DNA from: an uncultured Myxococcales bacterium
GTDB lineage: Bacteria > Myxococcota_A > Polyangia > Polyangiales > Polyangiaceae
Assembly (NCBI GenBank): GCA_937902985.1
Contig: CALFNG010000530.1
Span: forward strand, 1-51,757
Length of the DNA: 51,757 nt
Direction of reading: 5' to 3'
Shown: in pieces, positions 1-51,757 of the stretch
Numbering within the stretch: position 1 is the stretch's first letter
Layout: each line of letters begins with the position of its first letter
Notes under the pieces: model-generated
What the model saw: only the letters and a program-made list of their open reading frames with translations
The model's database searches: none
What the model was told of the DNA's origin: nothing
Made by a program: the position numbers and the translations under genes

Positions 1-1932
1 GGCGAGGCCCTCGACGCGCTCGCGGCGGGGGAAGAGGTCGACGGTCCGACCCGGAGCGAATTGCTGCTCGAAGCCGCGCAAGCGGCGGCGAGGTCGGGCG
101 AGCCACACAGCGCTCAAGATCGCGCTCTCCGTGCCGCCGACGCAGCGCCGGAGCGCGCCACGCCCCAGCTCCTGGCCCGCGCCCTCGAGTATCGGCTCCG
201 CGGGGCGGGAGCGCCCGACGAAGCGCGCCGGACGATCGAAGAGCTCGGACGCATTCGCGATACGATCGACGGCCCCGACGCGGCGCTCCGCGCGTTCCTG
301 ATGGCCGAGGCCCTCGACGTCGTACAGGGTCGCGGCGCGGGGCTGCGAGAGCTCGAAGCCGCTCGCGCGCAGATCGGCGATCATCCGCTCCTCGGACTGG
401 GGCTGGCGGAGCGTTTCGCGTCGATGGGCGAATCGTCGGCGGCGGTCGACGAGTATCGGCTCGCGCTCCGAGGGTCGCTCCTCGACCTGCGCAAGGCGGG
501 CAGCGTCGCCCTTCACGCGGCCGACGCGGCGCTGCGGGCTGATCGCGAGCAAGACGCGGCTCACTTCATCGACCTCGCGCTGACCGATCCCGACACGCGC
601 ACACAGGCGCAGGCGCTCCGCACGCGAATGCTCGAGCGCTCGGCGCCGGCGGCTCCCGCGGCGTCCGCGCTGATCACGCTCGACGCCGACCATCGACTCT
701 ATGAACTCGAGGCCGCTGTCCGCACGGCCACGACGCCCGTGGGCCGAGCGAGCTCGAGGCTCGCGCTGGCGCGATCACGCATCGAACGAGGCGACACTCC
801 GGGCGCCGAGCCGCTCTTGTGGGAGGCGCTGGCCGACGGGCTCCTCGAGGCCGGCGATGCCCTCGCGCCCATCCTGTCGTCTACGCCCGATCGCGTACGA
901 GACGTGGTGCGCTTGCGTCGCCAGCAGGTGACCCTCGAGCCGGGCGACGTGGGCCGACTCGAGCTCCTGCGGGCTGCGGCCCTCGCCGACGACGACCGCG
1001 TCTACGCTCGCGCGGTCGAGCACGTGCTCCGCGCCTTCGACCCCGGCGCGGGTCCTCTTCCGCCCCCGCCACTCTCGACGCAACCCGAGCAGCCAGGGAT
1101 CTTCGCGCTGCTGACGCGTCCCTCGCGCGACGCGGCCGGCGAGGCTCTTGCGGCGTTGTGGGAAGGGGCGACCCACCTCTTCGCGCGCGACCCGGCGATC
1201 TACGGAATCACCGCCCTCGAGCGCGTCGTCCCTGGACCGACGTCCATCGTGGCCCGACTCTACGAGATGGCGCTCCGGCTCCTCGACATCCCGCGTGTGC
1301 CGCTCTTTCTGACGCGGACGCCGGCGGGCGCACCGTCGGTTCAAGTGGCGTTGCTCACCCACCCGTCGGTCTTGCTCGCGGGCGACGTTCACGAAGAGAA
1401 CTCGGCGCTGCGTTTCGCGCTGGGCTGGGGACTCTCGGCGGCGCTCTCGCACAATGTCCTCCGGCTCGCGGTGTCTCCGGCCGAGGGCCTCGGTCTGGTC
1501 GAGGCCATGCGCGCCGCGTTCGGCCCGCCCGAGATCGGCCGTCGGGTCGAGGCGCACGCGGCTCGCCTCGCGCAGTCTTTCTGGCAGACGGTCCCCGCGA
1601 GGACGCAGCGACGGCTCCAGGAGCTGCTCGGCGGCGGATCGTTCCCCGACCACGCGGACCTCGTCGCGCGAGCTCATGAGAGCGGTCGGCGCGTCGGGAT
1701 GTTCCTCGCCGGAGACTTCGCCTGGGCGGCGCGCCAGCTCCTGGCCGACACGGCCGGCGAGCATGGCGCGCTCTCCCTGGCCACGCTCCGGACCCTGTGC
1801 GAGGAGCTCCCGGACCTCGCTGATCTCTTGCGACTCGCCGTCAGCCCGGAGTATGCGGAGGCGCGCTGGCACGTGGTGGCGCCCGCGTCGCAGCGTGGCA
1901 TGATCCCGTCGGGCCGTTACAGCCTTTACTGA
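1..1932 (+). CDS. TPR-rich protein, 5' end outside window
   Basis: The reading frame is already open at base 1, so the true start lies upstream and only the last 643 codons are present. The first half is made of Ala/Leu/Arg-rich helical pairs with the spacing of tetratricopeptide repeats (for example around 420-560, with a D-E-Y-R-L-A-L-type helix). The last roughly 280 residues form a separate domain with alternating hydrophobic helices and no motif I recognise. TPR proteins usually act as protein-binding scaffolds; no enzymatic residues are visible. The stop overlaps the next start (TGATG at 1930-1934), so it is very probably translated together with the two lipoprotein genes that follow. 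No membrane segment is evident in the visible part. The exact function is unknown. Confidence 0.75.
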   Translation, partial: GEALDALAAGEEVDGPTRSELLLEAAQAAARSGEPHSAQDRALRAADAAPERATPQLLARALEYRLRGAGAPDEARRTIEELGRIRDTIDGPDAALRAFLMAEALDVVQGRGAGLRELEAARAQIGDHPLLGLGLAERFASMGESSAAVDEYRLALRGSLLDLRKAGSVALHAADAALRADREQDAAHFIDLALTDPDTRTQAQALRTRMLERSAPAAPAASALITLDADHRLYELEAAVRTATTPVGRASSRLALARSRIERGDTPGAEPLLWEALADGLLEAGDALAPILSSTPDRVRDVVRLRRQQVTLEPGDVGRLELLRAAALADDDRVYARAVEHVLRAFDPGAGPLPPPPLSTQPEQPGIFALLTRPSRDAAGEALAALWEGATHLFARDPAIYGITALERVVPGPTSIVARLYEMALRLLDIPRVPLFLTRTPAGAPSVQVALLTHPSVLLAGDVHEENSALRFALGWGLSAALSHNVLRLAVSPAEGLGLVEAMRAAFGPPEIGRRVEAHAARLAQSFWQTVPARTQRRLQELLGGGSFPDHADLVARAHESGRRVGMFLAGDFAWAARQLLADTAGEHGALSLATLRTLCEELPDLADLLRLAVSPEYAEARWHVVAPASQRGMIPSGRYSLY

Positions 1933-2576
1933 TGCCGCAGACGGTTCGCTCATCGAATCGAGCACTCCGCGCTCTCGTCCTGGCCGCTGCGGTCGGCGCA
2001 GCCGTTCCGGTGGTCGCAGGCGGTGTCGCAGCGTGCATAACGTCGCCGCCACCCGACCTCCCGGAGCTTCCTCTTCGAGGGCCTCGCATCCTCGAAGATG
2101 CGGTTCGACCGGTCACGGACCAGTATCTGACGGGCCTTGTCGTCGGCAGGGAGTTCGTCGTACCGGTCGAGGTCACCGACACCACGCATCCGATCGTCGG
2201 ACGGGTGTTCGTCGACTTCAATCCGGGGCCCACCAACATGCCGCCTACGACGAACTATGTTCGTCAGGTCATAGCGGTCCCGACGCTCGATGGTGGTGTG
2301 ACGAACCTGTCGTTTTTTTTGTCGCCCGCGAACCTCGGCGATCCGACGGCCTGTCACATCATCGAGTTCATCGTCGCCGGGTCCTTTGACGAAATGAGCG
2401 GCTCGTCCCACACGCCCACGCCGGGAGACAACCTGGGGGGCGACAGCGTCTCCTGGTTCTACACGCCGAACGGCCCGAACGGCTGCTTCGCATACGACGC
2501 GAGCGACGGCAGCGCGGTACAGGGGGACGCATCGCAAGACGGCCCGCCGCTTCCCGACGGGACAGGGACCCATTGA
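1932..2576 (+). CDS. Putative lipoprotein, unknown function
   Basis: A 214-residue protein with an N-terminal signal sequence: an Arg-containing start, an Ala/Val hydrophobic stretch, then a lipobox-like V-A-A-C near residues 32-35. The mature part begins with a Pro-rich linker and continues as a beta-strand-like domain ending in an acidic/Gly-rich tail. It is therefore predicted to be exported and lipid-anchored. No known family is recognised. Its ATG overlaps the stop of the upstream TPR gene, and its own stop overlaps the TTG of the next gene, so the three genes form a translationally coupled operon. A joint role at the cell surface is an inference from that coupling. Confidence 0.72.
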   Translation: MPQTVRSSNRALRALVLAAAVGAAVPVVAGGVAACITSPPPDLPELPLRGPRILEDAVRPVTDQYLTGLVVGREFVVPVEVTDTTHPIVGRVFVDFNPGPTNMPPTTNYVRQVIAVPTLDGGVTNLSFFLSPANLGDPTACHIIEFIVAGSFDEMSGSSHTPTPGDNLGGDSVSWFYTPNGPNGCFAYDASDGSAVQGDASQDGPPLPDGTGTH

Positions 2577-4486
2577 CGCGAGCGATCGCGGCCATTGCGA
2601 CGAGGGCGTCTACGTCGGTGCGTGCTGTCGGCGGCCTCGGGATGGTGCTCGTCGTCGGCATGGCGTGTGACGCCATCTCGCCAGTGGTCACCGCCGGGCC
2701 GCCGATCAACGCGTGTCCGGCCCACCCGTGCGCAGCGTATAAACACCAGCCGGGGAGCGCGCCGTCGTGCAGCGACGATGGCGTATGCGCGGTCGCCGCG
2801 AGCCCCGGCGATACGCTCCTCGTGATTGGCCTTGCGGTCGATTCGCTCTTCGCGCCGGGGCGGACGTACTTGACCACGCTCGACCGCGCGACCGAAGAGA
2901 ACGGGCCGTGCGCGATCTTCAACTGCAGCCCGCCTACCTGCTTGCTTCCCTTGTGGGTGCAGGACACCAATCTCTATGTCGTGAGTCCAAACGCCGCGCT
3001 TTCGGTCCGCTGGGACCTCGGCAACATGGGTTTCACTGCGCTCCCGGCGCAGGCGACATACCGGCCGCTCCTGCCGCTGGGAGGATCGATGGCCGACGCG
3101 ATCGACCTCGGGCTCCCGCTCGATCCGGTGCCGGCGACGAACAGCACCACCTTCTCCGCGTCCGGTCCCGAAGGCGGGCCAGCTCTCCAGTTTCAGGCGT
3201 ACATGCAGCCCGGCTGCTACGAACGCACGCTTCAGCCGTACCCGCCGTTCTCGGAGGCGTTTCCCCCGGAAGTGAAGCCGTGGAGCCGGGCCACGGGAAT
3301 GAATCCGGTGGACCACTTCGATACCACGAGCGAAGAGACCGAACTTCCGATGGGGCGACCGAATCTCACGATCCCCACCTTCCCCACCTTCCAGATTGCG
3401 CGAGCCGAAGGCCTCGACGGGTGGACGGCATATCTCCGGAGCATCGCGACGAAGCGCATCTACTCGAACGTGGCTCCCCTCAGCGGCTCGCTCGTACCCG
3501 AGGTCATCCTCGCGACCAATCACCTCGGCGCCACCGGGGACGCGCTCGACGGGCTCGAACTCGTGATGGCTCCCCCGGCCGGGACGCCGCAGCCGACGGA
3601 GGTGATCGCGCCGGTCTTGCAGGAGCTCCCCTTCCACGAAACGTACCCGTCGATGCCCTTGCCGATCGCGATGAGCGGCCGGATCAGCACGCCCGCGGGG
3701 GTCGCGGTGCCGGCCACGGTCGTCTTCACCGCGATGGATATCTTCGAGCGAACGGGGACGACCTTTCCGCCCAACTTCGAATTCGTCACGCAAGTCCAGA
3801 CGAGTACCGATCGGCGGTCCGGCGCATCCACGTATTCGGTCGTTCTGCCTGCGGGCGACTACGCGATCGCTGTGCGACCGACCGATGATTCCAGCGCGGT
3901 CACGCTCTCGGCACGTGCCGTCGGCGGGCCGGCGGCGGGGGGCGGGAGCGTCGATCTGGCAGTGGGGCAGCTCGTACCGGTCTCCGGTTACGTGTTCGTG
4001 GCCGACGAGCGCTCGCTCGGCGAGGCCATCGTCGAGGCCGTGCCGACGGCGTGCGCCTCGAACGGGACGGTCACCGTGCCCGACGCATCGAACACCCAGT
4101 CTCTCGCGCTCAGGACAGGGTCCGAGTTCTGTATGCCCAGAGCCGCTCAGACCATCACGAGGAACGACGGGTCGTTCATCCTGGCGCTCGATCCGGGCGG
4201 CTATCTCCTGCGCGTCCGGCCCGTCGAGGGGTCTCGTCTACCGTGGACGATGCAACCTCTGGCGATTGACCCCGCTTCGGGCCCCGTGTTCCTGGACCGG
4301 ATCTATGTGCCGGCGCCCGTTCGGGTCCGCATGACCCTCGATGACACGTCTAGAAACGCGATTAGTAACGCGATCGTGCGCATCTTCACCGATCCTTCGC
4401 AGGGGACCCCACCCGTCGAGCTGGGGCGTGCCATCACGGACTACTTGGGGAACTATGAAATCGATCTTGCGCCCCCGACTCCGTAG
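2573..4486 (+). CDS. Large lipoprotein with carboxypeptidase-regulatory-like repeats
   Basis: A 637-residue predicted lipoprotein. The N-terminus has an Arg-containing region, a Gly/Val/Met hydrophobic stretch and a G-M-A-C lipobox near residue 32, followed by several Cys residues. From about residue 360 on, segments of the type S-G-R-I-S-T-P-A-G-V and, near the C-terminus, D-Y-L-G-N-Y-E-I-D-L resemble CarboxypepD_reg/Ig-like beta-sandwich modules. Such modules are common in exported proteins of this group and usually bind surfaces or partners rather than catalyse. The start is taken as TTG at 2573, overlapping the previous stop (TTGA). An ATG at 2642 would leave a very short signal peptide and is less likely. 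The protein is the last member of the lipoprotein operon. Confidence 0.72.
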   Translation: MTRAIAAIATRASTSVRAVGGLGMVLVVGMACDAISPVVTAGPPINACPAHPCAAYKHQPGSAPSCSDDGVCAVAASPGDTLLVIGLAVDSLFAPGRTYLTTLDRATEENGPCAIFNCSPPTCLLPLWVQDTNLYVVSPNAALSVRWDLGNMGFTALPAQATYRPLLPLGGSMADAIDLGLPLDPVPATNSTTFSASGPEGGPALQFQAYMQPGCYERTLQPYPPFSEAFPPEVKPWSRATGMNPVDHFDTTSEETELPMGRPNLTIPTFPTFQIARAEGLDGWTAYLRSIATKRIYSNVAPLSGSLVPEVILATNHLGATGDALDGLELVMAPPAGTPQPTEVIAPVLQELPFHETYPSMPLPIAMSGRISTPAGVAVPATVVFTAMDIFERTGTTFPPNFEFVTQVQTSTDRRSGASTYSVVLPAGDYAIAVRPTDDSSAVTLSARAVGGPAAGGGSVDLAVGQLVPVSGYVFVADERSLGEAIVEAVPTACASNGTVTVPDASNTQSLALRTGSEFCMPRAAQTITRNDGSFILALDPGGYLLRVRPVEGSRLPWTMQPLAIDPASGPVFLDRIYVPAPVRVRMTLDDTSRNAISNAIVRIFTDPSQGTPPVELGRAITDYLGNYEIDLAPPTP

Positions 4487-4493
4487 CGCGCTC

Positions 4494-4510
4494 CGGGTTC
4501 TGGTATGCTC
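4494..4510 (+). promoter_or_regulatory. Extended -10 promoter-like element
   Basis: The 17 bases here differ at only two positions from those at 48382-48398. Both contain TGG followed by a TATGCT/TATGGT hexamer, which fits an extended -10 box (TGn plus TAnnnT). The TerB-like gene start used here lies about 50 bases downstream. The ATG inside this motif at 4505 is therefore better read as part of a promoter than as a start codon. No clear -35 box is visible. Confidence 0.4.
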
Positions 4511-4558
4511 TTGCCGCGAGCGCGCGCCAAGACGCGCGCCCCGCGGACGAGAGATCCC

Positions 4559-5134
4559 ATGCAGAACGAGGCCCGCATCAACCTCCTCGCGCGCGTCGCA
4601 CGTTCCGCGCCGCCCCTCGCAGGGTCGGTCGAGCCGGCCAGCTCGGGCTCCATTCTCTCTCTCGCCGCCGCCTCCTATGGCTCCCGCCCCTCGGGCGACG
4701 CGACGGTGCCGACGGGCTTCGACCCGCTGGCCGTGGCGCTGTTCGAGGCCATCGTCGAGGGAGCCTACGTGGTCGCCAATGCCGACGGGGTCTTCGACGA
4801 CGACGAACGGCGCACCTTCGAGAAGGTCGTGGTCACTGCGTGCGGTGGCACGGTGGCACCGAATCAGATCGCCGCTCTCGTGAACGACCTGAGCGATCAG
4901 CTCGAAGAAGACGGCGTCGACCGCCGCGTCGAGATGATCGGCAAGGCGGTCACGAAGAAGGACCACGCGCGTGAGATCCTCCGCATCGCGGCGCTCCTCG
5001 CATACGTGAGCGAAGACGTGAGCCCGATCGAGCGCGAGGTCCTCGGAAAGCTCGCCCGTCAATTCGGGATCGAGCCCGGCGAGGTCGACACCGCGCTCGC
5101 CGAGGCGCGCGATGCCGTCGCGCATGGGCGGTAG
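4559..5134 (+). CDS. TerB/DjlA-type helical protein
   Basis: A 191-residue protein. Its central part has the hallmark of the TerB family: a helix, the acidic turn A-D-G-V-F-D-D-D-E-R-R, then helices ending in a second conserved segment (V-S-P-I-E-R-E-V-L), both resembling metal-binding acidic loops. TerB-type domains occur in tellurite-resistance and stress or membrane-associated proteins; the exact substrate here is unknown. The first 60 residues are low in predicted structure. ATG 4559 is preferred over ATG 4505 because it has a purine-rich GACGAGAG upstream and because 4505 lies within a promoter-like motif. No membrane segment or signal peptide is seen. The gene is followed by two hairpins and then a convergent gene. 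Confidence 0.72.
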   Translation: MQNEARINLLARVARSAPPLAGSVEPASSGSILSLAAASYGSRPSGDATVPTGFDPLAVALFEAIVEGAYVVANADGVFDDDERRTFEKVVVTACGGTVAPNQIAALVNDLSDQLEEDGVDRRVEMIGKAVTKKDHAREILRIAALLAYVSEDVSPIEREVLGKLARQFGIEPGEVDTALAEARDAVAHGR

Positions 5135-5145
5135 ATAGTCCGATT

Positions 5146-5173
5146 CGAGCCGGCGGCTCGACCTCTCGGTCGA
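5146..5173. terminator. Tandem hairpins between convergent genes
   Basis: Two adjacent stem-loops are visible: CGAGCC/GGCTCG with a 3-base loop (5146-5160) and TCGACC/GGTCGA with a 4-base loop (5158-5173). They share three bases, so only one can form fully at a time. They sit between the ends of two convergent genes, which suggests a bidirectional terminator. No T-run follows, so an intrinsic mechanism is not certain. Confidence 0.4.
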
Positions 5174-5206
5174 CGGAGCAGGAGCCCACGCTCGGGTCCG
5201 CAGCGG

Positions 5207-7750
5207 CTAACTGCTCGGTATCGCGGCGAACGCGTCGCGGTAGAGGGCGGCGTCGTCGCGGCGTTGCGCGGCGTCGGCGCGGAATGCCATTCGTTCGAAG
5301 ACCGCTCGGGCGCGCGCGGCGAGGGCCTCCCGACGCGCGGGAGGCGCGTCTTCGAGACGTCCGACCAGCAGCGCGACGAGCTCGTGACCGCGACCCAGGT
5401 CTTCGAGGAGCGCCGTGAGTTCGTCGGCCAGGGGCTCGTTGGCCGGGTCGTCACGCAGGCGCCGCGTCAACTCGTCGACTCGAGCCCCCTTTTCGACGTC
5501 TTCGTCGGGGACGTCGTCGGCCATCGCCAGGTCCATCGCCAGGTCCATCGCCAGGTCCATCGCCAGGTCCATCGCGTGCAGGCGCGGAGGGCCGAGGACT
5601 TCCGGCGCGGCGGCTTGCTCGCCATCCGCATCGTCCTCATCGGCCCGCTCGCTTTCGAGCCGAGCGAGCTCGGGAGAGGAGCGGTGCGCGAGCCGTGAAC
5701 CGACCTCACGATACGCGCGGCGCGCCTCGACATCGTGGGGGAGGAGGCGCAGTGCGACGGCCAGGTGCCGCTGCGCGGCCAGCGAATCGTCGCGCACGTC
5801 GCGCTCCATCGTCGCCGCCTCGAGGAGCAGGCGAACGATGGCGTGCGCTTCCGGGTCGCCGACCCGAGCGGCGGGGGTCAGCGATGCGGCGGCGTCGCGG
5901 AGCCGGGCGAAGGCGAGGGTCGCGCCTGCGAGATCGCCCAGGCGGGCCCGCCACCGCCCCTCGAGGCCCCGCGCCGTCGCGGCCTCCGGGGCGGTCGCGG
6001 GGATGGCGGAAGCGTGTGCGATCGCCGTGGGCAGGTCGTCGAGTCGCTCGGCGAGGGCCGTCGCAAGCGCGAGGCGGACCGACGACTCCGCACCGCCGCG
6101 CGAGCGGACGATCTCGAGCGCTCGATCGAGTAGCGACACCCCACGCGCTTCGCGCCCCTCGCCGAGAAGGGCCACGCCCAGCCCCGTGAGCGCGCCGGGT
6201 TCGTCGGGCGCATACCGAAGAGCGTGCTCGAAGATCGGACCGGCGTGCGCCGCCGCGCCTCGGGCCTGCCACGCGCGCCCTGCGCGCAGCCATACGGCGT
6301 ACTTTGCGTGCGCACCCCGCGCGAGCGCCTCGAGGTGTTCGACGTCGGCCAGCGCGTCTTCGAGACGTCCGAGCGTCAGCCGGGCATCGACGCGGCGCCA
6401 CCGGGCGGGCACCGAGCGCGGGGCGAGCGCAAGCGCCCTATCGAGCCATCGCGCCGCGTCTTCGGGATCCCGTGACGCTCGGCCGGCCAGCTCGAAGGCC
6501 CGCGCTGCAAGTGAAGGCGCCGGTTCGGCGTCTCCGGCGCGCTCGAAGCTCGCGATGGCCGCGTCCGCGTCGCCCACCTGCGAGAGGAGCTCGCCAGTGA
6601 CGAAGCCGGTGCCAGCTCTCCCCACACCTCGGCCGGTAGGGCGGCCGAGGGCGCTGGAGCTCACCTCGGCCAGCGTGGCGAGCGCGGCTTCGGCGCGCAC
6701 GGGCATGCGAGCGTCGATCTCGACGACACGAGCCGCGATCTCGGCATGACGCGGGGCCCGTTCGAGGGCTTCGGTGTACGCGATGCGGGCCGCGACGAGA
6801 TCACCACGAAGCAAGGTGTCGTCGGCCTCGACGAGCAGCGCGGCGACCTCCCGTGCCCGAAGGGCGTCTTCGGTCGGCGCGGCCGCGTCGGCGTCGCGCG
6901 CCGCGTGGGCGATCCACGTATCGCCGTCGGCGGCGAGCGCCGACCAACGGACGCCTTCGGTCGCGGGAAGGCGAGCGCCCACCGAAGGGAAGAGCGCGAG
7001 CAGCACGAGTCTCGCAGGCCGGCGCAAGGTGAAGATGGCTCCGGCGCGGCTCGCGCTGGTGCCGAGCACGGCGTGGAGGCACGCCATCGCGGTGGCAGTC
7101 GGCGGCTCGGGAAGCCCAGCGCCGCGCGCGTTCGAAACGATGAGCACGAGTCCGTCGCCCTCCGCGAGCGCGTGGACGTCGAACGCCACGATGGCATCGT
7201 CGCGGTCGCGCTCAGCGCCGGGCGGGATCTCGAGCGCTTCGGAGGGCGCGTTCATCGCTGCGCTCACGCAGACCGTCGAGCGGGCCCGTCCCACCTGGAT
7301 CCAGACTTCCGGAGTTCGTGTGCCCACGAGCCCGCGGAGCTGTGGAGCCATCCACCGCTCGAGGGTCCGCGCAGAGACCTCGATGCGGAGCGCGCGAAGC
7401 TCGCCGCGTCGATGCCGGAACCGCGCGACGCCGCCCGAGACATCGACCGGAAAGCGCACTCCCGGCAAGCTCGTCGAGAGCTCGACAACACGAAGGCAGC
7501 CTATTTCTGCGGGTTCGGCGAGCTCGAGTCCGATCCCCGCGCGGCCTATCGCGAGGGCGAGGGCGACCGGCGAGGCGGTCGCCTCCTGCTGCCGTGGCCC
7601 CCGGCCGCCCGGCTCCCGGACGCCGCCCGGGCCGTCCCCCCGGTCGCGATGGCGGCGAGGCCGCGCATCGGGCAGGTCGCGCGCGTCGCGCGCGTCGCGA
7701 CGCGCCCGATGCGGGGGCTGCTCGCCTTCGACGTCCCGTCGGGTTGGCAT
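5207..7750 (-). CDS. Large TPR protein with N-terminal lineage-specific domain
   Basis: An 847-residue protein. Residues 1-60 are Arg/Asp/Pro-rich and disordered. Residues 61-250 form a domain that begins A-L-A-I-G-R-A-G-I-G-L-E-L and contains F-P-V-D-V-S-G-G-V-A-R-F-R-H-R-R. Similar N-terminal domains precede TPRs in other proteins of this group, but I know no function. From about residue 270 to 690 there are repeated TPR-like helix pairs with the A-x-x-x-F/Y-x-x-A-L signature. ATG 7750 is supported by GAAGGAT five bases upstream. Residues 726-744 are a perfect four-fold Met-Asp-Leu-Ala repeat encoded by a 12-bp tandem repeat. A scaffolding role is inferred; no catalytic residues are seen. 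Confidence 0.75.
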   Translation of the reverse strand: MPTRRDVEGEQPPHRARRDARDARDLPDARPRRHRDRGDGPGGVREPGGRGPRQQEATASPVALALAIGRAGIGLELAEPAEIGCLRVVELSTSLPGVRFPVDVSGGVARFRHRRGELRALRIEVSARTLERWMAPQLRGLVGTRTPEVWIQVGRARSTVCVSAAMNAPSEALEIPPGAERDRDDAIVAFDVHALAEGDGLVLIVSNARGAGLPEPPTATAMACLHAVLGTSASRAGAIFTLRRPARLVLLALFPSVGARLPATEGVRWSALAADGDTWIAHAARDADAAAPTEDALRAREVAALLVEADDTLLRGDLVAARIAYTEALERAPRHAEIAARVVEIDARMPVRAEAALATLAEVSSSALGRPTGRGVGRAGTGFVTGELLSQVGDADAAIASFERAGDAEPAPSLAARAFELAGRASRDPEDAARWLDRALALAPRSVPARWRRVDARLTLGRLEDALADVEHLEALARGAHAKYAVWLRAGRAWQARGAAAHAGPIFEHALRYAPDEPGALTGLGVALLGEGREARGVSLLDRALEIVRSRGGAESSVRLALATALAERLDDLPTAIAHASAIPATAPEAATARGLEGRWRARLGDLAGATLAFARLRDAAASLTPAARVGDPEAHAIVRLLLEAATMERDVRDDSLAAQRHLAVALRLLPHDVEARRAYREVGSRLAHRSSPELARLESERADEDDADGEQAAAPEVLGPPRLHAMDLAMDLAMDLAMDLAMADDVPDEDVEKGARVDELTRRLRDDPANEPLADELTALLEDLGRGHELVALLVGRLEDAPPARREALAARARAVFERMAFRADAAQRRDDAALYRDAFAAIPSS
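5521..5575 (-). repeat. 12-bp tandem repeat, 4.6 copies, in coding sequence
   Basis: Four perfect copies of CCATCGCCAGGT (5521-5568) are followed by a partial fifth (5569-5575). In the minus-strand gene the unit reads Met-Asp-Leu-Ala. Because the unit is a multiple of three, copy number can change without a frameshift. Confidence 0.95.
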
Positions 7751-8026
7751 GATCCTTCAGATAGGAGGGTACCGTGCGCCCCCTCCTCCGCGCGACTTTG
7801 CCGCGTTCGGGCCGCGCGTACGGGCACCGGCTCGCACCGGCTCTCAGAGCGCTTTCCCCGCAAAACCCTTCGACGCTCGGCTTGACCCGACCGGACGCGC
7901 ATGTGAAAACCCGGGATGCATCCGGTCGACTGAGCCTCGATCGAACTCGCAGGAACCTCCGCATTTGACTGCTCCCCGGAACGCGCGATCGGAGACCGCG
8001 AGGCCCCAACGAGCGAGAGCTCGTCG

Positions 8027-9919
8027 ATGATCTCGAAGGAGACGATCTCCCTCGTGCGCGATCGGACGGACATCGTCGCCGTCATCTCGGAGACCGTTCC
8101 GTCGTTGAAGAAACGTGGTCGCCGGTTTCTCGGCTTGTGCCCGTTCCACAAGGAGAAGACGCCGAGCTTCAACGTCAACGCCGACACCGGTCTCTACCAC
8201 TGCTTCGGGTGCAAGGAGAGCGGCGACGCGATCCGGTTCCTCGAGAAGATCGAGGGATACGCGTTCGCCGAAGCGGTCCGCGCGCTCGCCGAGCGCGCCG
8301 GAATTCCGATCGAAGAAGAGCGCGGCGCCGCTCCCACCGAAGCCGAGCGGCACAAGCGCGAGCGCGCGGCTCTCTATGCCGCGATGCAAATGGCGGCGAC
8401 CTGGTACGAGGAGCAGCTCGTCGAGCACCCGCTCGCGCCCATGGCGATCGCCGAGCTCGGTCGGCGCGAGCTCACGCCCGCCGATGCTGCCGTGAAAGAC
8501 TTCCGCGTCGGATACGCCCCGGCAGGGTGGGAGGGGCTCGCGGCGTTCCTCAAGAAGCAGGGCGTCTCTCCTGCGGTCGGCGAGAGCGTCGGTCTCCTGG
8601 TCCCGCGCTCGAGCGGCTCCGGCTACTACGACCGCTTCCGCCACCGCCTGATGTTTGCCGTCGCCGACGCGCAAGGGCGCGTCGTGGCGTTCAGCGGGCG
8701 CGCGCTCCCGCCGCCGCCGGGCGAAGACGAGCAGCGGGATGCGCCTCGCGATCCCCCGCCCAAGTACATCAATTCGCCGGAGAGCCCGATCTACGTCAAG
8801 GGGGCCACGCTGTTCGGCCTCTGGCAGGCTCGACACGCCATCCGGCAAGAAGACCGGGCCATTCTCGTCGAAGGGAACTTCGACGTCGTGAGCCTCCACG
8901 CCCGCGGCGTCACGAACGTGGTCGCGCCCCTCGGCACGGCTTTCACGATCGATCAGGCGAAGCTTCTCTACCGCTACACGCGAAACCTGACGCTCCTCTT
9001 CGACGGCGACACCGCGGGCCGCAAGGCGGTGACGGCGGCCCTGGAGCCCAGCGAGCAGGTCGAGCTCGACGCCGAGGTCGCCGTGCTGCCCAACGGAACG
9101 GACCCCGACGAGTTCGTGCGTAGCAAGGCATCGGCGGGCACCGGCGGCGCCGAAGCGCTCAAACATCTGATGGGCCAGGCGCGCGGCGTCCGTGAGTACT
9201 TGCTCGACGTCGAGTTCGACGTGGCCTTCAACCCCACGAACTCGCGCGAGCTCAGCGCCCGTATCGACAGGGTGTGCGACATCATCGCCGGCGAGAAGGA
9301 CCCCTTCCGCAGGACGATGCTCAAAGCGCGCGCCGACGACGCTCTCGGCCGCCTCGACCTTGTCCGCTTCGCTCGTGATGCTATCGAGCCTGCGCGCAGG
9401 AAGTTCGCTCTCGCGGCCCGGACAGGCCGCGTCTCCGTCGGGCCGAGACCGTACGAGGCGCGGGTGAGGCCGCGGCCTCCCGGGCAGGAAGAAAGAAAAG
9501 CCATTGTCGGCGCGATCCTCGAGTTCCCCGAGCTATTGGACGATTCCAGTGTGCGTGGAGACCTCGAGCTCCTCGAAGGCGATGCGGCACGGATCGTGGC
9601 GGCAGTAGCGAAATGCACACGAGTGACGGCAAGCGGCGAAAAGCGGCTGGACGTCACCGAACTCCTTGCGCAAATGAATCCTGCGATCCAAGCCTTCGCG
9701 TCCGCGCGTTTGGCGGCTCCGGCGCTCGAGACGCTGGACGAGGCGCGTCTACTCGTGGCCGCAAACTCCAAGAAACTTCGAGAGACTACCGTCGCGCAGG
9801 AGAACCGCGACGCAGTTCGTGAGCAGCACCGCGTCGTCGGTGATTGGGAGGCCGAAGTGGAGTTGGTAAAGCAGGCGGAAGCGCTCTCCCTGGGGCGACA
9901 CGGGTTGAGTCCGCGGTGA
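8027..9919 (+). CDS. dnaG: DNA primase DnaG
   Basis: This is the primase that lays RNA primers for replication at the fork, recruited by the DnaB helicase. The 630-residue protein has the CHC2 zinc-binding domain (C38, H41, C59, C62), the basic polymerase motif D-R-F-R-H-R-L-M-F near 203-211, and the TOPRIM catalytic core with E282 (V-E-G-N-F-D-V-V) and D326/D328 (L-F-D-G-D-T-A-G). The helicase-binding C-terminal region is present but divergent, as is usual. Length is normal for the family. The ATG at 8027 follows a GAGCGAGAG stretch. rpoD follows 77 bases later, the classical primase-sigma order, but no rpsU is present upstream; instead a divergent TPR gene lies there across a 276-base gap that contains a 10-bp direct repeat at 7824-7843. 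Confidence 0.97.
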   Translation: MISKETISLVRDRTDIVAVISETVPSLKKRGRRFLGLCPFHKEKTPSFNVNADTGLYHCFGCKESGDAIRFLEKIEGYAFAEAVRALAERAGIPIEEERGAAPTEAERHKRERAALYAAMQMAATWYEEQLVEHPLAPMAIAELGRRELTPADAAVKDFRVGYAPAGWEGLAAFLKKQGVSPAVGESVGLLVPRSSGSGYYDRFRHRLMFAVADAQGRVVAFSGRALPPPPGEDEQRDAPRDPPPKYINSPESPIYVKGATLFGLWQARHAIRQEDRAILVEGNFDVVSLHARGVTNVVAPLGTAFTIDQAKLLYRYTRNLTLLFDGDTAGRKAVTAALEPSEQVELDAEVAVLPNGTDPDEFVRSKASAGTGGAEALKHLMGQARGVREYLLDVEFDVAFNPTNSRELSARIDRVCDIIAGEKDPFRRTMLKARADDALGRLDLVRFARDAIEPARRKFALAARTGRVSVGPRPYEARVRPRPPGQEERKAIVGAILEFPELLDDSSVRGDLELLEGDAARIVAAVAKCTRVTASGEKRLDVTELLAQMNPAIQAFASARLAAPALETLDEARLLVAANSKKLRETTVAQENRDAVREQHRVVGDWEAEVELVKQAEALSLGRHGLSPR

Positions 9920-9996
9920 CGGGTGGAGCACGGGGCGGGGAAGCTGCGTAGCAGCGTCCCTCGATTCGCGTATGGGGCAGAAGCACCGAGGTAGCG

Positions 9997-11781
<1,785 letters not shown>

Positions 11782-11806
11782 CGGGCGTCTGGGTCTGGTC
11801 GCCGCG

Positions 11807-12520
11807 ATGCGTCGTCAGGCGCGAGTCGGCCCCCCCGGATGTTGCCGGGCACGCTTCACGGCGGGGGCCCGGTCGCGCATAGCAGGGTCCGCGCCGATGG
11901 CGATCGCCTTGGCCCTGGCATCGGGTGGGTGCGAGCGCGGCTGCACGCGCGAGTGGCTCGCCGAGCGCGGACTGGGGGCGCCCACCCCTACCGCTCCGGG
12001 CCCGATGCCCCTGGGCGCCACCGACTGCCCCGACGGCCTGGCGCGCTGCGAAGAGGGTACGGTCTCCGCGTCGCGGCTGGCTACGCTTCCTTCGTCCCGC
12101 ATGCCCTGCCCCGGCCCGGCGGCCGAGTGTGTCTGCCCGTGGGACCCCGTCGGGGAGTGCGGCGCCGGCTGCGCCGCCGACGGAGCCGAAATCGTCGTAG
12201 AGCGCGGGCTGGCAGTGGCCCAGCTCTGCGCGCCGGCCCCGGATGCGGGCTCGTTTGCGATGCCAGTGGTCCCTGCGGCGACGCCGCCGCTTGCTACGAC
12301 GCCGCCGCCCGCAGGTGCGGCGCCAGCCGCGGCTCGCGGTGAACCCGACCGGCCTTGCGAGGAGGGGGACCGCTATCGATGCTCCGACGGCCGGGTCGTC
12401 GAGTGTGCTTCGGGGCGGGCATTGGCGCGGTGCGTCCGAGGCTGCTTCTCGGAAGGGACGTCGATTGATGACGACGACGTGAGCCGCGAAGCGGCCTTCG
12501 CGATCTTGTGTTCGCGGTGA
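11807..12520 (+). CDS. Cys-rich exported lipoprotein, unknown function
   Basis: A 237-residue protein that starts 26 bases after rpoD. After an Arg-rich N-terminus comes a short hydrophobic run M-A-I-A-L-A-L-A-S-G-G-C that can serve as a lipoprotein signal. The mature part has many Cys in C-x3-C and C-x-C arrangements, in two Cys-rich blocks (about 43-145 and 185-235) separated by a Pro/Ala linker. This pattern suggests disulfide-stabilised modules outside the cytoplasm. The ATG at 11807 is chosen because the internal ATG at 11897 would leave no positively charged n-region. No family is recognised. Co-transcription with rpoD is possible but not shown. Confidence 0.6.
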   Translation: MRRQARVGPPGCCRARFTAGARSRIAGSAPMAIALALASGGCERGCTREWLAERGLGAPTPTAPGPMPLGATDCPDGLARCEEGTVSASRLATLPSSRMPCPGPAAECVCPWDPVGECGAGCAADGAEIVVERGLAVAQLCAPAPDAGSFAMPVVPAATPPLATTPPPAGAAPAAARGEPDRPCEEGDRYRCSDGRVVECASGRALARCVRGCFSEGTSIDDDDVSREAAFAILCSR

Positions 12521-12952
12521 TGCGCACCGCGATGCTCTGACACCCAAGTCCCGTTAGGGGTCCGTCACGCGCAAACTTCGCGGCCCTTGCGCACACTCAC
12601 CGCAACAAACGTGACCGCGCGAGTCGCGGGCCTATACGCTTGGTTTGCGGCATCGAGCGGCGTCGAGAGGAAAGGTTTCGTGCGGAGTTTGCCGCCGGAT
12701 GTGCGAGTCGCAGGGGGTAGCCATACCGGCTCGTCGGAGGGCCGAACACCCACTTTGAGGCTCTTCGATTTCCCTTTTTGAGACACGGATCGCGGCTTGC
12801 TTATTCAGTCTTCGGGATTCACTTTTTTGGTGAGCCCTTCGTCCAAGAGAAGTGTCGTCTGGTAGGCGGCCCCCGTCACGACGCGCAGTGCGCCGCGCAT
12901 CCGGGAGCTGCGACGGGATTGTGCGTGCTCGTCACGCGCAGGCGGTAGCTCC
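12521..12952. other. Intergenic region of lower GC, no convincing gene
   Basis: About 430 bases with visibly more A/T than the neighbours, including TTTCCCTTTTTGAGA and CACTTTTTTGG. Short open frames exist on both strands (64 and 73 codons) but start with TTG or GTG, have no ribosome-binding site and show no recognisable family. A possible -35 (TTGAGA, 12778-12783) lies upstream of the next gene without a clear -10. A regulatory region or small RNA is possible. Confidence 0.35.
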
Positions 12953-13939
12953 ATGCGTCGCAATCGGGCGTTGAGTCTGTTCGGGTGCTTTCTGATGATG
13001 CTGGCTGTCGCCACGGTGACGGCCCGTTCGCATGCGGCCGACCGGGGCCGCTCGCGCGGCTCGGGGGCCGTCGAGCCGGGGTCGCCAGCCGCGGCCCGCT
13101 CGTCTCTCAGGCTCCTGCCGCCGGCCCGGACGCACGACCTTTCGCTCCTCGGGAGCTTCGCTCGGCCGACGCCCGAGGCCGTTCCCACGGCCACGAACTG
13201 CCCGACGGGAATGGTCGAAGTCGAGGGCGATTACTGCCCGTACGTCGAGCAAAGGTGCGTCCGCTGGCTCGATCCGGCGACCAAGCTGCAGTGCGCCGAG
13301 TTCGCCCGGGCGGCCACGTCGAGCAAGTGCTCGATGAAGACCGAACACAAGCACTTCTGTGTCGACCGGTACGAGTGGCCGAACTACGCCGGCGCGACGC
13401 CGGTGGCCATGGCCAGCTGGTACGATGCGAAGGCAGCCTGCGAGGGGGCCGGGAAGCGCCTGTGCTCCGATACCGAGTGGACGCTCTCGTGCGAAGGGCA
13501 AGACCGCAAGCCGTACCCCTATGGCGACGGGTATGCCCGCGACGACCAGGCGTGCAACATCGACAAGCCGTACATCTTGCCGGACGCCGTCCGCATCTTC
13601 GATCCGAAGACGTCGGCCCTGGAGCTGGCCCGGCTAGATCAGCGCGAACCGAGCGGGACGCGCAACTCTTGCGTCAGCCCCTACGGGGTGCACGACATGG
13701 TCGGGAACGTCGACGAATGGGTCGTCAACGTGTCGCAGGCGGGCAAGCCGTTCCAGAGCGGCTTGAAGGGCGGCTACTGGGGCCCGGTGCGCACGCGATG
13801 CCGCCCGATGACCACGGCCCACAACGAGACGTTCCGCTACTACCAGATCGGCTTCCGTTGTTGCGGCGAAGCCCACCCGACCGAGTCCAGCGAAGGTCCG
13901 CTCGCTCTAGCGCAGGAGACCCGTTCGTCGCAAAGATGA
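12953..13939 (+). CDS. Exported SUMF1/FGE-sulfatase domain protein
   Basis: A 328-residue protein with a signal peptide (basic start, hydrophobic L-F-G-C-F-L-M-M-L-A-V-A, Ala-rich cleavage region near 29). From about residue 80 it follows the formylglycine-generating-enzyme-like fold: G-M-V-E-V, V-D-R-Y-E-W-P-N, A-S-W-Y-D-A-K-A-A-C, G-K-R-L-C-S-D-T-E-W, Y-P-Y-G, H-D-M-V-G-N-V-D-E-W and G-G-Y-W, ending with Y-Q-I-G-F-R-C-C. Many such proteins are not true formylglycine generators and act as surface or binding modules. No sulfatase gene is nearby, so an enzymatic role is doubtful. Many extra Cys suggest disulfides. The ATG has a modest AGGCGG upstream. Confidence 0.8.
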   Translation: MRRNRALSLFGCFLMMLAVATVTARSHAADRGRSRGSGAVEPGSPAAARSSLRLLPPARTHDLSLLGSFARPTPEAVPTATNCPTGMVEVEGDYCPYVEQRCVRWLDPATKLQCAEFARAATSSKCSMKTEHKHFCVDRYEWPNYAGATPVAMASWYDAKAACEGAGKRLCSDTEWTLSCEGQDRKPYPYGDGYARDDQACNIDKPYILPDAVRIFDPKTSALELARLDQREPSGTRNSCVSPYGVHDMVGNVDEWVVNVSQAGKPFQSGLKGGYWGPVRTRCRPMTTAHNETFRYYQIGFRCCGEAHPTESSEGPLALAQETRSSQR

Positions 13940-13977
13940 GGAGGCCGATCCGCTCCGCCTAACGAAGCGACCGTCTA

Positions 13978-14313
13978 CGCCGTGATCCGATCGGCTCCCC
14001 CGAGGAACCCATCGATCACCGAAGCGGGCCAATCGGCTCGCCTGGCAGATGCGTCCCCCAGCGAAGCGGGCCAATCGGCTCGCCTGGCAGATGCGTCCCC
14101 CAGCGAGGCGGGCCAATCGGCTCGCCTGGCAGATGCGTCCACCAGCGAAGCGGCCCAATCGGCTCGCCTGGCAGATGTGTCCACCAGCGAAGCCGACCGC
14201 TCCGCGGGCGCGAGGAACTCGCCTATCCGCGAGGCTGACGACCCTACTCGAGACGCCGACGTGCCGGTCAGCAAAGCTCGCCAGGTCATCGGCGACGCCG
14301 ATGAACAGGACGC
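13978..14313. repeat. 42-bp tandem repeat block
   Basis: Four near-identical 42-bp units lie at 14020-14061, 14062-14103, 14104-14145 and 14146-14187; the first two are identical and the others differ at one to three positions. Degenerate units with the same period flank them: 13978-14019 on the left, and 14188-14229, 14230-14271 and 14272-14313 on the right. Each core unit contains CAATCGGCTCGCCTGGCAGA. The period is 14 codons, so long frames stay open on both strands. On the minus strand one frame (13907-14416) keeps a repeated pattern A-[DG]-[RG]-x-[VI] even in the degenerate units, but no convincing start was found. Confidence 0.92.
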
Positions 14314-14330
14314 GGATAGCTGCGCCGCGG

Positions 14331-14804
14331 CTAGTCGTCGCCGTTGGGGGGGCCCCCATCCGGGGCGGGGTCCTTGGGCGGCGGGGGAGGCGGCCGGTGT
14401 TCGGGGGCGTCGCCATATTCCCGCCGCATCTTCGAGGCGAGCGCGTCGAGGATCACCTGCTCGTGATAGTGCGGCATCTGAGGGAGCTGCACGAGGACGC
14501 TCACGGCGGACGAGTCGACGTCCCGGCTGCGCACGAGCTCGAGCGACCCGGCGCTCGCCTTGCTGCTCTCGGGCGACGCGTACTCGAAGAGCAGGTACCC
14601 GTTGGCGGCGTCCTTCTCCGTGACCTTCCAGCCGTTGTCGACGCGCACCAGCCGGAGCGCGGCATTCCACGTCCGGTCGTAGCCGTAGGGGGACTCGTAG
14701 GTCGACTTCGCGCTCGCGCCGGGAGCCGTCGCCGCGATGGCGGCCGCCACCAGCACCCCTGACAGGCTGCCGAAGAACGCGCCCTTCGTGGAGCCCCAGC
14801 CCAT
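14331..14804 (-). CDS. Small exported protein, unknown function
   Basis: A 157-residue protein with a clear signal peptide: a short basic start, the hydrophobic run L-S-G-V-L-V-A-A-A-I-A-A-T-A and an A-S-A-K cleavage site near residue 33. The mature domain (T-Y-E-S-P-Y-G-Y-D-R-T-W-N-A-A onward) looks like a small alpha/beta domain containing W-K-V-T-E-K-D and L-L-F-E-Y. The tail is Pro-rich and acidic (P-P-P-P-P-P-K-D). The fold of the middle part resembles small periplasmic domains that sit on outer membrane complexes, but I cannot assign a family. It lies 44 bases downstream of the membrane protein gene on the same strand, so co-transcription is likely. Confidence 0.7.
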   Translation of the reverse strand: MGWGSTKGAFFGSLSGVLVAAAIAATAPGASAKSTYESPYGYDRTWNAALRLVRVDNGWKVTEKDAANGYLLFEYASPESSKASAGSLELVRSRDVDSSAVSVLVQLPQMPHYHEQVILDALASKMRREYGDAPEHRPPPPPPKDPAPDGGPPNGDD

Positions 14805-14848
14805 GGACCAGCGCCTACCTGGACGGGCGCCTCGGGGCCAACTTTCGC

Positions 14849-16036
14849 TCAGTTCTCGGCGGGGGCCGGGGCCAATCCCTCGGCTTCTTCAAGGTCGCGG
14901 AGACCGTGGCCGCGCTCGATTGCGAGGCCGATTCCGCCGAGCGCGACCTGATTGACGAACTGCGTCGCGTACAGGAGAAAGACGTAAGCGGCCCCCGCCG
15001 AGGTGACGACGCTGGTCGGGTAGAACATCGTCATGCCGGCATAGATGCCCGCCTGAAACACCCCGAGCAGTCCGGGCGGGCCCGGGATCAAAACGGCGCA
15101 GCCGAGCATGCCCATGAGCGCGCACGCCTCGCCGAAGGTCGGCGCCGACCCATCGGCGTGAACGACGCCGCACCCCCACGCCAGCAGCCACATGCCGAGG
15201 GCGTTGGAGAGCCAGTACAGCGTGGTCTCGCCGAGAAACGCGAGAGCGTCGCGTCCGCGACTGAAAACATGCAATCCATCCGCGAACTTTTCGGCCATTC
15301 CCGCAAGTCGCTCGGCAAGCTTCATCGAGATCTTGCCGACCACGGCAAGGGTCGTTCGATGGGCCCAGGAGCGCGCGAAGTAAAAGACCGCGATCGTAAC
15401 GAAGGCCGTGGTGAAGAGGGCGAGCATCGCGTAGCCGCTCAGGCGAACGTGCGCGACAGTCACCGGCAGCCCCACGACCCTGTCGGGCAGCGGCTCGACC
15501 GTGGGCACGAAGAAGAGCGCGAGCGCGAGGACGATGCTCAGATAGAGCCCGTCGATGATGCGCTCAGCCACGACCGAGCTTGTCGCTGCCGTCAGCGAGA
15601 TCGGGCGGCCGGTCCCGACTTCACGCTCCCCAGGTGGCGTCCGGATCATGTACGGCCGGACGATCTCGCCCAGCCGGAACGGCAGGAGCAGGATTGCCGC
15701 GAAGCCGACCGCCGACACCGCGAAGAGCCGCTTCTTCGGCACCTCGGCGATCGAACGGAGCAGGAACCGCCACCGCACGCTGCGGAACCAGGCGACGGCG
15801 AACAGCGTCACGACGTAGGCCGGGATCGTCCAGGCGCGCACGTGCTGGAAGTCGCCACCCTCGGGGAGGAACTTCAAGCCCCCCTTGTGGATCGTGAAGA
15901 CGATGCCGCACGTGATGACGAACGACGCCACGAACTTGAGGGCGTGGCGCCTCAAGAAGCCGTGTGCGGGCGCCGTCCGTGCATCTCCGGAAGGGCCGCT
16001 CGCAGTCTTGGAAGGTTCGAATCGCACCGACCCCAC
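14849..16036 (-). CDS. Integral membrane protein, LPG_synthase_TM/UPF0104 family
   Basis: A 395-residue protein with a cytoplasmic N-terminus and about eight hydrophobic segments (starting at residues 33, 70, 105, 165, 200, 255, 300 and 335). Two motifs are typical of the lysylphosphatidylglycerol synthase/flippase membrane domain: P-F-R-L-G-E-I-V-R-P and the late loop L-I-P-G-P-P-G-L-L-G-V-F-Q-A-G. The soluble aminoacyl-transferase domain of MprF is absent, so this is the stand-alone membrane type, often linked to lipid or polysaccharide export and glycosylation. It lies directly downstream of the damaged sugar dehydrogenase and CpsB-type genes, consistent with an envelope polysaccharide context. 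The substrate is unknown. Confidence 0.82.
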   Translation of the reverse strand: MGSVRFEPSKTASGPSGDARTAPAHGFLRRHALKFVASFVITCGIVFTIHKGGLKFLPEGGDFQHVRAWTIPAYVVTLFAVAWFRSVRWRFLLRSIAEVPKKRLFAVSAVGFAAILLLPFRLGEIVRPYMIRTPPGEREVGTGRPISLTAATSSVVAERIIDGLYLSIVLALALFFVPTVEPLPDRVVGLPVTVAHVRLSGYAMLALFTTAFVTIAVFYFARSWAHRTTLAVVGKISMKLAERLAGMAEKFADGLHVFSRGRDALAFLGETTLYWLSNALGMWLLAWGCGVVHADGSAPTFGEACALMGMLGCAVLIPGPPGLLGVFQAGIYAGMTMFYPTSVVTSAGAAYVFLLYATQFVNQVALGGIGLAIERGHGLRDLEEAEGLAPAPAEN

Positions 16037-16075
16037 GATAGTTGGGGGCGTAATAGCACGGGCTCATCCGCCGCG

Positions 16076-16580
16076 TCACACGCTCCAGTACCGGATCCGC
16101 CGCGCCGCGCGCGACGGGTCGAGGACGCTCTTCACGTCAACCAGGACCCCGCCGTCGCGGATCATCGCCTGGATCCCGGGCTGGCCGAGCCCGAGGTACC
16201 ACTTGTGCGATACCGCGAGCACGACCGCGTCGAGACCCACGAGCTCTTCGACGGGCACGAGCCGCACGCCGTACTCGCGCATCGCCTCGGCCGGGCTGGC
16301 GATTGGGTCGTGGACCCTTGGCGTTATCCCGAAGCTCCGGAGCTCTCGCAAGATGTCGGGCACCTTGCTGTTCCGGATGTCGTTGCAGTCTTCTTTGAAG
16401 GTTAGCCCGAGCACGCCGACGCGGGCGTTCTTCACCGTGATGTCGCCTTCGATGAGGGAGCTCGTCGACCTTTTCACGGTGGATGTCGAACCCCACCGTG
16501 CCCGGAAACCGACGCGCGAATGCGAGCGCGACCGGGAGGCCCACGTACCCGAGACCGATGACCCCGATTCGTTCCCTCAT
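16076..16580 (-). pseudogene. Nucleotide-sugar (UDP-hexose) dehydrogenase, internally deleted and frameshifted
   Basis: The 5' part (16580 to about 16458) encodes 41 residues of a dinucleotide-binding N-terminus with the motif G-V-I-G-L-G-Y-V-G-L-P-V-A. After D-E-L the frame runs into Arg-rich nonsense. A second frame, overlapping from 16477, encodes the family's C-terminal domain: G-V-L-G-L-T-F-K-E-D-C-N-D-I-R-N, then D-P-I-A-S-P and L-A-V-S-H. A normal enzyme has about 420-430 residues, so some 260 in the middle are missing, including the catalytic Cys region, and the two ends are out of frame. The enzyme would oxidise UDP-sugars to uronates for polysaccharide synthesis. It follows the CpsB-type gene by 16 bases. 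A true deletion is more likely than an assembly error, but this cannot be settled here. Confidence 0.85.
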
Positions 16581-16596
16581 CTCCGCGCCGTGTCCC

Positions 16597-17397
16597 TCAC
16601 CCGTCGTCGTCTCGAGACCCGAGGATCGCCCGCGGCCCCTCTGCGAGCAATCGGCGCGCCTCCGCGGAGCCGACCAGCTCGTGGAGGCGCTCGATGGCCT
16701 GCACCACCGTCTCGATGTCGCGCGGTTTGTGCGCGTCCGAGCAGGCGGCCTCGTAGGCGTCGTCTTCGAGGAGCTTCTCGGCCGCGCGCTGCGGCGCCCG
16801 GCCGTACTTGCCCACGAGGCTGCAGAGATCGAGCAGCAGATGGGCCCCCGCGTCGAGCAGGGGGTCGAGGCACGCGTCGTCGCGCCATACCGGCTCGTAG
16901 CGCTCGGGATGGGCGATCACGGGTACGAGCTGCGCGCGCTGCAGATCGAAGAGCCGGTGCTGCAGGCGGGCCGGGAAGGCCGCAGGACCGAACTCGATGA
17001 GCACGGGGCGTCGCGTCGACGCCGTGGCCGGGGACCCGGCCTCTCGCGGCGCAGCGGCGAGGGGGACGAGCGGCAAGCGAGGCAAGCGAGGGTACGGGAC
17101 GGCCTCGCCGCGCACGAGGCGGCCGTAAACGACGTCGTCGAAGAAGTGCTCGCTCCCCAGGTGCACGGAGGGCAGGTCCCCGGCGGCGGCCAGGACCGGC
17201 TGCATCGCAGCGAACGCGCGCTCGATGGCCAGCCGGTCGTTGTCGAACATCCCCGGGCGCATGTGGGGGGTCGCGACGACCGCGTCGAAGCCGGCCTGAT
17301 GAAGCCCGCGCAGCATCGCCAGGCTCTCCTCGCTGGTCCGCGCGCCGTCGTCGATGGCCGCGACCCAGTGACAGTGCAGGTCGACGAAGCCTCGCAC
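16597..17397 (-). CDS. CpsB/YwqE-type PHP-fold tyrosine phosphatase
   Basis: A 266-residue protein of the PHP metallo-phosphoesterase fold. The N-terminal metal motif D-L-H-C-H (H8, H10) is followed by D-D-G-A-R-T-S-E-E-S and A-T-P-H-M-R-P-G, and later by I-A-H-P-E-R-Y and the C-terminal C-S-D-A-H. These are the ligand positions of CpsB/CapC phosphatases, which dephosphorylate the tyrosine autokinase controlling capsule or exopolysaccharide chain length. The stretch around 115-130 (A-A-P-R-E-A-G-S-P-A) looks like a non-conserved insert. The gene precedes a decayed nucleotide-sugar dehydrogenase, so it may be the remaining member of a polysaccharide operon. The matching kinase is not in this window. 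Confidence 0.85.
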   Translation of the reverse strand: MRGFVDLHCHWVAAIDDGARTSEESLAMLRGLHQAGFDAVVATPHMRPGMFDNDRLAIERAFAAMQPVLAAAGDLPSVHLGSEHFFDDVVYGRLVRGEAVPYPRLPRLPLVPLAAAPREAGSPATASTRRPVLIEFGPAAFPARLQHRLFDLQRAQLVPVIAHPERYEPVWRDDACLDPLLDAGAHLLLDLCSLVGKYGRAPQRAAEKLLEDDAYEAACSDAHKPRDIETVVQAIERLHELVGSAEARRLLAEGPRAILGSRDDDG

Positions 17398-17518
17398 TTG
17401 CTTACCGTACGCTCGTCCGTAGCACGGGCAACGTGACGCGCGCCCGCAAAACGCTCCCGACGGGGGGCCTCGGGCGATGGCTCGATGCCGACGTCGTCGC
17501 CTCGGCGCGTCGCGAGGA

Positions 17519-19090
17519 TCAGAACAGGCTACCGACTCGCTTCGCCAGCGAGCCGTGGCCGAAGAGGAGCCCGGCTCCGCGGCGGAGCCACGCGTAGCTC
17601 CTGGCCGTGTACGGAAACCAGACCGGATCGCGTGAGAGCGGGTGCAGGCGGTCGAAGCTCACGTACTTCGTGTCGCAGAGGTCGCGGAGCGACTGCTCGC
17701 CGTGCACGCGGCCGAACCCCGATTGCTTGATGCCGCCGAACGGGGCCTCGGCCGTCGCGTAGTTGCTCCAGACGTCGTTGACCACCACGCTGCCTGCTTC
17801 GAGGCGTTCGGCCAGTCGCCGCGCGGCCGCACGGTTCTTCGTGAACACGTAGGCATTCAAACCGAGCGTCGAGTCGTTGGCGAGGGCGACCGCCTCGTCT
17901 TCGGACTGGACGCGCATGAAGGGGACGATCGGCCCGAAGATCTCGGTCCTCATGACCGTCATCGAGTGATCGCAGTCGGCCAGGACCGTCGGTTCGAAGA
18001 AGAGTCCCGGACCGGGAAGCCTCTTGCCCCCGCACACGACGCGGGCGCCCTTCTTCACGGCGTCGTCGACGTGGCGCTCGGCGACGGCGAGCTGCTCGGA
18101 GAAGATGATGGCGCCGAGGTCGACGTCGCCGCGCGCGGGATCGCCCTGCCGCAGCTCCGCGACGAGCTCGCGCACGCGCGCGAGGAGATGCGCGTAGATG
18201 GCCTGGTGCGCGTAGACCCGCTCGACGGCGACGCACGCCTGACCACTGTTGGCGAACCCGCCGAAGACGATGGCTCTCGCGGTCCGTTCGAGGTCGCAGT
18301 CTTCGCACGCGACGAGCGGCGCTTTGCCGCCGAGCTCCATCGTGCACGGTACGAGACGCGCTCCGCACGCGGCGGCGACCTTGCGCCCCGTCGCGACGGC
18401 GCCGGTGAACACGCAGTGGTCGATCCCTGCATCGACGAGCGCCTGCCCCGTCGCGCCCGTGCCCACGACGACGCCGAAGAGATCTTCCGGTAGACCGGTC
18501 GAGTCGTAGATCGCCTTGGCCTGGAGCAGCACGAGCGGCGTCAGTTCGCTCGGCTTCACCACGCACGCGCTCCCGGCGGCGAGCGCCTCGACGACGGTCG
18601 CCATCGGAATGAGCAGCGGGAAGTTCCAGGGCGAAATCACGGCGATCACCCCCCGCGGCACGTGACGCACTTCGCCCGTGCGGTGCTTCATGAGATGCAG
18701 CGTCGTGCCCTCGGGGGCGAGCGCTCGGGGCGCGCGCTCGGCGATCCAGCCGGTGAAGTCGAGCAGCGGCATCACTTCGTGCACGAGCGCCTCCTGACGG
18801 GGCTTGCCGCACTCGAGCGAGAGCGTGTCCACGAGGTCGTCGATGTGCTCGGCGAGCGCGTCGCGCAGGCGTAACAGGCGGTGCGCGCGCTCTTCGACGG
18901 GCAGGACGGCCCACGCCTGCTGCGCGCGCCTCGCGCGCGCGACGACGCGCCGCACCTCGTCGGCCGACGCTACCGCGAGATCGGCGAGAGGGGCCCCCGT
19001 CGCCGGGGCGAACGTGACGACTCGCTCGCCCGGCGCGTTCGACCCCGGCCCGTTCGCCTCGCGCCCGTGCTCACCCGTCTGCTCGGTCAT
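17519..19090 (-). CDS. NAD(P)-dependent aldehyde dehydrogenase
   Basis: A 523-residue member of the aldehyde dehydrogenase superfamily, which oxidises aldehydes to carboxylic acids. Visible motifs include P-W-N-F-P-L (cofactor domain), the general-base Glu in T-M-E-L-G-G-K-A-P, the nucleophile Cys in N-S-G-Q-A-C-V-A, and the C-terminal P-F-G-G-I-K-Q-S-G-F-G-R. About 40 extra residues at the C-terminus (W-F-P-Y-T-A-R-S-Y-A-W-L) are hydrophobic and could associate with membrane, as in aldehyde dehydrogenases acting on long-chain aldehydes; this is an inference. The ATG at 19090 is chosen because the N-terminal domain begins there. The gene starts 26 bases after the glycogen phosphorylase stop, so they are likely co-transcribed. 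Confidence 0.9.
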   Translation of the reverse strand: MTEQTGEHGREANGPGSNAPGERVVTFAPATGAPLADLAVASADEVRRVVARARRAQQAWAVLPVEERAHRLLRLRDALAEHIDDLVDTLSLECGKPRQEALVHEVMPLLDFTGWIAERAPRALAPEGTTLHLMKHRTGEVRHVPRGVIAVISPWNFPLLIPMATVVEALAAGSACVVKPSELTPLVLLQAKAIYDSTGLPEDLFGVVVGTGATGQALVDAGIDHCVFTGAVATGRKVAAACGARLVPCTMELGGKAPLVACEDCDLERTARAIVFGGFANSGQACVAVERVYAHQAIYAHLLARVRELVAELRQGDPARGDVDLGAIIFSEQLAVAERHVDDAVKKGARVVCGGKRLPGPGLFFEPTVLADCDHSMTVMRTEIFGPIVPFMRVQSEDEAVALANDSTLGLNAYVFTKNRAAARRLAERLEAGSVVVNDVWSNYATAEAPFGGIKQSGFGRVHGEQSLRDLCDTKYVSFDRLHPLSRDPVWFPYTARSYAWLRRGAGLLFGHGSLAKRVGSLF

Positions 19091-19116
19091 GCCGACGAAG
19101 ATGGCACAGCCGGCGG

Positions 19117-21681
19117 TTACGCCCAGCGAATCAGCGACGTCTCGTATGGGTGGCTCATGGCCTCGTTGTACGGAACGGCGCGCACCGCGAACGCGTGCGC
19201 ACCGCTCTCGGCCGTCGGGATCTCTCCCGCGAATCGCCACGCGCCGTCGGTCGTCCGGTCGAGGGCCGTCATGCGCACGATGGTGCCCTTGGTGACCTCG
19301 TGCCCTCCGTTGGTCGGCCCGTGGTAGAGCTCGATCGCGACGTCTTTCGGCGTGAGGGCTCCGAGCTGCACGGTCGCCGATACGCGGACCGGCACCCCGA
19401 CGGCCACTTCTTCGGGCGAATCGAGCTGGACGTTGCGAACCGCCACGCTCGGCCACGCCGCGTGCACGTGGTTCTTCCACGTAGTGAGCGACTTGGCGCC
19501 GGCGAGATCGCCGTCGGTGAGCTTCTGCGCCAGCTTGATCGACGGCACGTAGAACCGCCTTGCGTACTCGCGCACCATGCGCGCGGTGTTGTACTGCGGC
19601 ACGAGGTGCCCGATCGTGGTCTTCATTCGCTTGATCCATCCACGCGGGATGCGGTCGGTTCCGGTCCGCGTGAAGAACAGCGGTACGAGCTCGCGCTCCA
19701 GCACGTCGTAGAGCAGTTCGGCTTCGCGGGCGTCGCCGCTGCTGTCGGGATACTCTTCGCCGTTGCCGATCGCCCAGCCGACCTCGGAGCCGTGGTCGCG
19801 CCAGGCCTCTGCGAACCAGCCATCGAGGACGCTCAGGCCGAGCGCTCCGTTGGCGGCGGCTTTCATGCCGCTGGTGCCGCTCGCCTCGTAGGGGCGTCGG
19901 GGTGTGTTGAGCCACACGTCGACGCCGCTCACGAGGGCGCGCGCCATGCGAATGTCGTAGTCCTCGAGGAAGACGACGCGACCGCGCAGGCCGGGATCGC
20001 GGCTCGAGTGGATGATCGAGCGGATCAGCTCCTTGCCGCCGCGATCTTGCGGATGCGCTTTGCCCGCGAAGACCAGCTGCACCGGGCGATCGGTGTCGGT
20101 CAGGAGACGGCGGACGCGCTCGACGTCGGTGAAGAGCAGGTTCGCGCGCTTGTAGGTCGCGAAGCGTCGGGCGAAGCCGATGGTCAGCGCGTTCGGGTTG
20201 AGCACTTCGTCGGCGAGCTCGAGCTCCTCGGGGGGGGCGGCTCGTCGCTCGGCCGCCGCCCGTAGCCAGCGCCGCGCGTGCTGCACCAGGCGGTGGCGGC
20301 GGTGCTCGTGCACTTGCCAGAGCTCCGCGTCGGGGATCTCCGACGTGCGCGCCCACAGCTCCTTGTCGTCGCACTGCTCGACCCACCGCGGGCCGAGGTA
20401 CCGGGTGAAGAGGGCGCCCATCTCGGACGCGACCCACGACGCGGTGTGCACGCCGTTGGTGATCGACTCGATCGGCACTTCGTCGGTCGGCAGATCGGGC
20501 CAGAGCCCCGACCACATCTTTCGCGAGACCTCGCCGTGGAGCGCGCTCACGCCGTTGTAGTGGTCCGACGTGTGGATGGCGAGCACGGGCATCGAGAAGG
20601 GAGCCGCTTGATCGCGCGGGTCGACCCGGCCCAGGCCGAGCATGTCGCTCTCGGAGAGGCCGAGATCGGCGCGGTAGGGCTCGAGGTACTTGCGAACGAG
20701 GTCGGGCTGAAAGGCGTCGTTGCCGGCGGGCACCGGCGTGTGTGTGGTGAAGACGTTGGCCGGGCTGTTCGCCTCGGAGGCCACCTGAAACGAGACGCCC
20801 CGCTCGCGCATTACGCGGCCGATGCGCTCGATGGCGAGGAACGCCGAGTGCCCCTCGTTCATGTGGCAGACCGTCGGCGAGAGGCCGAGCGCCTCGAGGG
20901 CGTACATGCCGCCGATGCCGAGCATGATCTCCTGGCGGACGCGGAACTCCTGATCGCCGCCGTAAAGCGGGCCGGTGATCGATCGGTCGGCCTCGGCGTT
21001 CTCTTTCAGGTTCGCGTCGAGCAGGTAGAGCGGCACGCGGCCGACCTGCACCTTCCACAGCTGCGCGTGCACCGTGCCGGTCGGGTACTTCACGTGGATG
21101 ACGAGGCGCTTCCCCGCGCCGTCGAGCACGGGCGACACCGGCATCCGGTGCCAGTCGTTGATCGGGTACTTCTCGCCTTGCCAGCCGTCGGTGTTCAACA
21201 CCTGCCGGAAGTACCCTTCGGCGTACGCGAGACCCACGCCCACGAGCGGTATCCCGAGGTCGCTCGACGTCTTCAGGTGATCGCCGGCGAGAACCCCGAG
21301 GCCTCCGGAATAGATCGGCAGGCACTCGTGGATCCCGTACTCCATCGAGAAGTACGCGATACGCGCGCCAGCTGCGTCGGGGAACGAGCGCGAGAACCAG
21401 CCCTCGCGCTGCATGTAGCGCTGGAACGTCTGCCAGGCCGCGTCGAGGTGGCTGGTGAACGCGTCGTCGCTGGCGGCCTCGTTCAGGCGCTCCTGATCGA
21501 CCCGCGCCAGAAGCTCGATCGGGTTCCCGTGAACGTCTTCCCAGAGGGCCGGGTCGAGCCGGATGAAGAGATCCTGGCCGACGGGAGCCCACGACCACCA
21601 CAGGTTGTAGGCGATCTCTCGCAGGCGCTCGAGGTTGGGTGGCAGACGCGGAATGACGTTGAAGTGCCTCAGCGTGAGCAT
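19117..21681 (-). CDS. glgP: Alpha-glucan phosphorylase (GT35, DUF3417-containing)
   Basis: An 854-residue glycogen/maltodextrin phosphorylase that releases glucose-1-phosphate from alpha-1,4-glucans. The N-terminus (N-L-W-W-S-W, about 27-32) is the DUF3417 module of the short-chain 'alpha-glucan family' type. Substrate motifs follow: Y-S-G-G-L-G-V-L-A-G-D-H and H-M-N-E-G-H-S-A-F. The PLP-binding segment is E-A-S-G-T-S-G-M-K-A-A-A-N-G, with the Lys that holds the cofactor. The last 110 residues (V-A-V-G-V-P-V-R-V-S-A-T-V) form the extra beta-sandwich often seen in this subtype. ATG 21681 is the only fitting start; a GGAGG lies 15 bases upstream, rather far. It probably heads an operon with the aldehyde dehydrogenase. 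Confidence 0.95.
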   Translation of the reverse strand: MLTLRHFNVIPRLPPNLERLREIAYNLWWSWAPVGQDLFIRLDPALWEDVHGNPIELLARVDQERLNEAASDDAFTSHLDAAWQTFQRYMQREGWFSRSFPDAAGARIAYFSMEYGIHECLPIYSGGLGVLAGDHLKTSSDLGIPLVGVGLAYAEGYFRQVLNTDGWQGEKYPINDWHRMPVSPVLDGAGKRLVIHVKYPTGTVHAQLWKVQVGRVPLYLLDANLKENAEADRSITGPLYGGDQEFRVRQEIMLGIGGMYALEALGLSPTVCHMNEGHSAFLAIERIGRVMRERGVSFQVASEANSPANVFTTHTPVPAGNDAFQPDLVRKYLEPYRADLGLSESDMLGLGRVDPRDQAAPFSMPVLAIHTSDHYNGVSALHGEVSRKMWSGLWPDLPTDEVPIESITNGVHTASWVASEMGALFTRYLGPRWVEQCDDKELWARTSEIPDAELWQVHEHRRHRLVQHARRWLRAAAERRAAPPEELELADEVLNPNALTIGFARRFATYKRANLLFTDVERVRRLLTDTDRPVQLVFAGKAHPQDRGGKELIRSIIHSSRDPGLRGRVVFLEDYDIRMARALVSGVDVWLNTPRRPYEASGTSGMKAAANGALGLSVLDGWFAEAWRDHGSEVGWAIGNGEEYPDSSGDAREAELLYDVLERELVPLFFTRTGTDRIPRGWIKRMKTTIGHLVPQYNTARMVREYARRFYVPSIKLAQKLTDGDLAGAKSLTTWKNHVHAAWPSVAVRNVQLDSPEEVAVGVPVRVSATVQLGALTPKDVAIELYHGPTNGGHEVTKGTIVRMTALDRTTDGAWRFAGEIPTAESGAHAFAVRAVPYNEAMSHPYETSLIRWA

Positions 21682-21858
21682 GGTAACTGTCGGTATCCTC
21701 CCAAGGGCGCCCGCTGCAACGGCTTTCGGACTGAGCACTGCACTCGGTTTCGAATCGGTTTCGAGGAGGCGGAATTCGGACAGCGGCGGCGGAGCGGGTC
21801 GACTAGGGTGGCGCGCTTCCCCGAACACTCTCGACGCACCCGAGGGGGCACCGATCTC

Positions 21859-22335
21859 ATGGCTCGATTTCGAATCCCCGCTGCGGCGTTCGCGATCTTC
21901 AAAGAGGCGGCGCGGCACCTCCTTCGCCGCCCAATCATCGGGATCGCGGCAGCGGCCCGAACCGCCGACGGGCGCTGGCTCCTCATTCGCCGGGCCGACA
22001 TGGGCCAGTGGGCGCTCGCTGGCGGCACCCTCGAGTGGGGCGAGACGCTTCGTACGAGCATCGCGCGCGAGCTCGCCGAAGAGGCGGGCGTCGACCGCTG
22101 CGAGATCGTCCGCGTCGTCGGGGTGTACTCGCGCCCCGATCGCGACCCCCGCTTTCACGGCGTCACGGTGGTGGTCGAGTGCCTGATCGACCCGCCGACG
22201 CGCGCGCCGCAGAATCCCCTCGAGATCACCGAGGCCCGCCTCTTTCTGCCGTCGGAGATTCCGGCGACGCTGGCGATGGGCATGGAGGACATGCTTGGCG
22301 CGGCCCTTCGCGGGGGTCCCGCCGTTCTGGAGTGA
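21859..22335 (+). CDS. NUDIX hydrolase
   Basis: A 158-residue NUDIX hydrolase, which cleaves nucleoside diphosphates linked to another moiety. The complete Nudix box is visible: G-G-T-L-E-W-G-E-T-L then R-E-L-A-E-E-A-G-V, with the metal-binding Glu residues intact. An N-terminal strand I-A-A-A-A-R-T-A-D-G-R-W-L-L-I precedes it. The first 20 residues, F-R-I-P-A-A-A-F-A-I-F-K-E-A-A-R, are an extra amphipathic segment. The ATG at 21859 follows GAGGGGG, and the gene is divergent from the phosphorylase gene over a 177-base gap. The substrate cannot be told from sequence. A peptidase-like lipoprotein gene follows after 10 bases. Confidence 0.92.
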   Translation: MARFRIPAAAFAIFKEAARHLLRRPIIGIAAAARTADGRWLLIRRADMGQWALAGGTLEWGETLRTSIARELAEEAGVDRCEIVRVVGVYSRPDRDPRFHGVTVVVECLIDPPTRAPQNPLEITEARLFLPSEIPATLAMGMEDMLGAALRGGPAVLE

Positions 22336-22345
22336 GGCGACGGCC

Positions 22346-23839
22346 ATGAGGACGCGAGCCATGTCGCTTCAGGCCGCTGCGGCGATCTTTCTTTCCACGT
22401 TCGTGCTCTCGGCGTGCGCGCCCCGGACGCCGGCGCCGGCCGGGGCGGTGTACTCGTACGAGATCACGCCGCCCCCGGACGGATCGTGGACTCTGAAGGT
22501 CGAGGCGACGTTCGAAGGCTCGCCCGGCGATCGGCTGGTCGCGCCAGAGGCGGCTGGGTCGGTGCGCGAGGTCGTTCTCGCGCGAGGGGCGGACACGACG
22601 CCGCTCGCCCGCGAGGGAGACGCCTGGCTCGCGCCGCCGTCGTGCCGGACGCGTTGCACGATTCGATACGACCTCGATCTCGACGCCGTCGCGGCGGCTT
22701 GCCACCGCATGGATTGTGACCGACGCGTCGGCGACGCGATCATCGGCCGCGCCTCGACCTTCATGCTGCGCCCCAGGCCCATGGGCGACGCGGTCGTTCG
22801 CGTGCGCGTGGCGGGACCGGACGTCGCCCGCTTCGCCACCGGCCTCCGGCGCGATCCGGAGGGCGGTTACGTCTTCGCGGCCCGCGAGCTCGGCGAGGCG
22901 AGCTTCACCGCGTTCGGAGCGATCCGCCGCGCGCAGCTCGCCATCCCTGGCTCGCGCGCGCGCGTCGAGCTGGCGCTCCTCGGTCCCCCTCTCGCGATGG
23001 GCGATCAGGGCGTCGCCGGCTTCGTCGTCGAGAGCGCGTCGTGCGTCGCGGGCCTCTTCGGCCGGTTCCCGGTCGACGCGACCGTATTCGTCGTGCCCGT
23101 TCGCGGCTCGCGTTCGGTCGTCTTCGGCCGGGTCATGTCGCTCGCGGGCGCGTCGGTCGCGCTCCTCGTCGGCGACGCGACGCCCGCGTCGAGCGTCCAC
23201 GACGAGTGGGTGGTCGTTCACGAGCTCTTTCACCTGGGCACGCCGTCCTTCGTCGGCGAAGGCCACTGGCTCGAAGAAGGGCTCGCGACCTACTACGAGC
23301 CGATCGCTCGCGAGCGCGCCGGGTGGATGACCGAGGCTGAGCTCTGGTCTCACTTCGTGCGCGAGATGCCTCGCGGTCTCCGGGCGACCGGCGATGCCCC
23401 GGAGCTCGAGGAGCGGGACGACACCGACTCGACGTACTGGGGAGGGGCGCTGTTCGCCTTCCTGGCGGACGTGAACGTCCGCGCCGCGAGCGGGGGCGCC
23501 CATTCGCTCGACGACGTCATCCGCGCCGTCCTCGACCGCGAGGGCGACGGCACCCACGCGTCGCGCGTCGCGGACTTTCTTCGCGACGGCGACGCCGCCG
23601 CGACCAACCACGAGCTCACGGCCGCTTACGGGTCCTGGGCCGTCCGCGGCCAGAACCCGGACCTCGACGCCCTCTGGCGAAAGCTCGGAATCTCCCGGAT
23701 CGCAGACCCGCGGGCTGGCAGCGAACGCAGCGCGAGTAGGGAGGCGACCGTCGTCCTGCGTGACGATGCGCCCTGGGCCGCCATCCGGCGAGGGATCGCT
23801 GGGGTCGGCGTCCAGCACGCCGGCAGTGAGCTTCACTGA
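22346..23839 (+). CDS. Lipoprotein with gluzincin-type metallopeptidase signature
   Basis: A 497-residue predicted lipoprotein with lipobox L-S-A-C near residue 24. A metallopeptidase-like centre is visible: H-E-L-F-H at residues 292-296 and W-L-E-E-G-L-A-T-Y-Y with E310/E311, which resembles M1/M61 gluzincins in which a downstream Glu is the third zinc ligand. The N-terminal part (to about 270) is probably a beta-rich domain like that before M61 catalytic domains. The spacing between the second His and the Glu (14-15) is shorter than in classical M1 enzymes, so activity is not certain. The ATG at 22346 is favoured by the GAGG just before it and by the signal sequence. It likely shares a transcript with the NUDIX gene. 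Confidence 0.8.
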   Translation: MRTRAMSLQAAAAIFLSTFVLSACAPRTPAPAGAVYSYEITPPPDGSWTLKVEATFEGSPGDRLVAPEAAGSVREVVLARGADTTPLAREGDAWLAPPSCRTRCTIRYDLDLDAVAAACHRMDCDRRVGDAIIGRASTFMLRPRPMGDAVVRVRVAGPDVARFATGLRRDPEGGYVFAARELGEASFTAFGAIRRAQLAIPGSRARVELALLGPPLAMGDQGVAGFVVESASCVAGLFGRFPVDATVFVVPVRGSRSVVFGRVMSLAGASVALLVGDATPASSVHDEWVVVHELFHLGTPSFVGEGHWLEEGLATYYEPIARERAGWMTEAELWSHFVREMPRGLRATGDAPELEERDDTDSTYWGGALFAFLADVNVRAASGGAHSLDDVIRAVLDREGDGTHASRVADFLRDGDAAATNHELTAAYGSWAVRGQNPDLDALWRKLGISRIADPRAGSERSASREATVVLRDDAPWAAIRRGIAGVGVQHAGSELH

Positions 23840-23869
23840 ACCGATGTTCCCAGGTACTGTAGGGGGGCT

Positions 23870-25342
23870 GTGGCTGCACGCTCCCTCGCAAGCAAGCTCT
23901 CGAGCCTCGAGACGGCCGGGCGGACGCCTCGGGCGATGTCACTGTCGACGTCGCCGGCGAGCGCCACGGCCCCGGCGTTCGCTGCGGCCTTGCCGGGCGC
24001 GCCGTCGTCGGGTGGGGCCCGCGCCAGCCTCCTCGACGACCTCCGTGCTCGCATCCAGGCGACCCTCGAGCGAAGCGCCCGAAGGGCGCCGCTGCCGCCG
24101 CCTCCGGTCGACACGTGCGAGCTGCCTTTCGTCACGCTGGACTCTCCCGTCGGGCCCCTCCACGTCAGAGTGCAGCGCCTGTCTGGAGCCCATCGAACGG
24201 GACACGCGCCGGTCGCCTGTGCGCGCGACGCCAGCCCCGAGCTCCTGGCCCTCCTGGCGCTCGACCCCGCGCTGGCCCCGTGCGACCCGGCGGGCGCCTT
24301 GTATCTCGACACCGAGACCACGGGCCTCTCGGGCGGCGCCGGCACCGTCGCGTTCCTCGTTGGCCTCGCGTGGTGGGACGGGCCGGCGCTCGTCCTCGAG
24401 CAGATCCTCGTACGCGCCCTCGGCGAAGAGGCGCCCATGCTCGAGCGCGTGCGCGACCGCATCGCCGCGGCGTCGATGCTGGTGACGTTCAACGGCAAGA
24501 GCTTCGATTTGCCGCTGCTTCGCACGCGCTTCGTGATGGCGCGCGTCGCGGCGCCCGTCGAGCCGCCTCACCTCGACCTCCTGCACGTGGCCCGTCGCGT
24601 GCACAAGGAGCGCACGCGACGGAGCGCGGGGGCCTGCAAGCTGACCGCCCTCGAGCGCGACATTCTCGGCTTCGAGCGCATCGACGACGTGGCGTCGGGC
24701 GATGTCGCCGCTTGCTACCTGCACTTTCTGCACAGCGGCGACGCGCGCGCGCTCCTCGGGGTCATCGAGCACAACGCGTGGGACGTCGTGGCGATGGCGG
24801 CCCTCGTCGGGCTCTATGGCGAGCCGCTGCCGGTGCAGAGCCGCCTCGCCCCCGAAGACCTCGCGGGCCTCGCGCGAACGCTCCGTCGCGCGGGCGCCCT
24901 CGACCAGGCCCTGGCCGCCGCCGAGGCCGCGGTGGACCGCGGCGGCTCCCCATCGAGCTTCGCGCCGGGCTGCGCGCCGAGCCACGCGCCGCTACGTGCA
25001 CGCGCGGAGATCGCCAAGGCACGAGGCGACCGCGCCCAGGCCCTGGCCGACTTCGAGGCGCTCGCGGCAGCGGTCGACGATCCTGCCATTCGCCTCGAAC
25101 TCGCGAAGATCTACGAGCACTGGGCGCGCGCGCCCGCCGTGGCGCTCGCGTGGGTGGCGCGCGGCACGGGAGAGACGCCGGAGCTCGCCGAGAAGAGATC
25201 ACGGCGGCTGGCGCTCAAGAGCGAGCGAGCCGAGCGAGCCGAGGGGAGTCGCCGTGAAGGAACGCCGGCCGGTCAGGTGATGCTCAACCTGCAGATGAAC
25301 CGACCGCACCGATCGCCGCGAACGACGCCTCGAGGATCGTGA
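23870..25342 (+). CDS. YprB-type RNase H-like exonuclease with TPR-like tail
   Basis: A 490-residue protein. The middle domain has the DEDD exonuclease layout of the YprB_RNaseH-like family: Y-L-D-T-E-T-T-G-L-S-G-G (first acidic pair), V-T-F-N-G-K-S-F-D-L-P-L-L, and H-N-A-W-D-V-V-A-M with the later Asp. Such proteins are predicted 3'-5' exonucleases. The first 75 residues are low-complexity and Ala/Ser/Pro-rich. The C-terminal 150 residues contain helix repeats (A-E-I-A-K-A-R-G-D-R-A-Q-A-L-A) that look TPR-like. The GTG start at 23870 follows AGGGGGG. The 3' end overlaps the convergent aminotransferase gene by 59 bases. Confidence 0.8.
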   Translation: MAARSLASKLSSLETAGRTPRAMSLSTSPASATAPAFAAALPGAPSSGGARASLLDDLRARIQATLERSARRAPLPPPPVDTCELPFVTLDSPVGPLHVRVQRLSGAHRTGHAPVACARDASPELLALLALDPALAPCDPAGALYLDTETTGLSGGAGTVAFLVGLAWWDGPALVLEQILVRALGEEAPMLERVRDRIAAASMLVTFNGKSFDLPLLRTRFVMARVAAPVEPPHLDLLHVARRVHKERTRRSAGACKLTALERDILGFERIDDVASGDVAACYLHFLHSGDARALLGVIEHNAWDVVAMAALVGLYGEPLPVQSRLAPEDLAGLARTLRRAGALDQALAAAEAAVDRGGSPSSFAPGCAPSHAPLRARAEIAKARGDRAQALADFEALAAAVDDPAIRLELAKIYEHWARAPAVALAWVARGTGETPELAEKRSRRLALKSERAERAEGSRREGTPAGQVMLNLQMNRPHRSPRTTPRGS

Positions 25343-26612
25343 GGGCGTCGTCCACATCGCGTCGCGTTGCGACGAGAGGCGGCGCCACGCGGACGACATT
25401 CCCGTAGAGACCGCCACGCCCCACGAGCAGCCCGCGCTTCTTCGTCTCTTCGAGCACGCGGAGCGTCGCGTCGACGGCGGGCGTTCGATCGCCGGCCGGT
25501 TCGTCGCGCACGAGCTCGAGCCCGAGCATCAACCCGCGCCCGCGAACGTCGCCAATGGTGGCGTGGCGGCGCTTGAGCGCCTCGAGCCCGCCCTTCAGGT
25601 GCGCCCCCGTCGACGCGGCGTTCTCGACGAGCCCCTCCTCGCGAAGGACGTCGATGGTCGCGCTCGCGGCCGCGCAAGACACCGGGTTGCCGCCGAAGGT
25701 CGCGATGTTGCCTCCCTGCCAGGCGCTCGCGATCGCCGTGGTGGTGACTACCGCGCTGATCGGGAATCCATTGGCGATTCCCTTGGCCATCGTCACGATG
25801 TCGGGGTCGACGCCCTCGCCGTCGACGCCCCACATCGAGCCCGTTCGCCCGAAGCCGGTCTGGACCTCGTCGCAGATGAAGACGCCGCCGTATCGCTTGA
25901 CGATGTCGGTGGCCCGCTTCAACCACCCGGGCGGCGGCGTGATGACGCCGCCCACTCCGAGGATCGGCTCGGCGATGAAGCCCGCGATCACCCCCGTGGT
26001 CGTCGTCTGGATCAGCTCTTCGATGTCGTCGGCGCAGCGCAGCTCGCAGCTCGGGAAGCGAAGGCCGAAGGGGCACCGGTAGCAATAGGGCGCGTGCGCG
26101 TGCTTCACGGCGGCCACTTGCGACGGCACGACGCGGTACTTGGAGTGCCCCGTGAGCGACTGGCCGAGCATCGAGCGCCCGGAGGACCCGTGGCGGAGGG
26201 CGACGATCTCCTGCCGTCCGGTGTGCACCTGCGCGAGGGCGACGGCGGTCTCGTCGGCCTCGGTGCCGCTGGTGCAAAAGAACGCGCGTTCGAGCTTGCC
26301 CGGGACGAGCCGCACGAGCTTCTCCGCGAGCTCCGCGAGGGCCAGCGTCGGATAGAGCGTCGAGACGTGGCCGAGCCGCCGGAGCTGCGCAATTGCCGCC
26401 GCGTTCACCTTCGGGTGCGCGTGCCCGACGCTGATTGTCAGGATGCCGCCGAAGAAGTCGAGGTACTCGCGACCGTCGTAGTCGCGAACACGGATGCCCG
26501 AGGCGCTCTCGATCGCGAGCGCGTCGCCGTAGTAGGTGGCATTGCTCGGGAAAAGGTACTGCTTGAACTTCGTGGCCACCTCCGCGCTGCTCGGCTTGTC
26601 GTCGTCCTTCAC
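25284..26612 (-). CDS. Class III PLP-dependent aminotransferase
   Basis: A 442-residue class III aminotransferase, probably of the alanine-glyoxylate/beta-amino acid (AGXT2-like) branch. The cofactor Lys is K277 in T-M-A-K-G-I-A-N-G-F, with the PLP ring-binding Asp D248 in F-I-C-D-E-V-Q-T-G-F-G-R-T-G. T-S-G-T-E-A-D-E-T and G-H-A-H-P-K-V also match. A Cys-rich loop, Y-C-Y-R-C-P-F-G-L with two further Cys (about 176-193), is a subtype feature. Likely substrates are an amino or beta-amino acid with pyruvate or glyoxylate, but this cannot be fixed from sequence. The 3' end overlaps the convergent nuclease gene. The next upstream gene on this strand (SprT-like) ends 77 bases before its start. Confidence 0.9.
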   Translation of the reverse strand: MKDDDKPSSAEVATKFKQYLFPSNATYYGDALAIESASGIRVRDYDGREYLDFFGGILTISVGHAHPKVNAAAIAQLRRLGHVSTLYPTLALAELAEKLVRLVPGKLERAFFCTSGTEADETAVALAQVHTGRQEIVALRHGSSGRSMLGQSLTGHSKYRVVPSQVAAVKHAHAPYCYRCPFGLRFPSCELRCADDIEELIQTTTTGVIAGFIAEPILGVGGVITPPPGWLKRATDIVKRYGGVFICDEVQTGFGRTGSMWGVDGEGVDPDIVTMAKGIANGFPISAVVTTTAIASAWQGGNIATFGGNPVSCAAASATIDVLREEGLVENAASTGAHLKGGLEALKRRHATIGDVRGRGLMLGLELVRDEPAGDRTPAVDATLRVLEETKKRGLLVGRGGLYGNVVRVAPPLVATRRDVDDALTILEASFAAIGAVGSSAG

Positions 26613-26689
26613 TCGACAAGCATAGCTCTACGCTTTCCGCTGAGCGGGTCGCTCGATCGAACGCTCCGGTGATCGCGGCGGGGCGGACG

Positions 26690-27793
26690 TCAGCCCTTCG
26701 CCGGCAAGAGGCGACCTCGCGACGTGACCGCGCCCTCGACCGGCCTGTGCAGGACGATCTGCCGCCCCGCCTCGCGGCCGTGCACCCAGGTGTCGGTGCG
26801 GCGCTGCCCCGCGTGCCGCACGTGCCGCACGTGAGGATGCCGCCGGCGAAGGTACCCTCCGAGGTCGCCGTCCTTCACCCAGACGAGCCCCTCGGCGCGG
26901 CATGTTGCTTCCTGGCGCGCGAGCTTGTCGGCGAAGCCGGTCATCACCCCGGCCATATACGTGCGCCGCTCGCGATCGCTGGCCAACCCGCGCGCCCGCT
27001 TGTGATCGCTCCAGAGGCGCTCGGCGGTGCCGAGCAAGAAGCCGTGCGCGTACTCCGCGATGGCCAGGTTCGCCGGCGTCCCGCAGATCTCGAGCACGCT
27101 GCCGCGCTTGCCCTCGCGAGGTCGATAGACCGGCACCCAGATCGCCTCGACGAAGAAGTGTTTGCCGAGGATCATGGCGACGAGGCGTTCGTGCTCGCCG
27201 ACGCGGCCGGTCGGCCGCCCGAGATGCGCGAAGCCGTAGGCGCGCCCGGCGCCCGAGCGCGCGCAGTCGACCGCCGTGTCGAGGTTGTGTTTGAGCATCA
27301 GCCGCTGCGCGGCGGCCATGGCGGCCTCGGCCTCGTGCCGGTTCGGGCTCTCGGCGAGGGCGAGCAAGCGAGAGATGCGAACGACGACCTTCTCCTCGGT
27401 TTCGTCGGGCTCGTCGGCCGGCGCTGCCGGCATTCCGGCCGCGCGACCGTCGACCCCGAGACGAGCGCACGCATCGCGAAAGGCCGCGCCGTGCGGCGTC
27501 TGCGACCTCTCGCCGAGGATCTCGTGGACGTACTGGTGCGCCATCTCGTGCTTGAGCACCTCGACGACCACGCCCCACGGCTTCTCGATCGCGAGAGAGA
27601 GCGAGACCTCGACGGTGCGCGTGCCAGGTACCCACCGACCGAGCGTCGACCGGGCGGCTACGAGCTCGAGCGTCGGCGTGAGGAGCGCGCCCCGGAAATA
27701 CGCCTCGTTGATCTGGTGCCAGGTGGCGCGAAGCTCGCGCGCCAGTGCCGCTGCGAGAACGGCGGTGAGCGCGGCGGGCAATCCCTCGGCCAT
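26690..27793 (-). CDS. SprT-like metallopeptidase fused to DUF2786
   Basis: A 367-residue protein. Residues 15-125 match the SprT-like zincin domain: W-H-Q-I-N-E-A-Y-F-R-G-A-L-L, then the zinc-binding helix K-H-E-M-A-H-Q-Y-V-H-E (H82, E83, H86) and H-G-A-A-F. SprT/Spartan proteins are proteases acting on DNA-protein crosslinks. Residues 137-175 match DUF2786: I-S-R-L-L-A-L-A-E-S and N-R-H-E-A-E-A-A-M-A-A-A. The Arg/His-rich C-terminus (H-P-H-V-R-H-V-R-H) may bind nucleic acid, which is an inference. The ATG at 27793 opens the SprT domain directly. The gene is divergent from the gene at 28038. Confidence 0.85.
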   Translation of the reverse strand: MAEGLPAALTAVLAAALARELRATWHQINEAYFRGALLTPTLELVAARSTLGRWVPGTRTVEVSLSLAIEKPWGVVVEVLKHEMAHQYVHEILGERSQTPHGAAFRDACARLGVDGRAAGMPAAPADEPDETEEKVVVRISRLLALAESPNRHEAEAAMAAAQRLMLKHNLDTAVDCARSGAGRAYGFAHLGRPTGRVGEHERLVAMILGKHFFVEAIWVPVYRPREGKRGSVLEICGTPANLAIAEYAHGFLLGTAERLWSDHKRARGLASDRERRTYMAGVMTGFADKLARQEATCRAEGLVWVKDGDLGGYLRRRHPHVRHVRHAGQRRTDTWVHGREAGRQIVLHRPVEGAVTSRGRLLPAKG

Positions 27794-27923
27794 GACGATT
27801 CCGGTGCGAGGCTAGCGCGACCCCTGCGTGGCGCGAGCCCGCTGCGACCGCTCGGGGACGAATGATCACAGCGTGGCATTTCGCGGCGCTCGATCGACCG
27901 CCGCGTTGCACCGAACGAGCGAG

Positions 27924-27954
27924 CCCGCGAGAGCTTTCGTTCGAAGCTCGCGGG
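27924..27954. other. Inverted repeat in divergent intergenic region
   Basis: CCCGCGAG (27924-27931) and CTCGCGGG (27947-27954) form an 8-bp perfect stem around a 15-base loop whose own ends (CTT/AAG) may pair. It lies about 84 bases upstream of the next plus-strand gene, between divergent genes, so a terminator role is unlikely. An operator or leader hairpin is possible. Confidence 0.5.
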
Positions 27955-28037
27955 AAATGCTCGCCTCGTTCGCGTGGACGCGCGCTGCGCGGTTCTGGTG
28001 CATGCGTTGCATCTACGGCTCACCTGGGGGGTGAGGC

Positions 28038-28589
28038 TTGATCGCCGTCTCCATCACGGGCCTCGCGAAGGTCGAGCAGCGCGCGCTCCTCTCCGTGCTC
28101 TTCCAGGGTGAAGACGCCGTGAGGCGGCGGTGCACCATGGTGGCCTCGCGCCTCGAGATCGTGACCAGCGCGATGGTGCTGCTCGAAGTCGCTTGCCACG
28201 CCGATGCGTCGCTCGACGATCTCGACAACCTGGCCCTGGCGCGGGGCGTCGTCCTCGAGACGATCGCGGCGCGCGTATGGTCGTGGGTCGCGGTCGCCGC
28301 GACGTGGGTCGGCCACCTCTGGCCCTCGCCCGTCTTTCGCGACTACCGCGCGGTGCTCGACGCCATGAGGCAGAACCTTGCGATCGTGGCGCTCCTTCGA
28401 AGGACCTGCGCCGAGTGCGGCGATCGTCGCATGGCCGACTGGTGCGCTCTGTGGACCGAGCAGCGCATCCGCCTCGCCGCGCGCCTCGAGGCGACGCTCG
28501 CCGAGGGCACCCTGAGCGACCGCCGGACGTCGAGTGAGCCCGCGTCGAGTGAGCCTGAAGAGATCCAGGATCCGAGCTACCCCAACTAG
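28038..28589 (+). CDS. Hypothetical helical protein
   Basis: A 183-residue protein with no recognised family. Hydrophobic stretches near residues 42-52 (V-T-S-A-M-V-L-L-E-V-A) and 78-92 (V-W-S-W-V-A-V-A-A-T-W-V-G-H-L) could be helices or one membrane segment. Cys residues at about 122 and 125 (C-A-E-C-G-D) may form a metal or disulfide site. The C-terminus is acidic, Ser-rich and disordered. The TTG at 28038 is chosen because GGGGTGAGG precedes it; an ATG at 28137 would remove 33 residues. Codon use (G/C at third positions) supports coding. Function unknown. Confidence 0.55.
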   Translation: MIAVSITGLAKVEQRALLSVLFQGEDAVRRRCTMVASRLEIVTSAMVLLEVACHADASLDDLDNLALARGVVLETIAARVWSWVAVAATWVGHLWPSPVFRDYRAVLDAMRQNLAIVALLRRTCAECGDRRMADWCALWTEQRIRLAARLEATLAEGTLSDRRTSSEPASSEPEEIQDPSYPN

Positions 28590-28918
28590 GGTGCCTCCAG
28601 ACGGCTTTGGCCCTCACGAATCCCGCTCTGGCTCACGGTCCGACAGCGAGATTGGCCGCGGAGGGGGGGCAGAGCAGAGAGGAGCGGGCTCGGGACGCTT
28701 GGCGACGCCGACCTGGGAGCGCGAGTCGCTCGGTCTCAAGCCCCCCCCGTCACCCTGCGCCTCCGCGGTCTCTCTCCTCCTACGACGAGAGCGTGCGCAT
28801 CCGTCTTGCACAGCCTCAGGCTTCTCGGGAGACATACCGTATCGCTCCGCCTCAGGGCTCCAGCGTAACCGGGCTCTCGGGCCAGTCAGGCCGCGATCGG
28901 CCCACCAAGGAGAACGCC
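28590..28918. other. Intergenic region with degenerate dispersed repeat
   Basis: About 330 bases without a convincing gene. At 28648-28684 the sequence begins GAGATTGGCCGCGGAG and continues purine-rich; the same core (GAGATTGGCCGCAGAG) recurs at 51668 near the window end. The last 15 bases hold a strong ribosome-binding site, AAGGAGA, for the next gene. Confidence 0.5.
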
Positions 28919-29308
28919 ATGAACAGTACGAACATCGATGAGTCGCAAGCGAGACCGCACGAGGCCGCCGGCTCGCGCCGCAGCGAGCGCACCGGCCGGA
29001 CCGAGGGCGCCGAGCCGGGCTCGCGTCGACGAATCAAGCTCGACCGGCTGCGAGAGGTGGGCCGCAATCTTGGCGTGCAGCTCGACGAGCAAGTGCGCAA
29101 GCGGCCGTACGTCGTGCTCGGCTCCGCTCTCGGGGTCGGCTTCGCGGCCGGCAGCGTCCTGGGGTCGCGCCTGGGTCAGGTGCTGCTCGCCGCGGGAGTG
29201 GGCTACGTCGCCAAGCACTTCCTCGGGCCCGACTTCGGCATCGAGCGCATCCAGGCCACCCTCGAGAAGCTCGCCTCGGAGGCCGAGCGCCGATCGACGC
29301 CCTCGTAG
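28919..29308 (+). CDS. Small membrane-associated protein, DUF883/YqjD-like
   Basis: A 129-residue protein with a charged, disordered N-terminus (about 1-55), the basic helix L-D-E-Q-V-R-K-R-P-Y, and a Gly-rich hydrophobic segment G-S-A-L-G-V-G-F-A-A-G-S-V-L-G, followed by a second hydrophobic stretch V-L-L-A-A-G-V-G-Y-V. This arrangement (R-K-R-P-Y-x-x-L-G-x-A-x-G-x-G-x-x-x-G) is typical of DUF883/ElaB-YqjD proteins, which bind ribosomes at the inner membrane in enterobacteria; the role here is unknown. The ATG at 28919 has a strong AAGGAGA six bases upstream. It ends 27 bases before the convergent hydrolase relic. Confidence 0.75.
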   Translation: MNSTNIDESQARPHEAAGSRRSERTGRTEGAEPGSRRRIKLDRLREVGRNLGVQLDEQVRKRPYVVLGSALGVGFAAGSVLGSRLGQVLLAAGVGYVAKHFLGPDFGIERIQATLEKLASEAERRSTPS

Positions 29309-29335
29309 TCGCTCGAAGCGATGAGCCGGGCGCGC

Positions 29336-29525
29336 TCAGACGACGCCGGCGGTTGCCGGGCGCTTCAAGAACGCGAGGAGCCGCCGGTTCACTTCATGCG
29401 GTTGCTCCTGCTGACGACGTCGTCGCGAAGCGTGTCGATGTCGTAGGGGCCCTTGGCCTCGGTCCGTTGACGTCGGCGAAGGCGTGGCGAACGCCGGGCT
29501 CGTCAGGGGTCATGTCAGGGGTCAT
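29336..29525 (-). pseudogene. Relic of an alpha/beta-fold hydrolase (two internal deletions, frameshifts)
   Basis: Three pieces of one protein remain, each in a different frame. Piece 1 (29525-29463) starts M-T-P-D-M-T-P-D-E-P-G and reads V-R-H-A-F-A-D-V-N-G, the first strand of epoxide hydrolase/haloalkane dehalogenase-like proteins. Piece 2 (about 29467-29414) reads R-T-E-A-K-G-P-Y-D-I-D-T-L-R-D-D-V-V, which normally comes just before the nucleophile elbow. Piece 3 (about 29408-29336) reads Q-Q-E-Q-P-H-E-V-N-R-R-L-L-A-F-L-K and ends in a stop, the usual C-terminal helix. The oxyanion His-Gly region, nucleophile and catalytic acid are gone. The former start overlaps the stop of the small lipoprotein gene (ATGA), supporting a former operon. 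Confidence 0.75.
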
Positions 29526-29752
29526 GATTGAGGGCCCGCGTGCGGGGCGGGGGATACCGGCGCGGACGCAGACGCAGACGCTGGCGCAGATGCCGGCTCC
29601 TCATACTCCGGGGGGAGCATCGGCGGGCGCGCCGCAGCCCCGCCGCAAGCACCGCTCAGGAGGCAAAGCCCGAGCAGGGTGAGCGGCCCGACGGTGGCGC
29701 CGGCCCCACCGCGGCGAGTGCGGCAAACGCGTGTGGTTTCAGCGTCCTGCAT
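29522..29752 (-). CDS. Small putative lipoprotein
   Basis: A 76-residue protein with an Arg-rich n-region, the hydrophobic run L-T-L-L-G-L-C-L and a lipobox L-S-G-A-C (Cys near residue 36). The mature part is short and made of Pro/Ala/Ser repeats (P-A-S-A-P-A-S-A-S-A-S-A-P), encoded by a run of GACGCAGACGC-type repeats on the opposite strand. It is predicted to be a small lipid-anchored spacer. The ATG at 29752 has no strong ribosome-binding site, so the start is uncertain. It overlaps the start of the hydrolase relic by four bases. Confidence 0.55.
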   Translation of the reverse strand: MQDAETTRVCRTRRGGAGATVGPLTLLGLCLLSGACGGAAARPPMLPPEYEEPASAPASASASAPVSPAPHAGPQS

Positions 29753-29977
29753 GCGCCGAGGTCATAGCTTGCTTTTTTGCGCTCCGCGCGTACCTTGCGC
29801 CCCCACGACAACCGTGGCGGCGCCCCTGCTGGCTCCCCACAAGTACCTCATCACATCCCACACGCTCTCCCGCGCGAACCTTTGCCCGGTGCGTGGGCCG
29901 CTCTCCTCGAACAGAGAAGTTGGCCTGCGTTGGCAAGGGACGGGGAGCGGAGGCCCAACCGAAAGGACGCGCAAACC

Positions 29978-30835
29978 ATGACCCAGAATACAGAAATCAA
30001 CGCCCAAGGTCTGCCGCAGCTCCGCGTCGATCTCCCCCTTCCGCTCCGCTCGCTCCTCGACGCGGGCGTTCACTTCGGCCACCAGACCAAGCGCTGGAAC
30101 CCGAAGATGCGGCCGTTCATCTACGGCGCCCGGAACGGGATCCATATCATCGACCTCGACCAGACGGCCCGCCTCTTCGCGCGGGCCTACAGCTTCGTTG
30201 TCGAGACCGTCGGCCGCGGCGGTCACATCTTGATGGTCGGCACCAAGCGCCAGGCCCAGGAGATCGTCCGCGAAGAAGCGACGCGCTCGTCGAGCTTCTT
30301 CGTCGTCAACCGCTGGCTGGGCGGCACCCTCACGAACTTCCGCACCATCAAGATGGGCCTCGAGCGCATGCGCCACCTAGAGCGCATGAAGGAAGACGGC
30401 ACCTACCAGTCGATTACGAAGAAAGAAGTCTCGCGCCTCGAGAAGGAGCACGAGCGCTTCGAGAAGTACCTCGGCGGCCTCAAGAACATGGGCTCGCTCC
30501 CCGGCGCGATGTTCGTCATCGACCCCGCCAAGGAGCTGATCGCCGTGCAAGAGGCCAACAAGATCGGCCTACCGGTCATCGCCATCACCGACACGAACTG
30601 CGACCCGGACAAGATCACCTACCCGATCCCCGGGAACGACGACGCGATCCGCTCGATCAAGCTCATCACGGCGCGCATCTCCGACGCGGTCATCGAAGGC
30701 GCGCAGCGCCGCAAAGAGACGATGAACCGCGACAGCCGTGATGACCACCACGGGCGTCGCGGAGACGGCCCGCAGGCAGAAGTCATCCGTGGCGGCCGCG
30801 GACGCCGCGATGATGGCGGCGATCGCCCGAGCTGA
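29978..30835 (+). CDS. rpsB: 30S ribosomal protein S2
   Basis: A 285-residue S2 of the small ribosomal subunit. Family motifs are clear: [43 protein letters not shown] and [10 protein letters not shown]. The last 45 residues are an extra Arg/Gly/Asp-rich tail ([16 protein letters not shown]) absent from the E. coli protein. The ATG at 29978 has AAAGGA upstream and fits the family start. tsf follows after 15 bases, the usual rpsB-tsf operon. The 225-base leader upstream is compact and could hold the promoter. Confidence 0.97.
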
Positions 30836-30850
30836 GAAGGAACACCCGTC

Positions 30851-31774
30851 ATGGCAACGATCAACGCATCGATGGTGAAAGAGCTCCGTGACCGCACCCA
30901 GGCGGGCATGGCCGACTGCAAGAACGCGCTCGTCGAGACCGACGGCGACATGGAAAAGGCTGTCGAAGTGATCCTCAAGAAGGGGATCGTCAAGGCGGCC
31001 TCCCGCGCCGGCCGCATCGCGGCAGAGGGCGAGGTCGCGACCTGGATCTCCGACGACGGCAAGAAGGGCGTCATTGTCGAGATCAACTCGCAGACCGACT
31101 TCGTCTCCCGCGGCGACGACTTCAAGGGCTTCGTGAAATCGGTCGTCCACGTCGCCTCGAAGGCGCCGAAGGACAGCGATCTCGGGGCGCACAAGCACCC
31201 CGAGCATCCCAAGACGATCGACGAGGTGCGCGCCGAGCTCGTGGCGAAGACGGGCGAGAACATGGTCATCCGTCGCTGGGCGGGGCTCGAGGCGAAGGAG
31301 CCGAACGGTTTCGTGCACGCCTACGTGCACGCGGGCGGCAAGCTCGCCGTGCTCCTCCACGCCGAGGGCCCCAAGGGTCCGGAGCTGACGGCCTTCGTCG
31401 ACAACGTCGCGATGCAGGTCGCCGCGATGAGCCCGACCGTCGTCCGCAAAGACGAGGTGACCAAGGCGACGATCGACAAGCAGAACGAGATCTTCGCCGC
31501 GCAGCTCAAGGAAGAGGGCAAGCCGGAAGCGGCCTGGCCGAAGATCCTCGAAGGCAAGCTCGCGAAGTGGTTCACCGAGGTCACGCTCCTCGGGCAAGAC
31601 AACGTGTGGGATCCGCCCGCGGGGACCATCGAGAAGGTCCGCGCCGAGACGAGCAAGAAGCTCGGCGGCGAGATCAAGATCCACGCGTTCGTTCGTTACT
31701 CGCTCGGCGAGGGCATCGAGCGCGGCCCCAAGGAAGACCTGGCCGCCGAGGTCGCGAAGCAGATCGGCACGTAG
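30851..31774 (+). CDS. tsf: Translation elongation factor Ts
   Basis: A 307-residue EF-Ts, the nucleotide exchange factor for EF-Tu. The N-terminal UBA-like domain contains V-K-E-L-R-D-R-T-Q-A-G-M-A-D-C-K-N-A-L, followed by the hallmark S-Q-T-D-F-V motif near residue 83. The core and C-terminal helices (D-N-V-A-M-Q-V-A-A-M) are present, and length is normal. GAGAAGGAA precedes the ATG. It is co-transcribed with rpsB. Confidence 0.97.
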   Translation: MATINASMVKELRDRTQAGMADCKNALVETDGDMEKAVEVILKKGIVKAASRAGRIAAEGEVATWISDDGKKGVIVEINSQTDFVSRGDDFKGFVKSVVHVASKAPKDSDLGAHKHPEHPKTIDEVRAELVAKTGENMVIRRWAGLEAKEPNGFVHAYVHAGGKLAVLLHAEGPKGPELTAFVDNVAMQVAAMSPTVVRKDEVTKATIDKQNEIFAAQLKEEGKPEAAWPKILEGKLAKWFTEVTLLGQDNVWDPPAGTIEKVRAETSKKLGGEIKIHAFVRYSLGEGIERGPKEDLAAEVAKQIGT

Positions 31775-31804
31775 TCCGGCCGGAAGACCACGGAAAGACG
31801 GCGC

Positions 31805-32728
31805 ATGCGACTTTGCGCGGTCAGCGTCGATCTCGACGAGATCCCGAACTACTTCGCGATTCACGGGCTCCCGGAGCCGGCCGGCGCGGCGCGTACCCTG
31901 GTGTATGACGTGGCGATCGATCGGCTCCTGGGGCTCGCTCGCGAGCTCTCCATCCCCCTGACGCTCTTCGCGATCGGCGCCGACCTCTCGCGCCCCGAAT
32001 CGGCGGCGAAGCTGCGAGAGGCGCGCGACGCCGGCTTCGAGCTCGCGAACCACTCGCTCGACCACCGCTATGATCTCGTGCGCCTCGGGGGTCGCGAGAT
32101 CCGGCGCCAGATCGAAGAGGGCGCGAAGGCCATCGAGCGCGCGACGGGCATCGCGCCGGTGGGGTTCCGCGCGCCCGGCTACACAATCACCGACGAGGTG
32201 TTCTCGGTGCTCGAAGACCTCGGCGTCGCGTACGACTCGTCGGTCTTTCCGTGCCCGGCGTACTGGGCGGCGAAGACGGCGGCGATCGGCCTCATCGCCG
32301 TTCGCGGGCGCGTGAGCCGGTCGATCATCGACACCCCGGCGGTGCTCACGGCGCCGACGCGGCCGTACCGGAGGGGACGGCCTTACTGGCGCCGCGGGCA
32401 TGGCGTGATCGAGCTCCCGGTGCAGGTCACTCGTGGACTCCGGCTCCCGTTCCTCGGGACGAGTGTCACGCTCTGCGGGCCGCGCTTCGCGCGCGTCCTC
32501 ACGCGCGGGTGTGTCGGCGAGCCGCTCGTGAACCTCGAACTCCACGGCATCGACGTGCTCGACGCCGCCGACGGCCTCGAGGAGCTCCGTCCGTATCAGG
32601 TCGACGTGCGCGTCCCGCACGCGCGCAAGATCGAGTCGCTGCGGGCTGCGATCGAGACGCTGCGTGGGGCGGGGCACGAGTTCGTCACGCTGGGCGAGGC
32701 AGCCCGGCGGGTCGAGGTCATCGCTTGA
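31805..32728 (+). CDS. Polysaccharide deacetylase (NodB homology)
   Basis: A 307-residue NodB-fold deacetylase, which removes acetyl groups from N-acetylated sugars. Visible catalytic motifs are S-V-D-L-D-E (metal-binding Asp near 9-11), H83-S-L-D-H87 (metal His pair) and G-F-R-A-P-G-Y. There is no signal peptide, so it acts in the cytoplasm or on a lipid-linked intermediate. The family usually serves envelope polysaccharide or lipid glycan metabolism. The C-terminal half (G-R-P-Y-W-R-R-G-H-G-V-I-E-L-P) contains the typical late motif near V-N-L-E-L-H-G-I-D. It follows tsf by 30 bases but may be separately expressed. Confidence 0.88.
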   Translation: MRLCAVSVDLDEIPNYFAIHGLPEPAGAARTLVYDVAIDRLLGLARELSIPLTLFAIGADLSRPESAAKLREARDAGFELANHSLDHRYDLVRLGGREIRRQIEEGAKAIERATGIAPVGFRAPGYTITDEVFSVLEDLGVAYDSSVFPCPAYWAAKTAAIGLIAVRGRVSRSIIDTPAVLTAPTRPYRRGRPYWRRGHGVIELPVQVTRGLRLPFLGTSVTLCGPRFARVLTRGCVGEPLVNLELHGIDVLDAADGLEELRPYQVDVRVPHARKIESLRAAIETLRGAGHEFVTLGEAARRVEVIA

Positions 32729-32777
32729 GGAGGGAGAGCGAGAGGGAGATTGGCCCATCTCTCCTCTCTCCTCTCTC
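32729..32777. terminator. Purine/pyrimidine hairpin between convergent genes
   Basis: A purine-rich arm just after the deacetylase stop (GAGAGGGAGAT to 32750) is followed by TGGCCC and a pyrimidine-rich arm (ATCTCTCCTCTCTCC). The arms pair with G-T tolerance to form a long stem around the short loop. Placement between convergent genes suggests a bidirectional terminator. Confidence 0.5.
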
Positions 32778-32778
32778 C

Positions 32779-32800
32779 GCCAGAGCTAGGCCAGAGCTAG
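32779..32800. repeat. 11-bp perfect tandem duplication
   Basis: GCCAGAGCTAG is present twice in tandem (32779-32789 and 32790-32800). The second copy contains the stop codon of the minus-strand gene that ends at 32797. Confidence 0.9.
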
Positions 32801-33708
32801 AGAGAGGTGCGGCCGCGCCAGCTCGTGCGTCGCGGCTGGAGCTTGCCGTGAACGAAGGCGCCGAGCACGGGCGCGATGTTCTCGGCGTCGTTGTCGTCCC
32901 ACTCGTCAGCGCTGATGGCGTCGCGCGGCTGTCCGCGGGCGTCGAGCAGATAAAACCAGGGAACGGTGGGCTCGTTCATGCGCAACCCCGCGAGTTCGGA
33001 GCGGAACTCGTGCACGTCGACGCGGAGCAAGCGCACCTTGGAGAGCGCCGAGAGCACCGCGGGCTCGGTGACCGCGTGCTCGATCTCGGTGCACGGTTCG
33101 CAAGACGGCAGATCGGTCTCGACGAGCACGTTCTCGCCTGCGCGAGCGGCCGATGACGCCTGGCTAATCAGCTGAGCCCGGAGCGCGCCGGCGGAGGGGT
33201 GAAGCTCGACGACCGAGCCATGGGCCGCGTGCCCGGCGGAGCTCGTCTCGGGGGGCGCCATCGGCGCGACGACGGGAAGCACCGGGGTTCGCGTGGCGGA
33301 CGCGACAGAACCCGAGTCGGACGCGAACATCGTGTACGCCACGATCGCCACCCAGCCGACGAAGACGGTGGACCCGATGGAGCCCAGGATGATCCCGGCG
33401 GTGGCGAACCCACCGCCTCTTGCGACCCCCCCGGCGGCGCCCGCAGCGCGGATGTCCCGGTGGGCCAGCGCTCCCAGGATGATCGCGGGGATCCCGAGCG
33501 AGAGGCCCATTCCGCACACCGTGCCCACGAGGCACAAGATGCCGAGCGTGAGCGCCGCCACGGCTTTCGTTTCGCGAACGAGAGGCGCGGGCAGCTCGTC
33601 GGCCCCGCTCCGGCGCCAGGGAGGCGGGGGCGGCACCGGCGGGGGCACTGCCGGAGGCCACCCGCCCGGCGGCGGGGGCGGCGGGAGCGGGGGAAACGTC
33701 GGCTGCAT
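32797..33708 (-). CDS. Membrane protein: DUF4190-like region plus thioredoxin-like domain
   Basis: A 303-residue protein of three parts. Residues 1-32 are a Pro-rich cytoplasmic tail. Residues 48-130 hold two hydrophobic segments around L-A-H-R-D-I, the layout of DUF4190 proteins. From about 165 a thioredoxin-like domain follows: V-L-V-E-T-D-L then C203-E-P-C206, L-L-R-V-D-V-H, and E-P-T-V-P-W-F-Y-L-L-D with the cis-Pro region. The C-x2-C motif could be redox active outside the cytoplasm, but its partner is unknown. The ATG at 33708 has a perfect AGGAGG seven bases upstream, so the longer frame upstream is not used. Confidence 0.82.
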   Translation of the reverse strand: MQPTFPPLPPPPPPGGWPPAVPPPVPPPPPWRRSGADELPAPLVRETKAVAALTLGILCLVGTVCGMGLSLGIPAIILGALAHRDIRAAGAAGGVARGGGFATAGIILGSIGSTVFVGWVAIVAYTMFASDSGSVASATRTPVLPVVAPMAPPETSSAGHAAHGSVVELHPSAGALRAQLISQASSAARAGENVLVETDLPSCEPCTEIEHAVTEPAVLSALSKVRLLRVDVHEFRSELAGLRMNEPTVPWFYLLDARGQPRDAISADEWDDNDAENIAPVLGAFVHGKLQPRRTSWRGRTSL

Positions 33709-33754
33709 CGCGGGCCTCCTCGCTGAGGTGAACATTACCCTAGCGCGCGGATCG

Positions 33755-34573
33755 TCAACGCGCCGTTCGACTTGCGAGAATGGCGTCGACGTTGACGCCG
33801 GACTGTCGGATGAACTCACGCGCGTCGGCGTTGTCGCCGTGCGCCAGCTCGTCGGGCGTGCCGCGCGCCGCGATCTGCCCCTTCGTGAGGAGCAGCGCCT
33901 GATCCGCGAGCTTGAAGCAGCTCGCGATGTCGTGCGTGATGACGAGGCTCGTAACGCCGAACCGTTTGCGCGTGTCGTCGATGAGGTCGTCGACGGCTCG
34001 GCTGGTGAGCGGATCGAGGCCGCTCGTGGGCTCGTCGTACACGAGGATCTGCGGCTCGAGCATCAGCGCCCGCGCGAGGCCCACGCGCTTGCGCATGCCG
34101 CCGGAAAGCTCCGCGGGGAACTTCATCAAGACGGTCTCGTCGAGCTCGAGGATCTGGAGCTTCTCGACGATCCGTTGGCGGATCTCCGCCCGCGAGAGCT
34201 TGGTGTGCTCGACGAGCGGGAACGACACGTTTTCGAGCACGTTGATCGAGTCGAGGAGCGCCGCGTACTGGTAGACCATCCCGAACTTCTGGCGGACCCG
34301 ATTGAGCTCGCGCTCGCCCATCGGCACCGTGTCTTCGCCGTCGACGAGAATGCGCCCGCTGGTGGGCTTCTCGAGCGCCACCACGAGGCGGAGGAGCGTG
34401 GTCTTTCCGGCGCCCGAACCGCCCACGATGCACGTGGTCTGGCCGTGCTTGCAGACGAGGTCGATCCCGCGGAGCACCTCGACGCCGCCGAAGGCCTTGC
34501 GGACCTGCTCGAGGACCACGATGTCCTCGCGGGTCGAGGGCTTCGCCTTGCCGGCCAGGGCGTCGTGAGCCAT
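33755..34573 (-). CDS. mlaF: ABC transporter ATP-binding protein, MlaF type
   Basis: A 272-residue ABC ATPase of the Mla/Ttg2A lipid-transport type. It has Walker A G-G-S-G-A-G-K-T-T, the Q-loop Y-Q-Y-A-A-L-L-D-S, signature L-S-G-G-M-R-K-R-V, Walker B L-V-Y-D-E-P-T-S-G-L-D and switch His I-T-H-D. The signature with Met-Arg-Lys and the Q-loop are characteristic of Mla/Mce ATPases, which move phospholipids between outer and inner membranes. The permease and MCE protein are not adjacent. ATG 34573 is chosen over GTG 34612 because a promoter-like TGCTAGACT (34593-34585 on this strand) lies between them. Confidence 0.88.
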   Translation of the reverse strand: MAHDALAGKAKPSTREDIVVLEQVRKAFGGVEVLRGIDLVCKHGQTTCIVGGSGAGKTTLLRLVVALEKPTSGRILVDGEDTVPMGERELNRVRQKFGMVYQYAALLDSINVLENVSFPLVEHTKLSRAEIRQRIVEKLQILELDETVLMKFPAELSGGMRKRVGLARALMLEPQILVYDEPTSGLDPLTSRAVDDLIDDTRKRFGVTSLVITHDIASCFKLADQALLLTKGQIAARGTPDELAHGDNADAREFIRQSGVNVDAILASRTAR

Positions 34574-34584
34574 CGACTGGCGAT

Positions 34585-34593
34585 AGTCTAGCA
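34585..34593 (-). promoter_or_regulatory. Extended -10-like element upstream of mlaF
   Basis: Read on the minus strand the bases are TGCTAGACT: TGn followed by a TAGACT hexamer. The mlaF ATG lies 11 bases downstream of the hexamer. It resembles the TGGTATG(C/G)T elements at 4494 and 48382. No -35 is visible. Confidence 0.35.
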
Positions 34594-34670
34594 GGCCTGG
34601 GAGGCCGGCCACGTGGGCGCTGGTGGCCCGAGTCGACGGGTGGCCGGCTTCGCGTTAGGACTTCCGGCCC

Positions 34671-34958
34671 ATGACGGGCGAACATCTCGAAGCCATTCTG
34701 AAGCTGGCAGGCGCCAAGACCGAGAAAGACGGCTGGTCCACCTTGCCCGAAGGCAACGCCATGACGCTGCACGTCGCTCACGACGGCGCGAGCATGACGG
34801 TGTCGCGCATCGACGCGCTGAAGCAAGACGGAGAGCTGCTCTACGCGCGCAACCCGCGCCGCGAGCTCTTCTGCCTCGTGCGGAGCGACGTCTTCGCAGT
34901 CGCCCTCGAAGGCGAATCGAACGCGGGGAAGGTGGCCCGCCGCGCCGGCTTTGGTTAG
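34671..34958 (+). CDS. Small conserved-looking protein, unknown function
   Basis: A 95-residue protein, acidic and soluble with no membrane or signal segment. It begins T-G-E-H-L-E-A-I-L-K-L-A-G-A-K and has a likely beta-rich centre (M-T-L-H-V-A-H-D-G-A-S-M-T-V-S-R-I-D). Codon use fits the genome. Its stop overlaps the start of the acyltransferase gene, so they are likely translationally coupled. No family is recognised. Confidence 0.6.
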   Translation: MTGEHLEAILKLAGAKTEKDGWSTLPEGNAMTLHVAHDGASMTVSRIDALKQDGELLYARNPRRELFCLVRSDVFAVALEGESNAGKVARRAGFG

Positions 34959-36072
34959 CGGCTTGCCCGGCCGGGGCGTCCGCGGCGGCGCGATCGGCGG
35001 CGGCGGCGAGGGCAGCTGGTGGCTGCGGGCGCTCGCTGCCCTGGTCGCGCGCCTGCCGTGGCGTGCCTTGCGGGTGCCCGGGGCCTTGCTCGGCTGGCTC
35101 GCGGGCAGCGTCCTTCGCATCCGGCGCCGACACGTCGAGCACGCGATGCGCGCCGCCGGGCTGGCGGCTCCACCGCGCGAGGCCCGCGCGATGTACGCGG
35201 CGCTGGGCCGATCCGCGTTCGAGTTCTTGTGGCTGTCTCGCCGAGGCGCCGAGGCGCTCGAGCACGTCGTCGTCGAGCCTGCGTCCGAGGCCGTGTGGCA
35301 AGCGATCCTGGCCGAAGGGCAGGGGATCGTCCTGGCGGCGTCGCACACGGGCAACTGGGACCTGGCCGCTGTCGCCGCGGCGCGGGACGTCGAGCTCCTG
35401 GTCGTGACGAAGCACCTGAGCGCGCCTTCGCTCGATCGCTTCTGGCAGGGCACGCGGGCGCGCCTGGGGGTTCGCCTGTCGGGCGCGCGAGGGGCCATGG
35501 CCGTCGCACGCAGCGTCCTCGGGCGAGGCGGCGCCGTGGCCATGATGACCGATCAGGTGCCGGGCTCTCCCCGCCACGCCGTCGGGATCGAGTTCCTCGG
35601 CCGTCGCTGCCTCGCCGATCGCGCGCCGGCCGCCCTCGCGGCGTCCACTGGCGCGCCGCTGGTCGTCGTGGCCGCTCGAGCCGACGGGCGCGGAGAGCAC
35701 GTCGTGCACGTCCTCGCGGTGATCCGGCCGCCGCCGCGTCCTCACCGGGTCGACGCCGGGATAGACCGTGGGGTCGACCGTGGGATCGACCGTGGGGGTC
35801 GCGTGGCTCCGGGCGTCGCTCGAGACCCGCCCGTCGACGGCTCGCGACGGGCGTGGATCGCCGAGGCGACGGCCGCTTCAGGTCGGGCCCTCGACGCCTT
35901 CGTGCGCGCCCACCCGAGCCAGTGGCTCTGGATGCACCGGCGATGGAAAGGCGCGGGGGTCGACCCGCGCGGGCCCGCGGCTACACTCGGGCGGCGATGG
36001 CACCTGTCCCGCTTCCCGCCCCGCTCCAAGACCCCCTCGTCATTGCCGGACGCAGCTTCGAAAGCCGGCTGA
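34951..36072 (+). CDS. LpxL/HtrB-type lipid acyltransferase
   Basis: A 373-residue acyltransferase of the lysophospholipid/lipid A family. The catalytic motif S-H-T-G-N-W-D-L (His and Asp, about 131-137) and the later T-D-Q-V-P-G-S are typical of LpxL/LpxM, which add secondary acyl chains to lipid A at the inner membrane. A hydrophobic N-terminal segment (about 25-55) would anchor it. Around residues 271-282 there is a 12-bp tandem repeat coding Ile/Val-Asp-Arg-Gly, an unusual insertion. The start is TTG at 34951, overlapping the previous gene; its ribosome-binding site is weak. The 3' end overlaps thiG by 76 bases in another frame, so the last 25 residues may not be conserved. Confidence 0.82.
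35761..35796 (+). repeat. 12-bp tandem repeat, 3 copies, in coding sequence
   Basis: Three units of the form ATCGACCGTGGG (35761-35772, 35773-35784, 35785-35796), with one substitution each in the first two. They encode Ile/Val-Asp-Arg-Gly in the acyltransferase and keep the frame. Confidence 0.9.
35982..35987 (+). promoter_or_regulatory. Possible -10 element upstream of thiG
   Basis: GGCTACACT ends 9 bases before the thiG ATG; TACACT fits a TAnnnT -10 hexamer. If used, the thiG transcript would have a very short leader, as suggested for mlaF. It lies inside the acyltransferase coding region. Confidence 0.25.
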
Positions 36073-36824
36073 TCGTCGGCACCGGCAAGTACAAAGACGT
36101 CGCCGAGACCGAGCGCGCCATCGACGCCTCCGGCGCCGAGATCGTGACGGTGGCCTTGCGCCGGGTCGACCTGGGCGATCGCTCGTCGGGCTCGCTCATG
36201 TCGCTGCTCGTTCGCAAGAAGTGGCTCATCTTGCCCAACACCGCCGGGTGCTACTCGGCCGACGAGGCGATTCGCACGCTCCGCCTTGCGCGCGAGCTCG
36301 GCATCGCGCCGCCCCCGACCCCGGCGCACACCGGCCCGATGGTGAAGCTCGAAATCATCGGCGATGACAGGACCCTCTACCCCGACAACGAGCAGACGCT
36401 CGAGGCCGCGCGGCTCCTCGTCAAAGAGGGGTTCGTGGTCCTGCCGTACTGCATGGACGATCCGATCCTGTGCCGGAAGCTCGAGGACGCCGGGTGCGCG
36501 GCCGTCATGCCGCTGGCCGCGCCGATAGGGAGCGGCCTCGGCATCCGCAACCCCCACAACCTCGAGATCATCCTCGAGCGCGCGAAGATCCCCGTGATCG
36601 TCGACGCCGGGGTCGGCACGGCGAGCGACGCGGCCGTCGCCATGGAGCTCGGCTGCCACGGGGTCCTCATGAATACCGCCATCGCTCACGCACGCGACCC
36701 GGCCCTCATGGGCGACGCGATGCGCGAAGCGGTCCGGGCGGGCCGAAAAGCGTTCCTCGCCGGGCGCATGCCTCGCCGGCGATATGCCAACGCGTCCAGC
36801 CCGACCGCGGGCCTCATCGAATGA
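35997..36824 (+). CDS. thiG: Thiazole synthase ThiG
   Basis: A 275-residue ThiG, which forms the thiazole phosphate ring of thiamine from 1-deoxyxylulose-5-phosphate, dehydroglycine and ThiS-thiocarboxylate. Motifs include [33 protein letters not shown] (with the Schiff-base Lys region), [15 protein letters not shown] and [10 protein letters not shown]. Length is normal. ATG 35997 fits the family start even though it overlaps the upstream acyltransferase. No thiS, thiF or thiO is seen adjacent. The stop overlaps the next start (ATGA). Confidence 0.96.
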
Positions 36825-37096
36825 TCGTTCGCGCGCTCGCCGGCTCGCTCGTGGCCGCCACCTTCTCGCTCGCGCCGCTGCAGTGTCCCCGCGAGACCGA
36901 CGCTGCGCATTGCTGGGACGACGCGCCCGGCGACGGACTCTGGGACCTCGCGCAGAAGTTCCGCGACGGGCACGACGACGCCGCGGCGCGGCGCACGCTC
37001 GAGTACCTCGTCGAGCGGTACCCCTCGAGCCGCTTCGCGCCGGCCGCGCGTGACCAGCTCGCGAGCGCGATCGACGCGGGCGCGCGCGCCCCCTGA
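36821..37096 (+). CDS. Small exported TPR-like protein between thiG and thiE
   Basis: A 91-residue protein. The N-terminus [18 protein letters not shown] is signal-like, with a Cys at residue 22 that may be a lipobox, though Gln at -1 is unusual. The rest is one TPR-like helix pair: [34 protein letters not shown] overlaps the thiG stop by four bases, and thiE follows 13 bases later, so it is embedded in the thiamine operon. Whether it takes part in thiamine metabolism is unknown. Confidence 0.65.
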
Positions 37097-37109
37097 GGCC
37101 GAGCGCTCG

Positions 37110-37793
37110 GTGAACGCCCGCGTCATCCTCATCACCGATCCGTCGTTCGGCGACGACGCCATCCTTCGCTGCGTGAGAGAGGTCGCGGCGGCGCTGCCCG
37201 CCGGCGCGCTCTGCGTGCAGCTGCGGGACAAGCAACGGCTGCCCGTCAGTCTCCGTCTATTCGCGATGGCGCTGCGCCGGGCGACGCGCGACGCGGGCGC
37301 CGCGCTGGTGATCAATGGTCACGCGACCCTGGCGCGCGACGTCGGCGCCGACGGCGTACACCTCGGCGGCGGCGGGGGGAGCGTCGAAGCGGCGAGGGCG
37401 CAGTTCAGAGGGTGCGCCTGGGTGAGCGTCGCCGCGCACTCCGACGACGACGTCCGCCGCGCCGTCGATGCCGGCGCCGACGCGGTGCTCGTCAGCCCCA
37501 TCTTTCCGACGCGCACCCGCTCCCTCGGTTCGTCGATTCAATCGATCGAGAAAACCACTCGCGGAACGAACGCGCTCCGATCCGCGCGAAGCCTCGCGGG
37601 GTCGCGCGTGGCGGTCTACGCGCTCGGCGGCGTCACCGTCGATACGGCGCGCGCGTGCGTCGCTGCCGGGGCCGATGGAGTCGCCGTCATTCGTGCGTTG
37701 CTCGCGAGTCGATCGCCCGCCGCCGCCGCTCGCGCGATAATTGGGGCGATCGCGCACGCGCACAACCACAAGCACAACCACAAGAAGGAGTGA
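37110..37793 (+). CDS. thiE: Thiamine phosphate synthase ThiE
   Basis: A 227-residue TIM-barrel enzyme that joins HMP-pyrophosphate and thiazole phosphate. Family signatures are visible: V-Q-L-R-D-K, V-I-N-G-H-A-T-L-A-R-D-V-G-A-D-G-V-H-L-G-G, S-P-I-F-P-T-R-T-R and Y-A-L-G-G-V. The loop after P-T-R-T (S-L-G-S-S-I-Q-S-I-E-K-T) is longer or altered compared with typical K-x-G motifs. The C-terminus ends in a His/Asn/Lys-rich tail (A-H-A-H-N-H-K-H-N-H-K-K), which could bind metal. The GTG at 37110 follows TGAGG and matches the family start. It ends 110 bases before the convergent synthase gene. Confidence 0.88.
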   Translation: MNARVILITDPSFGDDAILRCVREVAAALPAGALCVQLRDKQRLPVSLRLFAMALRRATRDAGAALVINGHATLARDVGADGVHLGGGGGSVEAARAQFRGCAWVSVAAHSDDDVRRAVDAGADAVLVSPIFPTRTRSLGSSIQSIEKTTRGTNALRSARSLAGSRVAVYALGGVTVDTARACVAAGADGVAVIRALLASRSPAAAARAIIGAIAHAHNHKHNHKKE

Positions 37794-37903
37794 TCGCATT
37801 CGGCTCGAGAGCCCATTCATCAATCGATGGTTCTCTCTGCCATGTTCGACCACATCCGCCCGTCCGATCTCTCCGAGGCCCGTCATGCAGGGAGCGGAGA
37901 GAG

Positions 37904-39136
37904 TCAGTCTTCGAAGGGACCGATGTCCTCGCCAGAGAGGACGAAGAACGCTTCGCCGTAGGTCTTGAGGAGCTCGAGGGCGCGGTCGAGGTCTTCCTGG
38001 GTGTGGCCGCGGGTGACGTTCACCCGGAGTCGCTCTTCTCCGATCTTCACCGAGGGGTACACGAGTGGGACCATCAGGATTCCGCACTCGAGGAGCGCGA
38101 CGTGCATGAAGATCGCCTTGACCTCGGCGCGGCACATGACGGGCATGATGTGCGTGTTGCTGGCGCCGAGATCGAAGCCCGCCGCCTTCAGGCCGTCGCG
38201 GAAATACGTCGCCTTCTGGTGAAGTTCGGTCACGAGCTTGGGGCCGTCTTCCTCGAGCATGTCGAGGATCGTCGACGCGGCGGCCACGATCGGCACCGGG
38301 AGCGTCGCGCTGAAGAGGAAGCTGCGCGCGGAGTTCTTGATGTGCTCGACGATGTCTTCTTGCCCGAAGAGAAGCCCGCCGATTCCGCCGAACGTCTTCG
38401 AGAACGTGGAGATGACGAGCGGGACGCGCCCCTGGAGGCCCATGGCCTCGAGCGTTCCGCGGCCGCTGGCGCCGAGAGTGCCCGTCGCGTGGGCGTCGTC
38501 GACGATGAGCGGAGCGTCGTAGCGCTCGCACATCTCGACGAACTCTCGAAGAGGCGCGGTATCGCCGTCGAGTGAATACACGCCTTCGCAGATCACGAGC
38601 GCGTTCTTGCGCTCGCGGGTCTTCAAGATACGTTCGAGGCTCTTCGCCGAGTTGTGGTTGAAGAACCGGATCTCGGGTCCGTTCTTGGGCACGCCCGCGG
38701 CGAGGAACGACCCGTCGAGGATGCACGCGTGGCTGTACGCATCGAGAACGAGCGTCGTGTCCTTGTCGGCCAGCGCCGCGATGGTGCCGAGCATCGCCTG
38801 GTAGCCGGTGGTGAAGGTGAGGCACTTCTCGAAGCCCATCCACCCGGCGAGGCGCTCTTCGAGTCGCACGTGCTCGATCGTCGTCGCCTGCGGCCGCGAC
38901 GACGAGAGGCCGCAGGCGTACTCGTCGACCGCGCGCTTCGCCGCCTCTTTGACCTTGGGGTGGTTGGTCAGCCCCAGGTAGTCGTTCGAGCTGAAGTTCG
39001 TGACCGGCTTGCCCTCGATGTGCGCATGGAGGCCGCCGCCGGTGTCGAAGACGCGAAAGAACGGGTACCCCTGCTTGTCTTTCGCCTGTCGGACACGCGC
39101 GACCGTGTCGTGCGCTTTCGCGTGGATCCAGCTCAC
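37904..39136 (-). CDS. Alpha-oxoamine synthase (SPT/KBL/BioF family)
   Basis: A 410-residue PLP enzyme that condenses an amino acid with an acyl thioester and releases CO2. Family landmarks include N-F-S-S-N-D-Y-L-G-L, F-T-T-G-Y-Q-A-M (near residue 108), D-A-Y-S-H-A-C-I-L-D-G, V-D-D-A-H-A-T-G-T-L-G, and S-T-F-S-K-T-F-G-G with the cofactor Lys (K247). The C-terminal E-R-L-R-V-N-V-T-R-G-H-T matches the substrate-carboxylate Arg region. Sequence alone does not separate serine palmitoyltransferase, 2-amino-3-ketobutyrate ligase and BioF; the neighbouring ketosynthase, acyl-AMP ligase and acyl carrier genes favour a lipid role using acyl-ACP. GTG 39136 is chosen because CGGAG lies upstream; ATG 39199 would overlap the upstream gene. 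It starts 25 bases after the KS-like gene. Confidence 0.88.
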   Translation of the reverse strand: MSWIHAKAHDTVARVRQAKDKQGYPFFRVFDTGGGLHAHIEGKPVTNFSSNDYLGLTNHPKVKEAAKRAVDEYACGLSSSRPQATTIEHVRLEERLAGWMGFEKCLTFTTGYQAMLGTIAALADKDTTLVLDAYSHACILDGSFLAAGVPKNGPEIRFFNHNSAKSLERILKTRERKNALVICEGVYSLDGDTAPLREFVEMCERYDAPLIVDDAHATGTLGASGRGTLEAMGLQGRVPLVISTFSKTFGGIGGLLFGQEDIVEHIKNSARSFLFSATLPVPIVAAASTILDMLEEDGPKLVTELHQKATYFRDGLKAAGFDLGASNTHIMPVMCRAEVKAIFMHVALLECGILMVPLVYPSVKIGEERLRVNVTRGHTQEDLDRALELLKTYGEAFFVLSGEDIGPFED

Positions 39137-39161
39137 CGGGGTGCTCCGAGGTTGCGATTGT

Positions 39162-40424
39162 TTATCGCGAAGCGGCGCGCATGACGAGCGCCGATGCATT
39201 GCCGTAGTACCCGAGAGCCGTGACCAGCGCGATGCGTACCTTCGCGTCGGCGCGAAGCGTGCCTCGCACCACGTGCCCGCGTCCTCGTTCGAGCGGAGCC
39301 GCGGCCGTGTCGCTTCCGGCTTGCGGGGGCGATTGCAAGTGCGCGATGGCTGCGAGCATGGCCATCGCGCCTCCGGCGCCGAGCGTCTCGCCGAGCGCGA
39401 GCTTCGGCGCCACGACGGGCGTCTCCCGCCCGACCTGTCGTTCGATGGCGATGAGCTCGGCCTCGTCGAACACGCGCAGCCCGGAGACGCCGGAGACCAC
39501 GAGGTCGACGTCGGACGGGGCGAGGCGCGCGTCGCTCAACGCCGCCGCGATGGCCTCTTCGAGCGCGCTCGGCGTAGCGTGGACGAGCGAGCCCTCGCGT
39601 TCGGGGGGCGCGAAGGACGTGCCGTAGCCCACGACCTCCGCGAGTACGGCGGCGGAGCGGGCGCGCGCGCTCCCCAGGCGTTCGAGCGCGACGAGCGCGG
39701 CGCCTTCGCCGATGCACGGGCCCTCCGTCGCCTGGATCCCCGGGCCGGGCACGCGCGAACCAGCCGCGCCCAGCCTGTGGAACGCGAGAAACAGCGCCTC
39801 GCTCATGGCCTCGGCTCCGCCGACGAGGAGCGCCTCGGCGCGCCCCTGTCCGAGGAGCACGTCGGCGCAGGCGACGGCGTCGAGGGCGCCGCAGTTTCCG
39901 TCGCTGACGCAGACGTTCACCGCGCGGAGGTCCTCCCAGATGCTCACGTACCCGGCCGCGCTGTTCGACACGGTCAAGGGAAAGCGCGACGGATTGATGT
40001 ACCGCGCGTCTTCGAGCAGGGCGACGCGATCGAGCTCGGTGATGGCCTCGAGCGACCCGTAGGCGTTCGAGCACACGAGGCCGACGCCGTCTGGACCCGG
40101 GCGGGCGCGCCCCCCCGGCGGGGCGGTGACCCACGCGCCGTCTTGCTTGAGCCCCGCGTCGTGAAGGGCGAGCCGCGCGGACACGACGAGGAGCTTCGCG
40201 AGCCGATCGAGCGACCGGAGGCCCTTGTCCCCGAGGTACCGCGTGGCGTCGAAGCCGCGGACTTCGGCGACGCGCGCCCCCGGGTAGCCCGCGGCGTCGA
40301 AGGTCTCGATGCGACCGTCGGCGCTCGGTGCCGAGGCGCCGCTGCGGAACGCCGCGAGGAACTCTTCGCGCCCGATGCCGAGAGACGACGCGACCCCGAA
40401 GCCGGTAATGGCGCGGGGCTTCAC
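39162..40424 (-). CDS. Ketosynthase-like protein without catalytic histidines (chain-length-factor-like)
   Basis: A 420-residue protein with the thiolase/ketosynthase fold (I-T-G-F-G-V-A-S-S-L-G at the start, V-G-G-A-E-A-M-S-E-A, I-G-E-G-A-A-L). The active Cys position is kept (S-D-G-N-C-G-A-L-D, C178). But the first catalytic His motif (H-G-T-G-T) is replaced by S-G-V-S-G-L-R near 311-317, and the K-S-x-x-G-H motif by K-L-A-L-G-E-T with Glu at the His position (E346). This resembles chain length factors and other KS-like partners that pair with an active KS and do not condense themselves. GTG 40424 overlaps the active KS stop (GTGA), so the two are translationally coupled, consistent with a heterodimer. 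Confidence 0.85.
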   Translation of the reverse strand: MKPRAITGFGVASSLGIGREEFLAAFRSGASAPSADGRIETFDAAGYPGARVAEVRGFDATRYLGDKGLRSLDRLAKLLVVSARLALHDAGLKQDGAWVTAPPGGRARPGPDGVGLVCSNAYGSLEAITELDRVALLEDARYINPSRFPLTVSNSAAGYVSIWEDLRAVNVCVSDGNCGALDAVACADVLLGQGRAEALLVGGAEAMSEALFLAFHRLGAAGSRVPGPGIQATEGPCIGEGAALVALERLGSARARSAAVLAEVVGYGTSFAPPEREGSLVHATPSALEEAIAAALSDARLAPSDVDLVVSGVSGLRVFDEAELIAIERQVGRETPVVAPKLALGETLGAGGAMAMLAAIAHLQSPPQAGSDTAAAPLERGRGHVVRGTLRADAKVRIALVTALGYYGNASALVMRAASR

Positions 40425-41674
40425 GCCTCGCCCTCGACCGCGGGCGTCGGGATGGGCGGCAAGAGCCCCGGCTTCGCGAATACCGTGACGGAGTTGTAGC
40501 CGCCGAAGGCGAGCGAGTTGTTGACCACGATGTCGCTCTTGCCGCGGCGGGCCACGTTCGCCACCACCTCAACGTCGCACTCGGGGTCGGGCGTCTCGTA
40601 GCCGATCGTCGGCGGGTACAGCCCCGTCTCGAGGGTGAAGATGCAGCCGATGGCCTCGAGCGCGCTCGCGGCGCCCATGCAGTGCCCGAGCATGCTCTTC
40701 ATGCTCGACACCGGCACGCGCCGGCTGCCGAAGACCTCGCGCACCACCTTGGCCTCGGCGAGGTCGTTGTGATGGGTGCCGGTTCCGTGCGCGTTGACGA
40801 AGTCGACGTCGTCGGCCGTGATGCCGGACCGCTCGATGGCCGCGCGCATCGCCACGATGCTCCCGGTCGCGTCGGGGTGGGGACGCGTGATGTGGTACGC
40901 GTCGCACGAGAGGCCGTGGCTGCGGACCTCGGCCTGGAGGCGCGCGCCGCGGCGCTCCGCATGGGCCTCACTCTCGACGATGAGGAGGCCGGCACCTTCT
41001 CCCAGAAGAAGGCCCTGGCGGTTCTTGTCAAACGGCTGGCACCGCTCGGGTGCCATGGCCGCGAGGCGGACGAACCCGCTGAACTGCAGCTCCTGCAGGA
41101 GCTCGGCGGCGCCGGTGACCACCACATCGGCGCGCCCGGCGCGGATGAGATCCGAGGCGAACCCGATGGCGTAGTTGCCCGCGGCGCATGCGGCCGGGAG
41201 GGTGAGCACCATGCCGCGCGCGCCAATGGCTCGAGCGACGTGAATCGGCAGCAAGGTCGAGCCGTACCGAGAAATCATGGCCCGCGAGACGGCTTTTTGG
41301 CCACGCAGGATCCATTCGTGGTCGAGCTCGGCGAGGATCTGCGCCTCGCCCATGGTCGTTCCGAGCACGACGGCGGTTCGAGGGCCGGCCAGCTGGGCCG
41401 GTTCGAGGCCGGCGTCTGCGATGGCCATTCGGGCGGCGGCCAGGGCCATCGCCGAGCACCGACCCATACGGCGCTGTTCCCCCTGCGTGAGATGGTCTCG
41501 AGGGTCGAAGTCCTTGACCTCCCCGGCCTTTTCTCGACCCAAGGAAACGGCGTCGAAGGACGTTACAGATGAAATTCCGCTGGCACCCGACTCGAGCGCG
41601 CGAAAGAACGCCTCGCGCCCCAGCCCGATCGAGCTGACGACACCGACACCTGTGACGAAGACCCGCGGCGACAC
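40421..41674 (-). CDS. Beta-ketoacyl-ACP synthase, FabF/type II PKS-like
   Basis: A 417-residue ketosynthase with an intact Cys-His-His triad: C163 in L-P-A-A-C-A-A-G-N, H296 in N-A-H-G-T-G-T and H331 in K-S-M-L-G-H. It catalyses decarboxylative condensation of malonyl-ACP onto an acyl-ACP or acyl-enzyme. The C-terminal F-G-G-Y-N-S-V replaces the usual G-F-G-G-x-N. Length is normal. GTG 41674 follows a TAAATAGGG stretch. It is the first gene of a minus-strand operon with the histidine-less partner and the oxoamine synthase, and diverges from the fatty-acyl-AMP ligase, pointing to a dedicated lipid pathway rather than housekeeping fatty acid synthesis. Confidence 0.92.
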   Translation of the reverse strand: MSPRVFVTGVGVVSSIGLGREAFFRALESGASGISSVTSFDAVSLGREKAGEVKDFDPRDHLTQGEQRRMGRCSAMALAAARMAIADAGLEPAQLAGPRTAVVLGTTMGEAQILAELDHEWILRGQKAVSRAMISRYGSTLLPIHVARAIGARGMVLTLPAACAAGNYAIGFASDLIRAGRADVVVTGAAELLQELQFSGFVRLAAMAPERCQPFDKNRQGLLLGEGAGLLIVESEAHAERRGARLQAEVRSHGLSCDAYHITRPHPDATGSIVAMRAAIERSGITADDVDFVNAHGTGTHHNDLAEAKVVREVFGSRRVPVSSMKSMLGHCMGAASALEAIGCIFTLETGLYPPTIGYETPDPECDVEVVANVARRGKSDIVVNNSLAFGGYNSVTVFAKPGLLPPIPTPAVEGEA

Positions 41675-41785
41675 GAACGGCCCTATTTAGCTCGGCCCTG
41701 CACATACGAGCAATGTGGGCGAACGCCGAAGGGCGGAACGACGGGGCCCGGACCTCGCTGGCCGCTTGCCAGGAGCCGGGTTGAA
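41675..41785. promoter_or_regulatory. Shared divergent promoter region of lipid cluster
   Basis: The 111 bases between the ketosynthase start and the fatty-acyl-AMP ligase start must hold promoters for both operons. GGCCCTATTTAGCTCGGCCC (41680-41699) has GGCC-rich ends and an A/T core that may be a -10 on the minus strand (TAAATA). AGGAG at 41771-41775 serves the GTG at 41786. No clear operator is visible. Confidence 0.4.
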
Positions 41786-43783
41786 GTGTATTGCGCGCCC
41801 ACCTCGAGCATGGCCGCCTCGTCCCCTTTGCCTCGTCGGCCTGGCGCGGGTGTCGCGCCGACCCTCGTCGACGCCCTTTACGCCCTCGAGGGCGACGCCA
41901 CGCGCGGGTTCGTCTTCGTGCGGCCCGACGGCACCGAGCGCCTTCGCACCTTCCAGGAGATGGCGCGCGAAGCCGCCCGGCGCGCGGCGGGCCTGGCGGC
42001 GATAGGCCTGGAGAGAGGCGACCGCGTTGCCCTCGTGATCCCCGACGGCGAAGAGTTCGTGCTGTCGCTCCTGGCGACGCTCTTCGCCGGACTCGTGCCG
42101 GTGCCGCTGAGCCCTCAGCTCTCGTTCACGAGCGCCGATGCCTATCTCGAGACCGTGGCTCACGTGGCGCGGGCGGCCGCGGCGACGGTGCTGCTGACCA
42201 CGCAGGCGGCCCGGCCCTTCCTCGAATCCGCGGTGCCGCTGACGGCGCGGGTCGCCGGGCTGCGCGCGCTCGTCACCGTCGAAGATCTCGCGACGTCGAC
42301 CGGGTCGGCGACCGAGTCGTTGCGCGTCGCCGTCACCCCCGACGACCTCGCGCTCATTCAGTTCACGAGCGGGAGCACGGCGCGTCCCAAGGGCGTGATG
42401 GTCACGCACGGGAACCTGGCGGCGAACTCCGATGCCTTCATGATCCACGGCCTCGACCGCGACCCGGCGGTCGACAAGGGCGTGAGCTGGCTTCCGCTCT
42501 TCCACGACATGGGCCTCATCGGCTTCGTCGTGGGCCCGATCTTCACACACGTGCCGTGCGTGCTCCTGCCGAGCGCGAGCTTCGCCCGGCGGCCCCGCAT
42601 CTGGCTCGACAAGATCCACCAGCACCGCGGCACCATCACCTACGCGCCGAACTTCGCGTACGCGCTGGTGTCGAAGCGCCTGAAAGGCAAGGACGTCGAG
42701 GACCTCGATCTGTCGTGCCTGCGGGTCTCGGGTTGCGGAGCGGAGCCCATCCAGGCGAGCGTCTTGCGCGAGTTTGCCGCCACGCTCGCACCGGCGCGCT
42801 TCGACGCGCGCTCGCTCCTGTCTTCGTACGGCATGGCCGAGTCGACGTTGGCCATCACTTTCACGCCCCTCGGCCAGGGCACCCGCGCCGACGCCGTCGA
42901 CGCCGAGGCGCTGACCAAGGGCCGCGCGGTGCCTCCGCGCGCCGGGTCCCGCGAAGGGTGCGTGCGCAGCGAGGGCGCGCCCAACGAGAGCCATGGCGAG
43001 GTCGTCGATTGCGGTCGCGCCTTTCCGGGGCACGAGCTGGCCATCATCGACGGCCAGGGCCGACGCCTCGAGGATCGAAGGGTCGGGCAGATCGTCGCCC
43101 GTGGGCCGAGCGTTTCCCGGGGGTATTTTCGTGAGCCCGCCCTCACGGCGGAGACGTTCAAGGCCATCCAGGGCGACACCCCCGGAGAGGCCCCCTGGCT
43201 TCACACCGGCGACCTCGGCTACACCGCGGCCGGTCGCCTCTTCGTGTGCGGTCGGGTGAAAGATCTCATCATCATCCGCGGACGAAACTACTACCCGAGC
43301 GACATCGAGTGGGCGGTGACCACGGCCCTCGGAGAGGCCTCGAGCGCCCGAAAAGGCAACGTCGTCGCCTTCAGCGTTCGCGTCGACGCTCGCGGGCGTG
43401 CCTCGGGCGCCGGCGACGCGATCGGCGTCAGCGCCATCGCTGGCGAGGAGCACGTCGTGATCTGTTGCGAAGGGCACTCGGCAGAGGTCGAGGCCATTCG
43501 CGAGGCAGCGACCGCCGTGCTGGCATCACGGTTCGGGTTGACCGTGCACGAGGTGGTGGTGGCTCCGCTCGCGTCCCTCCCCAGAACCTCGAGCGGAAAG
43601 CCCAAGCGCCGCGAGACGCGTCAGCGGTACCTCGACGGTTCGCTGCCCTCCGCGCGCCAGGCGCGCCAAGCCAGCGGCGACCTCGCACGGACTGTGCAAC
43701 CGGATCCGGGCGAGGCGCATCGAGGCGATCAGACCCCCGGCGAGAGAGCCGACGGTGCCTCGGATCTGGCCAGGGACCCATGA
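41786..43783 (+). CDS. Fatty-acyl-AMP ligase (FAAL-like)
   Basis: A 665-residue adenylate-forming enzyme that activates a fatty acid with ATP for transfer to a carrier protein. The P-loop F-T-S-G-S-T-A-R-P-K-G-V, the segment W-L-P-L-F-H-D-M-G-L-I-G, S-S-Y-G-M-A-E-S-T-L-A-I, and the hinge V-K-D-L-I-I-I-R-G-R-N-Y-Y-P-S-D-I-E are typical of the FAAL/long-chain acyl ligase branch, in which W-L-P-x-x-H-D-M-G is diagnostic. The last 60 residues are a disordered, charged extension. GTG 41786 is chosen because AGGAG lies 10 bases upstream; ATG 41810 is possible. The natural partner would be one or both ACPs that follow. Its stop overlaps a small open frame. Confidence 0.9.
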   Translation: MYCAPTSSMAASSPLPRRPGAGVAPTLVDALYALEGDATRGFVFVRPDGTERLRTFQEMAREAARRAAGLAAIGLERGDRVALVIPDGEEFVLSLLATLFAGLVPVPLSPQLSFTSADAYLETVAHVARAAAATVLLTTQAARPFLESAVPLTARVAGLRALVTVEDLATSTGSATESLRVAVTPDDLALIQFTSGSTARPKGVMVTHGNLAANSDAFMIHGLDRDPAVDKGVSWLPLFHDMGLIGFVVGPIFTHVPCVLLPSASFARRPRIWLDKIHQHRGTITYAPNFAYALVSKRLKGKDVEDLDLSCLRVSGCGAEPIQASVLREFAATLAPARFDARSLLSSYGMAESTLAITFTPLGQGTRADAVDAEALTKGRAVPPRAGSREGCVRSEGAPNESHGEVVDCGRAFPGHELAIIDGQGRRLEDRRVGQIVARGPSVSRGYFREPALTAETFKAIQGDTPGEAPWLHTGDLGYTAAGRLFVCGRVKDLIIIRGRNYYPSDIEWAVTTALGEASSARKGNVVAFSVRVDARGRASGAGDAIGVSAIAGEEHVVICCEGHSAEVEAIREAATAVLASRFGLTVHEVVVAPLASLPRTSSGKPKRRETRQRYLDGSLPSARQARQASGDLARTVQPDPGEAHRGDQTPGERADGASDLARDP

Positions 43784-43911
43784 GCGACCCATCACGAACT
43801 TTCACAGCCCGCTTCACGTCTGTGTCGCAATCGCGACAGTCAGAACCGTTCGCACCGTTCGCACCGTTCGCCCGCCTTCGCGCGAAGCGCGTAACGCCCT
43901 TGGCCGCGTAG
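43780..43911 (+). CDS. Possible 43-residue ORF, doubtful
   Basis: ATG overlaps the FAAL stop (ATGA) and reads 43 residues, including E-P-F-A-P-F-A-P-F-A encoded by the 9-bp tandem repeat, before a stop in the hairpin at 43905-43922. Codon use includes CCA, TCA, CGA and ACT, unlike the neighbours, so translation is doubtful. It may act as a leader, or mean nothing. Confidence 0.2.
   Translation: MSDPSRTFTARFTSVSQSRQSEPFAPFAPFARLRAKRVTPLAA
43845..43871. repeat. 9-bp tandem repeat, 3 copies
   Basis: ACCGTTCGC occurs three times in tandem between the FAAL gene and the first ACP gene. A 12-bp palindrome CTTCGCGCGAAG lies just after it at 43876-43887. Confidence 0.9.
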
Positions 43912-43922
43912 GTATCTACGCG
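43905..43922 (+). promoter_or_regulatory. Perfect hairpin upstream of the ACP genes
   Basis: CGCGTAG-GTAT-CTACGCG forms a 7-bp perfect stem with a 4-base loop, ending 38 bases before the first ACP start. It could be an operator or a transcript processing or attenuation hairpin in the leader of the ACP pair. Confidence 0.45.
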
Positions 43923-43960
43923 TCCGATTTCTGGACACTTCGTCAAAGGAAAGCGATTCA

Positions 43961-44242
43961 ATGCACGCGCCGATGCAGACACTCGACACGGGTGACGTGA
44001 AGCCAACCCGCGACGGCTTGCTCGCAATGTTTTGCGAGACCGCCAGCGAGGTGGTCGAGAAGGACTATCACCACGTGGTCGAATCGATGGCGATCAGCGA
44101 GCTCGCCATCGACTCGCTGGGGATCCTCGAGATCATCGGCTCGCTGGAGCGCCGGCTGCGCATCCAGATTCCAGACGAGAGCCTGTCGGGCATTCAAACG
44201 GTCCGCGACCTCCTCGACGAAGTCGAGCGACGGATCCCGTGA
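43961..44242 (+). CDS. Acyl carrier protein 1
   Basis: A 93-residue acyl carrier protein. The phosphopantetheine site is the Ser in I-D-S-L (S52), followed by the usual helix G-I-L-E-I-I-G and the acidic third helix. The first 15 residues are an extra N-terminal extension. A strong AAAGGAA lies upstream of the ATG. It follows the FAAL gene and precedes a second ACP, so it probably receives the acyl chain from the ligase. Its partner among the ketosynthases and the oxoamine synthase is not determined by sequence. Confidence 0.88.
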   Translation: MHAPMQTLDTGDVKPTRDGLLAMFCETASEVVEKDYHHVVESMAISELAIDSLGILEIIGSLERRLRIQIPDESLSGIQTVRDLLDEVERRIP

Positions 44243-44288
44243 CCGGGCGAGCGCCCACGCGACTTGAGATTCAATTAGGAGAGACGCC

Positions 44289-44549
44289 ATGTCGAACGAC
44301 ACCCTGAAGGAGCAGCTTCGATCGCTGGTCGCGGAGATCGCGGAGAAAGACGAGATTCCCGACGAGGCCTCGTTCAAGGACCTCGGCATCGATTCGATGA
44401 TGGGGGTCGAGATCGTCGCTGCCATCGAGCGCCAGTACCAGATCAAGGTCGCCGACGACGAGCTCTCGGGCTTCAAGGACCTCGTCGGCGCGTACGCCAT
44501 CGTGGTCAAGAAGCTCGAAGCCAAGGACGCGATCGCCGCCGCCGAGTGA
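44289..44549 (+). CDS. Acyl carrier protein 2
   Basis: An 86-residue acyl carrier protein with the attachment Ser S36 in G-I-D-S-M-M-G-V; Met replaces the more usual Leu after Ser. The rest follows the four-helix ACP pattern with acidic helix 2, and the tail is A/E-rich. TAGGAGAG precedes the ATG. Two ACPs side by side suggest different loads, for example a starter acyl chain on one and malonyl/extended chains on the other; this is inference. Confidence 0.9.
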   Translation: MSNDTLKEQLRSLVAEIAEKDEIPDEASFKDLGIDSMMGVEIVAAIERQYQIKVADDELSGFKDLVGAYAIVVKKLEAKDAIAAAE

Positions 44550-44613
44550 CGTGAGTCGACCTTGCCCGGGCTGACTGGGCCGGAGAAGGCGCCGGTTCGG
44601 TCGGCGTCTTCGG

Positions 44614-44622
44614 TGCTAGAAG
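44614..44622 (+). promoter_or_regulatory. Promoter-like element near ileS start
   Basis: TGCTAGAAG lies 9 bases before the ileS ATG. It resembles the TGCTAGACT before mlaF but lacks the final T, so it is only a weak candidate. Confidence 0.2.
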
Positions 44623-44631
44623 ACTGGGCCC

Positions 44632-47600
44632 ATGTCCGGGCCCATCTTCGAGAGAGTTTCGTCCGAGCTCGACTTTCCCGCCGAGGAGGCGGAGGTCCTG
44701 CGCTTCTGGAAAGAGCGCAGCATCTTCGAGAAGACGCTCTCCAAGCCCGCGCCCAACGGCAACTTCGTGTTCTACGAAGGGCCGCCGACGGCGAACGGAC
44801 TGCCGCACAACGGCCACGTGCTCACGCGCGTCATCAAGGATCTCTTCCCGCGATACAAGACGATGCGCGGCTGGAGCGTGCCGCGCAAGGCCGGCTGGGA
44901 CACCCACGGATTGCCGGTCGAGGTCGAGGTCGAAAAAGAGCTCCGCCTGCACGGGAAGGCCGCGATCGAGGCCTACGGCGTCGAGCCGTTCATCAAGAAG
45001 TGCATCGAGTCGGTCTTTCGGTACACGCGCGAGTGGGAGTCGCTCACCAACCGCGTGGCCTTCTGGGCCGATCTCGACGACGCCTACGTCACCTACCACC
45101 GCTCGTACGTCGAGAGCGTGTGGTGGGCCCTCGGTGAGCTCTTCAAGAAGGGGCTCCTCTACCAGGGTCACAAGGTCGTCTGGTGGTGGGCGCAGGGCGG
45201 CACGGCGCTCAGCGCCCAAGAGGTCGGGCAGGGGTACAAGACGGTCGACGACCCGAGCGTCTACGTCGCGTTCCCGCTCGCGGGGGACGTTGGGGCCCGC
45301 CCTGGCGAAGCAGGCGCCGCGCTCCTCGTCTGGACGACGACGCCGTGGACCTTGCCCTCGAACATGTACGCGGCCGTCAACGCGAACCTCGACTACGTCA
45401 CGGTGAAGGCGTCGACGGGGCGCCGGTTCATCGTCGCCAAGGGCCTGCTCGAGGGCCTCGCGAAGAAGCTCGGTTGCGGGCTCGAGGTCGAGCGCGAGAT
45501 GAGGGGCCGCGACCTCGTGGGCCTCGCCTACGAGCCTCCGTTCGATCTCTTCGCGGGCGACGTTGCCGGCTTCGAAGACGTGGTGTGGCGCGTCGTCGCC
45601 GCCGACTTCGTGACGCTCGACGCGGGCACGGGGGTGGTTCACCTCGCCCCGGCCTTCGGCGAAGACGACCACGAGGTCCACCGCAAGCTCTCGCGCGGTC
45701 GGCCCGCCGATCAGACCCTGCCGCTGCTCTGCGCGGTCGAACCCGACGGGACGTTCATCGCGCGCTTCGAGCGGTACGCCGGTCGCTGGGTCAAGGACTG
45801 CGACAAGGAGATCAGCCACGACCTCAAAGACGCCGGCCTCCTCGTGCACGCCGAGCAGTACCGGCACGACTATCCCTTCTGCTGGCGCGCCGACACCGAT
45901 CCGCTGATCCAGTACGCGCGGCCCGCCTGGTACATCCGTACGACGGCCCACATCGATCGCGCGATCGAGAACAACGCCCACGTTCAGTGGCTGCCGGAGC
46001 ACATCAAAGAGGGGCGCTTCGGCGACTTCTTGAAGAACAACGTCGACTGGGCGCTCTCGCGCGAGCGCTGGTGGGGCACGCCGCTCAACGTCTGGGTGTG
46101 CGACCGAGACGAGACGCACAAGTCGGTGCCCTCGAGCGTCGCCGAGATCGAGCGCCGCAACCCGCGCGCCTTCGATCACTTCCACGCCGCGCGCCGGGCC
46201 GATCCGACGCTCAGCGAACATCTCATCGTGCACAAGCCGTGGATCGATCAGGTCACGATGCCGTGCGAAGAGTGCGCCGGCGGCGGAGCCAGCGGGACGC
46301 TGCGGCGAGTGCCCGAGGTCATCGACTGCTGGTTCGACTCGGGGTGCATGCCGTTCGCGCAGTGGGGCTATCCGCACGCGGCGGGGTCCGAAGAGCGCTT
46401 CCAGGCCAGCTTTCCGGCCGACTTCATCAGCGAGGCGATCGACCAGACGCGGGGCTGGTTCTACTCGCTGCTCATGGTCTCGACGCTCGTCTTCGAGGAG
46501 GCAAAGTACCCGCACCCCTTCAAGACGTGCATCGTCCTGGGTCACGTCACCGACAAGGAAGGGAAGAAGGAGAGCAAGAGCAAGGGGAACTACACGCCCC
46601 CGGAGATTATCCTCGACAAGGTGGCGATGGACTTCGCCGTGCTGAGCGAGCCCGAGGCCAGGAAGGGCGTGGCGCTCATCGCCCGCGAAGATCTCGAGGG
46701 GCTCGACCTCCAAGACGGCGCGGCGGTGCGCGTCTACCGGAGCGACGCGCCCGACCGCGCCCTCGATCTCGTTCTCCGCGCTGGCAAGAAGGTGCGGCGG
46801 CGTCTGGTCGTTCTTCACGAAGACGATCGCGCGGAGCTCGGCGTCTTGCCCACCTCCACGAAAGACGTGATGCCCGTGGCCGTTCCGCGCTTGCCCGCCG
46901 AGCAGCGCGTGGTCATCGAAGACCCGGCGACCCCCGCGCCCGGAGCCGACGCGTTTCGCTGGTTCTTCTACGCGTCGAGCCCCCCCTGGTCGGCGACGCG
47001 GCACTCGCTCTCCAACGTTCGCGCCCTGCAGAAGGAGTTCGCGGTCAAGCTTCGGAACGTCTATTCGTTCTTCACCATCTACGCGAACATCGACGGGTTC
47101 GACCCGCGCGACGCTGCCAGAGGCACGCGGGCCGGTCGGTCCGACGAGGCCGAGCTCGATCGCTGGATCCGCAGCGAGCTCGCACTGACCGTAGGCGCCG
47201 TCACCGAGCGCATGGACGCCTACGACGGGTACGGCGCGACGCAGAAGCTCGTTGCCTTCGTGGATGCACTCTCGAACTGGTACCTGCGCCGCACCCGCAA
47301 GCGCTTCTGGCGGAGCGGTCTCGATGCCGACAAGAAGAGCGGCTACGCGACGCTCCACACCTGCCTCGTGACGCTCGCGAAGCTCACGGCGCCGTTCACG
47401 CCCTACGCCGCGGAGGCGATGTACCAGAACCTCGTCGTGCGCCCGAGGATCGAGGCGGCTCGCGAGAGCGTGCACCTCGAAGACTTCCCCGCGCCGGCCG
47501 CCGCCGACGTCGATACGGCGCTGTCGAGCAAGATCGCGACCGTTCGCGCGCTCGCGTCGCTGGGTCTCCAGGTCCGGAACCAGGCGAAGATCAAGGTTCG

Positions 47601-48273
47601 GCAGCCGCTGTCGACCACCCACGTCATCACGACCCATCTCCAGGAGCTCGACCCGTCGGTGAAGCAGCAGCTCGCCGAGGAGCTCAACGTCGGCGAGACG
47701 CACTTCGTTTCTATCGAGGGCGCCTCGCAGTACGTCGAGTTCCGGCTCAAGCCGAACTTCCGGACGCTCGGTCAGCGAGGGCTGGGCAAAGAGGCGCAAG
47801 CCCTGAAGAAGACGATGGGCGCGATGCCGTCGGCGAGGGCGGGGGAGCTCGCTTCCGCGTTGATGGCCGGAGAGACCACGACGCTCGACGGCGTGGAGCT
47901 CAAGCGAGAAGACGTCGAGATCGAGTTCGTGGCGAAGGAGGGGTTCGCGGCCGCGGGCGATCGTGTCGGCGTCGTCGTCCTCGACACGCGCATCGACGCC
48001 GCCCTGCTCGACCGGGGCCTGGTGAACGAGTTCGTGAACCGAATTCAGGTCGCTCGCAAGGAGCTCGCCCTCGAGTACACGGACCGGATCCGGGTGTCGA
48101 TCGTCGGAAGCGACCGGGTGAGCGCCATCGTGACCGGCGCAGGCGACGCCATCGCGTCCGAGGTGCTCGCCGTCGAGGTCTCTCCCCGGACGCCGGTCCT
48201 CGGCGGGTACGACCGAGAGATCGACGTCGACGGCGAACCGGTCCGGCTCGGGGTCGCGCTTGCTCGGGTCTGA
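44632..48273 (+). CDS. ileS: Isoleucyl-tRNA synthetase with variant KMSKS motif and insertion
   Basis: A 1213-residue class I aminoacyl-tRNA synthetase. The first signature reads H59-N-G-H (after G-P-P-T-A-N-G-L-P). The editing domain keeps T-T-P-W-T-L-P-S-N and G-T-G-V-V-H-L-A-P-A-F-G. The second signature, normally K-M-S-K-S, reads K646-E-S-K-S, with Glu replacing Met. Between G-N-Y-T-P-P-E-I-I-L-D and G-A-D-A-F-R-W there are about 105 extra residues (roughly 664-770) that ordinary enzymes lack. The anticodon-binding and C-terminal domains follow (V-R-N-Q-A-K-I-K-V-R-Q-P-L). W-T-L-P-S-N and N-Y-T-P-P suit the large, eukaryote-like IleRS branch. ATG 44632 fits the N-terminus. Confidence 0.95.
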   Translation: MSGPIFERVSSELDFPAEEAEVLRFWKERSIFEKTLSKPAPNGNFVFYEGPPTANGLPHNGHVLTRVIKDLFPRYKTMRGWSVPRKAGWDTHGLPVEVEVEKELRLHGKAAIEAYGVEPFIKKCIESVFRYTREWESLTNRVAFWADLDDAYVTYHRSYVESVWWALGELFKKGLLYQGHKVVWWWAQGGTALSAQEVGQGYKTVDDPSVYVAFPLAGDVGARPGEAGAALLVWTTTPWTLPSNMYAAVNANLDYVTVKASTGRRFIVAKGLLEGLAKKLGCGLEVEREMRGRDLVGLAYEPPFDLFAGDVAGFEDVVWRVVAADFVTLDAGTGVVHLAPAFGEDDHEVHRKLSRGRPADQTLPLLCAVEPDGTFIARFERYAGRWVKDCDKEISHDLKDAGLLVHAEQYRHDYPFCWRADTDPLIQYARPAWYIRTTAHIDRAIENNAHVQWLPEHIKEGRFGDFLKNNVDWALSRERWWGTPLNVWVCDRDETHKSVPSSVAEIERRNPRAFDHFHAARRADPTLSEHLIVHKPWIDQVTMPCEECAGGGASGTLRRVPEVIDCWFDSGCMPFAQWGYPHAAGSEERFQASFPADFISEAIDQTRGWFYSLLMVSTLVFEEAKYPHPFKTCIVLGHVTDKEGKKESKSKGNYTPPEIILDKVAMDFAVLSEPEARKGVALIAREDLEGLDLQDGAAVRVYRSDAPDRALDLVLRAGKKVRRRLVVLHEDDRAELGVLPTSTKDVMPVAVPRLPAEQRVVIEDPATPAPGADAFRWFFYASSPPWSATRHSLSNVRALQKEFAVKLRNVYSFFTIYANIDGFDPRDAARGTRAGRSDEAELDRWIRSELALTVGAVTERMDAYDGYGATQKLVAFVDALSNWYLRRTRKRFWRSGLDADKKSGYATLHTCLVTLAKLTAPFTPYAAEAMYQNLVVRPRIEAARESVHLEDFPAPAAADVDTALSSKIATVRALASLGLQVRNQAKIKVRQPLSTTHVITTHLQELDPSVKQQLAEELNVGETHFVSIEGASQYVEFRLKPNFRTLGQRGLGKEAQALKKTMGAMPSARAGELASALMAGETTTLDGVELKREDVEIEFVAKEGFAAAGDRVGVVVLDTRIDAALLDRGLVNEFVNRIQVARKELALEYTDRIRVSIVGSDRVSAIVTGAGDAIASEVLAVEVSPRTPVLGGYDREIDVDGEPVRLGVALARV

Positions 48274-48381
48274 GTGAGAGTCTGAGCGAGAGCGAGGGCT
48301 TCCACGTGGCGACCGGGAGGCGACATCGCGGCACGGATTTTTATCGGCGATGCTGTAGGTGATTCGGGGCGGAGTCGTGCT

Positions 48382-48398
48382 CGGGCTCTGGTATGGTC
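48382..48398 (+). promoter_or_regulatory. Extended -10 promoter-like element, near-copy of 4494-4510
   Basis: CGGGCTCTGGTATGGTC matches the element at 4494-4510 at 15 of 17 positions. TGG plus TATGGT suits an extended -10. The chosen GTG start at 48438 lies about 40 bases downstream. Upstream, near the ileS stop, GTCTGAGTGAGA/GTCTGAGCGAGA (48268-48291) forms a short near-perfect duplication. Confidence 0.4.
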
Positions 48399-48437
48399 GT
48401 CTCTACGGGCGTCCCGCCCGCGGACGGGGGATTGCAC

Positions 48438-49760
48438 GTGGTGAAGGTGGCAAAGGCGCTCGCGAAAACCGGAGAGCGGGGCGAATCATCCTCGCGTCCG
48501 CAGCTCGCGCGCACGGAGCTCCTCGACAAGGCCATCCGCGTTCGCTTCGAGTCGGAGATCGACGCCGCCCTCAAGCGCCGCCCGGCCGCCGAGGGCAAGC
48601 TCGCGGGCGCGACGCGCGCGGTCGCCGCCTTGAGTCCCGCGCTCCGGGCGTCTCTCGGAGAGGCGACGTCCGTTCTCATTCGCCGTGGAGCGCGCCAGCG
48701 TGAACTCTACGCGTGTGGGCTGCGGGCCCTCGCAGAAGCTCAGGACCGGCAAGCCACCGCCCTCTTGCGCCAGGCCCTCGCGGGCGACGAGGCGGGGGGG
48801 GCGGCGGCGCTGAGCGCCGCGTGCTTCTCGCGCGATCGCGAGCTCACCCCTCTACTGGCGAAGGTGGCGGCGAGCCGCCAGTCGCACATTGCGTTCGGTG
48901 CCGAGCTGGCACGCGTGGCCCGCGGCGAGTCGAATGGGGCGCTCCTCGCGCAGCTCGCGCCGATGATCAAAGAGAGCCATCGCATCGCGATGTGCGTCGA
49001 GCTCTTCGTGCCCCTGGTGCGCGCGAAGCCGATCCCCAGGCACGTCGCGCCTGCGCTCTCGGTCCTTCGCGGCGCCGAGCGCCATCTGGGCCGGTGGCTC
49101 GTGCTGGCCGAGGTCGCGGTCAAGGCTGGCGACCTGGCGCCCCTCGAAGAAGCGCGCACCAAGGCCGTCTCGGGGCCCTCGAGCTCGCGAGCCGCCTGGT
49201 CGCTCGTCGCCTGGTCGCTCTCGGAGACCGACGCCGACGCTCGAGGCGTGGCGTCGCCCGCCCCTCCCGCCACCCGACCCACCCTCGAGCTCATCGCGCG
49301 CCTGTCGGATCGACCGAGCGCCGATCGCGACACCACGTTCCTCTTTCGCATGGCGCGGGCTGGAGCGACGTGCGCGCGCCCGATGCTCGAGACGTTCGTC
49401 CGCACTCTCCCCCTCGCTGACGAGAGCGGCATTCGCGTCGCGCTCTATCTGGCTCGCGACTTCGGTCGCGAAGACCTTCGCGCGGCGCTTGCGGAGGCGG
49501 CCGTGAGCTGCAAGCGCGAAGAGCTCCGCGGCATGGCGGCCGCGGCTCTGTGGGACGCGTCGCCTCCCTCGGGGGGCGACGGCGCCCAGAAGATGCGCGA
49601 ACGCTCCCGCGAGGTCGCCGAAGACCTGCTGCAATCGCGCATTCTGTCGAACACCGCGTGGGCCGCGCTCATCCGGGGCGCGTCGAAGGGCAGCCCCAAC
49701 GGGCACCCCCTCCTGACCGAGACTCTGTTTCGGTGGATCCAGTGGGGTTGGCTCGAGTAG
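48438..49760 (+). CDS. HEAT-like repeat protein, unknown function
   Basis: A 440-residue soluble protein of Ala/Leu/Arg-rich helix pairs throughout, resembling HEAT-type solenoids (for example A-T-A-L-L-R-Q-A-L-A-G-D-E, P-A-L-S-V-L-R-G-A-E-R and V-A-L-Y-L-A-R-D-F-G-R-E-D-L). No catalytic motif or membrane segment is visible. GTG 48438 is preferred because GGGGGA lies six bases upstream and because ATG 48393 lies inside a promoter-like motif. The 3' end overlaps the start of the metalloprotease gene by 19 bases, so the two are probably coupled. A binding role is inferred only from the repeat architecture. Confidence 0.65.
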   Translation: MVKVAKALAKTGERGESSSRPQLARTELLDKAIRVRFESEIDAALKRRPAAEGKLAGATRAVAALSPALRASLGEATSVLIRRGARQRELYACGLRALAEAQDRQATALLRQALAGDEAGGAAALSAACFSRDRELTPLLAKVAASRQSHIAFGAELARVARGESNGALLAQLAPMIKESHRIAMCVELFVPLVRAKPIPRHVAPALSVLRGAERHLGRWLVLAEVAVKAGDLAPLEEARTKAVSGPSSSRAAWSLVAWSLSETDADARGVASPAPPATRPTLELIARLSDRPSADRDTTFLFRMARAGATCARPMLETFVRTLPLADESGIRVALYLARDFGREDLRAALAEAAVSCKREELRGMAAAALWDASPPSGGDGAQKMRERSREVAEDLLQSRILSNTAWAALIRGASKGSPNGHPLLTETLFRWIQWGWLE

Positions 49761-51640
49761 CTCGCACGGGGGTTCGCGGCGCCGCCGTTCTCGCGGCGTC
49801 GATCGCGCTGGCCATGGCCGGCTCGCATCGCGGCGCCCTCGCCGCCGAGACCGAAGCGCTGAATGTCGCCCTCTGGGCCGATCGCGATGACGACGACGCC
49901 GACGGCCGGCCCGACGGAGACGGGCCGCGCGTCGCTCCCGCCGCGTGGGTCGATCTCGTGGCGGCCGACGGGCGCCTGACGGGAAGTACGCTCGACGTCG
50001 TCTCGGGCGGCGAGCACGCGCGGATCATCTTGCCCACGGGCGCTTCGCTCGGCTGGGGCACGCCGCTGCCTCCACGATCCTCGTTTCAGGGGCTCTCGCC
50101 CGGCCGGGTCGAGCTCATGGCCAGGGCGGGAGCGCACCGCATCAGGGTGACGCTCGACGTGCGCGGCCTCGGCCTTCGAGACGGCGAGGGCAGGGCGGTC
50201 GACCTGGCGCGGTCCCACGCGTCGCTCGAGAGGACCCCTCCGATGCGCGACGAAGGCGGCCCGGACGCGCCCTTCGACGACGTCGACGCGCTCCGGGTCG
50301 TCCTGGCGCTGCCCGACTCCGGTTCCGGTGTCGACGACGCGCACGAGGTCAGCGTCGAGTCCCTGAACGCGCAAGGCGCCCGGCTCGACGACCTCCCCCG
50401 GGTTCCGTTGAGCCCCTCGCGTTGCACGGCGCCCTTTGCGGACCTGGCCGACCTGGCCGGTATTCGTTGCTGGGCGAGCGCGCCTCTCCGCGCCGTTGCC
50501 GACGCGGTCGACCGCGATCACCCGCTCGTCCTCGGTCGTTCGATCAAGGCCGACCTCGGGGGCGCCCTCGTTTTCCGCAGCGGCGGCCACAAGGCGCAGA
50601 TGGTCCGCGTCCTCGGTCCACGCGACACGCCGGCGGGCCCCATCGGTCGCCTTCGGGCCACGCTGCGAGCGTTCGTCGTTCGCGTGACCCCGGGCGGCGC
50701 GCCCGCCGTCGGCGGGACCGACGCGGGCGCGATCGAGGCGCTCCGAGCGGAGCTCGCGTCGGCGTCGGCCATCTGGGGGCAGTGCGGGCTGACGTTCGGC
50801 GATCCCCGCGGCATCGAGGTCAAGCTCATGGACCCGCCGCCTTCGCACCTCGTTGCGGTCGGCGACGACCTCGGGCTCCTCGCGACCGGCGGAGAGATCC
50901 GGATCCGCGTCGACGGCAAGGGGATCAGCGTCCCTACGACCCCGGGCGAGAGCGCCGACCAGGTCGCCGAGAACCTGGTGCGCAGCGTCGAGCGGGCAGG
51001 GCTCCTCGCGGTCGTGTCGCCCAACGCGCGCATCGGGCCAGGCGTGACCTCCAGCGTCGACGTGTCTCTCCGACGCCGCGACGGCACCCTGCTCGCGGTC
51101 GAGACGCTGCCGGGGGCACCGCTGTCGACCGACCCGACGCTGAGCGTCCGGATCGGTTCGGTCGACATGTCCGACGGGCTCCAGCACTTCACCGACGTCG
51201 ACGCGATGGCGGGCACGCTCGAAGAGCGAACCCTGCTCAAGGCCATCGACAACCTCGATCCCGCGACGGTCGAAGTCGTCGTCGTGCCGCTCTTCGCCGG
51301 GGGCGGGCGAATCGGCGAGTCGTTCATCGGGAGCGATCTGTCGAGCGTGCGCAACGTCGTCTTGCTCGACCGCGCGGGCATCCGCGCGCGACAGAGCAGC
51401 CTCACGCTCGCCCACGAGCTCGGTCACGTGTTCCTCGATCTCCCGGGCCACCCCGACGACTACGGCGTCGATACGCCCACGCAGCTCATGGACTCCGACG
51501 CGGCCGATGCGTCGCCCTTCGGGCCCCGCCGCCTCACGCTCGACGAGTGCGCGCGCGCCCTCAGGCAGGCAGGTCCCAGCGCGCGCGTGCCGCTGCTCTC
51601 CGAGTGGCCGATCGCCCCGCTCCCGGTAGGCGTGCGCTAG
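49742..51640 (+). CDS. Exported zinc metalloprotease, HExxH type
   Basis: A 632-residue predicted exported protein. Residues 1-30 form a signal peptide: basic start R-T-G-V-R, hydrophobic A-A-V-L-A-A-S-I-A-L-A-M-A, then A-L-A-A-E. Near the C-terminus (about 51411-51470) is the zinc site L-A-H-E-L-G-H-V-F-L-D-L-P-G-H-P-D-D, whose H-E-x2-H-x5-G-H pattern fits a metzincin-like site; the downstream L-M-D-S-D provides the Met-turn-like segment. The long middle part is acidic and beta-rich and resembles no family I know. GTG 49742 follows GGTGGA and gives a proper signal peptide. Activity is likely but substrates are unknown. Confidence 0.8.
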   Translation: MGLARVARTGVRGAAVLAASIALAMAGSHRGALAAETEALNVALWADRDDDDADGRPDGDGPRVAPAAWVDLVAADGRLTGSTLDVVSGGEHARIILPTGASLGWGTPLPPRSSFQGLSPGRVELMARAGAHRIRVTLDVRGLGLRDGEGRAVDLARSHASLERTPPMRDEGGPDAPFDDVDALRVVLALPDSGSGVDDAHEVSVESLNAQGARLDDLPRVPLSPSRCTAPFADLADLAGIRCWASAPLRAVADAVDRDHPLVLGRSIKADLGGALVFRSGGHKAQMVRVLGPRDTPAGPIGRLRATLRAFVVRVTPGGAPAVGGTDAGAIEALRAELASASAIWGQCGLTFGDPRGIEVKLMDPPPSHLVAVGDDLGLLATGGEIRIRVDGKGISVPTTPGESADQVAENLVRSVERAGLLAVVSPNARIGPGVTSSVDVSLRRRDGTLLAVETLPGAPLSTDPTLSVRIGSVDMSDGLQHFTDVDAMAGTLEERTLLKAIDNLDPATVEVVVVPLFAGGGRIGESFIGSDLSSVRNVVLLDRAGIRARQSSLTLAHELGHVFLDLPGHPDDYGVDTPTQLMDSDAADASPFGPRRLTLDECARALRQAGPSARVPLLSEWPIAPLPVGVR

Positions 51641-51667
51641 ACCCATGCCGCTCTTTTAGGCGAAAGA

Positions 51668-51709
51668 GAGATTGGCCGCAGAGGCGCAGAGAGCGCAGAG
51701 GACAGAGGG
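51668..51709. repeat. Dispersed degenerate repeat GAGATTGGCCGCAGAG
   Basis: The element starts GAGATTGGCCGCAGAGG and runs into a GCGCAGAGAGCGCAGAG purine-rich tract. The same core appears at 28648-28684, and a shortened form (GAGATTGGCC) at 32746-32755. It looks like an intergenic repeat family. Confidence 0.5.
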
Positions 51710-51757
51710 TTTTGCGCGCGCTGGAGCGCAAAATAACGCAGATCGGATCCGCCGCGC

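Follow-up and report, generated by a model that had tools for sequence, protein, structure and literature searches.

A conserved ketosynthase, chain-length factor and oxoamine synthase locus as a probable acyl-ACP-dependent replacement of Spt in the ceramide pathway of Polyangiales

The stretch of DNA analysed here, called the window, comprises positions 1-51757 (51,757 nucleotides, the whole stretch) of contig C530 in the 8.3 Mb assembly of a soil-type myxobacterium of the Polyangiaceae, phylum Myxococcota. Between positions 37904 and 44549 it carries six genes in two divergent operons, all of which had been located by an earlier note made from the sequence alone and could be recovered as open reading frames with matching Pfam families. 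The features are as follows:

37904-39136, minus strand: alpha-oxoamine synthase (AOS), 164 bits on PF00155, with a likely GTG start; proposed as a sphingoid-base-forming synthase
39162-40424, minus strand: ketosynthase-like chain-length-factor subunit (CLF), without a catalytic triad and with a ketosynthase fold
40421-41674, minus strand: catalytic FabF-type ketosynthase (KS), 388 bits on TIGR03150, under the FabF cut-off; overlaps the CLF gene by 4 bases
41675-41809, no strand: intergenic gap that separates the two operons, 135 bases up to the ligase ATG and 111 up to its GTG
41810-43783, plus strand: fatty acyl-AMP ligase (FAAL), AasR-related, 462 bits on NF006624
43961-44242, plus strand: acyl carrier protein 1 (ACP1), 31.8 bits on PF00550, attachment serine in a D-S-L motif
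44289-44549, plus strand: acyl carrier protein 2 (ACP2), 48.3 bits on PF00550, attachment serine in a D-S-M motif

The AOS had previously been read from an ATG at 39199. Its homologues, however, start at MSWI, which in the window reads VSWI, and the start is likely the GTG at 39136, 21 codons downstream; with this start, the AOS gene no longer overlaps the CLF gene by 38 bases. The FAAL probably begins with the ATG at 41810 and not with the GTG at 41786, and the 111 bases previously given for the gap shared by the two operons therefore hold if counted from the GTG, but become 135 if counted from the more plausible ATG.

The KS does possess the intact Cys-His-His triad ascribed to it earlier, with Cys, His, Lys and His all in place, and triad and Lys are invariant in the alignment of 56/56 homologues. 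The coupled KS-like partner proposed along with it is also there, with Asn-Cys-Gly at the nucleophile site and Glu replacing the second His. When CLF homologues were aligned, the catalytic Cys was found to be Asn in 88/92 and the second His to be Glu in 89/92, while the first His is lost in 92/92, and the catalytic Cys and both His are gone in all 92 copies compared. Judged by these residues, the second ketosynthase is of the true chain-length-factor type, and its predicted model matches the KS fold in structure comparison (Z 48), a match that speaks for fold and not for function. At the gene level, the layout is that of a KS-CLF heterodimer, with a catalytic KS adjoining a homologue devoid of catalytic residues, and the best solved relatives of the KS are 9s5h_B, from the nearest solved KS-CLF entry, and the ishigamide KS 6kxd_A. 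Other KS-CLF pairs assemble chains of a set length on an ACP, and by analogy the pair described here may shape an acyl chain. A catalytic FabF-type KS, a triad-less CLF and an ACP are, in fact, what the locus has in common with type II PKS, aryl polyene and ishigamide systems, from which it differs, however, in its partner, an oxoamine synthase, and in having no cyclase; likewise, neither a ketoreductase nor a dehydratase is found among the six genes, whereas aryl polyene and reducing type II PKS clusters bring their own. A conserved ketoreductase in the gap between CLF and AOS of relatives was also considered and rejected, as the genes in this gap are variable and unrelated (a lipoprotein-like ORF in L041, other ORFs in L052).

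For the remaining genes, and for the ceramide genes discussed below, AasR, CerR, AcpR, Spt and YghO of the E. coli BL21 sphingolipid cluster were used as reference proteins, where yghO, known as aca in the E. coli set, corresponds to Caulobacter CC_1154 (PMC9386255). The FAAL is 34% identical to E. coli AasR over 596 residues (E 2e-102), and its best solved relative is 3pbk, where the aligned stretch is the E. coli BL21 AasR sequence. AasR is the acyl-ACP synthetase that charges AcpR for SPT in the proven acyl-ACP route of Caulobacter and E. coli B (PMC9386255), and the locus does hold an AasR-homologous, FAAL-type ligase like that of the AasR-AcpR supply system. As for the carrier proteins, which are short, ACP2 matched AcpR at 23% (E 0.015), and ACP1 gave no match to AcpR in the sequence comparison.

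When aligned with SPT, KBL and BioF, the AOS retains the residues of PLP-dependent oxoamine synthases (Lys, the stacking His, Asp and His). In our tree, the cluster AOS form a single clade (support 100/98), which is joined with two AOS of other Polyangiaceae clusters (L132 and L133; 100/99), and the AOS together with these two relatives form the sister group of the sampled SPTs as a whole (100/99), while KBL and BioF branch outside. Because the SPTs form their own clade (100/99), to which the AOS is sister and inside which it does not fall, we did not file it as an SPT. Its scores with the NCBIfam SPT models are also under the respective cut-offs (300 vs 640, 284 vs 500, and 222 vs 670 bits). 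Beside the conserved substrate-loop Arg, the AOS has a Ser, like SPT and BioF, whereas KBL has Val, which hints at an amino acid substrate larger than glycine. Cysteate-C-fatty acyltransferase (capnine/sulfonolipid, 28eh), another oxoamine synthase of lipid synthesis, is about as distant from the AOS as SPT is (214 vs 228 bits), and we know of no KS-CLF pair described alongside it.

When GTDB contigs were scanned with the AOS, 44 relatives were found, nearly all from Myxococcota. Dozens of genomes share the order ACP2-(ACP1)-(FAAL)-KS-CLF-AOS, their proteins being 45-85% identical, with ACP2-ACP1-FAAL on one strand, KS-CLF-AOS on the other, and thiE and ileS often adjoining, and this conservation of gene order is far above chance. 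Among 30 loci with ACP2, KS and AOS, CLF is present at 29, and ACP1 and FAAL at 22 each. The FAAL as an obligate part of the system was considered, but we had to reject this view, as the gene is missing at 8/30 loci and also from some near-complete genomes. ACP2 is instead the most constant partner of the AOS, and stays beside it where KS, CLF and FAAL are absent (L066, L070, L135 and L069). One genus (L066, L070 and L135) keeps AOS and ACP2 without KS or CLF, and an Epimerase, a hexapeptide transferase, a MaoC and an SDR, a set confined to this group and considered as a source of a reductase or acyltransferase, are conserved beside them. Because this genus retains only AOS and ACP2 of the cluster, the AOS most likely has ACP2 as its carrier; judging from the same genus, the KS-CLF pair is dispensable for the AOS reaction. 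Conservation of these genes apart from each other, which the earlier note had named as a result that would speak against its proposal, is hence seen in part, in this genus and in a few genomes where the genes are unlinked. In a phylum-wide sample (n=331 genomes), all 31 CLF matches lie within the taxonomic order of the window's host, and in the 86 genomes (of 184 of this order) in which a CLF was found, it always accompanies the cluster AOS and never a canonical Spt.

Further evidence comes from a second locus of the same genome, on contig C455, where a yghO/CC_1154-type bCerS homologue (38%) immediately precedes a CerR homologue (31%). Homologues of both downstream ceramide genes are therefore present, and a homology search of the genome contigs found no serine palmitoyltransferase. 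Across the 184 genomes of the order, 104 have the cluster AOS, 64 have canonical Spt and 0 have both, counts that are not independent, as the exclusion could go back to just two evolutionary switches; the bCerS tree, in fact, requires no fewer than two changes of state, spt and cluster trading places in each. For this reason, the nominal Fisher value of the association is not to be taken as a probability. A bCerS homologue is present in 171/184 genomes, including 96/104 with the cluster and 64/64 with canonical Spt. Some of the 8/104 cluster genomes where bCerS was not found are incomplete assemblies, and in several genomes our neighbourhood check did not find CerR adjoining bCerS. In genomes free of the cluster, the arrangement truA-spt-bCerS-(CerR) encodes a 40%-identical AOS that branches with Sphingobacterium SPT, and truA-spt-bCerS was seen in 8/8 canonical genomes; cluster genomes of the same family mostly show truA-PreG-bCerS-CerR, with spt missing there. 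This canonical Polyangiaceae SPT, of the delta-proteobacterial/Bacteroidetes type, would share the genomic role of the cluster AOS, as suggested by their exclusion. Unlike the cluster AOS, however, it has an N-terminal extension and no KS, CLF, FAAL or ACP neighbours. An apparent Spt near bCerS in L158 and L159 turned out to be BioF (57% to own BioF).

Gene content and its conservation, the catalytic residues, the exclusion with spt and the truA-bCerS-CerR locus devoid of spt are all observed, and we consider it likely, from these sequence comparisons, that the cluster replaces Spt non-orthologously, in an acyl-ACP-dependent manner, and supplies bCerS and CerR in a Polyangiales ceramide pathway. 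What speaks against this reading is that the AOS is placed outside the SPT clade and scores under the SPT cut-offs, that bCerS, or a CerR beside it, was not found in some cluster genomes, that one genus does without the KS-CLF pair, and that the ACPs resemble AcpR little. In the series of steps that we infer, ACP2, and probably ACP1 as well, would carry a long acyl chain, which could come either from the KS-CLF pair working with ordinary fatty-acid reductases or from the FAAL loading a free fatty acid; in the window's cluster, the reductive steps would be supplied by primary fatty acid synthesis. The AOS would condense the acyl-ACP with an amino acid, with loss of CO2, to yield a 3-keto long-chain base, and the context of bCerS and CerR together with the exclusion with spt points to serine as the most likely amino acid. 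The bCerS homologue at the other locus would N-acylate this 3-keto base, and the neighbouring CerR homologue would reduce the ketone to give dihydroceramide. The earlier interpretation is therefore supported with respect to a sphingoid-like product and to an oxoamine synthase that is linked to an ACP and accompanied by KS-CLF and FAAL, and its suggestion of reduction by an outside enzyme is strengthened by the CerR homologue adjoining the bCerS homologue on another contig; a product that stays a free alpha-aminoketone, however, did not find support, and neither did the direct passage of KS-extended chains to the synthase. A more detailed, polyketide-like version, to which we give somewhat less than an even chance, is that the KS-CLF pair builds or extends a chain of defined length on ACP1 or ACP2, and that the AOS offloads the ACP-bound chain directly onto serine, either fully reduced or with the last beta-keto or hydroxy group kept, which would set the length of the long-chain base or add oxygenation to it, the whole having been exchanged with classical Spt at least twice in Polyangiales.

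Alternatively, the cluster might make a separate, specialised aminoketone or aminolipid and not a ceramide, with the KS-CLF pair building a chain on ACP1, the AOS releasing it with alanine, glycine or cysteate, and bCerS and CerR serving something else. Such a product would suit an AOS clade placed outside the known SPTs, residue signatures unlike those of SPT, and sister synthases (L132 and L133) whose clusters resemble specialised metabolism. We nonetheless think it rather unlikely, as bCerS and CerR would be left without a source of long-chain base in about 100 genomes, mere chance in two switches would have to explain why cluster and canonical spt exclude each other, and a cluster so widespread and kept near housekeeping genes is atypical of specialised metabolism. 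A different possibility is that AOS, ACP2 and FAAL form the sphingoid base from ordinary fatty acids, and that the KS-CLF pair is an adjoining but functionally separate lipid module. In Caulobacter, FAAL, ACP and SPT alone suffice, and the genus with AOS and ACP2 but no KS or CLF would agree with this, as would some genomes where KS and CLF lie several kb from the AOS or on different contigs. At most loci, however, KS-CLF-AOS is a tight single operon, and the association of CLF with the cluster AOS in 86/86 genomes, and with canonical Spt in none, makes a separate module quite improbable.

That the AOS could be an ordinary KBL or BioF in an unrelated neighbourhood seems hardly credible. Although BioF is the top-scoring NCBIfam model for this protein, the score of 321 bits is far under the BioF cut-off of 426, and the genome has its own pairs for both functions, namely a KBL adjoining a Tdh-like epimerase (C446) and a BioF adjoining BioD (C465). 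Both identities were rejected on this genome context and on the tree, which puts the AOS outside KBL and BioF, and the separate kbl-tdh locus also renders unlikely the KBL activity that the earlier note had raised against its own proposal.

Whether replacement of Spt by this cluster amounts to a new arrangement depends on the part considered. The combination was previously described as unrecognised, but FAAL, ACP and synthase correspond to the known AasR-AcpR-SPT system of Rhodobacteria (Caulobacter CC_1162-1165, E. coli B ECD_02850-02854; PMC9386255), where an acyl-ACP synthetase, a dedicated ACP and an oxoamine synthase likewise share one locus and bCerS and CerR homologues are found in the genome as well. 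Compared to that system, the cluster described here adds a KS-CLF pair and a second ACP, its synthase belongs to a separate clade, its ACPs, as far as such short proteins can be compared, show little resemblance to AcpR, CerR and bCerS are at another locus, and the FAAL is sometimes missing. In the open-licence literature searched, we found no paper linking an oxoamine synthase or sphingolipids to KS-CLF, and, within that literature, what is new is the addition of a KS-CLF pair to this kind of locus and the proposed replacement of Spt by a synthase from outside the SPT clade. If our reading is correct, a chain-length-factor ketosynthase pair would here be linked to the making of sphingoid bases for the first time in the literature searched, and replacement of Spt gives a testable prediction on the structure of the long-chain base. 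There would also be a practical consequence. Bacterial sphingolipid producers are recognised by Spt as a marker gene and, if the AOS does the job of Spt, this marker would miss, or make appear incomplete, over half of the genomes sampled in the order. Lastly, the clusters that hold the two sister AOS also contain KS, reductases and ACP, to which the L133 cluster adds a phosphopantetheinyl transferase, an acyltransferase and a FabA-like dehydratase, and this AOS lineage may therefore have been associated with chain building for a long time.

Position 179 of the window's alpha-oxoamine synthase (AOS), numbered with the ATG at 39199 as codon 1, is Phe in at least 97% of compared cluster AOS, and the corresponding site is Arg in nearly all serine palmitoyltransferases and in the sampled KBL and BioF sequences. 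It is possible that this Phe is tied to the use of acyl-ACP in place of acyl-CoA. Among solved structures, the ketosynthase (KS) and the chain-length factor (CLF) both find their closest relatives in chains B and C of the PDB entry pair 9s5h/9s5i, and in 9s5i an acyl carrier protein (ACP) is present as well.

Several features near the cluster, in relatives and elsewhere in the same genome are worth listing.

Window 34951-36072, plus strand: ORF resembling a lauroyl/LpxL-type lipid acyltransferase, noted by eye
L041:11270-11620, also in L043, L045, L047, L048 and L091 (relatives' loci): third ACP gene, just downstream of AOS and convergent
L066:5863-12927 and L069:2-5775: loci of the genus with AOS and ACP2 only
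L133:3710-11597 and L132:1486-10661 (genomes G116 and G118): clusters with a sister oxoamine synthase
G000:C466:5652-7502 (L176, window's genome): second fatty acyl-AMP ligase (FAAL), 41-44% identical to the cluster FAAL

The putative LpxL-type ORF precedes thiG/thiE and sits 1.8 kb ahead of the cluster. Many relatives have the third, more distant ACP gene between AOS and thiE, convergent to AOS; it was not found in the window. In the genus lacking KS and CLF, neighbours of AOS and ACP2 include an NAD-dependent epimerase, a hexapeptide acyltransferase and a MaoC dehydratase.

L132 and L133 each carry a sister oxoamine synthase (44-46% identical) in a gene set that differs from that of the window cluster. 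Both clusters hold KS, ACP and SDR-type reductases, to which L133 adds a phosphopantetheinyl transferase, an acyltransferase and a FabA-like dehydratase; they look like type II chain builders with the oxoamine synthase as release enzyme. The second FAAL is adjoined by genes unrelated to the cluster, with a KS-containing ORF 5 kb away, and many relatives have counterparts of it at similar identity.
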